Source of the DNA: Mesorhizobium australicum WSM2073
Lineage (GTDB): Bacteria; Pseudomonadota; Alphaproteobacteria; Rhizobiales; Rhizobiaceae
Length of the DNA: 64,000 bases
Assembly (NCBI RefSeq): GCF_000230995.2
Contig: NC_019973.1
Location: 3,548,001 to 3,612,000 of the forward strand
Reading direction: 5' to 3'
Under the pieces are notes generated by a model, which saw nothing but the letters and a program-made list of their open reading frames with translations, made no database searches and had not been told where the DNA came from. The position numbers and the translations under genes were made by a program. Shown here one piece after another: positions 1 through 64,000 of the stretch. The stretch's first letter is position 1. Each line of letters opens with the position of its first letter.

Positions 1-384
1 CTCGTCGACCGCCAATGTCTCGAAGCCGTAGGCCAGCCATGCCTCCGAGGCCTCGGTGACATAGCCCTTGCCCCAGAATTCGGGAGCCAACCGCCAGCCG
101 ATCTCGATTGTGTCGGCCGGCAGCGATGGTACATCATCGGTCGCGAGGAGGCCGACGAAACCGATGCATTCGCCGGTCGCCGCAATCTCGGCCGCGGCGA
201 AGCCGTAGCCGTCCTCATCGACCCAAGCGCGGAACTCATCCATCTTGGCGTCGGCGGCGGCACGGTCGCGGCGAAACGGGAAGAACTCCATCACGCGATC
301 ATCGGAATTGATGCGATGGAACAATTCGCGGTCGCGATCCTCCCAATTGCGCAGGATCAGGCGTTCGGTACGGATTGGCTTCAT
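1..384 (-). CDS. GNAT-family N-acetyltransferase (RimJ/RimL type), 3' end outside window
   Basis: This is the first 128 residues of a GNAT acetyltransferase, which would move an acetyl group from acetyl-CoA to an amine. It opens with MKPIRTERLILRNWEDRDRE, the usual RimJ/RimL-like start, and later has a stretch resembling IGWRLAPEFWGKGYVTEA, the acetyl-CoA loop region with a GKGY motif. The C-terminus lies beyond position 1. The start ATG overlaps the serB stop as ATGA, so translation is probably coupled to serB. The substrate cannot be told from the sequence. Confidence 0.85.
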   Translation of the reverse strand, partial: MKPIRTERLILRNWEDRDRELFHRINSDDRVMEFFPFRRDRAAADAKMDEFRAWVDEDGYGFAAAEIAATGECIGFVGLLATDDVPSLPADTIEIGWRLAPEFWGKGYVTEASEAWLAYGFETLAVDE

Positions 385-1268
385 TGGACGAATTCTTCCT
401 GCCGGTAGCCCTGCAGATAGAGCAGCGCAGTGAGGTCGGCATGGTCGATCCGGACTTTTGCCTGCGCCGCGACGGAAGGCTTGGCATGCAGCGCGACACC
501 GGTTCCGGCCAGGCGGATCATGTCGAGATCGTTGGCGCCGTCGCCGACGGCGATGGCATCGGCCGGCGTTAGGCCAAGACGGGCACAGATTTCGAGCAGC
601 GCCTCGGCCTTGGCGGCGCGGCCGAGGATCGGCTCGCCGACCAGCCCGGTGAAGCGTCCGTCCTGGTCGAGAAGGCGGTTGGCGCGGTCTTCCTGAAAGC
701 CAAGCATCGCAGCGATGCGCGTCGTGAAAACCTCGAACCCACCCGAGACGAGCGCCGTCCAGGCGCCGTTGGCGCGCATGGTTTGGACCAGCGCGCGGCC
801 GCCCGAGGCCAAGGTCAGCCGATTGGCGACGATATGGTCGACGACGGCGGCATCGAGCCCCTTGAGGAGCGCCACGCGCTCGCGCAGCGCCGGCTCGAAG
901 GCGATCTCGCCGTTCATCGACCGTGCGGTGATCGCCGCGACATGATCCTTGACGCCGATCTCGTCGGCCAACTCGTCGATGCACTCCTGGTCGATCATGG
1001 TCGAGTCCATGTCGGCGAGAAGGATTTTCTTGCGGCGTGTTTCAGCCTGCTGGACGATCACGTCGACGGGCTCAGCGGCCAGTGCGGTACGAAGGCTCGC
1101 GGTCGTTTCATCGGCCTGCGCCGCTGGCGGCAGGGCAATGTCACAGGCAATGCCTTCGGCCAGCCATACGACAGCGCTTGCGCCCACCGACCGTGAGGCC
1201 ATATTCGCAAGCGATGGCGACAGAGCGCGATCGGCGGGACGGGAAACAAGCGTGGCAATGAGCGGCAT
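381..1268 (-). CDS. serB: Phosphoserine phosphatase SerB
   Basis: This enzyme performs the last step of serine biosynthesis, hydrolysing O-phosphoserine to serine in the cytoplasm. It is a HAD-superfamily protein of 295 residues. Motif I DMDST (about residues 86-90) carries the nucleophile Asp, SGG (about 175-177) is motif II, and GDGANDLDM (about 242-250) is the Mg-binding motif. The N-terminal 80 residues fit the regulatory region of long SerB proteins. I chose the ATG at 1268, where the SerB similarity begins (MPLIATLV). The reading frame stays open 47 codons further upstream, but that stretch lies over the start of miaA on the other strand. The acetyltransferase gene follows with a 4-bp overlap. 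Confidence 0.95.
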   Translation of the reverse strand: MPLIATLVSRPADRALSPSLANMASRSVGASAVVWLAEGIACDIALPPAAQADETTASLRTALAAEPVDVIVQQAETRRKKILLADMDSTMIDQECIDELADEIGVKDHVAAITARSMNGEIAFEPALRERVALLKGLDAAVVDHIVANRLTLASGGRALVQTMRANGAWTALVSGGFEVFTTRIAAMLGFQEDRANRLLDQDGRFTGLVGEPILGRAAKAEALLEICARLGLTPADAIAVGDGANDLDMIRLAGTGVALHAKPSVAAQAKVRIDHADLTALLYLQGYRQEEFVQ

Positions 1269-2223
1269 CGAGAATTCCGGCACGGATGCGGGCGAAGGCC
1301 GCGTGAAGAACGCGATCCTGATAGCCGGGCCGACCGCCAGCGGCAAGTCGGCGCTGGCGCTTGAACTGGCCGAACGCACAGGCGGCGTCATCGTCAACAC
1401 CGATTCCATGCAGGGCTATGCGGTTCTCGACGTGCTGACGGCCCGGCCGCAGGCGGCCGAGCTCGCACGAGCGCCGCATTTTCTCTATGGGCATGTCCAT
1501 CCCGGCACCGCCTACTCGACCGGCGCCTGGCTGCGCGACGTTATGAAACTCATTGATGACGGGACGCTCTCGCGGCGGCCAATCTTCGTCGGTGGCACCG
1601 GCCTCTACTTTCGTGCGCTGTCTGAAGGGATTTCGGAAATGCCTGATATTCCGCAACGGATACGCGACCGCTGGCGCTACGAATTGAAGGAGCAAGGCGC
1701 GGTCAAGCTGCATGCCTTGCTGCTACGCGAGGATTCGAGCGTCGCCATGCAGTTGAAGCCAACCGACAGTCAGCGCATCGTGCGGGCGCTCGAGGTGCTC
1801 GACGCCTCCGGCCGGTCGATCTTGGACTGGCAGGCAGAGCGCGGCCTCCCGCTCATCGACAGGCCGAGCGCGCATTTCCTGGTCGTCGAGCCGGATCGGG
1901 CAGCATTGGTTGACCGCATCGAAAGGCGTTTCGACCAGATGCTGGACAAGGGCGCGCTGGAGGAAGTCAAGCAGCTTGCGGCCCTTCGTCTGGATCCAGA
2001 CCTGCCGGCGATGAAGGCGATCGGGGTTCGCGAGCTCCAGGCCGCGATCTCAGGGCAGTCGAGCTTTCCCGAGGCGATCGAGCGCGCCAAGATCGCGACA
2101 AGGCAATATGCCAAGCGGCAAGCCACCTGGTTTCGCCATCAGCTGGGGCCGGAATGGCAGAGACTTCGCCCCGGTGACGATCTCGAAACCACGATCCAAA
2201 CACTTGTTGCTAATGCAACTTAA
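1258..2223 (+). CDS. miaA: tRNA dimethylallyltransferase MiaA
   Basis: MiaA transfers a dimethylallyl group to N6 of A37 in tRNAs that read codons starting with U. The P-loop GPTASGKS lies at about residues 24-31, followed by NTDSMQGY and, further on, the FVGGTGLYF and KPTDSQRIVRALEV segments typical of the family. The 321 residues fit the family (about 310). With the ATG at 1258 its 5' end overlaps the divergent serB start by 11 bp. A GTG at 1303, just before the KNAILIAGP core, would remove that overlap and is a real alternative. Confidence 0.95.
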   Translation: MSGIENSGTDAGEGRVKNAILIAGPTASGKSALALELAERTGGVIVNTDSMQGYAVLDVLTARPQAAELARAPHFLYGHVHPGTAYSTGAWLRDVMKLIDDGTLSRRPIFVGGTGLYFRALSEGISEMPDIPQRIRDRWRYELKEQGAVKLHALLLREDSSVAMQLKPTDSQRIVRALEVLDASGRSILDWQAERGLPLIDRPSAHFLVVEPDRAALVDRIERRFDQMLDKGALEEVKQLAALRLDPDLPAMKAIGVRELQAAISGQSSFPEAIERAKIATRQYAKRQATWFRHQLGPEWQRLRPGDDLETTIQTLVANAT

Positions 2224-2328
2224 AAAGTTGCCCCTGAGGGAAGGGTTCTCGCCGAAGTTGTCGGAATTAACGCTCCGTAAGTCGGTCCCTGCGATAAGGT
2301 CATGGGGTATTTTTCCATCGGGGAGCAG

Positions 2329-3123
2329 ATGCGTTTCCACAAAGCGGAATCCGCTTTTTTCGTCTTTATCTTCGTGATCCTGGCTGCTGGCCTGGTGACC
2401 CTGCACGCCTATGGGCAACTGCAATCCTTCGCCACTGAACTCCATACGGCCTCCGGCCTGGACAAGGTCATCTACCTCAACAAGCTCCTGTTCGCGACTG
2501 GCGTACTGCTCGCCACCGCGCTGTTTTTCGGCATCTTCTTCATCTATCCGCTGATCCGCAAGCAGGCGACCGAAGAGGGCAAGTTGCGCGCCATGACGGT
2601 GTCGCTCAGCGCCCGCTCCGAAACGCTCGAGCATGCCGCCCTGACCGACGGCCTGACCGGCATGCAGAACCGGCGCTATTTCGACGACGCGCTGAAGGAA
2701 TATCTCGAGGAGTTCCGGCGCATCGAAAAACCGGTCGGGCTGATGATCCTCGATCTCGACCATTTCAAGCAGGTCAACGACACGCACGGCCACGATGTCG
2801 GCGACGAGGTGCTCAAGGCTGTCGCCAGATGCCTCAAGGACATGACACGTTTCCACGATGTGGTGGCGCGCCTGGGTGGTGAGGAGTTCGCCGTGGTCAC
2901 GCCCAACATGGAGGCGGCCCTTCTGGCCAAATTCGCTGAGCGCATCCGCAAGGCGATCGCCAACATGTCGATCCTCTCCGGCAACAATGTCCGGCTCAAG
3001 ATCACCACCAGCGTCGGGCTTGCCGTCTGGGATCGCAAGGAAACGGCGGAGGAATTCTATCGCCGCGCCGACCGCCAGCTCTACGAAGCCAAAAGGCAAG
3101 GCCGCAACCGCGTCTGCGCCTAA
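2329..3123 (+). CDS. Membrane-anchored diguanylate cyclase (GGDEF)
   Basis: The protein should make cyclic di-GMP from two GTP at the inner membrane. Two hydrophobic segments (about residues 8-28 and 53-76) flank a short periplasmic loop, followed by a GGDEF domain (about 100-262). The active-site motif is GGEEF (183-187), so the cyclase should be active. An RxxD inhibitory site, RFHD (174-177), sits five residues before it, which predicts product inhibition. There is no EAL domain. I prefer the ATG at 2329 because GGGGAG lies just upstream; an in-frame ATG at 2302 would add nine residues. The input signal is unknown. Confidence 0.92.
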   Translation: MRFHKAESAFFVFIFVILAAGLVTLHAYGQLQSFATELHTASGLDKVIYLNKLLFATGVLLATALFFGIFFIYPLIRKQATEEGKLRAMTVSLSARSETLEHAALTDGLTGMQNRRYFDDALKEYLEEFRRIEKPVGLMILDLDHFKQVNDTHGHDVGDEVLKAVARCLKDMTRFHDVVARLGGEEFAVVTPNMEAALLAKFAERIRKAIANMSILSGNNVRLKITTSVGLAVWDRKETAEEFYRRADRQLYEAKRQGRNRVCA

Positions 3124-3128
3124 GATCC

Positions 3129-3147
3129 CATCACTGAATTCGTGATG
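3129..3147 (+). terminator. Short hairpin just after the GGDEF gene
   Basis: A 6-bp stem CATCAC/GTGATG around a 7-nt loop lies 5 bp after the stop codon of the diguanylate cyclase gene. No T-run follows, so it is at best a weak or Rho-assisted terminator. Confidence 0.3.
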
Positions 3148-3177
3148 CTGGCCGCTTGATGCCGGCTTCTGCGCTTC

Positions 3178-3241
3178 CGGCCTTCGCCGGCCGAAGCACT
3201 TATGAGACGTTGCGCTTTAAGGCTGCGGCCGGCGAAGGCCG
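3178..3241. repeat. Inverted repeat between convergent genes
   Basis: Two perfect 16-nt arms, CGGCCTTCGCCGGCCG at 3178-3193 and its reverse complement at 3226-3241, are separated by 32 nt. They lie in the 253-bp gap between the convergent GGDEF and HerA-like genes. The arms could form a large hairpin that ends transcription from both sides, or be a copy of a dispersed palindromic repeat. I see nothing else in this gap. Confidence 0.55.
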
Positions 3242-3376
3242 ATGCTCGCGGACCAAAACACCAATCGGCTCAGCCTGACCAACTCCCTGACGGGCTTCGC
3301 CCAAGCTTTCCGACGAAGACGGGATAGGCCGCTTGCACGGATTCTCGGGACTATTCATGGAGGCCTGACGCTCAGC

Positions 3377-5227
3377 TCAATCGTTCTGCGGGCGCAGGCC
3401 GAAGGTGGCGGGTTTGAGGCCGTAGCGTGTGTCGAAATCTTCGTCCGACTGCACGCGCGCCGCCGCCGGCGCTTTGCGGTAGTCGGGGTCGCCCGCCTGC
3501 CGGCCGGAATCGACCACCTCGGCGAAAGCCATCGCCTGGCTCTGCGGTTTCGGCACGTTACGCAGCCGCTCCACGATCGCCACCAGGTCGACCTCGCCGG
3601 CCTTGGACGTCACGTCTTCCTCGCGCTTGGCCGTGCCTGGAAGCAGGTGAGCGGGCAGTCTTTCGAATTTCAGCCGCATGGTCGTCGCCACGCCTTCGCC
3701 GAAGGCGATCGCTTCGCGCTGGCCCATGGAGGACAGGAACGCGAGCGTGGAGGCAGAAGAGTCGGCGATTGCCGAGCGGATGATCGCCTGGTCCTGCTCG
3801 TTGGCGAGCCGCATGGCGAAGAAGGTCGAGCACTGCGAGAGAATGGTCGGGTCGAGCTCGCCGGGGCGCTGGGTGACGACGCCGAGATAGCAACCATATT
3901 TGCGGCCTTCCTTGGCGATGCGCGACAGCGCGTGCCGGGTCGGCGCGAAGCCGAGACGCGCATCGGCGGGCATGTAGCGGTGCGCTTCCTCGCATAGGAA
4001 CAACAGCTGCAGCTTGCCTTCGCTCCACAGAGCAAGGTCGAAGGCCAGACGCGCCAGCACCGAGCAGACGGAATTGACCACTTCCGACGGCATGCCGGCC
4101 ATCTCGAAGCAGGTCACCGGACGGCCATGATGCGGCACGCGGAAGATGTTGCCGATCGTTTCGTGGATGGTGTCCTCGATCAGGCGCGAATTGAACATGA
4201 AGCGGTAGCGCGGATCGGCCGCCGCCGATTCGATGCGTGTCTTCAGCGATTTGAGGGTCGGACGATCGGTCTTGCTTTCGAGCATGCCCATGCGCTCGTC
4301 GATCTGCTTGAGCAGGTCGGCGATGCGGTAGGGCACCGGCGTATCGGCGGTCAGCGCATCGCTGCCGCGCCTCAGGTAGGCGCCTGAACCGGGGTTGCGA
4401 TAGAGGTTCTTGGCGAGCGGAATGAGGTCGCGAAGGGCATCGATCTCTTCCGGCACCGTCTCGCGTCCGCGAAACAGCACTTCGGCGAATTCCTCCATCG
4501 TGAACATCCAGAACGGCAGGTCGAGCGTCTTGGAATCGACCCTGACGCAATATTCTGGCAGCGAGGCCGCGAACTCGTTGTGCGGATCGAGGATCAGGAT
4601 GCGCAGGTCCGGTCGCGCCGCGATCGACTTGCGCAGCAGCAGCGACACCGCTGTCGACTTGCCGACGCCGGTCGTGCCGACAATGGCGAAGTGGCGCGCC
4701 AGCGTGTCATCGATGGCGATGTTGGCGGCGATCGCCTCGTCCTGCGCCAGCGAGCCGATGGTGATCGAATGGCGGCCGGCCAGGTCATAGACCGCCTGCA
4801 GGTCGCGGGTGCGGATGCGGTGCGCGACAGCGCCGATATGCGGATAGATGGTGATGCCGCGGTCGAAGATCGGCTTGGCCCCGGGTTCGGCGCCGTCACG
4901 GACTTCGCCGATCAGCTCGATGCTGACCTCGATGGCGTTCTTGCCGTCACTGTTCCAGGCCAGATCCGACTTGCCGATCGCGTAGACCAGGCCGACGGTT
5001 CGCGTCGTGCCAAGATTGATCGAGATCATCTTGCCGACCGTCCACAGGCCGGTGATCGCGCCGTCGGCGTCGTCGGCATAGGCGCTGATGGTGGCGCGCG
5101 CACCGTCGCATTGCACGACATTGCCCAGGATGCGCTTGTCGTGCTGGTCGGCTGTGCGGCGCTCCTGCGATGTCGGTTCTCCGACCGAAGCTTCGCGTTC
5201 GACATACATGGACAGGCCAATCCCCAT
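3377..5227 (-). CDS. HerA-like ATPase (DUF87 family)
   Basis: This is a FtsK-HerA superfamily ATPase of 616 residues, expected to form hexamers that translocate DNA. Walker A GTTGVGKST lies at 184-192, and a Walker B-type LLFLCEEAH lies at 408-416. The N-terminal 150 residues form the HerA/ATP-synthase barrel-like domain. Archaeal HerA works with the NurA nuclease in DNA end resection. No NurA-like, SIR2 or other nuclease gene is next to it here, so its partner is not visible. The gene stands alone, convergent with the GGDEF gene and divergent from the XRE-cupin regulator. Bacterial stand-alone homologues are common and mostly uncharacterised. Confidence 0.88.
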   Translation of the reverse strand: MGIGLSMYVEREASVGEPTSQERRTADQHDKRILGNVVQCDGARATISAYADDADGAITGLWTVGKMISINLGTTRTVGLVYAIGKSDLAWNSDGKNAIEVSIELIGEVRDGAEPGAKPIFDRGITIYPHIGAVAHRIRTRDLQAVYDLAGRHSITIGSLAQDEAIAANIAIDDTLARHFAIVGTTGVGKSTAVSLLLRKSIAARPDLRILILDPHNEFAASLPEYCVRVDSKTLDLPFWMFTMEEFAEVLFRGRETVPEEIDALRDLIPLAKNLYRNPGSGAYLRRGSDALTADTPVPYRIADLLKQIDERMGMLESKTDRPTLKSLKTRIESAAADPRYRFMFNSRLIEDTIHETIGNIFRVPHHGRPVTCFEMAGMPSEVVNSVCSVLARLAFDLALWSEGKLQLLFLCEEAHRYMPADARLGFAPTRHALSRIAKEGRKYGCYLGVVTQRPGELDPTILSQCSTFFAMRLANEQDQAIIRSAIADSSASTLAFLSSMGQREAIAFGEGVATTMRLKFERLPAHLLPGTAKREEDVTSKAGEVDLVAIVERLRNVPKPQSQAMAFAEVVDSGRQAGDPDYRKAPAAARVQSDEDFDTRYGLKPATFGLRPQND

Positions 5228-5329
5228 TTCCCTTGAGGCCGTACCCTACAGAAACGGGGTTAAGGTCGGATGAGGTCGGATGGTGTAGAGAGGATTAAGG
5301 TCCTGGTGAAAATTGCTTTGAAATGGCTC

Positions 5330-5357
5330 TTCACGCACTTATTGGTTTCGTTATAAT
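5330..5357 (+). promoter_or_regulatory. Candidate promoter of the XRE-cupin gene, giving a leaderless mRNA
   Basis: TATAAT at 5352-5357 is a perfect -10 box, with TTCACG 16 bp upstream as a 4/6 -35 match. The expected transcription start, about 7 nt downstream, falls on the ATG at 5364. No Shine-Dalgarno sequence precedes that ATG. Upstream, AGGTCGGATG is repeated in tandem at 5263-5282. Confidence 0.5.
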
Positions 5358-5363
5358 GGACGA

Positions 5364-5927
5364 ATGGATGATATAGCGAACGACATTTCCTCGACCATCG
5401 GCAGGCGTATCCATACCGAAAGGACCATGCGGGACTGGTCGCTGGCCGAACTCGCCGAACAGTCCGGTGTTTCCAAGGCAATGCTGAGCACGATCGAGCG
5501 TGGCGTGACCAGCCCGACGGCGGCACTTCTGGTGCGCATAGCGGCGGCCTTCGGCATGACGCTCTCGACCCTCATCGCACGGGCGGAATTGCAGGGCGGC
5601 GGGCTGCTGCGCGCAGCCGGCCAGCCAGTGTGGCGCGACCCCGACACAGGCTATGTCAGGCGGCATTTGTCGCCGGCCTGCGACATGCCGCTCGAACTGA
5701 TCAAGGTCCATCTGCCGGCGGGCGCGAAGGTCAGCTTGCCGGCGGCTTCCTACGCCTTCATCAAGCAGCAGATCTGGCTGATCTCGGGAAAACTCGAATT
5801 CACCGAGGGTGACCAGGTGCACAGGCTCGAACCGGGCGACTGCCTGGCGCTCGGAGCGCCGTCGGATTGCACCTTTCATGCGCTGGAGCCGGGCGCCGAT
5901 TATCTCGTCGCCCTGGTCAGGAGCTGA
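5364..5927 (+). CDS. XRE-family transcriptional regulator with C-terminal cupin domain
   Basis: The 187-residue protein has a helix-turn-helix of the XRE/SinR type (about residues 12-70, with SLAELAEQSGVSKAMLSTIE) joined to a cupin fold (about 105-185) that normally senses a small ligand. This layout is that of PuuR/SutR-like regulators, which often control neighbouring metabolic genes and themselves. Two genes, a small protein and an acetyltransferase, follow closely and are likely in the same transcript. The ATG at 5364 lies directly after a perfect -10 box, so the mRNA may be leaderless. The ligand is unknown. Confidence 0.9.
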   Translation: MDDIANDISSTIGRRIHTERTMRDWSLAELAEQSGVSKAMLSTIERGVTSPTAALLVRIAAAFGMTLSTLIARAELQGGGLLRAAGQPVWRDPDTGYVRRHLSPACDMPLELIKVHLPAGAKVSLPAASYAFIKQQIWLISGKLEFTEGDQVHRLEPGDCLALGAPSDCTFHALEPGADYLVALVRS

Positions 5928-5931
5928 CGTC

Positions 5932-6240
5932 ATGGCACGACGGCCAAAGCGCTCCCACAATGGGGGGCCGCCTCTTGACGACTACAAGGGGCCGCCATGG
6001 GGCAAGGGCGATCCATACATCTTCCTGGCCTGGCAGGCCGCGCACGCCAATGCATGGAAGGCGCCGAGCCGCGAAGTCATGCTGATGCGGATGGACAAGG
6101 CCGAACGGCTGGGGCTGACCTATGAGGAGTACACGCTCGAGATCCTGGAGCGCGGTCGGCATCTCAAGGAAGAAGACACCGAACGCATCGGCGCCATCAA
6201 GGCCGCGCGCAAGCGGCGGCGTGTGCGCCATCTCGACTGA
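5932..6240 (+). CDS. Small conserved hypothetical protein
   Basis: The 102-residue basic, soluble protein begins MARRPKRSHNGGPPLDD and ends in a run of Arg/Lys (KAARKRRRVRHLD). It has no membrane segment or motif I can name. A GGAG lies 9 nt before the ATG, and the gene starts 4 nt after the XRE-cupin stop, so the two are probably co-transcribed. The Pro/Gly-rich N-terminus and charged helical C-terminus resemble small rhizobial proteins of unknown function. I cannot assign a role. Confidence 0.75.
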   Translation: MARRPKRSHNGGPPLDDYKGPPWGKGDPYIFLAWQAAHANAWKAPSREVMLMRMDKAERLGLTYEEYTLEILERGRHLKEEDTERIGAIKAARKRRRVRHLD

Positions 6241-6282
6241 AGCGGCGCTGTCGACCCATCAATCGTTTCCAGAGGACCAGGT

Positions 6283-6813
6283 ATGAACGTCATAGAAATC
6301 GGGCCGTTGACCGCAAGCCGGGAAACACTCGCACAGCTGACCGATCTGCTGGTCGAAACGGTTGCCGCCGGCGGATCGGTCAGCTTCATGCATCCGCTGG
6401 CGTTGGATGTTGCCAGCGCGTTCTGGGAGACGTCGCTGGCCGCGGCGGCACGAGGGCAAAGAATGGTGCTTGGGGCATGGGACGGCGGCGCTCTGGTCGG
6501 CACCGTCACCCTGCTGCTCGACTGTCCGCCCAATCAGCCGCATCGGGCCGAGATCGCCAAGCTGATGACATCGGTCGGGCAGCGGGGCAGGGGTGTCGGG
6601 ACGCGCCTGATGCGAGCCGCCGAACGCCTCGCGGCGGAGAAGGGACGCACGCTGCTGGTTCTGGATACGGCGAGCGAAGAGGGTGCGTCGGGACTTTATG
6701 AGAAGCTTGGCTTCACCTTGGCCGGCGAAGTTCCGGACTATGCGCTGAAGCCGCATGGCGGGCTGACGGGCACGCTGATCTACTGGAAGCGCATCGGCAC
6801 AGCGTCGCGGTAA
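6283..6813 (+). CDS. GNAT-family N-acetyltransferase
   Basis: The 176-residue protein carries the acetyl-CoA pyrophosphate-binding motif QRGRGVGT (about residues 100-107), followed by an amphipathic helix and the C-terminal ASGLYEKLGF segment typical of GNAT enzymes that acetylate small amines. AGAGGA lies 7 nt upstream of the ATG. It is the third gene of a likely operon with the XRE-cupin regulator, whose ligand may be related to its substrate. It converges on the LysR gene with only a 10-bp gap. Confidence 0.9.
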   Translation: MNVIEIGPLTASRETLAQLTDLLVETVAAGGSVSFMHPLALDVASAFWETSLAAAARGQRMVLGAWDGGALVGTVTLLLDCPPNQPHRAEIAKLMTSVGQRGRGVGTRLMRAAERLAAEKGRTLLVLDTASEEGASGLYEKLGFTLAGEVPDYALKPHGGLTGTLIYWKRIGTASR

Positions 6814-6823
6814 CGCCAGTCAC

Positions 6824-7705
6824 TCATGCCTTCCCGGCGAGGCGCTTCAGCAGCCAATGGCGGAAATCCTGCTCGGCGCTGGTCAGGTGCGCGGTCGACG
6901 GCCCCGTCAGGAAATGCCCTGACGTGCTGGGCAGCTCAAAAACGGAAAGCCGGACCAGCGCTCCGCCGTCGAGCGCCGCGTCGATTAGGGGCCGCGACCC
7001 AAGGAGGACGCCGGCACCGGCGCTCGCCGCATGCATGGCGGCAACGAAACTGTCGAAGCGATGCGAGCGCCGGGGATGGCCGGCCAATCCGGCCGCCGCG
7101 AACCATTCGGCCCACATCTCGCGTGCGCCGGCCACCAGAAGCAGCGGCAGCGATGTCCAGTCGGCGGCACTGGCCAAGGCCGGGCTTGCCACCGGCACAA
7201 GCCGCTCGGCGGTCAGCCTCTCGGCCTCGCGTCCGGGAAAGGATCCGTTGCCGAAACGGATGTCGAGCGCCGAGCCTGGCAAATCGTAGTCGGTCGGGCG
7301 ATGGATCGTCACCAGATCAAGCTGGATGCGCGGCAGCGCCTCGGCGAGGTCGGGCAGCGCCGGAACCAGCGCCAGCAGCGCAAACGAGATCGGCACCCGG
7401 AGCGAGACGGTCTGGACGGCGCGCGGTTCGAACAGTTCCGTGGTGCTGCTGCCAATGGTGGCGAAGGCCGACTGGATGTGGGGCAGGTAGGCGGCACCTT
7501 CCGGCGACAGCGCGACCCCACGCGCCAGCCGCGAGAACAGACGCGTCTTCAGCCTTTCCTCGAGCAGCCGGATGTGCTGGCTGACGGCCGCCTGGGTCAG
7601 GCCGAGTTCGGCTGCCGCCGCGGTGAAGTTCGACAGCCGTGCCGCAGCCTCGAAACTGCGCAGCCAGTCGAGTGGAGGAAGGGTAGGAGCGGTTCGCCGT
7701 GCCAT
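6824..7705 (-). CDS. LysR-family transcriptional regulator (GcvA-like)
   Basis: The 293-residue regulator has an N-terminal winged helix-turn-helix (about residues 10-68, [18 protein letters not shown]) and a LysR substrate-binding domain. The LSNFTAAA and [14 protein letters not shown] segments resemble GcvA-type regulators. It is divergent from the gamma-butyrobetaine-hydroxylase-like gene, so it probably controls that gene and itself through the 117-bp shared region, which holds a 14-bp palindrome. The ATG at 7705 is preferred; another in-frame ATG eight codons upstream exists. The inducer might be a trimethylammonium phosphonate if the neighbouring genes are TmpA/TmpB. Confidence 0.9.
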
Positions 7706-7735
7706 TACCAAATCGCTGCCATTGGCCAAAAAATG

Positions 7736-7749
7736 ATAATTGGAATTAT
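7736..7749. promoter_or_regulatory. Palindrome in the LysR/oxygenase divergent promoter
   Basis: ATAATTGGAATTAT is a perfect inverted repeat (6-bp arms, 2-bp centre) about 30 bp from the LysR start codon and 87 bp from the oxygenase start. Its position and AT-rich symmetry suit a LysR-type binding site, but I cannot confirm that the regulator binds it. Confidence 0.45.
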
Positions 7750-7767
7750 ACCTTTCGGGAGGTCAAC

Positions 7768-7851
7768 ATGCAATCCAAACCACGGCACGACCGTGGGCAA
7801 CAAGGCGACAGGACGGATTTCCATGCTCACCCACGTGCTGGTTGGCGATGA
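7768..7851 (+). CDS. Possible 27-codon upstream ORF overlapping the oxygenase start
   Basis: An ATG at 7768 is preceded by a strong Shine-Dalgarno GGGAGG five bases upstream. It opens a 27-codon frame that runs over the oxygenase start (7823) in a different frame and stops at TGA 7849-7851. The peptide ([10 protein letters not shown]...) has no recognisable features. It is the best ribosome binding site in this region, whereas the oxygenase start has a weak one. It may be a leader that couples or tunes oxygenase translation, or it may be chance. Confidence 0.35.
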
Positions 7852-8974
7852 AGGCAGAACAATCGAACTTGGTTGGACAGAAGGCAAGCGTACCCGCTTC
7901 CACGCCGTCTGGCTGCGCGACAACGCGCTTGACGACAAGACGCGCAGCGCCGGCAATGGCCAACGCCTGATCACCATCCTCGACATTCCGGCGAAGACGA
8001 GAATTGGCGCTGCCGCCATCAAGGCCGGAGCGCTGGAGATCAGCTTCGAGCCGGAGGGAAAAACGGTCAGCTTTCCCGCCCAATGGCTGCGTGCGAACGC
8101 CTATGATCGCGACGAGACACGCCAGCCTGGTTGGACAGGCGATGTCATCCAGCGCTGGACCAGGGCGACGATGCAGAACGCGGTGCCGCGCGCCAGCTAT
8201 CCGGCGGCCTTGCATGGCCGCGGTGTCCTGCGCGAATGGCTTTCGGCGGTGAGGACTTATGGTTTTGCGGTGATGGACGGGCTGCCGGCCGAATCCGGGG
8301 CGCTGTGCAAGGTGTCCGACCTGTTCGGCTATATCAGGGAGACCAATTACGGGCGCTGGTTCGAAGTGCGCGCCGAGGTCAACCCGAACAATCTCGCCTA
8401 CACCAATCTCGGCCTGCAGGCGCATACCGACAATCCCTATCGCGATCCGGTGCCGACGCTGCAGATCCTGTCCTGCATCGAGAACACGGTGGAGGGCGGT
8501 GAATCCAGCGTCGTCGACGGCTTTGCCGTCGCGGCCGCTCTTCAAACGGAAAATCCCGAAGGTTTTCGGCTGTTGAGTTCCCATGCGGCGCGGTTCGAAT
8601 ATGCGGGGTCGTCCGGCGTGCGGCTGCAGGCGAAGCGCCCGATGATCGAGCTTGGACCCGACGGCGAACTGATCTGCATCCGCTTCAACAACCGTTCGCT
8701 GGCGCCGACCGTCGACGTGTCGTTCGCCGAGATGGGCGCTTATTATGCCGCCTACCGCCGCTTCGCCGAGCTGATCGAGGATCCATCCTTCGAAGTCACC
8801 TTCAAGCTCGAGCCCGGCCAGGCCTTCATCGTCGACAACACCCGCGTCATGCATGCCCGCAAGGCGTTTTCCGGCACCGGCAAGCGCTGGCTGCAGGGAT
8901 GCTACGCCGACAAGGACGGCCTGTTGTCGACGCTCGCGGCGATCGAACACGGCTTCAAGGAGGCCGCGGAATGA
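7823..8974 (+). CDS. Fe(II)/2-oxoglutarate dioxygenase, gamma-butyrobetaine hydroxylase-like (candidate TmpA)
   Basis: This 383-residue enzyme belongs to the gamma-butyrobetaine/trimethyllysine hydroxylase family and uses iron, oxygen and 2-oxoglutarate. An N-terminal GBBH-like domain (about residues 5-95) precedes the TauD/TfdA core. The iron ligands are H201 and D203 (QAHTDNP) and H344 (VMHARK); R355 should bind 2-oxoglutarate. The N-terminal domain has WLRDNALDD where zinc-binding family members have Cys residues, so that zinc site appears lost. The next gene, overlapping by 4 bp, is an HD-domain oxygenase of the PhnZ/TmpB type. The pair therefore suggests hydroxylation of 2-(trimethylammonio)ethylphosphonate rather than carnitine synthesis. 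That substrate is inferred, not shown. Confidence 0.85.
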
Positions 8975-9555
8975 TCGGCCAGGATCTGAACGCGGACACC
9001 ATCGTCGAATTCATCGCCGACATTTTTGAGCGCCGGGGCGCCGAATCCTATCTCGGCGAGCCGGTGACGATGTCCGAGCATATGCTGCAAGGGGCTTGGC
9101 TGGCGGAACAGGATGGAGCCCCAGACGTGCTGGTGGCCGCCGCGCTGCTGCACGACATCGGCCATTACACCAGCGAGTTCGGCACCTATTCGCCTGACGA
9201 TGTCGAGGACAAGCACCATGACGAGGCCGGCGGCGAAGTGCTGGCGCCGTTCTTCCCGCCTGTCATCGTCGAGTGCGTCCGGCTGCACGTTGCCGCCAAG
9301 CGCTATCTCTGCGCCGCCGACCCGACCTATTTCTCCAGGCTGTCGCCGGCTTCGGTTCATACCTTGTCGCTGCAGGGCGGACCGATGAGTGCCGACGAGG
9401 TGGCTGCGTTCCGCGAGAACCCGTTCCATGAGGAAGCGGTGCGGGTTCGCATCTGGGACGAGGGCGGCAAGGTCGCCAATATGCGGACGCGGGCGTTTCG
9501 CGACTATGTGCCGTTGCTGCAGCGCGTCGTGCACGACTTCGCCAATCGGCCCTGA
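8971..9555 (+). CDS. HD-domain mixed-valent di-iron oxygenase (PhnZ/TmpB-like)
   Basis: This 194-residue HD-domain protein has likely metal ligands H37, H61-D62 (LLHDIGHY), H83, H106 and D163. The spacing matches PhnZ (recalled as H34, H58-D59, H80, H104, D161). Y27 and E30 in SYLGE match the PhnZ substrate-lid pair Tyr-x-x-Glu. Such enzymes oxidatively cleave the C-P bond of 1-hydroxyphosphonates. With the preceding dioxygenase, the predicted reaction converts 1-hydroxy-2-(trimethylammonio)ethylphosphonate to glycine betaine and phosphate. Its ATG overlaps the dioxygenase stop as ATGA. An automated annotation would probably just say HD-domain phosphohydrolase. Confidence 0.85.
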
Positions 9556-9583
9556 CGAGACCAATGATCAGGAGGAGACAGCC

Positions 9584-9778
9584 ATGTGCTTCTGCTTCGA
9601 CGGCGAAAGCGCGGTGGCGGCATACCGGCCCTGCCGCGAGCGTTTGGCTGACGAGGGCGTTTTCACGCCATCGCCGACCAGCCCCAGCGGCGAACTCGCC
9701 GCTGCCGCCTTGTTCGACGTCGCCGACGCGGGACAGGTTCACCGTGTCGATGCGGGAGACGCGACCTATCCCTTGTGA
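9584..9778 (+). CDS. Small ORF with strong RBS, possibly a truncated gene
   Basis: A 64-residue frame starts 29 bp after the HD-domain gene, behind a near-perfect Shine-Dalgarno (AGGAGGAGA). It begins MCFCFDGESAVAAYR and has no domain I recognise. It ends inside the last 13 bp of the convergent flavin monooxygenase gene. It may be a real small protein of the oxygenase operon, or the 5' remnant of a longer gene lost by rearrangement at the junction with the monooxygenase. Confidence 0.45.
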   Translation: MCFCFDGESAVAAYRPCRERLADEGVFTPSPTSPSGELAAAALFDVADAGQVHRVDAGDATYPL

Positions 9779-11574
9779 TGGACCTGCTGCAGCCCGTAGA
9801 CTGGTGTCGGCAAGCCAACCTGCCGGGCTTTGAGCTGCAGCGCCAGATATTGCGAATAGTGGCGTGACTGATGGAGGTTGCCGCCATGGAACCACAGCGC
9901 CTCCTGCTGGGTCGGCTTCCACATGTTGCGCTGCTCGCCTTCCCAGGGGCCGGGATCCTTGGCGGTGTTGGAGCCAAGGCCCCAGACCTTGCCGACCTTG
10001 TCAGCCACCTCCTGCGAGATGAGGTCCGCCGCCCATCCGTTCATCGAGCCGTAGCCTGTGGCGTAGATCACGAGATCGGCCGGCAATTCGGTGCCATCGG
10101 CGAATTTGACGCCGGTTTGCGTCAATTCCCGCACCGCCGCACCTGGTCCGCTCTTGAGCTTGATCGAGCCGTCTATGACCAGGTCGCAGGCGCCGACATC
10201 GATGTAGTAACCCGAACCCCGGCGCAGATATTTCATGAACAGGCCTGAGCCGTCATCGCCCCAGTCGAGCAGGAAGCCGGCCTTTTCCAGGTCCGCGTAG
10301 AACTTCGCGTCGCGTTCCTTCATCTGCTGGTAAAGCGGGATCTGGAACTCGTGCAGGATGCGATAGGGCAGGGAGGCGAAGATCAGGTCGGCCTTGCGCG
10401 TCGTCATGCCGTTCTCCACCGCCTGCTCGGAATAGAGTGCGCTGAGCCCGATATCCATCAGTGTGTCGGACTTGACGATATGGGTGGAGGAGCGCTGCAC
10501 CATGGTAACGTCCGCGCCTCTCTCCCAGAGAGCCGCGCAGATGTCGTGGGCGGAGTTGTTGGAGCCGATGACCACGACCTTCTTGCCGCGATATTTGTCG
10601 GGGCCGGGATGGGTCGAGGAATGCTGCTGCTCGCCCTTGAAGATGTCCTGGCCCTTGTATTTCGGCCAGTTCGCCTTGCCGGACATGCCGGTGGCCAGCA
10701 CCAACTGCTTGGGCTTGAGCACGATCTCTTCGCCGTCTCGCTCGACCACGACGGTCCATTCCTTGGCCGTCTCGTCGTATTTCGCGGATTTAGCCGAGGT
10801 GGAGGACCAGTAGTTCAGCTCCATCACCTTCGTGTACATCTCCAGCCAGTCGCCGATCTTGTCCTTCGGGGCGAAGACCGGCCAGTTCTTGGGGAAGTCG
10901 ATATAGGGCAGATGGTCGTACCAGACCGGATCGTGCAGGCAGAGCGACTTGTAGCGCTTGCGCCAGGAATCGCCGGGACGCTCGTTCTTCTCAATGATGA
11001 TGGCCGATACGCCGAGCTGGCGCAGGCGCGCGCCGAGCGCAATGCCGCCCTGGCCACCGCCGATGATCACGACATAAGGCTGCTTGCCGCGGCCGAGTTC
11101 GGCGATCTCGTCATCACGCTCCTCGCGCCAGGATTTCCTGTCCTTGCCGTGACCGTGCTTGGCGCCGAGCGGCCGATTGAAACCGGCCTTCTCCTCATGG
11201 CCCTTGAGTTCGGCCATGGTGGTGAGCAAGGTCCAGATCAGGTCGCCCTTGAACCGCACCAGGCCGAAGCCGCGCGCCACCTCGGTCTCGAAGGTGATCC
11301 AGGCGGTGGTGACGCCGTCCGCCTCGGTCGCCTCCTCGCCTTCGGCCACCCTCCAGTCGCTCGGCCGGGTTCCAGCCAGCGTCGCTTTCAGCATGTCGCG
11401 GACCTGCTCCTGGCCCTCCATCGTCCTGAGATTCCAGGTGAAGGTGACGAGGTCGCGCCAGTAGCAATCCGCCTGGAAACAGTTGACCGCCGCGTCGATG
11501 TCGCCGGTCTCCAGCGCCTTGCCAAGCTTGTCGAGCAGGGCCTGCGCCTTCGTGGTGGGTGTTCTCTCGAGCAT
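9766..11574 (-). CDS. Flavin-containing monooxygenase with N-terminal NTF2-like domain
   Basis: The 602-residue protein joins an N-terminal SnoaL/NTF2-like domain (about residues 5-130) to a two-Rossmann flavoprotein monooxygenase. GGGQGG (172-177) binds FAD and GSNNSAHD (337-344) is the NADPH-binding loop. Between them FKGEQQHSS (from 312) fits the FMO fingerprint FxGxxxH. Such enzymes oxidise N, S or carbonyl groups of small molecules. The ATG at 11574 has GGAGGAG six bases upstream; the frame stays open 44 codons further but without support. It converges on the oxygenase cluster. A role in methylated-amine chemistry is possible but only from position. Confidence 0.9.
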   Translation of the reverse strand: MLERTPTTKAQALLDKLGKALETGDIDAAVNCFQADCYWRDLVTFTWNLRTMEGQEQVRDMLKATLAGTRPSDWRVAEGEEATEADGVTTAWITFETEVARGFGLVRFKGDLIWTLLTTMAELKGHEEKAGFNRPLGAKHGHGKDRKSWREERDDEIAELGRGKQPYVVIIGGGQGGIALGARLRQLGVSAIIIEKNERPGDSWRKRYKSLCLHDPVWYDHLPYIDFPKNWPVFAPKDKIGDWLEMYTKVMELNYWSSTSAKSAKYDETAKEWTVVVERDGEEIVLKPKQLVLATGMSGKANWPKYKGQDIFKGEQQHSSTHPGPDKYRGKKVVVIGSNNSAHDICAALWERGADVTMVQRSSTHIVKSDTLMDIGLSALYSEQAVENGMTTRKADLIFASLPYRILHEFQIPLYQQMKERDAKFYADLEKAGFLLDWGDDGSGLFMKYLRRGSGYYIDVGACDLVIDGSIKLKSGPGAAVRELTQTGVKFADGTELPADLVIYATGYGSMNGWAADLISQEVADKVGKVWGLGSNTAKDPGPWEGEQRNMWKPTQQEALWFHGGNLHQSRHYSQYLALQLKARQVGLPTPVYGLQQVHHKG

Positions 11575-11812
11575 GGTTTCTCCTCCGGTTGTCGGTTTCC
11601 AAGAACGCCTGTTCAGGCTTCCACTGGAACAGCAAGCGGCCGGCCAGGACCTCCCTGCCTGGGGATGGGGCTCCCATTCGCCGGCAACGCGTCTCCTCCC
11701 AGGCACGTCGTCAGCCCGGCATAGTGGTGCGTCGATGGGATGGGCTCAACTGTACTATGGTAGCGCGCGGCGGAGCCGATCTCACGGCTGAGTGAATTCG
11801 TGCGGTACCCCA

Positions 11813-11842
11813 TTGACGACCCCGCGACTTCGCCTTTATGGT
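11813..11842 (+). promoter_or_regulatory. Candidate ilv promoter
   Basis: TTGACG at 11813-11818 and TATGGT at 11837-11842, 18 bp apart, are reasonable -35 and -10 boxes. Transcription would start at about 11849-11851, on or next to the ATG of the leader peptide. The preceding stretch 11575-11812 holds no gene that I can support. Confidence 0.4.
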
Positions 11843-11850
11843 CCGCCACC

Positions 11851-11901
11851 ATGAAAACGGCACTCATTCTCGTAGGAAGGCGCGTGGGCAAGGCGGTGTA
11901 A
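11851..11901 (+). CDS. ilv leader peptide (attenuator)
   Basis: The 16-residue ORF reads MKTALILVGRRVGKAV, with Leu, Ile, Leu, Val, Val and Val codons: the products of the pathway encoded downstream. It lies 118 bp before ilvB and is followed by alternative hairpins and an intrinsic terminator. The arrangement is that of branched-chain amino acid attenuators, where ribosome stalling at scarce Leu/Ile/Val-tRNA codons prevents terminator formation. No Shine-Dalgarno precedes the ATG. The predicted transcription start is at the ATG itself, so the leader may be translated from a leaderless RNA, as reported for the S. meliloti trpL leader. Confidence 0.85.
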   Translation: MKTALILVGRRVGKAV

Positions 11902-11956
11902 CCGCCGGGCGAAAACCCCCCATGCGCAGACACAGGCTCCCTCGGGGGCCTTTTTT
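11892..11956 (+). terminator. ilv attenuator hairpins and intrinsic terminator
   Basis: A perfect pause hairpin GGCGGT-GTA-ACCGCC (11892-11906) overlaps the leader stop codon. The terminator stem AGGCTCC/GGGGCCT with a CTCG loop (11934-11951) ends in six T residues (11951-11956). A C-run at 11915-11921 can instead pair with the G-run at 11944-11948 and would act as the antiterminator. These are the parts expected of a transcription attenuator before ilvB. Confidence 0.85.
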
Positions 11957-12019
11957 ATTGCCTGAAACACGACTAAACGACCAGCAACGCCCAATGGCGG
12001 ACAGTACGGGACCAGACCG

Positions 12020-13816
12020 ATGAGCAATGGACAGAACGAGCGGCGCGAGATGGCAGGTAGGGAAATGACCGGCGCCGAAATGGTGGTGCAGGCGCTGAAG
12101 GACAATGGCGTCAAGCATGTCTTCGGTTATCCCGGCGGCGCCGTTCTCCCGATCTATGACGAGATCTTCCAGCAGGACGAGGTCGAGCACATCCTCGTGC
12201 GGCACGAGCAGGGCGCCGGCCATGCGGCAGAGGGATATGCGCGGTCGACCGGCAAGGCCGGCGTCATGCTGGTGACATCGGGTCCCGGCGCCACCAATGC
12301 GGTGACGCCGCTGCAGGATGCGCTGATGGATTCGATCCCGCTGGTCTGCCTGACCGGTCAGGTGCCGACCTCGCTCATCGGCTCCGACGCGTTCCAGGAA
12401 TGCGACACGGTCGGCATTACGCGGCCCTGCACCAAGCACAACTGGCTGGTGAAGGACGTCAACGAACTCGCCGCGACCATCCACGAGGCGTTCCATGTCG
12501 CGACGACCGGCCGTCCCGGTCCGGTCGTGGTCGACATCCCGAAGGACGTGCAGTTCGCCAAGGGCTTTTATGTGCCGCCGCAGATCGCGCCGCGCACCAG
12601 CTACCAGCCCAAGGTCCAGGGCGACCTGGAGAAGATCAAGGCGGCGGTCGAACTGATGGCCGGCGCCAGGAAACCGGTGATCTATTCGGGCGGCGGTGTC
12701 ATCAATTCCGGCCCTGAAGCGAGCCATCTCTTGCGCGAACTGGTCGACCTCGCCGGTTTCCCGATCACCTCGACGCTGATGGGGCTCGGCGCCTACCCGG
12801 CGTCGGGCAAGAACTGGCTCGGCATGCTCGGCATGCACGGCACCTACGAAGCCAACATGGCCATGCATGACTGCGACGTCATGCTCTGCATCGGCGCGCG
12901 CTTCGACGACCGTATCACCGGCAGGCTGAATGCGTTCTCGCCGAACTCGCGCAAGATCCACATCGATATCGATCCGTCCTCGATCAACAAGAACGTCCAC
13001 ACCGAAGTGCCCATCATCGGTGATGTCGGGCGGGTGCTGGAAGACATGGTGCGGCTGTGGCGGGCAACCGCCAAGGCCGACAAGAAGGCGCTCTACCCCT
13101 GGTGGGAGCAGATCGCCAAATGGCGCGGGCGCGATTCACTCGCCTTCAAGATGAACAACGACGTGATCATGCCGCAATACGCCATCCAGCGGCTCTACGA
13201 GCTGACCAAGGACATGGATACCTACATCACCACCGAGGTCGGCCAGCACCAGATGTGGGCGGCGCAGCATTATCATTTCGAGAAGCCGAACCGCTGGATG
13301 ACCTCGGGCGGGCTGGGCACGATGGGCTACGGCCTGCCTGCCGCGCTCGGCGTGCAGATCGCGCATCCCGATGCGCTGGTCGTCGATATTGCCGGCGATG
13401 CTTCGGTGCAGATGACCATGCAGGAGATGAGCGCCGCCGTGCAGCACGACGCGCCGATCAAGATCTTCATCCTCAACAACCAGTATATGGGCATGGTGCG
13501 CCAGTGGCAGCAGCTGCTGCACGGCAATCGGTTGTCGCACTCCTACACCGAAGCGATGCCCGATTTCGTCAAGCTGGCCGAGGCCTATGGCGGCCATGGC
13601 ATTCGCTGCGACAAGCCAGACGAACTGGATGACGCGATCAAGGAGATGATCTCGGTCAGGAAACCGGTGCTGTTCGACTGCCGCGTGGCGACGCTCGCCA
13701 ACTGCTTCCCGATGATCCCGTCTGGCAAGGCGCATAACGAGATGCTGTTGCCGGACGAGGCCACCGACGAGGTAGTGGCCAATGCAATCGACGCCAAGGG
13801 CAGGGAACTGGTGTAG
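12020..13816 (+). CDS. ilvB: Acetolactate synthase large (catalytic) subunit
   Basis: The thiamine-diphosphate enzyme condenses two pyruvates, or pyruvate and 2-oxobutyrate, in the first common step of Val/Leu/Ile synthesis. The catalytic Glu is E63 in RHEQGAGHAAEGYA. The ThDP/Mg motif starts at GDASVQM (about residue 459) and ends at ILNNQYMGM; most family members have GDG where this has GDA. The 598 residues fit the family. It is followed 78 bp later by the regulatory subunit and is controlled by the attenuator at 11851-11956. The ATG at 12020 is used; MTGAEMVVQ at 12065, with GGTAGGGA before it, is an alternative start. Also named ilvI. Confidence 0.95.
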   Translation: MSNGQNERREMAGREMTGAEMVVQALKDNGVKHVFGYPGGAVLPIYDEIFQQDEVEHILVRHEQGAGHAAEGYARSTGKAGVMLVTSGPGATNAVTPLQDALMDSIPLVCLTGQVPTSLIGSDAFQECDTVGITRPCTKHNWLVKDVNELAATIHEAFHVATTGRPGPVVVDIPKDVQFAKGFYVPPQIAPRTSYQPKVQGDLEKIKAAVELMAGARKPVIYSGGGVINSGPEASHLLRELVDLAGFPITSTLMGLGAYPASGKNWLGMLGMHGTYEANMAMHDCDVMLCIGARFDDRITGRLNAFSPNSRKIHIDIDPSSINKNVHTEVPIIGDVGRVLEDMVRLWRATAKADKKALYPWWEQIAKWRGRDSLAFKMNNDVIMPQYAIQRLYELTKDMDTYITTEVGQHQMWAAQHYHFEKPNRWMTSGGLGTMGYGLPAALGVQIAHPDALVVDIAGDASVQMTMQEMSAAVQHDAPIKIFILNNQYMGMVRQWQQLLHGNRLSHSYTEAMPDFVKLAEAYGGHGIRCDKPDELDDAIKEMISVRKPVLFDCRVATLANCFPMIPSGKAHNEMLLPDEATDEVVANAIDAKGRELV

Positions 13817-13894
13817 ACGACGGACCGGGGCAGGGCTTGTCAAGATAAGCCGTGCGGAAACAGATAGTTAGATCAAGAATTTGAGATTCATGTC

Positions 13895-14470
13895 ATGAAC
13901 GCACAGCACCTTCAACCCACCGGTTCCGCCTACTTCATCGCCAAGGAAACGGAACGGCCGGAAAACCACACGCTTTCCGTGCTGGTCGATAACGAACCGG
14001 GCGTGCTCGCCCGGGTCATCGGCCTGTTTTCCGGGCGTGGCTACAACATCGAGAGCCTGACCGTCTCGGAAACCGAGCATGAAAAACACCTGTCGCGCAT
14101 CACCATCGTGACGCGCGGCACGCCGCATGTGCTGGAGCAGATCAAGCATCAGCTCGAGCGCATCGTGCCGGTGCATCGCGTGGTCGATCTCACCGTGCGT
14201 TCGCACGAGTTCGGACAGGAGCGGCCGCTGGAACGGGAACTGGCGCTGGTCAAGGTTGCCGGCACCGGCGAGGCCCGGGTCGAGGCGCTCAGGCTCGCCG
14301 ACGCGTTCCGCGCCAGCGTCATCGACGCCAACACCGAGCATTTTATCTTCGAGATCACCGGCAAGGGCTCCAAGCTCGACCAGTTCATCGCCATTATGAA
14401 GCCGCTCGGCCTGGTCGAGATCTGCCGCACCGGCGTGGCAGCCATGAACCGCGGCCCGCAGGGGATGTAG
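13895..14470 (+). CDS. ilvN: Acetolactate synthase small (regulatory) subunit
   Basis: The 191-residue subunit binds valine and gives feedback inhibition of the catalytic subunit encoded just upstream. An ACT domain (about residues 26-100, HTLSVLVDNEPGVLARV and the GYNIESLTV strand) is followed by the ALS small-subunit C-terminal domain with the EITG segment near the end. The gap to ilvB is 78 bp with no terminator, so both genes should share the attenuated transcript. Also named ilvH. Confidence 0.95.
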   Translation: MNAQHLQPTGSAYFIAKETERPENHTLSVLVDNEPGVLARVIGLFSGRGYNIESLTVSETEHEKHLSRITIVTRGTPHVLEQIKHQLERIVPVHRVVDLTVRSHEFGQERPLERELALVKVAGTGEARVEALRLADAFRASVIDANTEHFIFEITGKGSKLDQFIAIMKPLGLVEICRTGVAAMNRGPQGM

Positions 14471-14546
14471 CAGTCATACGAAATTAAAGTTCAGCAATCA
14501 CGGTCGGGCGAGGCGATCCGAAAAGCGAACTGAGACTTGGTGGCGC

Positions 14547-14783
14547 ATGACCCCACGACAAGATCTGGTGATACATGTGATGATGTACGCACTGATCGCA
14601 TACTCGATCTGGGTGCTTGCCCACGGCTGGGTGACGATGACAGTCCCAGCCTTACGAGGCAATGAATGGGTTGCCTATGCGGATAATCCAACCAGATTCT
14701 GGGACCTGATCTTCTTCCACGCGGGGTCCATTGTCATCTTCAGTTGGCTTCTCTGGGCTCTGAAGTATCGCCGTCGGAACTGA
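14547..14783 (+). CDS. Small two-helix membrane protein
   Basis: The 78-residue protein has two likely membrane helices (about residues 10-32 and 54-73) and a basic tail (KYRRRN). I recognise no family. The ribosome binding site is weak (GGTGG). It lies between ilvN and a LysE-type exporter in the same direction, 76 bp from the former. The clean membrane topology and in-phase codon use make it likely real, but its function is unknown. Confidence 0.65.
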   Translation: MTPRQDLVIHVMMYALIAYSIWVLAHGWVTMTVPALRGNEWVAYADNPTRFWDLIFFHAGSIVIFSWLLWALKYRRRN

Positions 14784-14895
14784 CGCGCCGCTGGCCGTAC
14801 AGGCGGATCACTGCGGCGCGCATTGGACCACTCGAATGACGTTGCGTCCGGCGCCCGGTCGATTTAAGTCAGTATTGCTGACCTTTGGAGCCGTC

Positions 14896-15492
14896 ATGAC
14901 CCTCGACGCCTTCCTTGCCCTGCTGCTCTACGCCCTGGTGACCTCGGTCACGCCGGGCCCGAACAACTTTATGCTGCTGGCGTCGGGCGTGAATTTCGGC
15001 ATCGTGCGGACTATCCCGCATATGCTCGGCATCAGCATCGGATTTCTCGTCCTTTTGCTTGCCGTCGGCTTCGGGCTTGGGGCGGTGCTGACCGCGTTCC
15101 CCGCGCTGCACACCGGGCTTAAGATCGCCGGCGCCGTCTATCTGCTCTACCTGGCCTGGAAGATTGCCATGTCCCGCTCGCTCAGCGGCAAGGGCGAGAC
15201 GGATGCGCGGCCGATGCGATTCATCGATGCGGCGGCCTTCCAGTGGGTCAACCCCAAGGCTTGGGTGATGGCAATCACCGCGATGGCCGTCTATACCAAT
15301 CCCGAACGGCCATTCTTGTCCGTCATTCTGATCGGCGTGGCCTTCACCGTGGTCAATCTTCCCAGCGTCTCGGTCTGGGCCGGATTCGGCACGGCACTGC
15401 GCGGCTTCCTGTCCGACCCGGTGCGGTTGAAATGGTTCAACATCGCCATGGGCGTGCTGCTGGCGGCGACGCTTTGGCCGATGCTGCGCTAG
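14896..15492 (+). CDS. LysE/RhtB-family amino acid exporter
   Basis: This is a 198-residue inner-membrane exporter of the LysE/RhtB family, with about six helices. The N-terminal TSVTPGPNNFMLLASG segment is the family signature, and FQWVNPKAW is the second conserved segment. I chose the ATG at 14896, which has GGAG five bases upstream; an in-frame ATG at 14836 would add 20 residues not found in the family. The substrate, probably a neutral or basic amino acid, cannot be inferred. The nearby ilv genes may be coincidental. Confidence 0.88.
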   Translation: MTLDAFLALLLYALVTSVTPGPNNFMLLASGVNFGIVRTIPHMLGISIGFLVLLLAVGFGLGAVLTAFPALHTGLKIAGAVYLLYLAWKIAMSRSLSGKGETDARPMRFIDAAAFQWVNPKAWVMAITAMAVYTNPERPFLSVILIGVAFTVVNLPSVSVWAGFGTALRGFLSDPVRLKWFNIAMGVLLAATLWPMLR

Positions 15493-15558
15493 ATAAGGCT
15501 GCCCTCTCGGAGGCCATTTTTCCGAGCCCATCCGGCTTCCGGCTTTGAGGATAGCCGG

Positions 15559-15583
15559 CTGCACAGCTATTGTGCAGTGCACA
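15559..15583. promoter_or_regulatory. Overlapping palindromes upstream of the RND efflux genes
   Basis: CTGCACA-N5-TGTGCAG (15559-15577) overlaps TGTGCA-G-TGCACA (15571-15583), giving three TGTGCA-type half-sites. They lie about 140 bp before the efflux adaptor gene in the 229-bp gap after the LysE gene. This would suit a dimeric repressor or activator of the pump; no regulator gene is adjacent. Confidence 0.45.
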
Positions 15584-15721
15584 TTAAATCTTCGTAATGC
15601 CGTGTTTTGGCCCTTTTCCGACAAACCCGCGTCCTATCTATTCGGCGAAATCGCGGCAGTGAGCCGGGAATTGCGCTAGAATACGACCACCTGGCTATGG
15701 CGTGTCGGACGGAGAGGTCTT

Positions 15722-16990
15722 TTGTCGATGCGTGGAAAAGTCATGCTTTCATTGCTGGCGGTCGCCTGTGTCGGCGCGGCCTGGCTCTATCTGTCGCCGG
15801 ACGCGCTGAACAAGGCTCAGCAGTTCCTCGGCGCAAAGCAGGTCGCCGCGACAGACAAGCCAGCGACCGACAAGCCGGCGGCGGGGGACAAGGCGGCGGG
15901 TGGCGGCAACGGTGCCCGTTCGGCCTCGATCGTTTCGGCGACGGCGACGACCGCGGATTTCCCGATCCGCCGCTATGCCATTGGCTTCGTCTCCTCTCCG
16001 GCCGTGGTCAACATCAACGCGCGCGTCTCCAGCCAGATCGTGTCGATCGACGTCAAGGACGGGCAGATGGTGAAGGCGGGCGACCTCCTGTTCTCACTCG
16101 ACGATCGGGCGCTGAAGGCGCAACTCGCCAAGGACCAGGCAGCGCTTGCCAAGGACCAGGCGCTGCTTGCCAGCTCGAACTCCGACCTTCAGCGCGCCAA
16201 GGACCTTGTCGCCAAGCAGGCCGGTACGCAGCAGACCTACGACCAGGCCGTTGCCGCGCAGAAGGCGGCGGCGGCGACCGTCGATGCCGACAAGGCGACG
16301 ATCGACGCCGACAATGTCCAGCTTGGCTTTGCCACCATCACCGCGCCGATCGCCGGCAGGCTGGGTGCCGTGAATGTCGCCGTCGGCGACCTCGTCACCG
16401 TCAGCAACGGCAACAGCAGCACGGCGACGCCACTGGTAACCATCACCCAGATGGACCCGCTGCAGGTCAACTTCAATCTGCCGGAAAGCAACCTTGCGCT
16501 GCTTCACAAGGCGCTTGCCAATCCACAGCAGAACGCGGTGACGTTGATCCAGAACGGCGACCCGACGCCGATCGGCAAGGGTACGCTCGATTTCGTCGAT
16601 TCCAGCGTCGACACCGCATCGGGCACGATCGCGACGCGGGCAAGCATTCCGAATGCCGATCTTTCCCTTTGGCCGGGCCAGTATGTGAATGTCGTGCTCG
16701 ACGCCGGCATCATGCCGCGGATGACCTCGGTTCCGACCGTGGCGGTGCAGCCCAGCCAGAAGGGGCCGTTCGTGTACGTGGTCAAGCCGGACAGCACTGT
16801 CGAGATGCGGCCGGTGCAGGTGGCGCTGACCGAAGGCGCAAACAGCGCCATCAGCCAGGGGCTGAAAAGCGGCGAGAAGGTCGTCACCGAGGGCCAGACA
16901 AGGCTGAAGAACGGCGCCGCGGTGCATGAAGGCAAGGCGGCCGCGCCGAAGGTGGCCGAGGCGACCAACGCCGGCGAGGCGGCCCAATGA
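15722..16990 (+). CDS. RND efflux periplasmic adaptor (membrane fusion protein)
   Basis: The adaptor links an inner-membrane RND pump to an outer-membrane channel. After a short hydrophobic N-terminus (with LAVAC, a weak lipobox), it has the HlyD/AcrA lipoyl half-motifs around residues 100-130, a coiled-coil rich in Ala, Lys, Asp and Gln (about 125-195), and a beta-barrel domain. Length is 422 residues from TTG at 15722, which lies 8 bases after GGAGAGG; ATG at 15728 is the alternative. Its stop overlaps the start of the RND permease as ATGA. No outer-membrane channel gene is present nearby. Confidence 0.92.
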   Translation: MSMRGKVMLSLLAVACVGAAWLYLSPDALNKAQQFLGAKQVAATDKPATDKPAAGDKAAGGGNGARSASIVSATATTADFPIRRYAIGFVSSPAVVNINARVSSQIVSIDVKDGQMVKAGDLLFSLDDRALKAQLAKDQAALAKDQALLASSNSDLQRAKDLVAKQAGTQQTYDQAVAAQKAAAATVDADKATIDADNVQLGFATITAPIAGRLGAVNVAVGDLVTVSNGNSSTATPLVTITQMDPLQVNFNLPESNLALLHKALANPQQNAVTLIQNGDPTPIGKGTLDFVDSSVDTASGTIATRASIPNADLSLWPGQYVNVVLDAGIMPRMTSVPTVAVQPSQKGPFVYVVKPDSTVEMRPVQVALTEGANSAISQGLKSGEKVVTEGQTRLKNGAAVHEGKAAAPKVAEATNAGEAAQ

Positions 16991-19900
16991 TCTCCGAATT
17001 CTGTATCCGCAGGCCGGTCGCCACCCTTCTGATGTCGTTCGCCCTCGTGCTGGGCGGACTGTTCGCCTACAAATTCCTGCCGGTGGCGGCACTGCCGAGC
17101 GCCGAATTCCCGGTCGTCAACGTCTCGGCCTCGCTGCCCGGCGCTTCGCCGGAAACCATGGCCACATCGGTGGCGACGCCGCTGATCAAGCAGTTCGCGA
17201 CCATCGCCGGCATCGATTCCATTTCGACCACCAACTCGCTCGGCCAGACCTCGATCGCCATCCAGTTCGTGCTCAACCGCAACATCGACGCGGCCGCCGC
17301 CGACGTCCAGGCGGCGATCGCGCGCACGCAGAAATCGCTACCGCCGCAGATGACGGCGCCGCCAAGCTACCGCAAGGTCAATCCGGCCGATGCGCCGATC
17401 CTCTTGATGTCGCTGGTCAGCGACACGGTGCCGCTGACCGACCTCGATGCCTTCGCCGAAAACGTCATCTCGCCGTCGCTGTCGACCATCGACGGCGTCG
17501 CGCAGGTCTCGATCTTCGGCCAGCAGAAATACGCGGTGCGCATCCAGATCGATCCGACCGCGCTTGCCGCGCGCGGCATCTCGATCGATCAGCTGCAGGC
17601 GGCGGTCGCGTCCGCCAACAGCAACACGCCGCTCGGCGTGCTGCAGAACAACAAGCAGCAGCTCACCATCACCGCCAACACGCAGCTTACCGACGCGGCC
17701 GGTTTCTCAAACCTCATCATCGCCACCAAGAACGGCCACCCGGTGCGGCTGGGCGAGGTGACCCGTGTCGTCGATTCGGTGCAGACCACCACGACCGCAA
17801 GCTGGTATGACGGTACCCGCGCGATCATCATGGCGGTGCAGCGCCAGCCGGACGCCAACACGGTCGACGTCGTCGACAAGGTCAAGGCGATGCTGCCGTC
17901 CTTCCAGGACCAGATGCCGGCCGCAGCCCAGATCAAGCTGCTCAACGACCGCTCGAGCTCGATCCGCCAGGCGGTCGACGACGTGCAGTTCACGCTGCTT
18001 TTGACCATCGCGCTGGTGGTGATGGTGATCTTCGTGTTCCTGCGTCGCGTCACGGCGACCATCATCCCGGCCGTGGCGGTGCCGATCTCGCTGATCGCCA
18101 CGCTCGGCGCGATGTTCCTGTTCGGCTTTTCCATCGACAACATATCGCTGATGGGCCTGACGCTCGCCGTCGGCCTTGTCGTCGACGATGCCATCGTGAT
18201 GCTCGAAAACATCTTCCGCCATATGGAAGAGGATGGGCTGTCGGCCTTCGACGCGTCGCTGAAGGGCGCGCGCGAAATCGGTTTCACCATCATCTCGATC
18301 TCGATCTCGCTAGTGGCGGTGTTCATCCCGGTGCTTCTGATGGGTGGCGTGATCGGGCGCATCTTCAACGAGTTCGCCGTCGTGGTGACCGTCGCCATCC
18401 TGGCCTCCATGTTCGTGTCGCTGACGCTGACGCCGATGTTGTGCTCGCGGCTGCTGTCGGTGACCAAGGCCGACCGCGAGGCACATGGTGCTGGCCACAA
18501 GCGCGATTTCCTCACGCGCGGCTACGATCGGATTCTGAGCTTCTGCCTGCGGCACACCTTCCTGGTGTTCCTCGTCTTCGTCGGCACCGCGGCAGCCTCG
18601 GTGTGGCTGATCGAGGTTTCGCCGAAGGGTTTCTTCCCGCAAGAAGATATCGGCCAGATTTCGGTGACCACCATCGCGCGCCAGGACATTTCGTTCGACG
18701 CCATGGCCAAGCTGCAAGGGCAGGTGGCCAGCGTGTTCTCGAAGTCACCCTATGTCGACCATGTGGCGTGGTCGGCGGGCAGCGGTAACAATGCGCTGAA
18801 CCAGGGACAGCTCTTCGTCCAGCTCAAGGGCAAGGACCAGCGTCCCGATATCGAGAAGGTGCTTGCGGATCTGCGCAAGCAACTGGCCGGCGTGGCGGGT
18901 ATCGAGACCTACATGCAGCCGGTGCAGAATCTGCGGCTCGGCTCGCGCTCGTCGGCCAGTGCCTACCAGCTTGTGGTTCAGGGCCTCGATACCGGCCTGA
19001 CGGATCAGTGGGCGCAGAAACTGAATGACGCGATGGCGGCCGACCACATGACCTTCACCGACGTCACCAGCGACCTGCAGAACAACGCCTTGCAGGCGAC
19101 GCTGGTGGTGGACCGCGACAAGGCCGCCCAACTCGGTATCGACACCGACACGCTGCGCTCGGCTCTTTATGGCGGGTTCGGCACCAACCAGGTTTCAACG
19201 ATCTTCGGCTCGGCCGACAGTTACGAAGTCATCGCCGAACTCGATCCCAAGATCGAATGGTCGCCGGAGCGGATGCTTGCCATCCAGATGCGGACGGCGA
19301 GCGGCAGCCTAGTGCCGCTCGGCGCCTTCGCCAGGGTCGACCGCACGGCCGGAGCCTTGACGGTCAACCAGCTCGGCCAGCTTCCGGCGGTGACGATCTC
19401 CTACAACCTGCCGCAGGGCGTGGCGCTGGGCGACAGTGTGAAACGCATCGACGCGCTGAAAGAGCAGATCGGCATGCCGACGGCGATCTCCACGACCTTC
19501 GCCGGCACCGCCAAGACCTTCCAGGATTCGCTTGCCAACCAGGGCCTGCTGGTCGGCGGCGCCATCCTGACCATCTATATCGTGCTCGGCATTCTGTATG
19601 AGAGCTTCATCCACCCGCTCACCATTCTGACCGGCCTGCCGTCGGCTGTGCTCGGGGCGGTTGTCGCCTTGCGCTTCGCCGGCATGGATCTGTCCGTCAT
19701 CGCGGTGATCGGCATCCTGATGCTCATCGGCATCGTCAAGAAGAACGGCATCATGATGGTCGACGTCGCGCTTGAACTGCGACGAGAGGGCATGTCGGCC
19801 ACCGATTCCATCCACAAAGCCTGCCTGATGCGGTTCAGGCCGATCATGATGACGACGCTGGCGGCACTGATGGGCACGTTCCCGATCGCGCTCGGCACCG

Positions 19901-20148
19901 GCGCCAGCGCGGAACTGCGCCAGCCGCTGGGCGTTGCCGTCGTCGGCGGCCTGCTCGCCTCGCAGGCGCTGACCCTGTTCGTGACACCGGTGATCTACGT
20001 CTACATGGAGAATTTCTCGGGCTGGCTGGTCGGACTCATGCCGAAGCGCAAGGCCGAGTTGCACCTGGTCGAAGAGGGCGACCAGCCCTCGCTATTCGGC
20101 ACCAATGACGACATCCCCGGTGAGCCGCAGAAGACCGCCGCCGAGTAG
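16987..20148 (+). CDS. RND multidrug efflux permease (AcrB/MexF-type, HAE1 family)
   Basis: The 1053-residue inner-membrane proton antiporter should pump hydrophobic compounds with its adaptor. The N-terminal helix begins MISEFCIRRPVATLLM, typical of HAE1 pumps. The proton-relay helix carries the paired Asp in GLVVDDAIVMLENI. Two large periplasmic loops and a GIVKKNGIMMVD segment in the C-terminal half match the 12-helix RND fold. The end EGDQPSLFGTNDD is divergent. It is translationally coupled to the adaptor by ATGA overlap and is followed by a strong stem-loop. Confidence 0.95.
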   Translation: MISEFCIRRPVATLLMSFALVLGGLFAYKFLPVAALPSAEFPVVNVSASLPGASPETMATSVATPLIKQFATIAGIDSISTTNSLGQTSIAIQFVLNRNIDAAAADVQAAIARTQKSLPPQMTAPPSYRKVNPADAPILLMSLVSDTVPLTDLDAFAENVISPSLSTIDGVAQVSIFGQQKYAVRIQIDPTALAARGISIDQLQAAVASANSNTPLGVLQNNKQQLTITANTQLTDAAGFSNLIIATKNGHPVRLGEVTRVVDSVQTTTTASWYDGTRAIIMAVQRQPDANTVDVVDKVKAMLPSFQDQMPAAAQIKLLNDRSSSIRQAVDDVQFTLLLTIALVVMVIFVFLRRVTATIIPAVAVPISLIATLGAMFLFGFSIDNISLMGLTLAVGLVVDDAIVMLENIFRHMEEDGLSAFDASLKGAREIGFTIISISISLVAVFIPVLLMGGVIGRIFNEFAVVVTVAILASMFVSLTLTPMLCSRLLSVTKADREAHGAGHKRDFLTRGYDRILSFCLRHTFLVFLVFVGTAAASVWLIEVSPKGFFPQEDIGQISVTTIARQDISFDAMAKLQGQVASVFSKSPYVDHVAWSAGSGNNALNQGQLFVQLKGKDQRPDIEKVLADLRKQLAGVAGIETYMQPVQNLRLGSRSSASAYQLVVQGLDTGLTDQWAQKLNDAMAADHMTFTDVTSDLQNNALQATLVVDRDKAAQLGIDTDTLRSALYGGFGTNQVSTIFGSADSYEVIAELDPKIEWSPERMLAIQMRTASGSLVPLGAFARVDRTAGALTVNQLGQLPAVTISYNLPQGVALGDSVKRIDALKEQIGMPTAISTTFAGTAKTFQDSLANQGLLVGGAILTIYIVLGILYESFIHPLTILTGLPSAVLGAVVALRFAGMDLSVIAVIGILMLIGIVKKNGIMMVDVALELRREGMSATDSIHKACLMRFRPIMMTTLAALMGTFPIALGTGASAELRQPLGVAVVGGLLASQALTLFVTPVIYVYMENFSGWLVGLMPKRKAELHLVEEGDQPSLFGTNDDIPGEPQKTAAE

Positions 20149-20165
20149 CAGGTCGCCACGCACCC

Positions 20166-20213
20166 AGTTCCGCTGGCCCAAGCCGTGATGCTTGCGGCCG
20201 GCGGATCGGAACT
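20166..20213 (+). terminator. Long stem-loop between the RND and nitrile hydratase genes
   Basis: AGTTCCG at 20166-20172 pairs with CGGAACT at 20207-20213; inside, CTGGCC/GGCCGG and CAAGC/GCTTG extend the stem to about 18 bp with small bulges. TTAGTTT follows. It probably terminates the efflux transcript. It ends only 13 nt before the nitrile hydratase start codon, so it may also affect that gene. Confidence 0.55.
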
Positions 20214-20226
20214 TTAGTTTGCCGTC

Positions 20227-20832
20227 ATGTCCCACGATCATGACCACGACAACGAACTCGATCCGTTTGCCGCGCGGGTGCGCGCGCTGGAAACCATCCT
20301 GACCCGCAAGGGGCTGATCGATCCGGCTGCGATCGACGTCATCGTAGATACCTACGAGACGAAGATCGGTCCGCGCAACGGCGCCCGGGTGGTGGCCAAG
20401 GCCTGGAGCGATCCCGCTTTTGCCGCGTGGCTGAGGCGCGACGCGACGGCGGCGATCGAATCGCTGAGCTATACCGGTCGGCAAGGCGAGCATATGCAGG
20501 CGGTGTTCAACACCGGGAATACCCACAACCTCGTCGTCTGCACATTGTGCTCCTGTTATCCGTGGTCGGTGCTTGGCCTGCCGCCGGTGTGGTACAAGGC
20601 GCCGCCCTACAGGTCGCGCGCGGTGATCGATCCGCGCGGCGTGCTCGAGGAGTTCGGGCTGGTGCTGCCGGCCGGGACGAAGATACGCGTCTGGGATTCG
20701 ACAGCGGAACTGCGCTATCTCGTCGTGCCGATGCGACCGGAGGGAACCGAAGGCTGGAGCGAGGAGCGGCTGGCCGAGCTGGTGAGCCGCGATGCCATGA
20801 TCGGCACGGCTCTGGCGAGTCACCCGGCATGA
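20227..20832 (+). CDS. nthA: Nitrile hydratase alpha subunit, cobalt type
   Basis: The subunit carries the metal centre that hydrates nitriles to amides. The claw motif VCTLCSC spans residues 104-110, with C105, C108, S109 and C110 as ligands; C108 and C110 are normally oxidised after synthesis. Thr rather than Ser in CTLC marks the cobalt type. The His/Asp-rich start (MSHDHDHDN) may help cobalt binding. Length is 201 residues. The stop overlaps the beta-subunit start as ATGA. No Shine-Dalgarno lies before the ATG; a strong stem-loop does. It belongs to the NHase family that also includes thiocyanate hydrolase, but the one-polypeptide alpha with separate beta fits NHase. Confidence 0.93.
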
Positions 20833-21488
20833 ACGGGCCGCAGGATCTCGGCGGACAGATGGGTTTCGGGCCGGTCGCGCCCGAACGAGACGAGCCGTAT
20901 TTCCATGCCGACTGGGAGAGGCGGGCGCTCGGCTTGACGCTCTGCGCCGGCGGCATGGGCGCCTGGAACATCGACGAGAGCCGGCACGCACGGGAATCGC
21001 TGCATCCGGCCGATTATTATGGCTCCAGCTACTATCAGATCTGGATCAAGGCACTGGAGATCCTGCTCAAGCGGCACGGCTTCGTCAGCGAGCGCGACCT
21101 CGGGGCAGGCGAGGCGATCGATCCGGCGACGACTCCGAAACGGGTGCTGAAGGCGGAAAACGTTCCGGCCGTGCTGGCCAAGGGCGGTCCGTGTGACCGG
21201 CCGGTCGAGACAGCGCCGCGCTTCAAGGCTGGTGATTCGGTGCGGACCAAAAACTTCAATCCGACCGGCCATACCAGGCTGCCGCGCTATGCGCGCGACA
21301 AGAACGGGACGATCGAGGCCGTGCGCGACGGCTTCGTCTTCCCCGACAGCAATGCGCATGGGCAGGGCGAGAATCCGCAATGGGTCTATACCGTGGTTTT
21401 CGATGGCACGGAAATCTGGGGCGAGGGCGCCGACCCGACACTGACCGTCTCGATCGACGCCTGGGAGAGCTATCTTGAGCCGGCCTGA
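20829..21488 (+). CDS. nthB: Nitrile hydratase beta subunit
   Basis: The 219-residue beta subunit pairs with the alpha subunit and helps form the active site. It begins [16 protein letters not shown], the family signature start, and has the C-terminal SH3-like barrel (about residues 125-215) with [20 protein letters not shown] and a [12 protein letters not shown] segment. The start overlaps the alpha stop by 4 bp and its end overlaps the accessory gene by 14 bp, so the three are one translationally coupled unit. Confidence 0.94.
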
Positions 21489-21840
21489 AGCGAAGGGATC
21501 CGCCGCCAGTTTGCCCGCCGGCTTCGACGCACCGGTGTTCGCCGAGCCATGGCAGGCCGAAGCCTTCGCCATGACTGTGGCACTGCACGACAAGGGCCTG
21601 TTTTCGTGGAACGAATGGGCGGATGCCCTGTCAGCCGAGGTGAAGAAGCCGGATGCCGCGGCGGACGGCCATGACTATTACGAGCATTGGCTGGCGGCGC
21701 TGGAAGGGCTGCTCGCCTCCAAGGGGCTGGCTGCCAAGCCGGACGTCGATGCGATGGCGCGGGCCTGGGAGCGCGCCGCGCACGCCACGCCACACGGCAA
21801 GCCGATCCTGCTGGAGAACGATCCGCACGCTGCCAACTGA
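21475..21840 (+). CDS. Nitrile hydratase accessory (activator) protein
   Basis: The 121-residue protein resembles the small activator of cobalt-type nitrile hydratases (P14K/NhlE-like), which helps deliver cobalt by subunit swapping. The central FAEPWQAEAFAMTVALHDKG and DYYEHWLAALEGLLASKG segments resemble the N-terminal part of the beta subunit, as expected for this family. It starts 14 bp before the beta stop. With it the operon has the minimum set for an active enzyme; no separate cobalt transporter is visible. Confidence 0.88.
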   Translation: MSRPEAKGSAASLPAGFDAPVFAEPWQAEAFAMTVALHDKGLFSWNEWADALSAEVKKPDAAADGHDYYEHWLAALEGLLASKGLAAKPDVDAMARAWERAAHATPHGKPILLENDPHAAN

Positions 21841-21966
21841 ATTTTCGTTCCCTTTACGTTCTTGCTTGCGGCTGATAGCCTGAACAGCAGGGAAGTTCGC
21901 CACCGGCGTGTCGATGGTGGTGGCGGCGATCTTGTGTTTGCCTCGCGAATCCGGTCACACGATCAG

Positions 21967-23094
21967 ATGGAATTTTCACCCCAACAAGATGAGGCGCTGC
22001 AAGCGGTCGCCCGCTGGCTGAAGACCGGCACGCCGCAGCTGTTCCGGCTGTTTGGCTATGCCGGCACCGGCAAGACGACGCTGGCGCGCTATTTCGCCGA
22101 ACATGTCGACGGCCAGGTGCAGTTCGCAGCCTTCACCGGCAAGGCCGCCCAGGTGCTGCGCTCCAAGGGCGCGGTCAACGCCCGCACCATCCATTCGCTG
22201 ATCTACCGGCCCAAGGGCGAGGAATCGGTGGCCGACGAGGTCACCGGCAAGACCTCGATGTCGCCAACCTTCTCACTCAACCGGCAGAGCCCGATCTCGC
22301 GCGCCAAACTGGTCGTCATCGACGAGTGCTCGATGGTCGACGAGCAGCTTGGCCGTGACCTGATGAGTTTCGGCACGCCGATCCTGGTGCTGGGCGACCC
22401 CGGCCAGTTGCCGCCGATCTCGGGTGGCGGCTTCTTCACCGACCATAAGCCAGACTTCCTGCTGACCGAGATCCACCGGCAGGCGCGCGACAATCCGATC
22501 CTGCGGCTGGCGCTCGATGTGCGCGAGGGCCGCGAATTCATGCGCGGCGACTACGGCACCGCGAAGGTGATCGGCAAGGAAGACGTCAATCAGGAACTGG
22601 TGCTGAGGGCGGACCAGGTGCTGGTCGGCACCAACCGCACGCGGCGGCGCTACAACCAGCGCCTGCGCGAGCTCAAGGGCTTCAATGCCGATTATCCGCA
22701 AGCCGGCGACAAGCTGGTGTGCCTGCGCAACGATCCCGCCAAGGGCTTGCTCAACGGCTCGCTGTGGAAGGTGATGACCTCGTCGCGCGAGACGGTCAAG
22801 CCCGGGATCAATCTTCTGGTTTCGCCCGAGGAGGACGATCCGGATCGCGGCGTCGCGAAAATCAAGTTGCTGAAGGCGGCGTTCGAGGATCCTGACGCCG
22901 AAATCTCTTGGCAGCAGAAGAAGCGCTTCGACGATTTCGACTATGGCTATGCGCTGACGGTGCACAAGGCGCAGGGCTCGCAGTGGAACGAGATCGTGCT
23001 GTTCGACGAGAGCTGGGCCTTCAAGGAAACGCGCCAGCGCTGGCTTTACACAGCTATCACCCGGGCCGCCGAACGCCTGACCATCGTCAGGTAG
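21967..23094 (+). CDS. ATP-dependent RecD/Pif1-like DNA helicase
   Basis: The 375-residue superfamily 1B helicase has motif I GYAGTGKTT (30-38), motif II VVIDECSMVD (116-125), motif III GDPGQLPPISGGGFF, and C-terminal UvrD-like motifs VHKAQGSQWNE and YTAITRA. It lacks the extra domains of RecD and is about half its length, so it is a stand-alone helicase of the kind called exodeoxyribonuclease V subunit alpha-like or AAA family. The ATG at 21967 is where the family similarity starts; an upstream ATG at 21862 adds 35 residues without similarity. It probably acts in DNA repair or replication-fork maintenance. Confidence 0.9.
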   Translation: MEFSPQQDEALQAVARWLKTGTPQLFRLFGYAGTGKTTLARYFAEHVDGQVQFAAFTGKAAQVLRSKGAVNARTIHSLIYRPKGEESVADEVTGKTSMSPTFSLNRQSPISRAKLVVIDECSMVDEQLGRDLMSFGTPILVLGDPGQLPPISGGGFFTDHKPDFLLTEIHRQARDNPILRLALDVREGREFMRGDYGTAKVIGKEDVNQELVLRADQVLVGTNRTRRRYNQRLRELKGFNADYPQAGDKLVCLRNDPAKGLLNGSLWKVMTSSRETVKPGINLLVSPEEDDPDRGVAKIKLLKAAFEDPDAEISWQQKKRFDDFDYGYALTVHKAQGSQWNEIVLFDESWAFKETRQRWLYTAITRAAERLTIVR

Positions 23095-23119
23095 AAGGGG
23101 GGTAGCCGGGAGAACCGTT

Positions 23120-23548
23120 TCATCCTCTTTCTGGAGCGGCGGTCGCCTCCTCACTCGTCGGCCGCGCGCCGAGCCATTCCCAGGCAGCGGCTTCGTCCTC
23201 GATCTTGAAATGCCTGAATTCGACGGGCGAGGAAGCCGGCAAGGCGTGTCGTGCATTCGGCGTCCAGTCAGGGGCGCCGATCGCCGCGCAACGGCCAATA
23301 TGTTCCAATGCATGGACGGCACCCTTCTTGATGGTCTCGTCCGAGATGTCGGCCCAGTCGACGCCCTCATGATCGACTATGCGCACGGCCACGTCGATTT
23401 TCTGATGGAGCAAATAGGCCGCCTCCAGCAGGCCGAACAGGTTTTCGGCATCGGCGGCCGAGACATGGCCGACCACATCGATGGCAAAGAGGTCGTCGCG
23501 GCTGGTCTCGATGCGGCGGATCGCCGGCACGGATTGGAGGAAATTCAA
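23120..23548 (-). CDS. SpoIIAA-like STAS-domain protein
   Basis: The 142-residue soluble protein has the profile of the SpoIIAA-like family (STAS/CRAL-TRIO fold): an N-terminal strand with IDVVGHVSAADAENLF, a central VAVRIVDHEGVDW strand and a late helix ending AAWEWLG. Members are common in proteobacteria and their function is mostly unknown. It converges on the helicase and is divergent from pdxJ, with its own short upstream region. Confidence 0.75.
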   Translation of the reverse strand: MNFLQSVPAIRRIETSRDDLFAIDVVGHVSAADAENLFGLLEAAYLLHQKIDVAVRIVDHEGVDWADISDETIKKGAVHALEHIGRCAAIGAPDWTPNARHALPASSPVEFRHFKIEDEAAAWEWLGARPTSEEATAAPERG

Positions 23549-23708
23549 GGTGGTGCCTCCCTTTCGTGGAGTATGTTGGTCTTCTGGAACACCGGAAAGG
23601 CCCTATCTGTTCCCGTCAAAGACGCTATAGATGCGCCGTCTCAAATGCGCCGTGCCGGAACGAATGAGCGTGGCGCGCCTCGATCGCCTGTTTCACGGAC
23701 GCCAAACC

Positions 23709-24449
23709 ATGCCAGCCAAGCTTTCCGTCAACCTCAACGCCATCGCCATGCTGCGCAACCGGCGCGACCTGCCGTGGCCCAATGTGATCGCTGTCGGACG
23801 CCTCGCCCTTGCCGCCGGAGCGCATGGGCTGACGGTGCATCCGCGCCCCGACGAACGTCACACAAGGCATTCCGACCTGCCCGAGATCAGGGCGCTGATC
23901 GACGACGAGTTCCCGCAGGCGGAATTCAACATCGAGGGCTACCCAAGCGAGGATTTCCTGGCGCTGGTGGAGAAGCATCAGCCCGAACAGGTGACGCTTG
24001 TGCCCGACGATCCCTCCCAGGCAACCTCCGACCATGGCTGGAACTTCGTCACCGATGCGGCGTTGCTGACGCCGATCGTCAGACGCCTGAAGAAGGGTGG
24101 TTTCAGGGTCTCGCTGTTTTCCGATGCCGACCCCGCCGGCATGGCGGCCGCGCGCGACACGGGCGCCGATCGTATCGAACTCTATACCGGTCCTTATGGC
24201 AGCTACCATTCCGATTCAGGTAAGGCGGCCAAAGAACTGGAAAGATTGGGCGAAACCGCTGACGCGGCATTTGCCGCCGGTCTCCAGGTCAATGCCGGGC
24301 ACGATCTGACGGTGGCCAATCTGCCCGCGCTGGCCAGGCGCATTCCGGCATTGGCCGAAGTGTCGATCGGACATGGGTTGACAGCCGACGCGTTGGAGTA
24401 TGGCATGGCCGGCACAGTGGGCCGGTTCCTCAGGGCCTGCGGTTGGTAG
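23709..24449 (+). CDS. pdxJ: Pyridoxine 5'-phosphate synthase PdxJ
   Basis: PdxJ condenses 3-amino-1-hydroxyacetone phosphate with deoxyxylulose 5-phosphate to give pyridoxine 5'-phosphate. The 246-residue TIM barrel starts [17 protein letters not shown]. It has the conserved HPRPDERH loop, the EFNIEGY segment with the catalytic Glu, the [12 protein letters not shown] segment and a late IGHG with a conserved His. The ATG at 23709 matches the family start; an upstream ATG at 23631 would add 26 residues. The gene is followed by kup genes in the same direction about 100 bp later. Confidence 0.95.
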
Positions 24450-24545
24450 GGGGCAATGCTTCGTATTGGTATGGCAGCCATCGCGTGCATTTGATATCGT
24501 ATCGCAGCATGCATAAAGCACCGCGCGCTTATCGGAGAGTGGTCG

Positions 24546-26459
24546 ATGGCCCTTGCCAATAGCGGGAGCGAAGCTGAAACCGTCGAGCAATCGAGCCATG
24601 CCGGGGTCGAGCAGCACAGCACCAAGGTTCTCATGCTGGGCGCACTCGGCGTTGTCTATGGCGACATAGGCACAAGTCCGATCTACGCCTTTCGCGAGGC
24701 GCTTCACGCTTCGCCCGGCATCGATACGCGCGTTCACGTGCTTGGCGTGCTGTCGCTGATCGTCTGGGCGCTGACGATCATCGTGACCGTCAAATACGTT
24801 GCCTTCGTGCTTCGTGCCGACAACAAGGGCGAAGGCGGCACGCTGTCGCTGATGTCATTGGCACGCAGCGCCTATCCCAAAGGCGCTCGACTGATTCTGG
24901 TGATCGGTCTTTGCGGCGCGGCGCTGTTTTTCGGCGATTCGATCATAACGCCGGCCATCTCGGTGCTGTCGGCGGTCGAAGGCCTCACCGTGGTCACCCC
25001 AACGCTCGACGCCTATGTCGTGCCGATCACGCTGGTCATCCTTGCCATCCTGTTCTCCGTGCAACGCTTCGGCACGGGAAAGGTGGCGGCGGTGTTCGGG
25101 CCGGTGACGGCGCTGTGGTTCCTGGCCATCGGCGTTGCCGGCATCTATCACTTGATGGACGATCCATCGATCCTGCTTGCCATCAATCCCTATTACGCGG
25201 TCATTTATCTGGCCAGCACACCGACCGCCGCCTTTGTCACCGTCGGCGCCGTGTTCCTGGCGGTAACCGGGGCTGAGGCGCTTTATGTCGATCTCGGCCA
25301 TTTCGGACGCAAGCCGATCGTGCTGGCATGGTTTTCCGTGGTTTTCCCCTGCCTGCTGCTCAACTATTTCGGGCAGGGCGCCTTTGTGCTCGCCAATGAC
25401 GGAAAACCGACCAATCCGTTCTTCCAGATGCTGCCTGACTGGGCACTGATGCCGATGGTGGGACTTGCAACGGCCGCGACGGTCATTGCCAGCCAGGCGG
25501 TCATTTCAGGAGCTTTTTCGCTGACCCGCCAGGCGGTGCAGCTCAATCTTCTGCCGCGCATCGAGGTGCAGCATACCTCGGAAATGCAGTCCGGGCAGAT
25601 CTACATGCCGCGCGTCAACCTGCTCATAGCAATGGGTGTGATGCTGCTGGTGGTCGGTTTCGGCAGTTCGAGTTCGCTGGCGTCCGCCTACGGCATCTCG
25701 GTGACCGGCGAAATGCTGATGACGACGATCCTGCTGTTCGTGGTGATGCGCAAGATGTGGAAATGGAAGCTGGCGCTCGCCCTGGCGCTGACCTTGCTGT
25801 TCGGCGTCATCGACAGCGGCTTCTTCCTGGCCAATGTCGTGAAGATCGTGGAAGGCGGCTGGGTCTCGATCACCGTTGCCTGCCTGATGGGACTGATCAT
25901 GTGGACGTGGATACGCGGCACCCGCTATCTCTTCGACAAGACCCGCCGCAACGAAATCCCGCTCGATTTCCTCGCCGGCAATCTGCTGAAGAAGAAGCCG
26001 CAGCTGGTGTCCGGCACCGCGGTGTTCCTGACCAGCGATCCCTTGAGCGCGCCGACCGCCCTGATGCACAGCCTCAAGCACTACAAGGTGCTGCACGAGC
26101 AGAACGTCATCCTTTCGGTGGTGACCGCGCCGCAGCCCGTCGTGCCCGACAGCGAACGCGTCAAGATGGAGACGGTCAACGAGTTGTTCATGCGGGTGAC
26201 GCTGACCTTCGGCTACATGGAACAGCCCAACATCCCGCGCGCGCTGGCGATCTGCCGCAAGCAGGGCTGGAAATTCGACATCATGACGACGTCGTTCTTC
26301 CTGTCGCGGCGGTCGCTGAAAGCCTCGCCCAATTCAGGCATGCCGGTGTGGCAGGACCGGCTGTTCATCGGACTGGCGCGCTCGGCGGCCGACGCGACGG
26401 AGTATTTCCAGATCCCGACCGGCCGCGTCGTTGAAATCGGCACGCAGGTCGCCATTTAA
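24546..26459 (+). CDS. kup: Kup-family potassium transporter, copy 1
   Basis: The 637-residue low-affinity K+/H+ symporter of the inner membrane has [19 protein letters not shown] near residue 40 (family signature), about 12 helices and a cytoplasmic C-terminal domain. Conserved segments [20 protein letters not shown] and [11 protein letters not shown] are present. CGGAGAG lies a few bases before the ATG. It is one of two tandem kup genes. The last 179 codons are almost identical to copy 2 while the first two thirds have diverged, which indicates gene conversion. TTGATA-N17-TAAAGC (24491-24519) is a weak promoter also seen before copy 2. Confidence 0.95.
25922..26459 (+). repeat. kup homogenised tract, copy 1
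   Basis: This 538-bp 3' part of the first kup gene aligns without gaps to 28034-28571. I count about 24 base differences by eye, most in the last 100 bp, and one changed residue (Ser/Thr). The flanking upstream parts of the two genes are much more different. Confidence 0.85.
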
Positions 26460-26651
26460 CAGACGTGCTCGCCGGCCCGCAGGTTTTGCCATGGGTCCGG
26501 ACATGAGCCCGCGAATGCCGCATTGACCGGCATTCGCTCGAAGTCGCCCACAAGAAGCCGCGCGCTGCCAACATGAGTGCCATAACGTTACGGCACTTGA
26601 TATTGCAGTGCAGCAAGCGTAGAGCACCGCGCGTTTATCGGAGTGTCGTAC

Positions 26652-28571
26652 ATGGCCCTTGCCAGTGCTGGTAATGAGGCAGAACCCGTCGACCAATCGA
26701 GCCATCCCGAAATCGAACAGCACAGCACCAAGGTGTTGATGCTGGGCGCGCTCGGCGTGGTCTATGGCGATATCGGCACCAGCCCGATCTATGCGTTCCG
26801 CGAGGCGCTGGTCGCGTCGTCGGGCGGGCAAGTTGCCGACCGTGGCGACATTCTTGGCGTTTTGTCGCTGATCATCTGGTCGCTGACGATCATCGTCACC
26901 ATCAAATACATCATGTTCGTGCTGCGTGCCGACAATCGCGGCGAGGGCGGCGTGCTGTCGCTGATGGCGCTGGCGCGCGGCAGTTTTCCGAAACGCTCGG
27001 CGCTGATGCTCGGCATCGGCATCGTCGGCGCTTCGCTGTTTTTCGGCGACGCCGTCATCACGCCGGCGATTTCGGTGCTGTCGGCGGTCGAGGGCATGAA
27101 TGTCGTCACCCCCACCTTCCAACCTTACGTCGTGCCACTGACGCTGGTCATCCTCGCCATGGTGTTCGCGGTTCAGCGTTTCGGCACCGGTGGCGTCGGG
27201 CTGGTCTTCGGCCCGGTGACAGCGATCTGGTTCCTGGCCATCGGCCTTTCCGGTCTCAAGCACATCATCGCCGATCCGGAGATCCTGTGGGCGGTCAGCC
27301 CGCACTATATCGTCGCCTTCCTGATCCATTCGCCCGATGTGGCTTTCGTCACCATCGGCGCCATCTTCCTTGCCGTCACCGGCGCGGAAGCGCTTTACGC
27401 CGATCTCGGCCATTTCGGCCGCAAACCCATCGTGCTCGCCTGGCTCTCGATCGTGTTCCCCTGCCTGCTGTTGAATTATGCCGGGCAGGGCGCCTTCGTG
27501 CTGGCGAAGAACGGCGTGGTCGGCCATCCGTTCTTCGAAATGAACGAGGGTTGGGCACTGATCCCGATGGTGGTGCTGGCGACGGCGGCGACGGTCATTG
27601 CCAGCCAGGCGGTCATTTCAGGGGCTTTTTCGCTGACCCGCCAGGCGGTGCAGCTCAACATGCTGCCCAGGCTCCAAATCCTGCACACGTCGGAAAAGCA
27701 GTCAGGCCAGATCTACATGCCGCGCGTCAACCTGCTGCTGGCGCTGGTGGTGATGATGCTGGTGGTCGGCTTCGGCGAGTCCAGCAAGCTGGCCTCCGCC
27801 TACGGCATCTCGGTGACCGGCAACATGCTGGTGACGACGGTGCTGCTCTATGTGGTCATGACCCGTATCTGGAAGTGGAAACTGTCGGTGGCGGTCCCGC
27901 TGACCGTGCTGTTCGCTTTCATCGATATCGGCTTCTTCGCCTCCAACATCGTCAAGGTGTTCGAAGGCGGCTGGGCGTCGCTGGTGGTGGCCTTCACCAT
28001 CGTGCTGGGCATGTGGACCTGGGTGCGTGGCAGCCGCTATCTCTTCGACAAGACCCGCCGCAACGAAATCCCGCTCGATTTCCTCGCCGGCAATCTGCTG
28101 AAGAAGAAGCCGCAGCTGGTGTCCGGCACCGCGGTGTTCCTGACCAGCGATCCGCTCAGCGCGCCAACCGCGCTGATGCACAGCCTCAAACACTACAAGG
28201 TGCTGCACGAGCAGAACGTCATCCTTTCGGTGGTGACCGCGCCGCAGCCCGTCGTGCCCGACAGCGAGCGTGTCAAGATGGAGACGGTCAACGAGTTGTT
28301 CATGCGGGTGACGCTGACCTTCGGCTACATGGAACAGCCCAACATTCCGCGCGCGCTGGCGATCTGCCGCAAGCAGGGCTGGAAGTTCGACATCATGACG
28401 ACGTCCTTCTTCCTGTCGCGGCGGTCGCTGAAAGCCTCGCCCAATTCAGGCATGCCGGTGTGGCAGGACAGGCTGTTCATCGGCCTGGCGCGCACGGCGG
28501 CCGACGCGACCGAATATTTCCAGATCCCGACCGGGCGTGTGGTAGAAATCGGCACGCAGGTGGCGATCTGA
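26652..28571 (+). CDS. kup: Kup-family potassium transporter, copy 2
   Basis: The 639-residue K+ transporter has the same layout and signature ([19 protein letters not shown]) as copy 1. It differs in the first loop, with SSGGQVADRGD after the signature instead of [11 protein letters not shown], and at many membrane positions up to about residue 460. The ATG at 26652 corresponds to that of copy 1; a GTG at 26643 is also in frame. The 193-bp spacer contains TTGATA-N17-TAGAGC (26597-26625) and GCACCGCGCG before the start, mirroring copy 1, so the duplicated unit included the promoter region. The two copies may differ in affinity or regulation. Confidence 0.95.
   Translation: MALASAGNEAEPVDQSSHPEIEQHSTKVLMLGALGVVYGDIGTSPIYAFREALVASSGGQVADRGDILGVLSLIIWSLTIIVTIKYIMFVLRADNRGEGGVLSLMALARGSFPKRSALMLGIGIVGASLFFGDAVITPAISVLSAVEGMNVVTPTFQPYVVPLTLVILAMVFAVQRFGTGGVGLVFGPVTAIWFLAIGLSGLKHIIADPEILWAVSPHYIVAFLIHSPDVAFVTIGAIFLAVTGAEALYADLGHFGRKPIVLAWLSIVFPCLLLNYAGQGAFVLAKNGVVGHPFFEMNEGWALIPMVVLATAATVIASQAVISGAFSLTRQAVQLNMLPRLQILHTSEKQSGQIYMPRVNLLLALVVMMLVVGFGESSKLASAYGISVTGNMLVTTVLLYVVMTRIWKWKLSVAVPLTVLFAFIDIGFFASNIVKVFEGGWASLVVAFTIVLGMWTWVRGSRYLFDKTRRNEIPLDFLAGNLLKKKPQLVSGTAVFLTSDPLSAPTALMHSLKHYKVLHEQNVILSVVTAPQPVVPDSERVKMETVNELFMRVTLTFGYMEQPNIPRALAICRKQGWKFDIMTTSFFLSRRSLKASPNSGMPVWQDRLFIGLARTAADATEYFQIPTGRVVEIGTQVAI
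28034..28571 (+). repeat. kup homogenised tract, copy 2
   Basis: Partner of 25922-26459, at a constant offset of 2112 bp. The identity starts abruptly at CCGCTATCTCTTCGACAAG and runs to the stop codon. A second short identical patch (around 25478-25546 and 27590-27658) lies in the middle of both genes. Confidence 0.85.
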
Positions 28572-28607
28572 CGAGGTCGATCGCCTCGGCCTGACGGGGA
28601 GGTGGCC

Positions 28608-29648
28608 ATGGGCGGCGAATTGGTGCTTGTCACCGGCGGATCGGGTTTCCTCGGCGCGCACTGTATTCTTGCCCTGTTGAAGGCGGGCTATCGCGTGCGC
28701 ACGACGGTGCGCGCCGCCAGGCGCGAAGCCGACGTTATCGCCATGCTCAAGGCCGGCGGCGGCGAGCCGGGCGACAGGCTTTCCTTTGCCATCGCCGACC
28801 TCATGAGCGATGCCGGCTGGCCCGACGCTGTCGCCGGCTGCGACTATGTCCTGCATGTCGCGTCACCATTTCCGCCCGGCGTGCCGAAGCATCAGGACGA
28901 CCTGATCATCCCGGCTCGCGAAGGCGCGTTGCGCGTGCTCAGGGCGGCGCGAGACGCTGACGTCAAACGCGTCGTGCTGACCTCGTCCTTCGCCGCCATC
29001 GGCTATGGCAAGATGCCACCCGGCGGTCGGTCTTTCACCGAGGAGAGCTGGACCGATCCGACAGCCAAGGTCAGCGCCTATGTGAAATCGAAGACGCTCG
29101 CTGAGCGCGCGGCCTGGGATTTCATCGCCGCCGAGGGTGGCAAGCTGGAGTTGGCCGTCGTCAATCCGGTCGGCATTTTCGGACCAGTGCTCGGGTCCGA
29201 CCATTCGACCTCCACCGAATTTGTTCAGCGCATGATGAACGGTGCGATGCCTGGGTTGCCGCACCTGTCGTTCGGCGTGGTCGACGCGCGCGACGTGGCG
29301 GACCTGCATGTGCGCGCAATGACCAATCCCGCCGCCAGTGGCGAGCGCTTCCTGGCCGTTGCCGGCGATTTCATGACCGTGCGGGAGATCGCCCAGACGG
29401 TGAAAACGCGGCTCGGCGCGGCCGCCTCGCGGGTCACGACGCGGGAGCTTCCCGATTGGTTGGTGCGGGTGGTGGGACTGTTCAACGCGGAAGCCGCGCA
29501 ACTCGTGACGGAACTCGGCAAGGTCAAGAACGCCACCAACGCCAAGGCGGTGCGCATGCTCGGCTGGGCGCCACGCTCGCGCGAGGACGCGCTGGCCGCC
29601 ACCGCCGAAAGCCTGGTCCGGCTCGGGCTGGTCAAGACCCCGAAATAG
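28608..29648 (+). CDS. NAD(P)-dependent epimerase/reductase (dihydroflavonol-reductase-like)
   Basis: The 346-residue extended short-chain dehydrogenase has the nucleotide loop VTGGSGFLGAH near residue 8, an ALLKAGYRVRTTVR segment that selects NADPH in this family, and a YVKSK catalytic Tyr/Lys pair. It resembles bacterial DFR/cinnamoyl-CoA-reductase-like aldehyde or ketone reductases. The ATG at 28608 has GGGGAGG just upstream. It lies 36 bp after kup copy 2 and ends at a strong hairpin shared with the convergent NmrA gene. The substrate is unknown. Confidence 0.88.
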   Translation: MGGELVLVTGGSGFLGAHCILALLKAGYRVRTTVRAARREADVIAMLKAGGGEPGDRLSFAIADLMSDAGWPDAVAGCDYVLHVASPFPPGVPKHQDDLIIPAREGALRVLRAARDADVKRVVLTSSFAAIGYGKMPPGGRSFTEESWTDPTAKVSAYVKSKTLAERAAWDFIAAEGGKLELAVVNPVGIFGPVLGSDHSTSTEFVQRMMNGAMPGLPHLSFGVVDARDVADLHVRAMTNPAASGERFLAVAGDFMTVREIAQTVKTRLGAAASRVTTRELPDWLVRVVGLFNAEAAQLVTELGKVKNATNAKAVRMLGWAPRSREDALAATAESLVRLGLVKTPK

Positions 29649-29678
29649 CGCGGCGGGAGAAAGACTTCCCGCCGCGCT
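29647..29678. terminator. Strong bidirectional hairpin between convergent genes
   Basis: GCGCGGCGGGA (29648-29658) and TCCCGCCGCGC (29667-29677) form a perfect 11-bp GC-rich stem with an 8-nt loop, extended by one A-T pair. It lies at the stop codon of the reductase gene and just beyond the stop of the convergent NmrA gene. No long T-run follows in either direction. Confidence 0.7.
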
Positions 29679-29682
29679 GATA

Positions 29683-30570
29683 TCAACCCGCCAGTGCGGC
29701 CTTGTTGGCCTCGAGGAACCGCTTCAGCGGTACCGATTTCCGACCGGAAAGTGTCTCAACCGAGTCCGTTACCATGCCAAGGTCGCCGGCGCGCGTGGCG
29801 GCGTCGAAGGACACCAGGAGCCTGGCAATCGGCTCGGGAAGCCCGGCTGCCTTCATGCCTTCGGTCAGCGCTTCATCGGAGAGCTGGACGACCTGGATCG
29901 GCTTGCCTGTGACTTCGGTGACGAGCACGGCGACTTCGGCTGATGTATAGGCCTTGGGGCCAGTCAGCGTGTAAGTCGTGCTTTCGGTGTTATCCGAAGC
30001 CAGCCCCGCGGCTATCGCCGCGGCGAGGTCGTCACGCGCGCCGTAGGAAATGGCGCCGTCGGCCGCCGACGTATACCATTGGCCCGATGCGAGGATTTGC
30101 GGCATCGCCATGAACAGGTTCTCGTCGTACCAGCCGTTGCGGAAGATCGTGTAGGGAATGCCGCTGGCCTTGATCGCCTGTTCGGTGTCGTAATGATCGG
30201 GGGCAAAGAGCACGGCGGAACCGGGTTCGGTGTTGGGCAACGAGGTGTAAAGCAGGTGGCCAACGCCAGCCTGCCTGGCCGCCGCGACGGCGGCAAGCTG
30301 CTGCTCGCGCCGTCCCTGGATCGCCAGCTCGTTGGTCGAAATGATGAGCGCCCGGTCGGCGCCCGCGAAGGCTTGGGCAAGCGAGGCCCGATCGTCGAAA
30401 TCGGCCCCGCGAACGGTGACGCCGCGCGCCGACAGGTCGGCAAGATTGGCGGGCGTGCGGGTCGTGGCGATGATCCGGGCCGCCGGCACCTCGAACGTGT
30501 CCAGCAGATGGTTGATGACGCTGCGGCCGAGCTGGCCGGACGCGCCGGTGACGAGAAGAATTGCGGTCAT
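29683..30570 (-). CDS. NmrA-like NAD(P)H-binding quinone oxidoreductase (QorB/YtfG-like)
   Basis: The 295-residue atypical short-chain dehydrogenase has VTGASGQLGRSVINHLL at its start and lacks the YxxxK pair, as in NmrA and E. coli QorB (YtfG). Segments DDRASLAQAFAGADRALIIS and GIPYTIFRNGWYDEN match that family. It is divergent from an HxlR regulator, the same arrangement as E. coli qorB and ytfH, which supports quinone reduction under control of that regulator. The ATG at 30570 begins at the Rossmann strand. Confidence 0.87.
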   Translation of the reverse strand: MTAILLVTGASGQLGRSVINHLLDTFEVPAARIIATTRTPANLADLSARGVTVRGADFDDRASLAQAFAGADRALIISTNELAIQGRREQQLAAVAAARQAGVGHLLYTSLPNTEPGSAVLFAPDHYDTEQAIKASGIPYTIFRNGWYDENLFMAMPQILASGQWYTSAADGAISYGARDDLAAAIAAGLASDNTESTTYTLTGPKAYTSAEVAVLVTEVTGKPIQVVQLSDEALTEGMKAAGLPEPIARLLVSFDAATRAGDLGMVTDSVETLSGRKSVPLKRFLEANKAALAG

Positions 30571-30610
30571 GGGGGATCCTGACATTGCGCCGGAAGGGCG
30601 GTTCGGGTGG

Positions 30611-30629
30611 TGGTCTCAAAAAGAGACCA
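30611..30629. promoter_or_regulatory. Inverted repeat in the HxlR/NmrA divergent region
   Basis: TGGTCTC-AAAAA-GAGACCA is a perfect 7-bp inverted repeat about 40 bp from the NmrA start and 76 bp from the HxlR start. It is the most symmetric element in the 135-bp region and a likely operator for the HxlR regulator. Confidence 0.5.
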
Positions 30630-30705
30630 GCACTAAAATAGGAATTGACCCGGTGCCGTAAAGAAGGCAGTTTTTGGGGAGGTAGGCACACGCAGGGAAC
30701 CAGCC

Positions 30706-31116
30706 ATGGACAGCCGGACCGTCAATCTGAAATCCAAACTCGAAGTCTACAAAGCGATGACCGACGGCGGAAACATTGCCGATTGCCCGGTCCGCGACGT
30801 CATCCAGGGCCTCAATGGCAAATGGAGTTCGCTGCTGACGGCGGCGCTGGCCGAGCAGCCTTATCGCTTCGGCGAGCTGCGGCGGCTGGTTCCCGATATC
30901 TCGCAGCGCATGTTGACCCAGACGCTCTACGATCTGCAGCGCGACGGCTATGTGCGCCGCGAGGTGTTTCCGACCAAGCCGCCCAGTGTCGAATACAGCC
31001 TGACCGACCTTGGGCGATCGATGTTCGACGCTTTGCAGTATCTGCTGCAGTGGGCCGAAAACAACCATGACGCAGTGCGCGGCGCGCGGACTGCCTTCGA
31101 TTCGACGCAGGCTTGA
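30706..31116 (+). CDS. HxlR-family transcriptional regulator
   Basis: The 136-residue winged-helix regulator has the family hallmark CPVRDVIQGLNGKWS, whose Cys (residue 27) senses quinones or electrophiles in relatives such as QorR and YodB. The recognition region DISQRMLTQTLYDLQRDG follows. It is divergent from the QorB-like reductase and probably represses it until thiol-reactive compounds appear. The FAD monooxygenase downstream begins 53 bp later and may be co-transcribed. Confidence 0.92.
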   Translation: MDSRTVNLKSKLEVYKAMTDGGNIADCPVRDVIQGLNGKWSSLLTAALAEQPYRFGELRRLVPDISQRMLTQTLYDLQRDGYVRREVFPTKPPSVEYSLTDLGRSMFDALQYLLQWAENNHDAVRGARTAFDSTQA

Positions 31117-31169
31117 CCAGCAGGCTAGCGCTCGGCGTCGCGACTTGATTTCGTCCGGCGGCTGAAGGA

Positions 31170-32435
31170 TTGTCCCGGCCAGTTCGGCTTGGGGGCAGCG
31201 GCATTTCCTACGGTATCGCAATCGCCGGCGCTGGTCCGGCCGGGCTCGCCGCGGCGCTCTATCTCAAGCGCGCCGGCCACCGCGTAACCATCTTCGAGCG
31301 CTTCGAGGAACCGAGGCCGGTCGGCTCCGGGCTGATCCTGCAGCCGACTGGGCTGACGGTGCTCGCCGATCTCGGCCTGCTCGACGACATCATGGCGCTG
31401 GGCAGCAGGATCGACCGGCTGCATGGCGTCGATGCGTCGAGCGGCCGCACCGTGCTCGATGTCCGCTACGATGCCCAGCGCGGCAACCGTTTCGGCCTGG
31501 CGGTACACAGGGCCGCCCTGTTCGGCGTACTCTTTCGCGCTGCCCGGCGCGAGGCGATCCCCATTGAGACCGGCGTCGAAATCGAGGCCCTGGAGACCGG
31601 CGAGCGGGCGACGCTGATCCGGGGCAACGGCCGAAGGGAAGGGCCGTTCGATCTAATTGTCGACGCCAGCGGCGCGCGCTCGAAGCTGCGGCGGTGCGCC
31701 GGTAGTGCCGAAGCGCCACGGCCACTCACCTATGGCGCGTTCTGGGCATCGCTCGGCTGGCGCGGCGAGGGCTTTGACGAGCACGCGCTTCTGCAGCGCT
31801 ACGACAAGGCCAGCGTGATGATCGGCGTGCTGCCGATCGGGCGGCCCGAGCCGGGCGCCGAAAGGATGGCGGCCTTCTTCTGGAGCCTGAAGCCGGCCGA
31901 TGCCGACGCGGTGCGTGCCAGCGGTCTCGACACCTGGAAGGAGCGGGTGGTGCGGCTGTGGCCACGGGCCGAGGCGTTCACCAGCCAGATCGACAGTTTC
32001 GACCAGCTTTCGCTGGCCCGCTACGGCCATCACACAATGAAGTTTCCGGTTGGCCGGCGGCTGGCCGTGATCGGCGATGCCGCCCATTCGACCAGCCCGC
32101 AGCTTGGCCAGGGCGCCAACATGGCGCTGCTCGACGCCGCGGCACTTAGCTATGCGCTGGCGCGAACGGACGGCGTGGAGACAGCGCTGGAAGCCTATGC
32201 GCGAGCGCGGCGCCGGCATGTCAGGGTCTTTCAGGCACTGTCGCTGGCATTCACGCCCTTCTACCAGTCGGATTCGGTGGCACTGCCCTTCATCCGCGAC
32301 AGGCTGGTGGCGACGATCGCCAAGATCCCGCCGGCGCCGCGGTTGCTGGCCTCCATGGTCGCCGGCACGGTGACCGATCCGTTCAGGCGGGCTGGGCTTG
32401 CCGAAGCGCTATGGCCGGATCGCCTTGCCGAATGA
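31170..32435 (+). CDS. FAD-dependent monooxygenase (PHBH/UbiH fold)
   Basis: The roughly 421-residue flavoprotein has the dinucleotide motif GAGPAGLAAALYLKRAG, the DASGARSK segment and the second FAD motif GDAAHSTSPQLGQGANMAL. It belongs to the p-hydroxybenzoate hydroxylase fold that oxidises aromatic or quinone-like substrates. The start is unclear: the frame opens with TTG at 31170 next to AAGGA, and no ATG or GTG occurs before the FAD motif. It follows the HxlR gene, which suits a role in aromatic or quinone detoxification. Its last 53 bp overlap the convergent GST gene. Confidence 0.88.
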   Translation: MSRPVRLGGSGISYGIAIAGAGPAGLAAALYLKRAGHRVTIFERFEEPRPVGSGLILQPTGLTVLADLGLLDDIMALGSRIDRLHGVDASSGRTVLDVRYDAQRGNRFGLAVHRAALFGVLFRAARREAIPIETGVEIEALETGERATLIRGNGRREGPFDLIVDASGARSKLRRCAGSAEAPRPLTYGAFWASLGWRGEGFDEHALLQRYDKASVMIGVLPIGRPEPGAERMAAFFWSLKPADADAVRASGLDTWKERVVRLWPRAEAFTSQIDSFDQLSLARYGHHTMKFPVGRRLAVIGDAAHSTSPQLGQGANMALLDAAALSYALARTDGVETALEAYARARRRHVRVFQALSLAFTPFYQSDSVALPFIRDRLVATIAKIPPAPRLLASMVAGTVTDPFRRAGLAEALWPDRLAE

Positions 32436-33117
32436 GGCTCGATAGAAATGATCCCTTCGCCCGCAGGAAGGCATGCAGGCGCTGCGGATAGTCCGGCGCC
32501 ACGGCCTGCCTGATCGACGGACGGTCACTCGACGCACTGCGCCAAGCCTGGACAAGCGGCTTGCCGTCAAGAATACCGAAATCGCCGATCCGATCGAAGG
32601 CGTCGAGGTAGCGGAAGACCGGACCGTAAACGGCATCGACGAGGGAAAAGCGACTGCCAGCGAACCATGGCCCGCTCCGCACGGCGCCCGGCAGTTCAGC
32701 CTCAACACGGTCGAACATCGCCGACAGTGCGCTGGCTTCGGCGAGGAAGCCGGCCTCGCTCGGCGCTGAATAGAACCGGCCGATGGTGTTGAGGATGGCT
32801 GAGCCATACTCGATCCAGGCACGGTGCCGGGCGCGTGCATAGGGGTCGGCGGGGTGGAGGGGATTGGCCTGCGTTTCCTCGAGGAATTCGAGGATGACCG
32901 CGGATTCGAAGATTATCGTCTCGTCGCCATTTTGCCGTACGCGCAGCAATGGCACCTTGCCGAGCGGCGAGATGGCCTTGAACCAGTCCGGTTTGTCGGC
33001 AAGGTCGATGTCGATCCGCTCGAACGGCGCGCCTTTCTCGGCCAGCGAAATCGCGGCGCGCTGGACATAGGGGCAGAGCGGATGGCTGACGAGAACAAGG
33101 GTGTCGGCGGGTTTCAT
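32383..33117 (-). CDS. Glutathione S-transferase family protein
   Basis: The 244-residue protein has an N-terminal thioredoxin-like domain with SHPLCPYVQRA (the CPYV active-site segment, Cys about residue 14) and VPLL then ESAVILEFLEE for glutathione binding, then an all-helical C-terminal domain. The CPxx start places it near omega/beta-type GSTs. It is divergent from a MarR regulator, and three copies of one palindrome fill the 100-bp gap. The ATG at 33117 follows AAAGG; an upstream ATG at 33171 would translate through the operators. Confidence 0.9.
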   Translation of the reverse strand: MKPADTLVLVSHPLCPYVQRAAISLAEKGAPFERIDIDLADKPDWFKAISPLGKVPLLRVRQNGDETIIFESAVILEFLEETQANPLHPADPYARARHRAWIEYGSAILNTIGRFYSAPSEAGFLAEASALSAMFDRVEAELPGAVRSGPWFAGSRFSLVDAVYGPVFRYLDAFDRIGDFGILDGKPLVQAWRSASSDRPSIRQAVAPDYPQRLHAFLRAKGSFLSSLIRQGDPAIALRQAQPA

Positions 33118-33139
33118 AGGAATGTGCCTTTCGATATCG

Positions 33140-33198
33140 ATGCAATTGCATTTATGTAGATGCATGTGCATTGAGCGTCAAGCTTGATGCATCTGCAT
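33140..33198. promoter_or_regulatory. Three copies of the operator ATGCA-N2-TGCAT between GST and marR
   Basis: ATGCAATTGCAT (33140-33151), ATGCATGTGCAT (33160-33171) and ATGCATCTGCAT (33187-33198) share the palindrome ATGCANNTGCAT. Copies 1 and 2 are 20 bp apart, two helical turns, so bound dimers would lie on one face of the DNA. Copy 3 is 27 bp further, next to the MarR start. This is a strong candidate binding site of the MarR protein. Confidence 0.75.
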
Positions 33199-33217
33199 CT
33201 ATCGCCTAGGGTGGGCC

Positions 33218-33676
33218 ATGACCGAAAAAGACAAGCCTTCGCCTGAAGCCATCAAGGCCTGGGCCCGCCTGATGCGGGTTTCGCGCCAACTGCTGGAACG
33301 GGCCGAAGACGCGCTGAAGGAGGGCGGCCTGCCGCCGCTCGCCTGGTACGATGTGCTGCACGAGCTTGCCGAGGCGGGCGAGGGCGGCTTGCGGCCGTTT
33401 CAACTGATCGAACGCACCCTGTTCGCGCAGTACAACATCTCGCGGCTATTGGCTCGGCTCGAGGCCGACGGGCTGGTCGAGAAACTGCCGGTGGCCGACG
33501 ACGGCCGTGGCCATCACATCCGCATCACGCCCAAGGGACGGGAGACGCGCCGCCGCATGTGGACGATCTATGGCAGGTCGATCGAGGAGTTGGTTGGCGC
33601 GAAGCTGTCGTCGGATGAGCTGAGCACGGTCTCGGCACTGCTGGGCCGCCTGCGTCATCCGCCTACCGCGGACTGA
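33218..33676 (+). CDS. MarR-family transcriptional regulator
   Basis: The 152-residue winged-helix regulator has the DNA-binding core FAQYNISRLLARLEADGLVEK (helix and wing) followed by DGRGHHIRITPKGRE. It is divergent from the GST gene. Three identical-type palindromes in the shared region suggest it represses both genes and is released by a small, perhaps electrophilic, ligand. The start codon lies 20 bp after the third operator. Confidence 0.92.
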   Translation: MTEKDKPSPEAIKAWARLMRVSRQLLERAEDALKEGGLPPLAWYDVLHELAEAGEGGLRPFQLIERTLFAQYNISRLLARLEADGLVEKLPVADDGRGHHIRITPKGRETRRRMWTIYGRSIEELVGAKLSSDELSTVSALLGRLRHPPTAD

Positions 33677-33763
33677 GCTTGCGGACTGCGCGGCTGCGCG
33701 GACATCAGCGGATTTTTTCTTCTTTGCCCTTGCGCCGCTCACCGGATTGCGCAATATGCCGAA

Positions 33764-33781
33764 CCGTAACGTACGGTACGG
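33764..33781. promoter_or_regulatory. Palindromic element upstream of the TetR gene
   Basis: CCGTA-ACG-TACGG (33764-33776) is a 5-bp inverted repeat, and TACGG is repeated directly at 33777-33781. It lies about 45 bp before the preferred TetR start and would suit TetR self-regulation. Confidence 0.45.
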
Positions 33782-33824
33782 CAGGTCGAATTCACGCCCT
33801 GCCTTGTCCTTCCGAGGGAAGAGC

Positions 33825-35524
<1,700 letters not shown>

Positions 35525-35550
35525 GCGATCCACGCTTCGCGATCAATAAC

Positions 35551-35578
35551 GAAAACGGCGCCACGTGGCGCCGTTTTC
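35551..35578 (+). terminator. Intrinsic terminator after ilvC
   Basis: GAAAACGGCGCCA and TGGCGCCGTTTTC form a 13-bp perfect stem with a 2-nt centre, 26 bp after the ilvC stop. The A-run before and T-run after the GC core make it a bidirectional terminator, also serving the convergent BA14K gene. Confidence 0.9.
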
Positions 35579-35603
35579 ATTTCTGGTATCAGCCGCAGGC
35601 AGC

Positions 35604-36185
35604 TCAGCTATAGGGCGACCAGCACTGCTGGCGCGGGCCGTTATAGGGTTGGAACGTGTTGTCGTAGGCGCGATACGAGCGGTAGCGGTTGTAGCACCAT
35701 TGCACATGCGCGTTCGACAGCCGGCCGGCGCGATAATAGCGGCGCGGCGCCGGCGCATAGTAATCGTAGTTGTTGTAGTTGTTGTACATGCTGCCGAGGC
35801 CGAGCCCCAGGCCGAGACCGAGGACCGCCGCAGCGCCATCATCGTAGTAGCGTCCGCCACGATAATGATGGCGGCCATGGCGCCAGCGCCAGTTGTCGCC
35901 GCGGTTCCAGTTGCCACCACCGTTCCAGTGGCGGCCGCTCCAGTTGCCTCCGCCATTCCAATGGCGGCCGTTCCAATTGCTTGACCGGCGCCATCTCCAA
36001 TCGCCGCCGTTGTTGCCGCCAGCCCAGCCCTCGCGGACCGGGATGACCGTCGGCGCGGCGGTGCTGGCCGGGATCGACACATCCGGCTGCAGAATCGGCG
36101 CGGCAGCGGATGGCGCCGTGATGCCGGAGACAATACCGAGCGCTATCAGCCCGGATTTGACAGTGGAAGAAAAGAGCGCGTTCAT
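35604..36185 (-). CDS. BA14K-family secreted protein with Trp/Gly/Asn repeats
   Basis: The 193-residue protein has a signal peptide (first about 28 residues, ending near PSAAA). A low-complexity middle follows, in which [14 protein letters not shown] units recur three times, then a hydrophobic glycine-rich [10 protein letters not shown] stretch. It ends with the BA14K motif [12 protein letters not shown]...NTFQPY...CWSPYS with two conserved Cys. The BA14K family is named after a Brucella immunoreactive protein with lectin-like activity and is common in Rhizobiales. It is probably periplasmic or surface-associated. The gene stands alone between ilvC and the nuclease-like gene. Confidence 0.88.
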
Positions 36186-36374
36186 TGCACTTCTCCAAGA
36201 GAACAGGCCCCACGCCTACCCTGGGAATGGGCTTACCGTGGACCTTTGCGTCTGAACGGCGGATGAACGGAAAGGTTCCGTCAACCATGGCGTGAAACCC
36301 ACCGGGAACAAGGGATCCCTGCTTGTGGTCCTGCGATCTTGTTTTCCGCCGCTCTTGCAGGCAAAGGTCAGCGC

Positions 36375-37487
36375 ATGTCGCTGCGCCTTGCCACCTTCAA
36401 TGTCGAGAACCTGATGAACAGGTTCGATTTTTCCGGCTTTCGCAACCAGCTCAATGAGGATCGCACGTTGGCGCTCTTCGATATCCAGAGCGAGGCCGAA
36501 TACAAGATGCTGGAACAGGCGCGCGCCATCGCGCAATCCGACGACACGCGCCAGCTGACGGCGTTGGCGATTGCCGCCGCCCGTGCCGACATCATCTGCA
36601 TGCAGGAGGTCGACAACATCGAGGCCTTGAAGGCCTTCGAGTACGGCTATCTGTTCAAGATGGTGGGGCAGGGCTACCGCCAGAAATACACCACGTCGGG
36701 CAATGATTCGCGCGGCATCGATGTCGCGGTGATGATGCGCAACGAGACCGCGCAGGGACAGCCGATCGAATTCGTGCGCATGACCAGCCACGCCTATGTC
36801 ACCTACGAGCAGTTCGGGTTGCATACGCCCGAGCTGGCGGCCCTCGGCAACCAGCCCAATGAACGCATCTTCCGGCGCGACTGCCTGGAGGTCGACATCA
36901 AGGTGGGCGGCGCGCCGATGACGCTCTATCTCGTGCACTTCAAGTCCATGGGCTCTCCCCGCAACGGGCTCGACGGACGCGAGGCGACGATGCCGGTGCG
37001 CATCGCGGAGGCGCAAGCCGTGCGGCGCATCATCGAGGAGCGTTTCGGGGCGGAGCACGCGGCCGACAAGCGCTGGGCGATCTGCGGCGACATGAACGAT
37101 TACCGCCAGCGGGTGAAGATCGCCGGCGATGAGGTCGACGGCTACCGTTTCGAGGTGGTCGACGAGAACCTGTCCTGCATCAATGTGCTGACGGCGGGCG
37201 GCTTCTGTGAAAATGTGGTCGAGCGGCGGCCGGAAATGAACCGCTGGACCTTCTATCACACACGCGGGCCGCAAGAGCGGCATCTGTGCCAGCTCGACTA
37301 TATCCTGCTGTCGAAGGGGCTGGCGGCGAAGAACGCCACCGCAGTTCCCGACATCATCCGCAATGGCCAGCCCTGGCGCACGATCTTTCCCGCGGGCCAG
37401 GAAGTCGAGCGCTTCCCGCGCGCCGGCTGGGACCGGCCAAAGGCCTCGGACCATTGCCCGGTGGCGATCACGCTGGACATGGCCTGA
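36375..37487 (+). CDS. Endonuclease/exonuclease/phosphatase family protein
   Basis: The 370-residue protein has the metal-dependent EEP fold: ATFNVENL at residues 6-13 (catalytic Asn), CMQEVDN with the metal ligand Glu (about 78), VHFKSMGSPRNG, GDMNDYR, and SDHCPVAI at the end with the Asp/His pair. It has no signal peptide, so it is probably cytoplasmic. Substrates of this family range from DNA to phospholipids, and nothing here narrows it. The ATG at 36375 is used; an upstream ATG at 36339 exists. The NUDIX gene follows after 6 bp, so the two are co-expressed. Confidence 0.88.
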   Translation: MSLRLATFNVENLMNRFDFSGFRNQLNEDRTLALFDIQSEAEYKMLEQARAIAQSDDTRQLTALAIAAARADIICMQEVDNIEALKAFEYGYLFKMVGQGYRQKYTTSGNDSRGIDVAVMMRNETAQGQPIEFVRMTSHAYVTYEQFGLHTPELAALGNQPNERIFRRDCLEVDIKVGGAPMTLYLVHFKSMGSPRNGLDGREATMPVRIAEAQAVRRIIEERFGAEHAADKRWAICGDMNDYRQRVKIAGDEVDGYRFEVVDENLSCINVLTAGGFCENVVERRPEMNRWTFYHTRGPQERHLCQLDYILLSKGLAAKNATAVPDIIRNGQPWRTIFPAGQEVERFPRAGWDRPKASDHCPVAITLDMA

Positions 37488-37493
37488 GCCGAC

Positions 37494-38210
37494 ATGAGTT
37501 TTGATCTTCCGCGCAATGTCATCCTGCCGGTCGATGCCATCGATGTCCGTCTCGATCCCGGCCCGCATCCCTTCGCGGTGGAGAATGCCGCGGTGATTGC
37601 CGAGAACTGGCGGGGCGAGATCGAGGCCAATCCGGCGCTGTTCGACGGCATTGTGGTGCTGCTTTCCGAGCTTGCCTATCGCGACCGCAGCCTTATCGGC
37701 CGCTGCCATGCGGTCAATTACTCGACCTTCATGCTGTGGCGGAAGCGGCGCGAGAATTCCGGCGCCGAACACGCCTATGCCCATGCCGTGCTGGTGGCCG
37801 GGGACAACGCTCTGGTGGCGATCCGCATGGGACCGCGAACCGTCAGTGCCGGCCGGGTCTATTTCGCCGCCGGTTCGTTCGAGCCGATCGATTTCCGCGA
37901 CGGTCTCGTCGATGTCGATTTCAACATGATGCGCGAGGTGCGCGAGGAGACCGGTATCGACCTGTCGGAGGCCAGGCGTGGTGTGCGCTGGCACGCTCTG
38001 TCGACGGCAAGCGGCACCGTCATCTTCCGCCGCTATCACGTCGACGCGCCCGCCGATGAGATCGCGCGCCGAATCTCGGCCTTCGTCGCCACCGAAGCCG
38101 ACCCGGAGATCGAGGGGCCGGTGATCATCCGCCATGCCGGCGACCTGCCGGACGGCCTGTCGCCGCACATGAAGCCGCTGATCGAGTGGCATTTCGCGCG
38201 CGCAGACTAA
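37494..38210 (+). CDS. NUDIX-like hydrolase
   Basis: The 238-residue protein contains MMREVREETGID (about residues 143-154), the second half of the NUDIX box RExxEExGU. The first half, Gx5E, is degenerate: GLVDVDF lacks the usual Glu. The rest, HAVLVAGDNALVAIRMG and the C-terminal KPLIEWHF, fits NUDIX proteins of rhizobia. It may hydrolyse a nucleoside diphosphate derivative, with changed metal binding. It is coupled with the upstream EEP-family gene. Confidence 0.8.
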   Translation: MSFDLPRNVILPVDAIDVRLDPGPHPFAVENAAVIAENWRGEIEANPALFDGIVVLLSELAYRDRSLIGRCHAVNYSTFMLWRKRRENSGAEHAYAHAVLVAGDNALVAIRMGPRTVSAGRVYFAAGSFEPIDFRDGLVDVDFNMMREVREETGIDLSEARRGVRWHALSTASGTVIFRRYHVDAPADEIARRISAFVATEADPEIEGPVIIRHAGDLPDGLSPHMKPLIEWHFARAD

Positions 38211-38230
38211 TATCGGTGCGTACCAGTTGT

Positions 38231-38263
38231 ATCTGATAGCAGATTTTCTATACTGATAGCAGT
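38231..38263. promoter_or_regulatory. Duplicated operator upstream of the toxin-antitoxin pair
   Basis: Two palindromes with the same core, ATCTG-ATAG-CAGAT (38231-38244) and ACTG-ATAG-CAGT (38252-38263), have centres exactly 20 bp apart. This is two helical turns, as expected for a cooperative antitoxin-toxin repressor. They lie 29 bp before the antitoxin start. Confidence 0.7.
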
Positions 38264-38291
38264 GACATCATTGTAGATTGGAATGATATCG

Positions 38292-38546
38292 ATGAGCGCC
38301 GTCACGATCCGCAATTTGCCAGAGGAGACGCTCCGCGCCTTGAAGGTGCGGGCTGCGCATCATGGCCGCAGCACTGAGGCCGAAATGCGTGAGATCCTGG
38401 AAACGGCCGTGCGGCCGGCCAATCGGGTCAAGCTCGGTTCGCTGCTCGCCGCCATCGGCCGCGAGGCCGGATTGTCGCAAAGGGATGTCGATACCTTGCA
38501 GCAGCTCCGCGACAAAACACCGGGCGAGCCGGTGCGGTTCGAATGA
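38292..38546 (+). CDS. FitA-like antitoxin (ribbon-helix-helix)
   Basis: The 84-residue protein starts MSAVTIRNLPEETLRALKVR, the FitA/VapB ribbon-helix-helix signature, with HGRSTEAEMREIL as the DNA-binding helices. The C-terminal tail (about residues 55-84) should wrap around the toxin. An in-frame ATG at 38283 would add three residues. It is translationally coupled to the toxin by ATGA overlap and probably represses its own promoter through the duplicated palindrome. Confidence 0.9.
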   Translation: MSAVTIRNLPEETLRALKVRAAHHGRSTEAEMREILETAVRPANRVKLGSLLAAIGREAGLSQRDVDTLQQLRDKTPGEPVRFE

Positions 38547-38968
38547 TCCTCATCGACACCAGCGTCATGTCTGAGCCATGGAGACCTGCACCCGATCCTC
38601 GCGTCATCGCGTGGATCGACGCCCAGGCCGTCGAAACCCTATATCTTTCGGCCGTCACCGTGGCTGAGTTGCGTTTCGGGATCGCGGCCATGCCTTCCGG
38701 CAAGCGCCGCACGATCCTGCATGATCGTCTTGAGCAGGACGCGTTGCCGCTGTTCGCTGACCGCATTCTGCCGTTCGACCTCGACGCGTCGCGCGCCTAT
38801 GCTAACCTCATGGTGCAGGCGAGAGCCGCAGGCAAGGCGATCGGCAACGCCGACGGCTATATCGCGGCCACGGCCGCGGTACACGGCCTCACGGTCGCCA
38901 CCCGTGACACCGGTCCATTCGCGGCCGCCGGTTTGAACACCGTCAATCCGTGGGAAAGCGCGTCGTAG
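38543..38968 (+). CDS. FitB/VapC-like PIN-domain toxin
   Basis: The 141-residue PIN-domain ribonuclease has the acidic active site D5 (LIDTSVMSEP), E42 (TVAELRFGI) and D104 (GNADGYIAATA), then TRDT near the end. All residues needed for Mg-dependent RNA cleavage are present, so the toxin looks intact. VapC-type toxins cut tRNA or rRNA and slow translation. It forms a complete type II module with the upstream antitoxin. Confidence 0.92.
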   Translation: MILIDTSVMSEPWRPAPDPRVIAWIDAQAVETLYLSAVTVAELRFGIAAMPSGKRRTILHDRLEQDALPLFADRILPFDLDASRAYANLMVQARAAGKAIGNADGYIAATAAVHGLTVATRDTGPFAAAGLNTVNPWESAS

Positions 38969-39028
38969 TCTTGCCTGCCACTGAAACCGTACGTCAGTGC
39001 CGCGATCATGTCGTGGAGCGGCCAGGCC

Positions 39029-39268
39029 CTATGATGTCTTGCTTTTGAGTGCCTTGCGGTCGTTGCGCGCGGCGACGAAGAACAGGATGAAGCCGATACC
39101 CAGCAACCCACCCATGGCCATTCCCATCGTCTGGCCAACGACCGCCTGGAAATCGGCGGTGACGCGATCGGGATTGGTCATGCCGTAGCGGGCGAGATAC
39201 CACCAGATGCCTGCAAGGGCGGCCTCGATGATGATCATCACCAGGATCACGCGCGCCTTCTTGCTCAT
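39029..39268 (-). CDS. Small two-helix membrane protein
   Basis: The 79-residue protein has two hydrophobic segments (about residues 6-28 and 46-68) and a basic C-terminus (ARNDRKALKSK). GGAG lies eight bases before the ATG. No family was recognised. It is downstream of the MacB-like gene on the same strand, 131 bp away, and could be part of that transcript. Confidence 0.65.
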   Translation of the reverse strand: MSKKARVILVMIIIEAALAGIWWYLARYGMTNPDRVTADFQAVVGQTMGMAMGGLLGIGFILFFVAARNDRKALKSKTS

Positions 39269-39399
39269 CAGCTGCTCCTCGACCAGATATGCCTTGGCAT
39301 AACATCGCCAACACAGTGACGATAGGTTGGGCAAGGCGGAAACGTCGAAGGTTGTGTAAAACCGGCCCGGAGTGCCGGACGCCCTCGCAGCTTGCCCTT

Positions 39400-40613
<1,214 letters not shown>

Positions 40614-40617
<4 letters not shown>

Positions 40618-41321
40618 GCCATCTCCATATTCATGGTGTCGGAGGCGACATGGCCGTCGAGGAAGCGGATGGTACGCTCGGCATATTCGGCGACATCGGC
40701 TTCGTGGGTGACCATGGTGACGGTCAGGCCAAGCTCTTTGTTCAGCCGCGTCAGCAGCTCCATGATCTCATGCGTGCGTGCGGTGTCGAGATTGCCGGTC
40801 GGCTCGTCGGCGACGAGCAGCGTCGGCCTGGTGACGATGGCGCGTGCGATCGCCACGCGCTGCTGCTGGCCGCCGGAGAGTTCGGCCGGCGTGTGATGCT
40901 CGCGGCCGACAAGGCCGACCTCGGCCAGCGCCTGCATGGCGAGGTCGCGGCGCTCGCGGGCGGCGACACCACGATAGATCAGCGGCAGTTCCACATTTTC
41001 GGCCGCGGTGGTGCGGGCCAAGAGATTGTAGCCCTGGAAGACGAAGCCGACATAGAGGTTGCGCAGCATGGCGCGGCGGTTGCGGTCGAGCCGGCCGGCA
41101 TCGACGCCCATGAAGGAATAGGTTCCGGCCGTCGGCGTGTCGAGGCAACCGATGATGTTCATCGCCGTCGACTTGCCGGAGCCCGATGGGCCCATGATGG
41201 CGACGAATTCACCGCGCCGGATGGCAAGGTCGACTCCGGCCAGCGCATGCACCTTGGCTTCGCCCTGGCCGTAGCTCTTCCAGACCTTGTCGAAGGTGAT
41301 GAGGGGGGCGCCCGCGGCCAC
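40614..41321 (-). CDS. MacB-like ABC exporter ATPase
   Basis: The 235-residue ATPase of the LolD/MacB group has Walker A GPSGSGKST (44-52), signature LSGGQ (148-152) and Walker B LLVADEPTGNLD (from 168). It drives the permease encoded immediately downstream with a 4-bp overlap. The adaptor gene is 4 bp upstream. In E. coli MacB the ATPase is fused to the permease; here they are separate. Confidence 0.94.
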
Positions 41322-41325
41322 TGCC

Positions 41326-42612
41326 TCAGCTCCGCGACTGCGAAGCGGTGATGATCTGAGCGCCTTCCTCCAGGCCGGAGGTGATCTCGGTCAGTTCACC
41401 ATCGGTCGAACCGATCTTGACGTTGACCGGGTGCGGGCGGCCGTTCTCCAGCACATAGAGCGTGCGGGAACCATCGGTCGGGGTCTGTGCCGCCGGGCGC
41501 TGGCGATTGCCGCGGCCCATGCGGCCGGTGAACAGGTCGCTCAGGCTCCAGCCGCGCGCCGCTTGCTGTGCCGGGCGGTAGCGGAAAGCGGACGAGGGCA
41601 CGGTTAGCACGTCCTTGGCTTCCCTCGTGACCACAGAAACGGTGGCGGTCATGCCGGGCCGCAGCAGCAACTCGTTGTTGTCGACTTCGAGCCGCGCATT
41701 GTAGGTGACGACGCCGTCCGTCGTGACCGAGGCATAGGAGATGTCGCGGATTTTGGCATCGAACGGCCGCTCCGGGAAAGCGTCGACGGTGAAACGGGCA
41801 TGCTGGCCTGACTTGACCGCGCCGATATCGGCTTCGTCGACCGCCGCCACCAGTTCCATGTTCCTCAAATCGGCGGCGATGATGAACAGCACCGGCGCCT
41901 GCAGCGAGGAAGCGACCGTCTGGCCGGGGTCGACTGAACGCGTCAGCACGATGCCGTCGATCGGCGCGTAGATGGTGCTGTTGGCAAGGTCGGTCTGCTG
42001 CGACTTGAGATCGGCATTGGCGATGGCGAGATTGGCCTCGGCGCTATCGAGTGCCGCCTTGGAACGGTCGCGCGTCGCCGTCGCCGCCTCGAGCGACTGG
42101 TCGGTTGCCATGCCACGCTTGGTCAGGGCCGCGGCGCGGACAAGCGCACTCTCGTTCTCGGCGAGCGTCACCCTGGCGTCCTCCACATTGGCGGCCGCTC
42201 CCTTGGCGGACGCTTCGGCGCGTTCGATCTGGACCTGCAGCTTGGCGGTGTCGAGGGCCGCCAGCACGTCGCCTTTCTTCACCTGCTGGTTCTCGTTGAC
42301 CGCGACCGAGCGTATGATGCCTGAAAGCTGACTTGATATGTCGACCTGGGTGAGCGGCTGCAGCGTGCCTGTCGCCGACACCTGGACTGTGAGGTCGGCC
42401 TTGGCCGCCGGCACCGTGGTGTAGTCAATCCTGGTCGGCGTGCCCGCATACCATTGATAGAGGCCAAGGCCGGCGGCAAGCACGATGAGGGTCAGCAACG
42501 CATAGAGCCAGCCACGCCGGCGCGTCCTGCGTCGACCGGTCTGGTCGAGCCCAAGCGCCGTCTCGATGGCGGAATCCGATTCCGTCTTTGGCAGATTGAC
42601 AATCTGGTCCAC
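41326..42612 (-). CDS. MacA-like periplasmic adaptor of an ABC exporter
   Basis: The 428-residue HlyD-family adaptor has a cytoplasmic tail rich in Arg, one membrane helix (about residues 34-56), lipoyl halves around VSATGTLQPLTQVDISSQLSG and IYAPIDGIVLTRSVDPGQ, a long coiled-coil between them, and a C-terminal beta-barrel with a Pro/Arg/Gln-rich insertion (GRMGRGNRQRPAAQTP). It is the first gene of the adaptor-ATPase-permease operon and is divergent from the PhzF gene across 101 bp. Confidence 0.93.
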   Translation of the reverse strand: MDQIVNLPKTESDSAIETALGLDQTGRRRTRRRGWLYALLTLIVLAAGLGLYQWYAGTPTRIDYTTVPAAKADLTVQVSATGTLQPLTQVDISSQLSGIIRSVAVNENQQVKKGDVLAALDTAKLQVQIERAEASAKGAAANVEDARVTLAENESALVRAAALTKRGMATDQSLEAATATRDRSKAALDSAEANLAIANADLKSQQTDLANSTIYAPIDGIVLTRSVDPGQTVASSLQAPVLFIIAADLRNMELVAAVDEADIGAVKSGQHARFTVDAFPERPFDAKIRDISYASVTTDGVVTYNARLEVDNNELLLRPGMTATVSVVTREAKDVLTVPSSAFRYRPAQQAARGWSLSDLFTGRMGRGNRQRPAAQTPTDGSRTLYVLENGRPHPVNVKIGSTDGELTEITSGLEEGAQIITASQSRS

Positions 42613-42713
42613 GTCGGACCCCTATGATGCGTAATGTCCCTGTCTGTGCACAGATCAGGCTTACCGGTTCGAATATCAAATTAAATTTCGCCCATGTTGG
42701 GATTGAGGCAGGG

Positions 42714-43622
42714 ATGCAAACCCGGAATTACTTGCTTTACGATGTGTTTACGACCGAGCGACTGGCCGGCAACCCGCTGGCGGTGGTGTTGGATTGCAAA
42801 GGTCTGGACACGGCCGCGATGCAGGCCATCGCGCGCGAGTTCAACCTGTCCGAATCGGTTTTCGTGTTGCCGCCGGACAATCCCAAGCACCGCAACCGCA
42901 TCCGCATCTTCACGCCCGATTATGAAATGCCATTCGCCGGCCATCCGACGGTGGGCTCGGCCATCGCGTTGGCCGAACTGGCGGGCGAGGGCGGCGCCGG
43001 CATCTTCGTGCTTGAAGAGAACATCGGCCCGGTGCGTTGCGCGGTCAGCACACACGATGGCGCCACCTTCGCCGAGTTCGACCTGGCGAAATTGCCGGAG
43101 CCGCTGAAGCTGGAGGCCGATCCGGAGGCGATCGGCGCCGCCCTTGGCCTGACACCGCACGAGATCGGCTTCGAGAATCACCGCGTCGCCTTCTGGTCGG
43201 CCGGCGTGCCTTATGTGACCATTCCGGTCGCCAATCTCGAAGCGGCGGGCCGCATCCGGCTGGACAACCAGGCATGGTCGGAACTGGCGCCGCGCAAGAG
43301 CGAATGGGCCTTCGCCAGCCCGTACGTCTATTGCCGCGAAACGGTGAACCACGAAAGCGCTTTCCATGTCCGCATGATCGTTCCCGGCACGCCTTCCTAT
43401 GAGGACCCGGCGACCGGTTCGGCAGCGGCGGCCTTCGCCGGCGCCATCATGCATTTCGACGGTCCGACGGACGGGGTTTCGCAGCTATGGATCGAACAGG
43501 GACTGGAGATGGGCCGGCCGTCGCGCATCCGCCTCGAACTAACCGTGCAAGGCGGAAAACTGGCGTCCGCGCGCATTGGCGGGCATGCGATCAAGGTGGC
43601 GGAAGGCAAGCTTTTCGCCTGA
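42714..43622 (+). CDS. PhzF-family isomerase
   Basis: The 302-residue protein has the diaminopimelate-epimerase-like double fold of PhzF. The start YLLYDVFTTERLAGNPLAVV, the catalytic Glu near residue 47 (NLSESVF), MPFAGHPTVG and YEDPATGSAA are family hallmarks. Outside phenazine producers the substrate is unknown, and no phenazine genes are present. The ATG at 42714 lies after GAGGCAGGG; an upstream ATG at 42624 would add 30 residues that lack similarity. Confidence 0.92.
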   Translation: MQTRNYLLYDVFTTERLAGNPLAVVLDCKGLDTAAMQAIAREFNLSESVFVLPPDNPKHRNRIRIFTPDYEMPFAGHPTVGSAIALAELAGEGGAGIFVLEENIGPVRCAVSTHDGATFAEFDLAKLPEPLKLEADPEAIGAALGLTPHEIGFENHRVAFWSAGVPYVTIPVANLEAAGRIRLDNQAWSELAPRKSEWAFASPYVYCRETVNHESAFHVRMIVPGTPSYEDPATGSAAAAFAGAIMHFDGPTDGVSQLWIEQGLEMGRPSRIRLELTVQGGKLASARIGGHAIKVAEGKLFA

Positions 43623-43669
43623 TTGGAGAGAGCCCCGGTCGATTTGTCGGGAAATGATTCCAGCAGGGC

Positions 43670-43698
43670 TGGACAGGACCGGTATCGGCGGCTATATG
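43670..43698 (+). promoter_or_regulatory. Promoter of tRNA-Lys
   Basis: TGGACA (43670-43675, 5/6 match) and TATATG (43693-43698) are 17 bp apart. Transcription should start about 24 bp before the tRNA. Confidence 0.55.
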
Positions 43699-43728
43699 CC
43701 CGCCAACGCCGGTTTTTGCCGGCCGAGT

Positions 43729-43804
<76 letters not shown>

Positions 43805-43983
43805 AATTCCTAGAAGACTTGGTGGAAATGACCCTGAATAGGCCGGTTCAATTGCCGCGCTCGTTCATCAGTGTTTGGCTGCCCTCGCAACCCGGCCGCC
43901 TTTGGCCAGGTGAGATGTAGGGCTTTGCAGCTCGCTCAAAGACTACGAGTGGCCACGCCGAAAACGCGGTTCAGAAGGCAGCC

Positions 43984-44001
43984 GGATGAAGATTTTCATC
44001 C
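43984..44001 (-). terminator. Hairpin after cobT
   Basis: GGATGAA-GATT-TTCATCC forms a perfect 7-bp stem 38 bp beyond the cobT stop, at the end of the cobalamin operon. It is short and lacks a long T-run, so termination is uncertain. Confidence 0.45.
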
Positions 44002-44038
44002 ACCCGGTCCATTCGAGAGTCGCTACAACCGGAAGATG

Positions 44039-45049
44039 CTACTTCTCCGACACGCCGGCCTCGGCAAAGCTTGCCATGCGGGCATGGCACTCCAGCGCCG
44101 AGCGGACGATGTTGACGGCAAGGCAGGCGCCGGAACCTTCGCCGAGCCGCATGCCGAGATCGAGCAGCGGCGGCAGGCCGAGCGCTTCGAGCAGGCCACG
44201 ATGGCCCGATTCAGCCGAGACGTGCGCCGCGATCGTATGAGCAAGGCCGGTTGGATGCAGTTTCGCCAGGGGTGCTGCGGCGGCGGTGCAGACAAAGCCG
44301 TCTAGCAGGACCGGTACGCCGATGCGACGCGCGGCGAGCGTCGCACCGAAGATGGCGGCGAGCTCGCGTCCACCAAGGGTGGCGGCGATCGCCAGCGGAT
44401 CGGCGAGGGCGGCGGCATGGCGCTTCAAGCCCGATTCGATGGCAACCACCTTGCGCTTGAGGCCGGCATCGTCGACGCCGGTGCCGCGCCCGGTCCATTT
44501 TTCGGCGCCACCGCCGAACAAGGCAGCCGAAATCGCGGCGGCCGGCGTGGTGTTGCCGATGCCCATTTCGCCAAAGCAGACCAGGTCGAGGTTTTTCGTC
44601 ACGGCGTCATAGCCCGCCGAGACAGCGGCGAGGAAGGTCTTCTCATCCATTGCCGGCACTTGCGTGAAGTCACCGGTGGGATGGTCGAGATCGAGCGGGA
44701 TGACGTCGAGTTCCGCGCCGGCGATGCGTGCGAGCTGGTTGATGGCGGCCCCCCCGCCGGCAAAATTCGCCACCATCTGCACGGTGACTTCGGAGGGGTA
44801 GGCCGACACGCCCTGCGCGGTGACGCCGTGGTTGCCGGCGAAGACGAAGACTTTCACGCGGTCGAGCCTTGGCATGTCGCGGCCTTGCCAGCGCGCCAGC
44901 CAGGCGGCGATCGCTTCGAGTTTGCCGAGGCTGCCTTGCGGCTTGGTCAGCGTGTCCTGGCGGCGAGCGACGGCACTGGCGGCCACTTCGCTGCCGGCAG
45001 GCAGGTCGAGGCAGGCGGCGCGCAGTTCATCGAGGGATTTGAAGGGCAT
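44039..45049 (-). CDS. cobT: Nicotinate-nucleotide-dimethylbenzimidazole phosphoribosyltransferase
   Basis: The enzyme makes alpha-ribazole phosphate for the lower ligand of cobalamin. The 336-residue protein has KPQGSLGKLE near residue 37, FAGNHGVTAQGVSAYP, GEMGIGNTTPAAAI and the catalytic Glu in GEGSGA (about E304). It is called CobU in Pseudomonas denitrificans nomenclature and CobT in Salmonella. It is the last gene of the operon, 39 bp after cobS on the minus strand. Confidence 0.95.
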   Translation of the reverse strand: MPFKSLDELRAACLDLPAGSEVAASAVARRQDTLTKPQGSLGKLEAIAAWLARWQGRDMPRLDRVKVFVFAGNHGVTAQGVSAYPSEVTVQMVANFAGGGAAINQLARIAGAELDVIPLDLDHPTGDFTQVPAMDEKTFLAAVSAGYDAVTKNLDLVCFGEMGIGNTTPAAAISAALFGGGAEKWTGRGTGVDDAGLKRKVVAIESGLKRHAAALADPLAIAATLGGRELAAIFGATLAARRIGVPVLLDGFVCTAAAAPLAKLHPTGLAHTIAAHVSAESGHRGLLEALGLPPLLDLGMRLGEGSGACLAVNIVRSALECHARMASFAEAGVSEK

Positions 45050-45088
45050 GGGGGCAATGTCTCCGGAAGGGAATCAGGTCAAGGGGGG

Positions 45089-45865
45089 TCAGGAAAGGGC
45101 GACGGAAGCGACGAGAAGCACCGCGATTTCGCTCAACTGCTGCAAGGCGCCAACGGTGTCGCCGGTCTGGCCCTCGATCTGGTTGAGGCAAAGGGCGTGG
45201 AAGGCGGCAAAGAACAGGCCGAGCAGGATGAGCGCGGCAATGGCGCCGCCAAGCCCGAGCAGGAGCAGTGGTATCGCGCCGAGCACGGCTCCGGCTATTG
45301 CCGTTTCGAGCGAAACGGTGCCGGCGCCAGCCGACAGGCCGTCGGACCGCGCCGGTGGCAAGAGATGCATGAAGGCGCCGAGCACGCCACGCGAGGCTGC
45401 GTGCGCCGCCACGAGCGCAAACAGAGCCTGTGTGGGTTCCACCACTTGCGACAGCGCGCTCCAGCGGATCAGCAGCGACAGCGCCAGCGCCATGGCGCCA
45501 TAAGCGCCGATGCGGCTGTCGCGCATGATCTCGAGCTTGCGGCCGCGCGACTTGCCGCCGCCGAAGCCGTCGGCAACGTCCGACAATCCATCCTCGTGCA
45601 GGCACCCCGTGGTAACCACGGTTGCAACAAGGGCAAGGGCAGCCGCCGGCCCAATGGCAAGGCCAAAGCGTTCCGCCGTGGCAAAAACGATGGCGCCGAT
45701 CAGGCCGACGACAAGGCCGGCAATGGGGGCGGCCCAGATCGCGGCGGCGAGGTTGCGGCCGCGAAAATCAAACACGGGCAGCGGCAGGCGGGTGAAGAAG
45801 ACCAGGCAAAGCGCGATGTCGTCGAGGACTTGCCGGGGCGACAGGGTGATTTTCGGGAGCTTCAT
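45089..45865 (-). CDS. cobS: Adenosylcobinamide-GDP ribazoletransferase (cobalamin synthase)
   Basis: The 258-residue inner-membrane enzyme joins adenosylcobinamide-GDP to alpha-ribazole, completing cobalamin. It has FFTRLPLPVFDF near the N-terminus, the acidic HEDGLSDVADGFGGG motif (Mg binding), RDSRIGAYGAMAL and several hydrophobic helices. The ATG at 45865 is chosen because the family starts at that point; the frame stays open 39 codons upstream inside cobB. Also known as CobV. Confidence 0.94.
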   Translation of the reverse strand: MKLPKITLSPRQVLDDIALCLVFFTRLPLPVFDFRGRNLAAAIWAAPIAGLVVGLIGAIVFATAERFGLAIGPAAALALVATVVTTGCLHEDGLSDVADGFGGGKSRGRKLEIMRDSRIGAYGAMALALSLLIRWSALSQVVEPTQALFALVAAHAASRGVLGAFMHLLPPARSDGLSAGAGTVSLETAIAGAVLGAIPLLLLGLGGAIAALILLGLFFAAFHALCLNQIEGQTGDTVGALQQLSEIAVLLVASVALS

Positions 45866-45869
45866 GGCC

Positions 45870-47183
45870 CTAGCTCCTCGCAATCGCATGAAAGAAGGTG
45901 CCGCTGACGTGGCCACGCCGGTAGCCTGAGGCGCCGAGCGGATTGCCCTGGCCGTCGGCAAGGTCAGCCAGCGGCTCGTCATTGCCGGTGGCCGTCATCT
46001 GCGCATAGTGGAATTCGTGACCCCGGATCAGCGCGCCCTGCGAACCCAGCGGGCAATCGGCACGCAGCCGAGCCTCGCGGTAGCCAAGATTCATCTTGCG
46101 CCTGGCGAAGCTGGTGGAATGGCCGAGCAGGCCGAGCATGCGATGCGTTTCGCCTGATGCATCCTCCATCGCTTCACCAAGCACCATGAAGCCGCCGCAT
46201 TCGCCATGGATCGGCTTTGTCGTGGCGAAACGTGCCATCCCCGCATGGAAATTCGCGGCGGCCGTGAGTTTGCCGGCATGAAGCTCGGGATAGCCGCCGG
46301 GCAGCCAGCAAACATCGCAATCCTCGTCCGGCGCTTCGTCGGCGAGCGGCGAGAACGGGACGATTTCCGCGCCGGCCTTGCGCCAATAGGCGGCGACATG
46401 CGGGTAGAGGAAGGTGAAGGCGGCATCCTCGGCAAGCGCGATGCGTTGACCGGGCGGCCGCAGCGCGTCGGCGAAGGAACCTGCTGCCGGGGCGAAGGGC
46501 GTTGCCAGGGCCATGACCGCGTCGAGGTCGAGCGACTTCTCCGCCGTGTCGGCGAGCCGGTCGAGATGCGCCATCAGGTCGTCATATTCGCCGGCCTGGA
46601 CGAGGCCGAGATGGCGCTCGGGCAAATTGAGCGAGGGGTCGCGCAAAATAGCGCCGACGACGGGCAGGCCGATCGCCTCGATGGCGTCGCCGGACAGCTT
46701 CCGATGGCGCTCGCTGCCCAGCCGGTTGAGCACGACGCCGGCCATGCGCACATCCGGGTCGTACGTGGCAAAACCCTTGGCGACGGCCGCCGCCGTTGTC
46801 GACTGGCCTGACACGTCGAGCACCAGCAGCACCGGCAGACCGTAGAGCCGGGCCAGATCGGCAGCCGAACCGGTGCGGCCAGGCGAGGCCGGGATGCCGT
46901 CGAACAGGCCCATGGCGCTTTCGAGGATGACGAAATCGGTGTCGTCGGCCGCTTGTGCGGCCAGCGCATTGAGCAGCGGCGGCGACATCGCCCAGCTGTC
47001 GAGATTGACGCCGGACAGGCCGGTGGCGGCGGTATGGAAGCCGGGGTCGATATAGTCGGGGCCGGACTTGGCGCCGCGCACTTTCAGGCCACGCCGGGTG
47101 AGTGCGCGCAGGATGCCGATGGTGACGCTGGTCTTGCCCGAACCAGAGCGCGGCGCGCCGATGATGATCGCCCGGGCCGTCAT
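45870..47183 (-). CDS. cobB: Cobyrinic/hydrogenobyrinic acid a,c-diamide synthase
   Basis: The 437-residue enzyme amidates carboxyl groups a and c with glutamine and ATP. The N-terminal dethiobiotin-synthetase-like domain has the P-loop GAPRSGSGKTS; the C-terminal glutamine amidotransferase domain has the nucleophile Cys in HGECGG (about C329) and the closing GHEFHY. Its start overlaps the cobA stop by 4 bp. Confidence 0.95.
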   Translation of the reverse strand: MTARAIIIGAPRSGSGKTSVTIGILRALTRRGLKVRGAKSGPDYIDPGFHTAATGLSGVNLDSWAMSPPLLNALAAQAADDTDFVILESAMGLFDGIPASPGRTGSAADLARLYGLPVLLVLDVSGQSTTAAAVAKGFATYDPDVRMAGVVLNRLGSERHRKLSGDAIEAIGLPVVGAILRDPSLNLPERHLGLVQAGEYDDLMAHLDRLADTAEKSLDLDAVMALATPFAPAAGSFADALRPPGQRIALAEDAAFTFLYPHVAAYWRKAGAEIVPFSPLADEAPDEDCDVCWLPGGYPELHAGKLTAAANFHAGMARFATTKPIHGECGGFMVLGEAMEDASGETHRMLGLLGHSTSFARRKMNLGYREARLRADCPLGSQGALIRGHEFHYAQMTATGNDEPLADLADGQGNPLGASGYRRGHVSGTFFHAIARS

Positions 47184-47998
47184 GCCCCGCCCGCCAGCGC
47201 CGCGCGCATGGCGACGATGCCGCCGACGACGATCAATGCCGGCGAGGCGAGCCCGGCCGCCGCCGCTGCCTCGGCAATGGTGGCGAGCGTGGCGACGACG
47301 GTCCTTTCCCGCGGCGTCGTCGCGGCGACGATCACGGCCGCCGGTGTCGATGGCGCCAGTCCGCCGTCGAGCAGGGCGGCTGCTATGAGAGGCAGATTGG
47401 CCATGCCCATGTAGACGACGACCGGCTGGCCGGTGCGGGCGATCGCCGCCCAGTCGAGATCGTCATCGGTGCCGGCGGCGTGGCCGGTCGCCAGAATGAC
47501 AGCCTTGTTGATGCCGCGCATGGTGGCGGGAATGCCGGTGGCGGCGAGCGCGCTGAGACCCGAGGTGAGGCCTGGCAGGACGCGGAACGGGATGTTCTCA
47601 CGCGCCAGCGCCAGCGCCTCTTCGCCGCCACGGCCGAAAATATAGGGATCGCCGCCCTTCAGCCTGATGACGCGGCGGCCTTCACGCGCCAGCCGCACCA
47701 GCAGAGCGGTGATGTCATCCTGCTTCATCGAGGGCTTGCCGCCGCGTTTTCCCGCAAAGAAAAGCTCGGCATTTCCGGCAACAGCAACCACATCGGGCGA
47801 AACCAGCGCGTCGTAGACCAGCGCATCCGCCTCGGCCAGTGCCGCCAGCACCTCCAGCGTCAGGCAGCCGGGATCGCCGGGACCGGCGCCGGCCAGCCAG
47901 ACATGCCCCGGCTCAAGCGGACGCGGCTTGAAGTTCAGCCGTGCGAGCGCCTGTTCGAGTGTGGCGTTTTCGCCGTTATTTCCAGTGCTGGCGCTCAC
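47180..47998 (-). CDS. cobA: Uroporphyrinogen-III C-methyltransferase CobA
   Basis: CobA methylates uroporphyrinogen III at C2 and C7 to precorrin-2, the branch point to cobalamin. The 272-residue protein has [16 protein letters not shown] and [15 protein letters not shown], the two SUMT signatures, and a long GMANL segment. The start is GTG at 47998, which overlaps the cobM stop as GTGA; the longer open frame runs back through cobM and is not coding. The 30-residue N-terminal extension before the SUMT core is unusual but short. Confidence 0.93.
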
Positions 47999-48759
47999 AA
48001 TCCGTCCCGTCCGCGAAAACGCCGCTGATAGTGGGCGTCGTATAATGAACTCTCGCCGAAATCTTGTGCCGCCAGCGAGCGGCCGACGAAGATGATGGCC
48101 GTGCGCTCCATCGGATCGGCCGCCAGTTGTGCCTCGATGGATTCCAGCGTGCCGGTCATCACGCGCTGGTCCGGCCAGGAGGCGCGGAAGACGATCGCCA
48201 CCGGGCAATCGCCGCCATAGTGCGGCGTCAGCTCGGCGACGACGCGGTCGATGGCGTGGATGGCAAGGTGGATGGCCAGCGTGGCGCCGGTGCGGCCGAA
48301 GCCGGCCAGGGTTTCGCCCGGCGGCATTTTCGACGCACGTCCGGAAACGCGGGTCAGCACCAGGCTTTGCGCGACTTCGGGGATGGTCAGCTCGCGGCGA
48401 AGTGCGGCGGCGGCGGCCGCGAAGGAAGGGACGCCCGGCGTCAGCGTGTAGGGGATGCCATGCTTTTCCAGCCGGCGGATCTGCTCGGCCACGGCACTCC
48501 ACACCGACAGGTCGCCGGAATGCAGGCGGGCAACATCATGGCCGGCCATTTGGGCTGCCACATATTCAGCCTCGATCTCGTCGAGCGACATCGGCGCGGT
48601 GTCGACCAGCTTCGTTCCCGGCGCGCAATGCTGCAGCAGTTCCGGCGCGACGATGGAGCCGGCGTGGAGGCAGACCGGGCAACTCGCCAGGAGCCTTGCG
48701 CCACGCAGCGTGATGAGGTCCGCCGCACCTGGGCCGGCGCCGATGAAATGGACGGTCAT
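47995..48759 (-). CDS. cobM: Precorrin-4 C11-methyltransferase CobM
   Basis: CobM methylates precorrin-4 at C11. The 254-residue tetrapyrrole methylase starts [20 protein letters not shown] and has [22 protein letters not shown] and the [13 protein letters not shown] segment of the family. Start and stop overlap cobE and cobA by 4 bp each. Confidence 0.95.
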
Positions 48760-49142
48760 GGCGCGTCTCCGCTGATGGCGATGGCGCAGGTGACCGGACC
48801 GAGCACGGTGCGGGACCCAAGCAGCGTCGCGCTTTTGCCGGCGACGGCAAGGGCGGAGGCTTCCGAGACCGATGGCGTGCCCGCCAGCTTCCGCGAGAGA
48901 CTGGAGCTGCTGAGCGTACCCGGCGAGGCGGCCTGTAGGGCTGAGTCATCAACGACAATGACGGGGAGGTTCAGCTTGCGACCGGCGGCAACGATGGCGT
49001 CTTCATCCTTCTTGAGCGCAGCGGTGGCCAGTGCCGAAAGAGCCGTCATCGCCAGGCCATGCGCTTCGAGCGCGGTTTCTATGGCCGCGAGCACGTCCTC
49101 GACGGTGACGCCCCTTCGGCTGCCGATGCCCGCGACCATCAT
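48756..49142 (-). CDS. cobE: Cobalamin biosynthesis protein CobE (CbiG C-terminal domain-like)
   Basis: The 128-residue protein corresponds to the CbiG C-terminal/CobE family, which is needed for cobalamin synthesis in the aerobic pathway without a settled reaction. It has [20 protein letters not shown] at its start and ending segments [12 protein letters not shown]. The ATG at 49142 overlaps the cobL stop as ATGA; a start 15 codons upstream inside cobL is also open. Relatives act in or beside the CbiG acetaldehyde-release step of the anaerobic pathway. Confidence 0.85.
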
Positions 49143-50380
49143 GGCTTCACCCAGCTCCATTGCGTGACGGGCATGGCCGGCCGCCATGCCTGCATGGAGC
49201 CGACCGGCGAAGCGCGGGAGATGCCGATGCGGGTGAGGTCGCCGCCGCGCTTTGTGTGCTGGGCGAGGAGCAGGGCTTCCATTTCCAACGTCACCGCGTT
49301 GGCGACAAGACGGCCGCCGGCGCGCAAGGCTCTGATGGCGGCATTCATGACGCCGGCGTCGCTGCCGCCGCCGCCGATGAAGATGGCATCAGGTGTCTCC
49401 AGTCTGGCCAGGGCCTTGGGCGCGCTGCCTTCCACAATGACAAGGCCGGGAACGCCGCAGGCAACGGCGTTGTGGCCGATGCGGGCGGCGCGAGCCGGGT
49501 CGGCCTCGATGGCGATGGCGCGCAGCGAAGGGTGGGCGAGCATCCATTCGATGCCAATCGAGCCCGAGCCGGCGCCGACATCCCACAGCAATTCGCCCCG
49601 CCTCGGCGCCAGCGCCGACAGGGTGATAGCGCGGATTTCGCGCTTGGTGATCTGGCCGTCATGCTCAAACAGATGGTCGGCGAGGCCTGCCGTGAGCGAC
49701 AGCACGCGCGCCTGCGGGGCCGAATCAATTTCGATGGCCAGGACATTGAGCGGATTGATGTTTTCGAGGTCGAAAGCATCGGCGCGAGCCGAGCGCAACG
49801 TCTCCTTCGGCCCGCCCAACGCTTCCAGCACCGTCAGCCGCGAAGTGCCGAAGTCGAGTTCGGCGAGCAGGCGGGCAACCGCCGCCGGAGCGAAGCCATC
49901 GGATGTCAGCGCCAGGATGCGGGCGTTGGGCTGCAGCAGTGGGCGGATCAGGTCGATCGGGTGGCCGTGCAGTGAGACGGTCTCGATATCCTGTAGCGCC
50001 CAGCCAAGCCGCGCCGCGGCCAGCGACAACGCCGACGGCGCTGGTATGACGTGCATCTCGCGCGGCTTGACCTTGCGGGCGAGGGTGGCGCCGACCCCGT
50101 GGAAGAACGGGTCGCCGGAGGCGAGCACGCAGACGTTCCTACCGGCAAGCGCCAGGACGTCGGCCATCCCGGCATCGAAAGGAACCGGCCAGGGACGCGG
50201 CTTGCCCTTGGCGAAGGAAGCGACGAGCGCCAGGTGCCGCTTGCCGCCGAAGATGAACTCCGCCTCGGCGATCCGCCGCTTGGCCTCGTCGCCGAGACCC
50301 GCTAAACCGTCCTCACCGATGCCGACGATTGTGAGCCATCTCGGGTTGGGCTTGGCGGCGCGCGGACCCTCAGCAGGCAT
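49139..50380 (-). CDS. cobL: Precorrin-6Y C5,15-methyltransferase (decarboxylating) CobL
   Basis: CobL methylates C5 and C15 and decarboxylates the acetate at C12. The 413-residue protein joins a CbiE-like tetrapyrrole methylase domain (about residues 15-215, WLTIVGIGEDGLAGLG) to a CbiT-like SAM methyltransferase domain (about 230-400, LWDVGAGSGSIGIEW). The start codon shares bases with the divergent cobK start. Its stop overlaps cobE by 4 bp. Confidence 0.95.
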   Translation of the reverse strand: MPAEGPRAAKPNPRWLTIVGIGEDGLAGLGDEAKRRIAEAEFIFGGKRHLALVASFAKGKPRPWPVPFDAGMADVLALAGRNVCVLASGDPFFHGVGATLARKVKPREMHVIPAPSALSLAAARLGWALQDIETVSLHGHPIDLIRPLLQPNARILALTSDGFAPAAVARLLAELDFGTSRLTVLEALGGPKETLRSARADAFDLENINPLNVLAIEIDSAPQARVLSLTAGLADHLFEHDGQITKREIRAITLSALAPRRGELLWDVGAGSGSIGIEWMLAHPSLRAIAIEADPARAARIGHNAVACGVPGLVIVEGSAPKALARLETPDAIFIGGGGSDAGVMNAAIRALRAGGRLVANAVTLEMEALLLAQHTKRGGDLTRIGISRASPVGSMQAWRPAMPVTQWSWVKP

Positions 50381-50381
50381 G

Positions 50382-51149
50382 ATGACCCACCGCATTCTGA
50401 TCCTCGGCGGCACCACCGAAGCCCGGCAACTGGCCGGAAGACTGGCGGCGCGCGCCCATTGCTCGGTCACGCTGTCGCTGGCCGGCCGTACGGAAAACCC
50501 CGTCGCGCAGGGCGTACCCGTGCGAAGTGGAGGGTTCGGCGGTGCCGACGGTTTGGTCGCTTATCTCAGGGAGACAGGCACTGGTCTGCTGATCGACGCC
50601 ACGCATCCCTACGCGGCGCGTATCTCCGCCAATGCCGCGCAAGCGGCACGCGCCACTGGCGTGCCGATCCTTGCCTTGCGGCGTCCGGGCTGGGATGTCG
50701 TCCAGGGCGACCGCTGGCTTGAGGTGGACAGCGTTGCCGGGGCGGCACGGGCGCTTGGACCGGCGCCACGCCGTGTATTTCTGGCGCTGGGCCGGCAGGA
50801 GGTCACCGCCTTCGAGGCCGCACCCCAACACCACTACCTCATCCGCAGTGTCGATCCGGTCGAGCCGAAGCTGGTTGTGCCCGATGCCGACTATCTGCTG
50901 GCGCGCGGGCCGTTTGGCGAGACCGACGAGCGCGTGCTGCTCGAAAAGCATCGCATCGATGTCGTGGTGTCGAAGAACAGCGGCGGCACGGCGACATACG
51001 GGAAGATTGCCGCGGCGCGAACGCTCGGCATCGAGGTGATCATGGTGCGCAGGCCCGTCCTGCCGGATGTGCCCTCGGCTGAAACAGTCGAAGCGCTGGC
51101 CGCGATGGTCCGTCATTTCGTCGAGCCCGATGCCGAGCGCGGCGTGTAG
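50382..51149 (+). CDS. cobK: Precorrin-6A reductase CobK, on the opposite strand inside the operon
   Basis: CobK reduces precorrin-6A to precorrin-6B with NADPH. The 255-residue protein starts MTHRILILGGTTEARQLA and has DATHPYAARIS, LALGRQEV and VVSKNSGG, the family's conserved segments. It is the only cob gene here on the plus strand. Two tandem ATGs lie at 50379 and 50382; the first shares bases with the cobL start codon. Its last 37 bp overlap the convergent end of cobJ. Its transcription must come from inside cobL. Confidence 0.94.
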   Translation: MTHRILILGGTTEARQLAGRLAARAHCSVTLSLAGRTENPVAQGVPVRSGGFGGADGLVAYLRETGTGLLIDATHPYAARISANAAQAARATGVPILALRRPGWDVVQGDRWLEVDSVAGAARALGPAPRRVFLALGRQEVTAFEAAPQHHYLIRSVDPVEPKLVVPDADYLLARGPFGETDERVLLEKHRIDVVVSKNSGGTATYGKIAAARTLGIEVIMVRRPVLPDVPSAETVEALAAMVRHFVEPDAERGV

Positions 51150-51877
51150 ACCAGCGCCGGCTTTTCGCCGCGCCTGATGATCCGGGTCTCCGGCGAGCCG
51201 ATGATGATGCAGGTCGCCATGTCGGCCTTTTCTGCGTCGACATCGGCCAGCAGATAGACCTCGATGCGCTCGTCGGGCCGGCCGGCGGCGCGGCCGAAGA
51301 TCACCGGCGTCGTGCCGGGCAGGATGGCGGCCAGGCATTCGAAGGCGCGGCCAAGCTGCCAGGGACGCGCCTTGCTGATCGGATTGTAGAGCGCAATGAC
51401 GAAGCCGGCGCCGGCCGCCGCCAGAAGACGCAGTTCGATCAGATCCCAAGGCTTCAGATTGTCGGACAGCGAGATAGCGCAGAAGTCGTGGCCAAGCGGC
51501 GCGCCGATGCGGGCGGCGACCGCGAGCATGGCGGTGACGCCGGGCACGACAGCGACATCGACCGCGCGCCATTCGGCCGGACCGGCCTCGATGGCCTCGC
51601 AGACCGCTGCGGCCATGGCGAAGACGCCGGGATCGCCGCCCGACACCACGGCGACGTCGTGACCCTCGGCGGCCTTGGTCAAGGCATCCTTGGAGCGGGC
51701 GAGTTCCTCGCGGTTGTCGGAAGCGACACGGGTCTGGTCCGGGCGCAGGCCGAGCCGGTCCAGATACGGCTTGTAGCCGTAGAAGAATTTGGCCTCGGCG
51801 ATAGCGTGGCTGGCTTGCGGCGTGACCTGGTCTGCATTGCCGGGCCCGAGGCCGATGACGGTGAGACGGCCGCTCAT
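51113..51877 (-). CDS. cobJ: Precorrin-3B C17-methyltransferase CobJ
   Basis: CobJ methylates C17 and contracts the ring to precorrin-4. The 254-residue tetrapyrrole methylase has LTVIGLGPGNADQVTPQA at the start, VVSGGDPGVFAMAA and the ALYNPISKARPWQL segment characteristic of CobJ/CbiH. Its start overlaps the cobI stop by 4 bp, and its 3' end overlaps cobK on the other strand by 37 bp. Confidence 0.95.
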   Translation of the reverse strand: MSGRLTVIGLGPGNADQVTPQASHAIAEAKFFYGYKPYLDRLGLRPDQTRVASDNREELARSKDALTKAAEGHDVAVVSGGDPGVFAMAAAVCEAIEAGPAEWRAVDVAVVPGVTAMLAVAARIGAPLGHDFCAISLSDNLKPWDLIELRLLAAAGAGFVIALYNPISKARPWQLGRAFECLAAILPGTTPVIFGRAAGRPDERIEVYLLADVDAEKADMATCIIIGSPETRIIRRGEKPALVYTPRSASGSTK

Positions 51878-52632
51878 ATCTGGGCTCCAGCCGCGCCCGG
51901 CCGACCGGACCAGCCGGCAACCAGCACAATGGCGAAGTAGGGCGCCTTGTCATCCGGCTTGTCGGCTAGTTTCATCGAGACGCTGCCGGCCATCGTGCCG
52001 CGCTCGACATAAACGGCGCGCGTCAGCTTGCCGGTCGCCTCCAGCGCGCGCCTGATCTTGGGCAGGTTGCGGCCGACCTTCATGATGACGGCGGCGTCGG
52101 TGTCGGCGAGGCGGCGCGTCAGCTCGAACTCGCTCATCGTGCCGGGCAGCACGGTCAGCACGTCGTCGCCCTGGACGATCGGCACACCGGTCTGCGACCA
52201 GCAGCCGGACATTGCGGTGATGCCGGGAATGACCTCGGTGGGGAAACGATGGGCAAGGCGGACATGCAGATGCATGTAGGACCCGTAGAACAGGGGATCG
52301 CCTTCGGACAGCACGGCAACCACCCTGCCGGCGTCGAGGTGCTCGGCGACCTGTTCCGCCGACTCCTCGTAGAAACCCGTGATCTGCGACCGGTAATCGT
52401 CGTGGTCCTTGTCGATCTCGGTGGTCACGGGATAGAGCAGCGGCAGTTCCAGCATGTCGGGCCGGAAGCGCGCCTCGACGATGGCGCGCGCATTGCTGTT
52501 GTTGCCACGCTTGGCGAAATACGCCACGACATCCGCCTCGGCCAGCACCCGCGCGGCCTTCAGCGTCAACAATTCTGGGTCGCCGGGACCGGTGCCGACA
52601 CCAACGAGACGGCCTTTGGGGAGCGCGTTCAC
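51874..52632 (-). CDS. cobI: Precorrin-2 C20-methyltransferase CobI
   Basis: CobI methylates precorrin-2 at C20 to give precorrin-3A. The 252-residue protein starts with GRLVGVGTGPGDPELLTLKA and has LSEGDPLFYGSYMH, IPGITAMSGCWS and IMKVGRN, all typical. It overlaps cobH and cobJ by 4 bp at either end. Confidence 0.96.
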   Translation of the reverse strand: MNALPKGRLVGVGTGPGDPELLTLKAARVLAEADVVAYFAKRGNNSNARAIVEARFRPDMLELPLLYPVTTEIDKDHDDYRSQITGFYEESAEQVAEHLDAGRVVAVLSEGDPLFYGSYMHLHVRLAHRFPTEVIPGITAMSGCWSQTGVPIVQGDDVLTVLPGTMSEFELTRRLADTDAAVIMKVGRNLPKIRRALEATGKLTRAVYVERGTMAGSVSMKLADKPDDKAPYFAIVLVAGWSGRPGAAGAQI

Positions 52633-53267
52633 AGACCCGGCCTCGCCAGTGAATTGAGCGCGGCGGCGGTCATGGCGCTGCCTCCAAGCCTGCCGCGCAC
52701 GATGGCATAGGGCACGCCATAGGAATTCTCGGCCAGTGCGTCCTTGGATTCGGCAGCGCCGACGAAGCCGACCGGCATGCCGATAATGGCCGCCGGCTTC
52801 GGCGCGCCATCGCGCAACTTCTCCAGGAGATAAAAGAGCGCGGTCGGTGCGTTGCCGATGGCGACCACCGAACCGGCGATGCGCTCGCCCCAGAGGTCGA
52901 TGGCGGCCGCCGAGCGGGTATTGCCGATCTGCCTCGCGATGTCGTGCGTGCGCGGGTCGCGCAAGGTGCAGATCACCTCATTGCCGGTCGGCAGCCGGGC
53001 GCGGGTGACGCCATGCGAGACCATTTCGGCGTCGCAGAAGATCGGCGCGCCGGCCGCCAGAGCTTTGCGCGCGGCGCTGACGAAATCGGGGGAGAAAACG
53101 AAATGACTTGCCGCCTCGACTTGGCCGCAGGCATGGACCATGCGGATGGCGACATCGGCCTCGGCCTCGGAAAAGCGCGAGAGATCGGCCTCGGCGCGGA
53201 TGATGGCGAAGGAGCGCTCGTAGATCGCCGTGCCGTCGCGGATATAGTCGTAAGCGGCCATGCTCAT
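52629..53267 (-). CDS. cobH: Precorrin-8X methylmutase CobH
   Basis: CobH moves the methyl group from C11 to C12, giving hydrogenobyrinic acid. The 212-residue protein has the catalytic His in HACGQVEAASHFVFS (or the conserved His in this region), FCDAEMVSHG, and GNAPTALFYLLE. I chose ATG at 53267, which overlaps the cobG stop as ATGA; an ATG at 53261 is also possible. Confidence 0.95.
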   Translation of the reverse strand: MSMAAYDYIRDGTAIYERSFAIIRAEADLSRFSEAEADVAIRMVHACGQVEAASHFVFSPDFVSAARKALAAGAPIFCDAEMVSHGVTRARLPTGNEVICTLRDPRTHDIARQIGNTRSAAAIDLWGERIAGSVVAIGNAPTALFYLLEKLRDGAPKPAAIIGMPVGFVGAAESKDALAENSYGVPYAIVRGRLGGSAMTAAALNSLARPGL

Positions 53268-54739
53268 TCCTGTTGGTACATTTCGGCGATTGCTGCCGTG
53301 CCAAGCCTTGTCAGGCAAGCGGCGGCGGTTTCGCCCTGATGTCGTGCGCCGCGGATCATCGCCGCGACGCGGCTGAAGCCGCGCGGGGCGTCATAGCCCG
53401 GCCTGTAGCCGGCAGGAAGAGCCTTTGCCGTCGCGTTCACGACAAGTCCGGCTCCATTTTCGCCGCCGACAATTGTGAGTGCTGCCGGGCCGGGATTGGC
53501 GCAGCCCTTGGCGCAGCCCGACACGTGCAGCGTGAAATCGAGGATGTCGGCGTTTTCGGTGGCGATCGCCTCGGCGATGTCGCGGGTCGCGATCCGGCCG
53601 GAGGCGCAGGCCGGGGCGCCGGGGCAAGCCGCGATGCGCGTGCGCGGGTCGGTGGGAGAGGTGACGAAGCCGAGGGTGGCGGCGGTATCTTGAAGGGATT
53701 GATTGGCTTCCGTCGGCTGGCCGAGGAAAAGCAAGGCGCGGCCGGGGGCGAGGCGGATTTCTGACGTGCCGAAGGCAAGAGCTTTTTGCGCGAGGCCGAT
53801 GATCTTGTCCGCCGGCATGCTGCCGTAGGGGAGGCCGATGCCGAAGGTGAAAATGTCGCCGGCTAAGGAGAAAAGGCCGATAGGCTTGCGCGAGGCGCTC
53901 CCCTCTGTCCTGCCGGACATCTCCCCCTCTAGGGGGGAGATTGCGCTGTTGTCGCTGTCTTCGCCAATCTTCGACGTTGAAAGGGGAATGCCGGCGCTCA
54001 AGCTGCCGATCTCCCCCCGCGTGGGGGAGATGTCCGGCAGGACAGAGAGGGGCGCCGTAGAGTGCCAACCTGTGAGAGACGCCAACTGCCGCTCCGACAA
54101 ATCCCGTGTGTGTGCGTCCGGACCTTTCTCAGCGACCATCCGAAGCGCGGCGACAGCAATGTCGCGCGCCGCACCTTCGCCAGCCGTCGCAAGTCGCTTC
54201 TCACTTTGGCGGTCACCGGCAACTGATATGGCCCAAAGGGTGCCAGCGCTGACTCCAACCGCCTTCAGCCTGACATCGGCCGTCACCGCATCCAGAGTCA
54301 GCTGCCCGCCGCCGTCGACGACCACCGAAACCTTCGGCCCCAGCCTTGGTGCCAGTCCGGCATCTTCGATCGCCGCCATGATCCGCTCAGCCATCGCCCG
54401 GGGATCCGCAATCTCGTGTGGGTCGATACCCGCCAGCGGGCCGGTCTCGACCGGTACGCCGGTGCGCACCGCGATGCCCAGCGCATCGACCTCCGCCGCC
54501 AGCAACGCGGCACTTTCCGTTGTCAGGCCGCGGATCTGCAGGCTGCCGCGGGCCGTCACTTCCATGATGCCGTTGCCGTGCCGCGAGGCGGACTCAGCCA
54601 GGGCGATCAAGAGCTTCGGGGACAACCCTCCGGAAGATGAGCCTCCAGCGACCGGGTTGAGCCGCACCAGCAGGCCGTCGCCTGTCTGCATCGGTGCGGA
54701 CAGAGCAGGGCAGGCGCCACGGCGCGAGAAGGCGTTCAT
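53264..54739 (-). CDS. cobG: Precorrin-3B synthase CobG, with an in-frame repeat insertion
   Basis: CobG is the oxygen-dependent iron-sulphur enzyme that makes precorrin-3B, marking the aerobic pathway. It resembles sulphite/nitrite reductases: ferredoxin-like half-domains and the 4Fe-4S Cys clusters CPGAPACASG and SGCAKGCANPG near the C-terminus. The 491 residues include about 54 (roughly 228-281) translated from a palindromic repeat at 53897-54058, with LPDISPTRGE and SPLEGEMSGRTEG at its ends. The frame is preserved, so the enzyme may still work if the insert lies in a loop between the two reductase halves. Confidence 0.93.
   Translation of the reverse strand: MNAFSRRGACPALSAPMQTGDGLLVRLNPVAGGSSSGGLSPKLLIALAESASRHGNGIMEVTARGSLQIRGLTTESAALLAAEVDALGIAVRTGVPVETGPLAGIDPHEIADPRAMAERIMAAIEDAGLAPRLGPKVSVVVDGGGQLTLDAVTADVRLKAVGVSAGTLWAISVAGDRQSEKRLATAGEGAARDIAVAALRMVAEKGPDAHTRDLSERQLASLTGWHSTAPLSVLPDISPTRGEIGSLSAGIPLSTSKIGEDSDNSAISPLEGEMSGRTEGSASRKPIGLFSLAGDIFTFGIGLPYGSMPADKIIGLAQKALAFGTSEIRLAPGRALLFLGQPTEANQSLQDTAATLGFVTSPTDPRTRIAACPGAPACASGRIATRDIAEAIATENADILDFTLHVSGCAKGCANPGPAALTIVGGENGAGLVVNATAKALPAGYRPGYDAPRGFSRVAAMIRGARHQGETAAACLTRLGTAAIAEMYQQE
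53897..54058. repeat. Palindromic repeat element inserted in cobG
   Basis: Two 25-nt arms, CTCTGTCCTGCCGGACATCT plus CCCCC at 53903-53927 and their reverse complement at 54023-54047, bracket a 95-nt centre. Next to each inner arm is a smaller hairpin (ATCTCCCC/GGGGAGAT type, 53919-53941 and 54009-54031). The mosaic of two terminal palindromes with a variable centre resembles the RIME elements of rhizobia. It is about 162 bp, a multiple of three, and open in the cobG frame. Confidence 0.8.
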
Positions 54740-57700
54740 GCCGCGACCCCGAGCGCGTTAGCCTCGGCGATCAGCGCGGCCAGATCGTCGTCGATAGAAT
54801 TGCGCAAGGGATGCCAGAGGCCGCGCCGGCGCGCCGACAAGAAGCGCTCGGCAATGACTTTGGCGGCTGCGGGGTTTTCGCGCAGGATGAAGGCGCGGAC
54901 GTCCGCGTCGCCAAGATAGGCGTCGTGCACAGCCTCGATCAGCGCGCCTGAAATCGCATGGGTGGTCTCGGCGAAGCCGACCAGCCGGTCGACGGTTTCG
55001 GCGAATTCGGAGGCGCCGCGCGGACCGTGGCGCATCTGGCCCGATATGAAACGTGAATTCACGGCCCGGGCGCGCACCACGCGCGACACCGCCTCGCCGA
55101 CCGATCGCGGTTTCGGCTTTCGCGGATCGGTCGTATCGAGCACGATGACGTCGGCGTTCCTGCCAAGTGTGGCCAAGGCGGCCGAGAAGCCGCCGATGAA
55201 GGCGACGTCGGCGGAGCCTTCGAGAATGTCGCGGCCGGGGTCGTCGCCGGTGTGTACGAGAAGATCGGCGTCGGCGATGCGGCCTTCAAACGCTCCAGGT
55301 GCCGAGACGCCTTCGCCGCCGGCACCGCCATAGGCATGCGAGGTCGCGTCGAGATAGGCGCGGCCGATCTCTTCGCGCGCCGTCCAGTCGCCGCTCGACA
55401 GCATGTCCTCGACGCCGGCGCCGTACGTGCCGGGCGAAGTGCCGAAGATTCGTGGGCTGACCTTGCCGTCGGCGCGGGTTTTGGCGGCGAGCGGGTTTTC
55501 CGAATCGTCCTCGTCGCGCGCGGCAACGGCCTTGGCGGCGGCGTCGATCAGCGCGATCTGGGTCGGGAACATGTCGCGGAACAGACCTGATATACGCCAG
55601 GTGACGTCGACACGCGGGCGGCCGAGCGCCGCCGGGGGCAGCACCTCGATGCCGGTGACGCGGCCGGTGGCAGTGTCCCATTGCGGTCGGCAGCCCATCA
55701 AGGCCAGGCCCTGCGCGATCTCCTCGCCGCCGGTGCGCAGCGAAGCCGAGCCCCAGAGATCGATCACCAGCGAACGCGGCCAGTCGCCATGCGACTGCAT
55801 GTAGCCGCGCACCACTTCTTCGGCCGCCGCCTTGCCGAGATCATATGCGGTCGGCGTCGGCATGATTCGCGGATCCGAGGTGAACAGATTGCGGCCGGTG
55901 GGCAAAACATCGGAGCGCCCGCGCGCGGGTGCGCCGGCCGGGCCCGCCTTGACGTGACGGCCATCGAGCGCCGCGAGCAGGGAGGCTTTCTCGGCGTTCG
56001 CGCTTTGCAGGCGCACGGAGTCTGGTTCGTCGTTGGGGACGCGGCCGTAGATGTGCAGCCCGTCCTTGATGGCGAAATCCTTGAGGTCGCAGAGCCAGGC
56101 GTCGATGCGGCGCAGCGCTTCGTCGGGCGCGTCGGTCTTGGCGACGCCGGCTTCCGAGGCAAGGCCGGTCTTTTGCGCAGTTTCGACAATCAGCCTGGCG
56201 AGCCGGTCCCGGCGACGGCGGTCGAGCCCGTCGGCCTGGGCGTATTCGTCGACCAGTCGCTCGAGCTCGTGCTGGTCCTCGTCCAGCCCTGCGCCTGCAA
56301 GCGGCGGCGGCAAATGGCCAAGCGTGACGGCGGCAATACGCCGTTTGGCCTGCGCTGCTTCGCCGGGATTGGAGACGATGAACGGATAGATGACGGGTAA
56401 TGCGCCGGTGACGATCTCGGGAAAGCAGGTTGGCGACAGCGCGACGGTCTTGCCGGGCAACCATTCCAGCGTGCCGTGGGCGCCGACATGGACGAGAGCG
56501 TGGACGCCGAGCGATTTGCGCAGCCACAGGCCAAAGGCGATCAGGGCATGGCGCGGCGGGAGGGTCGGATCGTGGTAGTCGGCGCGACGGTCGGCCGAGC
56601 GGCCCCGGTCGGGGGCGAGTGCCACGGTGATATTGCCGAAATGCGCGGCGCGGAAGGGGAAGTGGTGTTTGCCTGATAGCGAAGGTGTGTGCGAGCGAAG
56701 ACCTGTCTCATTTTCCGCTCTGCCCCACGCAGCCTTTACCGCAGCAATCGCCGATGTCGGCAACTCTTTCGAGAAGTCGAGATAGTCATTCAACCCCAGC
56801 CCATCACTGCCCCGCTCCAGCAAATCCAGCAATTCACGCGGCGTTTGCGGAATCCCGTCAACGGCATAGCCCTGTTCGCTCAAGTCGTGCAGCATGGCCA
56901 GCACGCTGGACGGCACGTCCAGCCCGACCGCATAGCCGGTGCGGCCAGGGGCGCTGGGATAATCGGGAATGAGGATCGCGAGCTTGCGCTCCTCCCGTCT
57001 TGTCTCCCGCAGCCGGATGAAAGCCGCGACTCGACCCGCCACTTGCTCCACCCGATCCAGTTCCGGGCGGTTCGCCAACGCACGATGGCCAAGCGCCGGA
57101 TCGATATCGCTCTCGGCCTTAAAGGAAATGGCGCCGGCGAGGATGCGGCCGTCAAGTTCGGGCAGCACGACATGCATGGCAAGGTCGGCGGGCGCCAGGC
57201 CGCGCTGGTTGTTTTCCCAGATGTCGCGGCGCGTGGTGGCAACGATGACCTGGAAGACGGGCACGCCGGCGCGGTCGAACAAGGTTTCGACGCCGGGCTC
57301 GGCGCCGGAAGCGAACGCGGTCGCGGTGACGATCGCGGCGGGTTTCAGCGATGCGACGGCATTTTCGACGAACGCAAGCGACACCGGATCCTTCAGACTG
57401 GAAACGAAGATCGAGACCGGTGCCAATCCCCTGGAGCGCAAAGCCTCGGCCAGCGCATCGATCGGGGCGACATCGGCGGCGAGCAGCATCGATCGGTAGA
57501 AGAGAATCGGGATAATGGGAGTGCCGCTATTGGAACCGGTCGGCTCCTCCGCGACCCCCAATCCAGCCTGATAGTAACCGGCCTTCGGCACGCTGACCGG
57601 GTTGGCGACGGGCGCATCCTGTCCAGCCAAGCCTGCCAGCCTGTGCACCAGCGCGCCCATATTGGCCGGGCCGCCCTCGCGGAAATAGCCGAGCAGGCCG

Positions 57701-58110
57701 TCCAGTTCGGCGCGCCGCAGCGTCGAGGCTTCGACCAGCCTAAGATCCTCGTCGTGGCTTTCGCCGGGAAGCAGCGCCAGTTTGATGCCGCGTTCGCGGG
57801 CAATCACCGCCAGTTGGTCGCAGCCATAGCGCCACCAGTCGTAGCCGCCGAGGATGCGCACCAGGATGATTTTGGCGTGGCGGGCGACGCTGTCTATCCA
57901 GAGGTCGACGGACATGGGATGGCGCAGGTCGCGCAGTGCGGCCAGCCGCATCGAGGGCAGGCGACCGGCATCGGCCTTCCACGCCGCAGCCAGTCCGGCG
58001 AGATCGCTGTCGGTGAAGGACAGGGCCACGATATCCGCCGGCACCTGCCTGAGATCGACAGGCTCGGCGAGATCGTCGAGCGAGGCGGAGGTCGTGGTGA
58101 GGATGTGCAT
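54736..58110 (-). CDS. cobN: Cobaltochelatase subunit CobN
   Basis: CobN is the large subunit of the ATP-dependent CobNST chelatase that inserts cobalt into hydrogenobyrinic acid a,c-diamide. The 1124-residue protein begins with the usual CobN N-terminus (DIVALSFTDSDLAGLAAAW) and has the conserved HVGAHGTLEWLPGK, DVLPTGRNLF and SPGTYGAGVEDML segments. It is about 150 residues shorter than P. denitrificans CobN as I recall it, apparently by internal shortening after the LHIYGR segment. Its partners CobS and CobT (chelatase subunits) are not in this window. It overlaps cobG by 4 bp. Confidence 0.95.
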   Translation of the reverse strand: MHILTTTSASLDDLAEPVDLRQVPADIVALSFTDSDLAGLAAAWKADAGRLPSMRLAALRDLRHPMSVDLWIDSVARHAKIILVRILGGYDWWRYGCDQLAVIARERGIKLALLPGESHDEDLRLVEASTLRRAELDGLLGYFREGGPANMGALVHRLAGLAGQDAPVANPVSVPKAGYYQAGLGVAEEPTGSNSGTPIIPILFYRSMLLAADVAPIDALAEALRSRGLAPVSIFVSSLKDPVSLAFVENAVASLKPAAIVTATAFASGAEPGVETLFDRAGVPVFQVIVATTRRDIWENNQRGLAPADLAMHVVLPELDGRILAGAISFKAESDIDPALGHRALANRPELDRVEQVAGRVAAFIRLRETRREERKLAILIPDYPSAPGRTGYAVGLDVPSSVLAMLHDLSEQGYAVDGIPQTPRELLDLLERGSDGLGLNDYLDFSKELPTSAIAAVKAAWGRAENETGLRSHTPSLSGKHHFPFRAAHFGNITVALAPDRGRSADRRADYHDPTLPPRHALIAFGLWLRKSLGVHALVHVGAHGTLEWLPGKTVALSPTCFPEIVTGALPVIYPFIVSNPGEAAQAKRRIAAVTLGHLPPPLAGAGLDEDQHELERLVDEYAQADGLDRRRRDRLARLIVETAQKTGLASEAGVAKTDAPDEALRRIDAWLCDLKDFAIKDGLHIYGRVPNDEPDSVRLQSANAEKASLLAALDGRHVKAGPAGAPARGRSDVLPTGRNLFTSDPRIMPTPTAYDLGKAAAEEVVRGYMQSHGDWPRSLVIDLWGSASLRTGGEEIAQGLALMGCRPQWDTATGRVTGIEVLPPAALGRPRVDVTWRISGLFRDMFPTQIALIDAAAKAVAARDEDDSENPLAAKTRADGKVSPRIFGTSPGTYGAGVEDMLSSGDWTAREEIGRAYLDATSHAYGGAGGEGVSAPGAFEGRIADADLLVHTGDDPGRDILEGSADVAFIGGFSAALATLGRNADVIVLDTTDPRKPKPRSVGEAVSRVVRARAVNSRFISGQMRHGPRGASEFAETVDRLVGFAETTHAISGALIEAVHDAYLGDADVRAFILRENPAAAKVIAERFLSARRRGLWHPLRNSIDDDLAALIAEANALGVAA

Positions 58111-58129
58111 CGCGGCCCGGGCCTGAAAA

Positions 58130-59167
58130 TCAGCCGGCGAGGATACGTTCGATCGCCGGGCGGTTCAGCCCCTTGAGGCCAATGACGACGAGCCGCGAGC
58201 GGCGGTCGTCCCCAGCGGTCCAGGCGCGGTCGTAGTAATGATTGACGCGCGGGCCGACGGCTTGCAGCAGGAGCCGCATAGGTTTGCCGCCGACCTCGAC
58301 GAAGCCTTTCACGCGCAGCACGTTTTCCTGTTCGGCGGCCGCGGCGACGCGCTTTGCCAGCTCGTCGGGATTGGCGATCGAGGGAATGTCGACGATGAAC
58401 GTGTCGAAGTCGTCATGCTCGTGATCGAATGCGCCGTCATGGTGGGACTTGCGGTTCTCGATGTCGTCCTCGACGGCGAGACCGAGCCCGAGCAGCACCG
58501 AGGGATCGACCTTGCCATGAGACGTCGGCACGATCTTCACGGCGCGGGCGGAGTGTTCGTTGATAATGGCGTTGGCGCGGGCTGAACCGGCGGCATCCAT
58601 CAGGTCGCTCTTCGACAGGATGATCAGGTCGGCGCAGGCAATCTGGTCCTCGAACACTTCCTCGACCGGGTCGTCATGGTCGAGGCTCTCGTCCTGCGCG
58701 CGCTGCGCCTGCAGGGCGTCCATGTCGTTGGCGACGCGGCCTTCCGCCAGTGCGGGACCGTCGACCACGGCGATGACGCCATCGACCGTTACGCGGCTCT
58801 TCACCGTCGGCCACTGGAAAGCCTGGACCAGCGGCTTGGGCAGAGCGAGGCCCGAGGTTTCGATCAGGATATGGTCGACCTTAGGCGTCAGCGACAGGAT
58901 CTGGTCGAGCGCCGGCACGAAATCATCGGCCACGGTGCAGCAGATACAGCCATTGGCCAGTTCGACGATGTTTTCCTCTGGGCAGGTGTCGATGCCGCAT
59001 CCCTTGAGGATCTCGCCGTCGATGCCGATGTCGCCGAACTCGTTGACGATGATGGCAATCCGCTTGCCGCCGGCATTTTCCAGGAGATGGCGGACCAGTG
59101 TCGTCTTGCCGGCGCCGAGGAAGCCGGTGACGACGGTGCAGGGAACGCGGGACAGAGATGTTGTCAT
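58130..59167 (-). CDS. cobW: CobW-family GTPase (cobalt/zinc metallochaperone)
   Basis: CobW is thought to deliver cobalt to the chelatase. The 345-residue G3E GTPase has Walker A GFLGAGKTT (15-23), the metal-binding CxCC motif in GCICCTV (C74, C76, C77), SKSD for guanine recognition and a His/Asp-rich loop (KSHHDGAFDHEHDDFD) likely binding metal. The C-terminal CobW_C domain follows. Its stop is 19 bp before cobN. Confidence 0.95.
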   Translation of the reverse strand: MTTSLSRVPCTVVTGFLGAGKTTLVRHLLENAGGKRIAIIVNEFGDIGIDGEILKGCGIDTCPEENIVELANGCICCTVADDFVPALDQILSLTPKVDHILIETSGLALPKPLVQAFQWPTVKSRVTVDGVIAVVDGPALAEGRVANDMDALQAQRAQDESLDHDDPVEEVFEDQIACADLIILSKSDLMDAAGSARANAIINEHSARAVKIVPTSHGKVDPSVLLGLGLAVEDDIENRKSHHDGAFDHEHDDFDTFIVDIPSIANPDELAKRVAAAAEQENVLRVKGFVEVGGKPMRLLLQAVGPRVNHYYDRAWTAGDDRRSRLVVIGLKGLNRPAIERILAG

Positions 59168-59169
59168 GA

Positions 59170-59598
59170 TCAGTCTTTCAGCATGTCGAGGGGAGGGATG
59201 CGGGCAACGAGGCCGCGCTTGAGGCTATCGGGCCTGCCCCGCCAGGGAATGAGGCCGTCGCTCGAGGTGGCGAAGAGTTTCGCGCCGGTGACCAGATCGG
59301 CGCCGCTGCTCGCGGTCAGATCGCCGAACACATAGCTCCAGCAGCCGTCGCGCAGGATCGCGGCGCTCAGGCGGCGCTTGCAATTGCCGAGGCATTCGAC
59401 CGTGCGGATGCGAATCTTCTCGCCCGAGGCGGCTTGGCGCGTATCTTCGGCCAAAAGTTCGCCGGCCCGGGGATGGGCGTCGGAGCCGGTCTCGTCGCGA
59501 CAGGAAGCGCAGACAATGACCGTGATGCCGGCCAGGGGATGATTCCCGCCGGACGAAATGTCGGTTGTTTCAGCCGAAAAACTGCTGTCGCGATCCAC
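59170..59598 (-). CDS. DUF1636 metal-binding protein of the cobalamin operon
   Basis: The protein has Cys30, Cys33 and then Cys69 and Cys73 (VCASC and ECLGNCKR), a CxxC plus CLxxC pattern like thioredoxin-fold [2Fe-2S] proteins. DUF1636 genes are usually beside cobW/cobN and may supply metal or electrons. I prefer the GTG at 59598, which has AAGGAG six bases upstream (142 residues). A more upstream ATG at 59646 lies directly against the riboswitch P1 stem without a Shine-Dalgarno. It is the first gene of the operon after the riboswitch, 2 bp before cobW. Confidence 0.85.
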   Translation of the reverse strand: MDRDSSFSAETTDISSGGNHPLAGITVIVCASCRDETGSDAHPRAGELLAEDTRQAASGEKIRIRTVECLGNCKRRLSAAILRDGCWSYVFGDLTASSGADLVTGAKLFATSSDGLIPWRGRPDSLKRGLVARIPPLDMLKD

Positions 59599-59647
59599 AT
59601 CAGGCTCCTTGCCCGGAAAACCCGCCAGGCGATCGGACTCTTGCATT

Positions 59648-59831
59648 CCAGACGGCAGGTCTCCTGGCTCGCGGGTCATCGCCTTGGGTAGCCGCCTTCC
59701 CGGGACAATCCCAGTGGCTTTCGGCCTTGGCTCTTCGCTCACAGTTGCGGGGACAGCCGCGGATTTGGGATCTTCAATCCCGCACCGCATTCCCTCTTGG
59801 CTCCTCCCTTTGCCGAGAGGAGACCGTCTGG
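59648..59831 (-). promoter_or_regulatory. Cobalamin (AdoCbl) riboswitch
   Basis: Read on the minus strand, an 8-bp P1 stem CCAGACGG/CCGTCTGG (59824-59831 with 59648-59655) encloses the conserved core. It has GCGGCTGTCCCCGCAACTGT, GCCACTG, GGGAAGGC and the B12 box AGCCAGGAGACCTGCC (59654-59669). High cobalamin should shut the operon down by ending transcription or hiding the ribosome site of the DUF1636 gene. It lies 50 nt upstream of the preferred start. Confidence 0.95.
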
Positions 59832-59872
59832 ATGGGATTTAGGCTCTTGCGGGCAGCGGTGTCAACGCGAGC

Positions 59873-61072
59873 TTACGACACCGCGATGTCGGACAGCGCC
59901 GGGCCGAGGTCGCCGGCAGGCGTTATTTCCATGCGCTCGAGGCCAAGCCAGCCCTGCATCTGCTTCAATTCCTCGAAGAGCTGGGCTGCGGTTTCGGGCG
60001 GTGTGCCGGGCTCGGCGTAGGCGGCATGGACGCGCAGGACACTGGCCGGCCGGTCAGCCTTGAGGTCGACGCGCGCCACGATCCTGTCGCCGAGCAGGAA
60101 AGGCAGGACATAGTAGCCGTATTGGCGCTTGTCGGCCGGCGTGTAGATTTCGATGCGGTAATGGAAGTCGAACAGCCGCTCCGAGCGCGAACGCTCGAAG
60201 ACGACCGGATCGAACGGCGCCAGCAGAGCGCGGGCCTCGATCTTGCGCGGGATACGGGCGTCCTTGTGAAGGTAAGCCGGCTTGTCCCAGCCCTCGACAC
60301 GGACCGGCAGCAAGTCGCCGAGCTCGACCAGTTCCTCCAGCCGGCCTTTCATGTCGGCCGGCGAGAGTCGAAAATAATCGCGCAGGTCGCCTGATGTCGC
60401 CACGCCATGGGCACGGGCGGAAATGCGCAGCAATTCGCGATGCGCGTCCTCAGGCGTCGGTACCGGCAGATCGAGGATCGCCTGCGGCAGCACGCGCTCC
60501 GGCAGGTCGTAAAAGCGCTCGAAGCCGCGCCGGTGCGCGGTGGTGATGCGCCCGGCCCAGAACAGCCATTCGAAGGCGTGCTTGGCATGGCTCCAACCCC
60601 ACCAGCCACCGGAGCCTTTCTGGCCTTCGAGCGCCGAAGCGGCGATCGGCCCGCGCGCGACGACCTCGCGGTAGATCTCTTCTATATAGGCTGCGTGCTC
60701 GCGGCCCCATTTGGCCAGCCCCAGATACATTTCATCGCCTTGCTCGGCGCGCTGCATGCGCCAGCGCATCAGTGGGTAGGTCTCGACCGGCAGGAACGAG
60801 GCTTCATGCGCCCAATATTCGAAGACGGTGCGCTTGCGCGTCACGGCGGCGTTGTCGAGCAAAGCGAGGGGATAGGGGCCGAGACGCGAATAGAGCGGCA
60901 TGTAATGAGCGCGCACCACCGCACTGACGGAATCGATCTGCAACAGGCCGGTGCGAGACAGAACGCGGGCGAAATGGCGGCGGTCCGGCGTGCCGGCGGG
61001 GCGGGGATCGAGAAATCCCTGGGCGGCGAGCGCGATGCGCCGCGCGGCGGCAAGCGAGATCTTTTCCTTCAT
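59873..61072 (-). CDS. YcaQ/AlkX-family DNA glycosylase (winged helix)
   Basis: The 399-residue protein belongs to the HTH_42/YcaQ family, whose E. coli member (AlkX) unhooks interstrand crosslinks. LLQIDSVSAV (residues 43-52) contains the QxD catalytic motif, and the family's WAHEASFLPVE and FDFHYRIEIYTPADKRQYGYYVLPFLLGD segments are present. The ATG at 61072 is the family start; an ATG at 61129 would add 19 residues. It is between the cobalamin riboswitch and the nuo operon and is unrelated to either. Confidence 0.9.
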   Translation of the reverse strand: MKEKISLAAARRIALAAQGFLDPRPAGTPDRRHFARVLSRTGLLQIDSVSAVVRAHYMPLYSRLGPYPLALLDNAAVTRKRTVFEYWAHEASFLPVETYPLMRWRMQRAEQGDEMYLGLAKWGREHAAYIEEIYREVVARGPIAASALEGQKGSGGWWGWSHAKHAFEWLFWAGRITTAHRRGFERFYDLPERVLPQAILDLPVPTPEDAHRELLRISARAHGVATSGDLRDYFRLSPADMKGRLEELVELGDLLPVRVEGWDKPAYLHKDARIPRKIEARALLAPFDPVVFERSRSERLFDFHYRIEIYTPADKRQYGYYVLPFLLGDRIVARVDLKADRPASVLRVHAAYAEPGTPPETAAQLFEELKQMQGWLGLERMEITPAGDLGPALSDIAVS

Positions 61073-61406
61073 GCGTATGCGTCCCTGATGGACCTGTCTG
61101 GCGTCATTGCCGGCGTGATTCCCGTCCATGCTAGCAGGGTTTTGGCGGCAACCCTGTCAGGAGAGAAAAGTGGAGTTAAAAGCGAAGGAAATCAAACAGG
61201 AGCGGATGGGACCAGTTTCTCCCGGAATGCCGTCCAGCTCGGTGTTTTGAACAAGGTTTGACTTGCTTCGCTGGAAGTGCTGCGCTAACCCTCGCCGCGT
61301 TGCAGCATAGGCCCCTTAAAACGGTTCAGCGGTTAATCTGTCACGCTTCCGCATTAAGGTTCGGTGCTGTAGTCAAAGTGGATTGGCGCCAACGGAAAGC
61401 CGCTGC
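61073..61406. other. Non-coding region between ycaQ-like gene and nuoA
   Basis: These 334 bp separate the divergent ycaQ-like gene and the nuo operon and must hold both promoters. TTGACT at 61258-61263 is a possible -35 element, but no good -10 box lies at the right distance. I see no hairpin, RNA gene or ORF that I can support. Confidence 0.6.
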
Positions 61407-61772
61407 ATGAACGCACTTCTCAGTTCGTACCTGCCCATCGTCCTGTTTATCGGCGTGGCACTGGTCGTCGGCCTGGCGCTGCTGGCGGCTCCGTTCCTGG
61501 TGGCGTATCGCAACCCCGATCCCGAAAAGCTTTCCGCCTACGAGTGCGGTTTCAACTCGTTCGACGATGCCCGCATGAAATTCGACATCCGCTTCTACCT
61601 GGTGTCGATCCTGTTCATTATATTCGACCTGGAAGTTGCCTTCCTCTTCCCCTGGGCAGTGTCCTTCTCGAAGATCGGCATGCTCGGTTTCTGGTCAATG
61701 ATGGTGTTTTTGGCAGTGCTGACCATCGGCTTTGCCTATGAATGGAAAAAAGGAGCGCTGGAATGGGATTGA
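61407..61772 (+). CDS. nuoA: NADH-quinone oxidoreductase subunit A
   Basis: NuoA is a small membrane subunit of complex I. The 121-residue protein has three helices (about residues 8-31, 66-88 and 93-115) and the conserved [20 protein letters not shown] segment with the Cys on the quinone-side loop. The ATG at 61407 with GGAAAG upstream fits the family; a TTG at 61383 is also open. Its last 10 bp overlap nuoB. Confidence 0.97.
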
Positions 61773-62344
61773 ACGACAGTTCAGGCACCCTCGTCGCGCC
61801 GAAGCCCAAAGGTATTATCGATCCCAACACCGGCAGGCCGGTGGGGGAGGACGATCCCTTCTTCCTCGAAATCAACAATGAGCTTGCCGACAAGGGTTTT
61901 CTGGTCACCTCGACCGAGGCGCTGATCACCTGGGCGCGCAGCGGCTCGCTGATGTTCATGACCTTCGGTCTGGCTTGCTGCGCGGTCGAGATGATCCACA
62001 CCTCGATGCCGCGCTACGATTCGGAGCGGTTCGGTGTCGCGCCGCGCGCGTCTCCGCGCCAGTCCGACATCATGATCGTCGCCGGCACGCTGACCAACAA
62101 GATGGCGCCGGCGCTGCGCAAGGTCTACGACCAGATGCCGGAGCCGCGCTACGTCATCTCGATGGGCTCCTGCGCCAATGGCGGCGGCTACTATCACTAT
62201 TCCTATTCGGTGGTACGCGGCTGCGACCGCGTCGTGCCGGTCGACATCTATGTGCCCGGCTGCCCGCCGAGCGCCGAAGCCCTGCTCTATGGCATTCTTC
62301 TGCTGCAGAAGAAGATCCGCCGCACCGGCACGATCGAACGGTAA
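61763..62344 (+). CDS. nuoB: NADH-quinone oxidoreductase subunit B
   Basis: NuoB carries the terminal 4Fe-4S cluster N2 that passes electrons to quinone. The 193-residue protein has the ligands C72 and C73 (GLACCAVEM), C137 (GSCANGG) and C167 (GCPPS). AAGGAG lies eight bases before the ATG at 61763, which overlaps the end of nuoA by 10 bp. The N-terminal 30 residues are a typical alphaproteobacterial extension. Confidence 0.97.
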
Positions 62345-62348
62345 ATCC

Positions 62349-62951
62349 ATGGCCGCCTCCTTAAGCGAACTGTCGACCTATCTCGGCGAGAAGCTGCCTG
62401 GCCGCTTCGGCGATGCGGTATTCGCCTATGGCGAGCTCACCGTTCACGTCGAGCCTCAAAACCTGATCGAGGTGATGACCTTCCTGCGCGACGATGCGCG
62501 CTGCCAGTTCATCTCGATCATCGATGTCTGCGGTGCCGACTATCCGTCGCGGGCCAAGCGCTTCGACGTCGTCTATCACCTGCTTTCGCCGAAGCAGAAT
62601 GTGCGCATTCGCATCAAGGTGCAGGCCGACGAGGAGACGATGGTGCCTTCGATCACCGGCGTCTATCCCGGCGCCGACTGGTTCGAGCGCGAAACCTACG
62701 ATCTCTATGGCGTGCTGTTTTCGGGCCACCCGGACCTGCGCCGCCTGCTGACCGACTACGGTTTCGAAGGCCATCCGCTGCGCAAGGATTTCCCGCTCAC
62801 CGGTTTCGTCGAAGTGCGTTACGACGACGAAGCCAAGCGCGTCATCTACGAGCCGGTGGAACTGAAGCAGGAATTCCGCAATTTCGATTTTCTGTCCCCA
62901 TGGGAAGGCACGGATTACGTGCTGCCAGGGGATGAGAAGGCAAAGCAGTAA
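62349..62951 (+). CDS. nuoC: NADH-quinone oxidoreductase subunit C
   Basis: NuoC is a peripheral-arm subunit of complex I. The 200-residue protein has the 30-kDa-subunit signature [20 protein letters not shown] followed by [14 protein letters not shown]. It is separate from NuoD, unlike the fused NuoCD of E. coli. Its stop shares one base with the nuoD start (TAATG). Confidence 0.97.
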
Positions 62952-64000
62952 TGGCTGAAACCTCCGTCCGCAACTTTAACATCAACTTCGGACCTCAACA
63001 CCCTGCCGCGCACGGCGTTTTGCGCCTCGTGCTGGAGTTGGACGGCGAAGTCGTCGACCGCGTCGATCCGCATATCGGGCTCTTGCATCGCGGTACGGAG
63101 AAGCTGATCGAGGCAAAAACCTATCTGCAGGCGCTGCCTTATCTCGACCGGCTCGATTATTGCGCGCCGATGAACCAGGAGCACGCCTTCGCGCTGGCCG
63201 CCGAGCGCCTGCTCGGCATCGAGGTGCCGAGGCGCGGCCAGCTGATCCGCGTGCTCTATTGCGAAATCGGCCGTATCATGTCGCACATCCTCAATGTGAC
63301 GACGCAAGCCATGGACGTCGGCGCGCTGACGCCGCCGCTGTGGGGCTTCGTCGAGCGCGAAAAGCTGATGGTGTTCTATGAGCGCGCCTCGGGCTCGCGC
63401 ATGCATGCGGCCTATTTCCGTCCGGGCGGCGTCCACCAGGACCTGCCGCGCCAGCTGGTCGAGGACATCGGCAAGTGGATCGACCCTTTCCTGAAATCGC
63501 TCGACGATCTCGACAGGCTGCTCACCGGCAACCGCATTTTCAAGCAGCGCAATGTCGACATCGGCATCGTCTCGCTGGCCGACGCCTGGGCCTGGGGCTT
63601 TTCGGGCGTCATGGTCCGTGGTTCGGGCTCGCCGTGGGACCTGCGCAAGTCGCAGCCCTATGAATGCTATTCGGAAATGGATTTCGACATTCCTGTCGGC
63701 AAGAATGGTGACTGTTTCGACCGCTACCTCGTGCGCATGGAAGAAATGCGCCAGTCGGCACGGATCATGCGCCAGTGCATCGATCTCTTGCTCGGCAAGG
63801 AAAGCACCGGCCCGGTGTCGAACCTCGACGGCAAGGTGGTGCCGCCCAAGCGCCAGGCGATGAAGCGTTCGATGGAAGCGCTCATCCATCACTTCAAGCT
63901 CTATACCGAGGGCTACCGCGTGCCGGCCGGCGAAGTCTATGCGGCGGTCGAGGCGCCAAAGGGCGAGTTCGGCGTCTACCTAGTCTCCGACGGCACCAAC
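62951..64000 (+). CDS. nuoD: NADH-quinone oxidoreductase subunit D, 3' end outside window
   Basis: NuoD, the 49-kDa subunit, forms the quinone-binding site with NuoB. The first 350 residues are present, with [15 protein letters not shown], the conserved [22 protein letters not shown] and GGVHQDLP segments. The gene continues past 64000, where about 45 further residues are expected from the usual family length. Confidence 0.96.

Follow-up and report, generated by a model that had tools for sequence, protein, structure and literature searches.

The window, a stretch of 64,000 nucleotides from Mesorhizobium australicum WSM2073, covers positions 3548001-3612000 of a 6.2 Mb genome that is assembled as a single contig. 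It contains overlapping genes for a dioxygenase and an HD-domain protein, which we predict to be TmpA and TmpB, together with a divergently transcribed gene for a LysR-type regulator and a small open reading frame (ORF) behind tmpB (Table 1). The original prediction, which proposed a LysR gene next to a TmpA/TmpB-like pair, ran from 7705 (the LysR start codon) to 9778 (the end of the small ORF, of which it made no mention). It holds up: the ORFs are where it placed them, with LysR divergent; the dioxygenase and HD genes do overlap by 4 bp (ATGA, 8971-8974); and both proteins pass the curated models for their families.

Table 1. Features of the tmp locus in the window and, in the last three rows, of related loci (in the coordinates of each locus)
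Feature	Position	Strand	Basis or remark
LysR-type regulator, 293 aa	6824-7705	-	Pfam HTH_1 and LysR_substrate; divergent from tmpA
Palindrome ATAATT-GG-AATTAT, putative LysR operator	7736-7749	.	Perfect 6+2+6 inverted repeat
tmpA, predicted Fe(II)/2-oxoglutarate hydroxylase, 383 aa	7823-8974	+	NF049936; PDB 6npb; tree
tmpB, predicted mixed-valent di-iron HD oxygenase, 194 aa	8971-9555	+	NF049941; PDB 6npa; ligands
AGGAGGAG, Shine-Dalgarno-like site of the small ORF	9570-9577	+	Sequence
Small ORF (MCFCFDG...), 64 aa	9584-9778	+	Starts 28 nt past the tmpB stop codon
Isocitrate/isopropylmalate-dehydrogenase-type gene, locus L105	1916-3193		PF00180
Isocitrate/isopropylmalate-dehydrogenase-type gene, locus L109	3530-4738		PF00180
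Isocitrate/isopropylmalate-dehydrogenase-type gene, locus L110	3450-4727		PF00180

A scan of 6700-9900 for sigma-70 promoters found none. The same region has three terminator-like sites, as compared to 2.4 expected, and none of them is behind tmpB. On the far side of the small ORF lies a convergent flavin-monooxygenase-like gene (9769-11577, minus strand), whose 3' end overlaps the 3' end of the small ORF by 13 bases; monooxygenase models (ArsO and trimethylamine monooxygenase) match its product far below their cut-offs. Upstream of the tmp locus is a gene for a HerA-like ATPase (3380-5227, minus strand), which is kept there in most Mesorhizobium loci. Models of anti-phage HerA proteins match this ATPase far below their cut-offs.

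We compared both enzymes to NCBIfam 20.0, which includes equivalog models for TmpA and for TmpB. The HD protein passes the TmpB model (NF049941) with 327.0 bits (cut-off 300). Its best match in the PDB is TmpB from Leisingera caerulea (6npa, E = 7.8e-74); like the best match of the dioxygenase (E = 4.6e-147, see below), this is far beyond chance. The six metal ligands of TmpB (His37, His61, Asp62, His83, His106, and Asp163) and the YxxE pair (Tyr27 and Glu30) are all at the positions that the original prediction gave for them, and all are invariant across 81/81 sequences. In the parts of PMC8177086 available to us, the YxxE loop and the six-ligand motif are described for both TmpB and PhnZ, along with their roles.

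Among the solved relatives of the HD protein, PhnZ ranks second (E about 1e-27), so we considered whether the two genes might encode a PhnY*/PhnZ-type pair that acts on 2-aminoethylphosphonate or methylphosphonate. This seems very unlikely: PhnZ scores about 150 bits less than TmpB does, and the HD protein falls below the cut-offs of both the PhnZ1 model (158.7 vs. 300 bits) and the Phn-HD model (204.2 vs. 214.6 bits).

The dioxygenase passes the TmpA model (NF049936) with 552.9 bits (cut-off 400), and its best match in the PDB is L. caerulea TmpA (6npb). The second-best solved relative is gamma-butyrobetaine hydroxylase (BBOX). An older model for gamma-butyrobetaine dioxygenase, TIGR02409, is also above its cut-off (524.4 vs. 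414.75 bits); the TmpA model scores higher. tmpA is the only gene in the genome above the TIGR02409 cut-off, and the next match has 27.8 bits. In a class-wide sample of 58 genomes, just three, including the window's own, exceed this cut-off. Since tmpB adjoins the gene in all three of these genomes, TIGR02409 probably takes in TmpA.

The iron-binding residues of the dioxygenase (the 2-His-1-Asp site of His201, Asp203, and His344), which had also been predicted, are invariant in 81/81 sequences. For the substrate, passages of PMC9296572 give the phosphonate-binding residues of TmpA as Asn187, Asn287, and Arg288, and human BBOX has two Asn there. In our alignment to 6npb, these three residues correspond to Asn190, Asn290, and Arg291 of the dioxygenase (we inferred the numbering offset of the PDB chain, which agrees with each of the three). 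None of them varies among the 81 sequences from tmpB-linked loci. Among 14 homologs from the class sample, Asn190 and Arg291 occur together in 7/7 that have an adjacent tmpB and in 0/7 that do not; of the seven lacking tmpB, three carry the Arg without Asn190. Asn290 is more variable, with Ser (L125) or Ala (L127) in two of the seven tmpB-adjacent homologs.

We also built a phylogenetic tree of 35 sequences: 26 homologs with an adjacent tmpB, 7 without, the characterized TmpA, and human BBOX. The loci are a hand-picked subset, and of the carnitine-pathway enzymes with proven activity, the tree covers one, human BBOX. A branch with 100/100 support unites the window's dioxygenase with the characterized TmpA and 23 other sequences, apart from human BBOX, as had been predicted. 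Also outside this branch are the seven sequences without tmpB and two divergent sequences with an adjacent tmpB (L128 and L129). The support for grouping all of the tmpB-adjacent sequences is only 69/84, probably because the placement of L129 is unsure. The tree program flagged long branches in the outgroup.

The least probable reading is that the dioxygenase is a gamma-butyrobetaine hydroxylase of the carnitine pathway and that a phosphohydrolase of the HD family adjoins it by chance: the TIGR02409 score and the carnitine name on many public records agree with it, but the tree places the dioxygenase with TmpA, the phosphonate-binding Asn and Arg are present, tmpA adjoins tmpB in 80/80 loci that we fetched with TmpB, and the HD protein passes the TmpB model and has the YxxE loop, as the original prediction expected of its lid Tyr and Glu. 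The claim that the function would be missed, with default annotation giving a TauD dioxygenase and an HD phosphohydrolase, no longer holds, as the TmpA and TmpB models of NCBIfam 20.0 both fire. Some public records already say 2-trimethylaminoethylphosphonate dioxygenase, while many still say gamma-butyrobetaine dioxygenase.

The tmpAB genes, with the LysR gene divergent from them, represent a system that is already known and for which curated models exist. Family membership for both enzymes, all of the metal ligands, the residues of the substrate pocket, and the gene order are directly visible in the sequence, and from these we infer the activity and the substrate. Very probably, tmpAB form an operon whose products convert 2-(trimethylammonio)ethylphosphonate (TMAEP) to phosphate and glycine betaine. 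TmpA, using Fe(II) and 2-oxoglutarate, would hydroxylate TMAEP at C1, and TmpB, with its mixed-valent di-iron center, would then cleave the C-P bond to release the two products.

We did not recognize a phosphonate importer among seven ORFs near the locus that we scanned with NCBIfam. One of these ORFs (14836-15489) has a weak likeness to amino-acid exporters, below the cut-off. Also nearby, beyond these seven, are an efflux-like pair (15722-20148) and the genes at 12020-14470, which by inspection we take to be ilvB and ilvH. Among ten neighboring proteins from six related loci (L104, L105, and L107-L110), a Pfam scan found one MFS protein (L110) and no other transporter.

Of 61 genomes from the genus, 42 contain a relative of TmpB (40 if only the 59 good genomes are counted), and two of these 42 proteins are only 62-65% identical. 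At the level of the order, 15 genomes out of 150 have a protein above the TmpB cut-off. The TMAEP route is known from marine phosphonate degraders, according to the abstract of PMC11203657. Our results suggest that this substrate-specific route is a common trait of Mesorhizobium. The genome considered here also has the C-P lyase protein PhnJ as well as PhnW.

A related LysR gene is divergent beside tmpA in 72/80 loci, one of which (L088) is cut by the end of the contig. The copies in Labrys, Lichenifustis, and Rhizobium setariae are 50-57% identical to the window's. Of the remaining loci, two (L095 and L100) are truncated and L066 retains just a fragment of the gene; LysR is absent from five distant loci whose upstream sequence is long enough (L105, L106, and L108-L110). 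In the three of these loci whose divergent gene we scanned, LysR is replaced by an isocitrate/isopropylmalate-dehydrogenase-type gene in every case (Table 1). In NCBIfam, the window's LysR protein scores best with the models for GcvA and for the choline-sulfate regulator but does not reach the cut-off of either.

We were able to extract 73 lysR-tmpA intergenic regions, and most of them share one block, which is centered on the palindrome ATAATT-NN-AATTAT. The palindrome is perfect in 37/73 regions and has at most one mismatch in 66/73; the other seven are from L071, L096, L098, L101, L102, L104, and L107. Where it is perfect, its distance to the start codon of LysR is 30 bases in 31 of the 37 regions. 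We rejected the idea that the operator is shared with a distant gene, as the extended block occurs just once in the genome (allowing up to three mismatches). This conserved palindrome is likely to be the LysR operator. The LysR protein would bind to it: the protein probably senses a compound of the pathway, which would be the inducer, and switches tmpAB on.

The Pho box has the pattern CTGTCAT-N4-CTGTCAT. We rejected a Pho box near tmpA: with up to three mismatches, the only match in the window is at 46502, far from tmpA, as compared to 3.16 matches expected by chance. This is a weak test because the pattern is strict. Together, the dedicated LysR gene and the lack of a Pho-box-like match nearby hint that tmpAB is controlled by its substrate, and the purpose may be glycine betaine no less than phosphate. 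In the portions of the literature available to us, divergent LysR genes recur beside other C-P hydrolase operons, with substrate-type inducers (PMC10574752), and expression of the C-P hydrolase type can be insensitive to phosphate (PMC9381506). Literature passages on TmpB, phosphonate, and LysR do not describe a regulator of tmpAB.

To see how widespread the small ORF is, we considered 81 loci (the window's and 80 others) and looked within 160 nt behind tmpB for an ORF whose start resembles MCFCFDG (at least 5/7 residues). Such an ORF is present in 35/81 loci, and it begins 21 to 32 nt past the tmpB stop codon. In 32 of the 35 loci, a GGAG, GAGG, or AGGA core lies 4-15 nt upstream, and the ribosome-binding site of the window's copy is strong. 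Codons 2-7 have a pN/pS ratio of 0.043 (from pooled pairs across the 35 loci, uncorrected for kinship). The ratio rises to 0.51 for codons 8-22 and to 0.96 for the unaligned tail (pooled pairs from 30 loci, also uncorrected for kinship). These latter values are from loci without a change of length before Cys19, so the window's copy, which lacks two residues there, is excluded. The ORF of L035 ends after 10 residues, and the copy in L037 seems to be frame-shifted. The tail of the ORF thus looks unconstrained. At the N-terminus, where almost all of the changes are synonymous, we can reject chance as the explanation.

The ORF's product has no match in NCBIfam or Pfam at E = 0.001. A profile search found 41 proteins, and all ten whose displayed names include an organism are hypothetical proteins from Mesorhizobium. 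Among the 61 genomes of the genus, the start pattern occurs in 21 with up to one mismatch (15 exactly), each time just behind tmpB and on the same strand; a reversed control pattern occurs in none of the 61. Because all 21 matches lie behind tmpB (within about 60 bases, as compared by eye), we reject the idea that the ORF is a general element of Mesorhizobium genomes. With no mismatch allowed, the only one of 394 genomes from the family that contains the pattern is the window's own, and none of the 386 genomes of other genera do. Four loci with the ORF do not carry the name Mesorhizobium (L042, L061, L088, and L090), and their TmpB proteins are 89-92% identical to the window's.

Given the conservation of this ORF, the placement of its start pattern, and its distribution, it likely encodes a short translated peptide. 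In a quick tree of tmpAB from 70 loci, the presence of the ORF requires 12 changes of state, 10 of which are forced by well-supported branches. We read this patchy distribution as repeated loss within the genus. We tentatively propose, as a possibility rather than an expectation, a third tmp cistron: a cysteine-bearing peptide (MCFCFDG ... RPxxCRER) of which only the first 22 or so residues matter, which has a function tied to TmpAB (such as binding metal or modulating TmpB), and which has been lost repeatedly in the genus. The tmpAB system itself was already known, and the conserved peptide ORF is the new piece.

Compared to L. caerulea TmpA and TmpB (6npb and 6npa), the enzymes described here are the same, including their active-site residues, and so is the order of the two genes, as far as the available descriptions of that system go. 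The differences are that these genes are in a Mesorhizobium genome and that many strains have a small extra ORF behind tmpB. The Mesorhizobium locus also has a divergent LysR gene with a conserved palindrome; our comparison to L. caerulea covers the enzymes and the gene order. PhnY*/PhnZ shares the two-step chemistry and the di-iron HD motif, according to passages of PMC8177086, but its substrate is 2-aminoethylphosphonate, and the Mesorhizobium HD protein is below the cut-offs of the PhnZ-type models. BBOX resembles the dioxygenase in its iron site and in the trimethylammonium type of its substrate. However, human BBOX lacks the Arg at the phosphonate-binding place (NNA, instead of NNR in the Mesorhizobium protein), and it lies outside of the TmpA branch of the tree.
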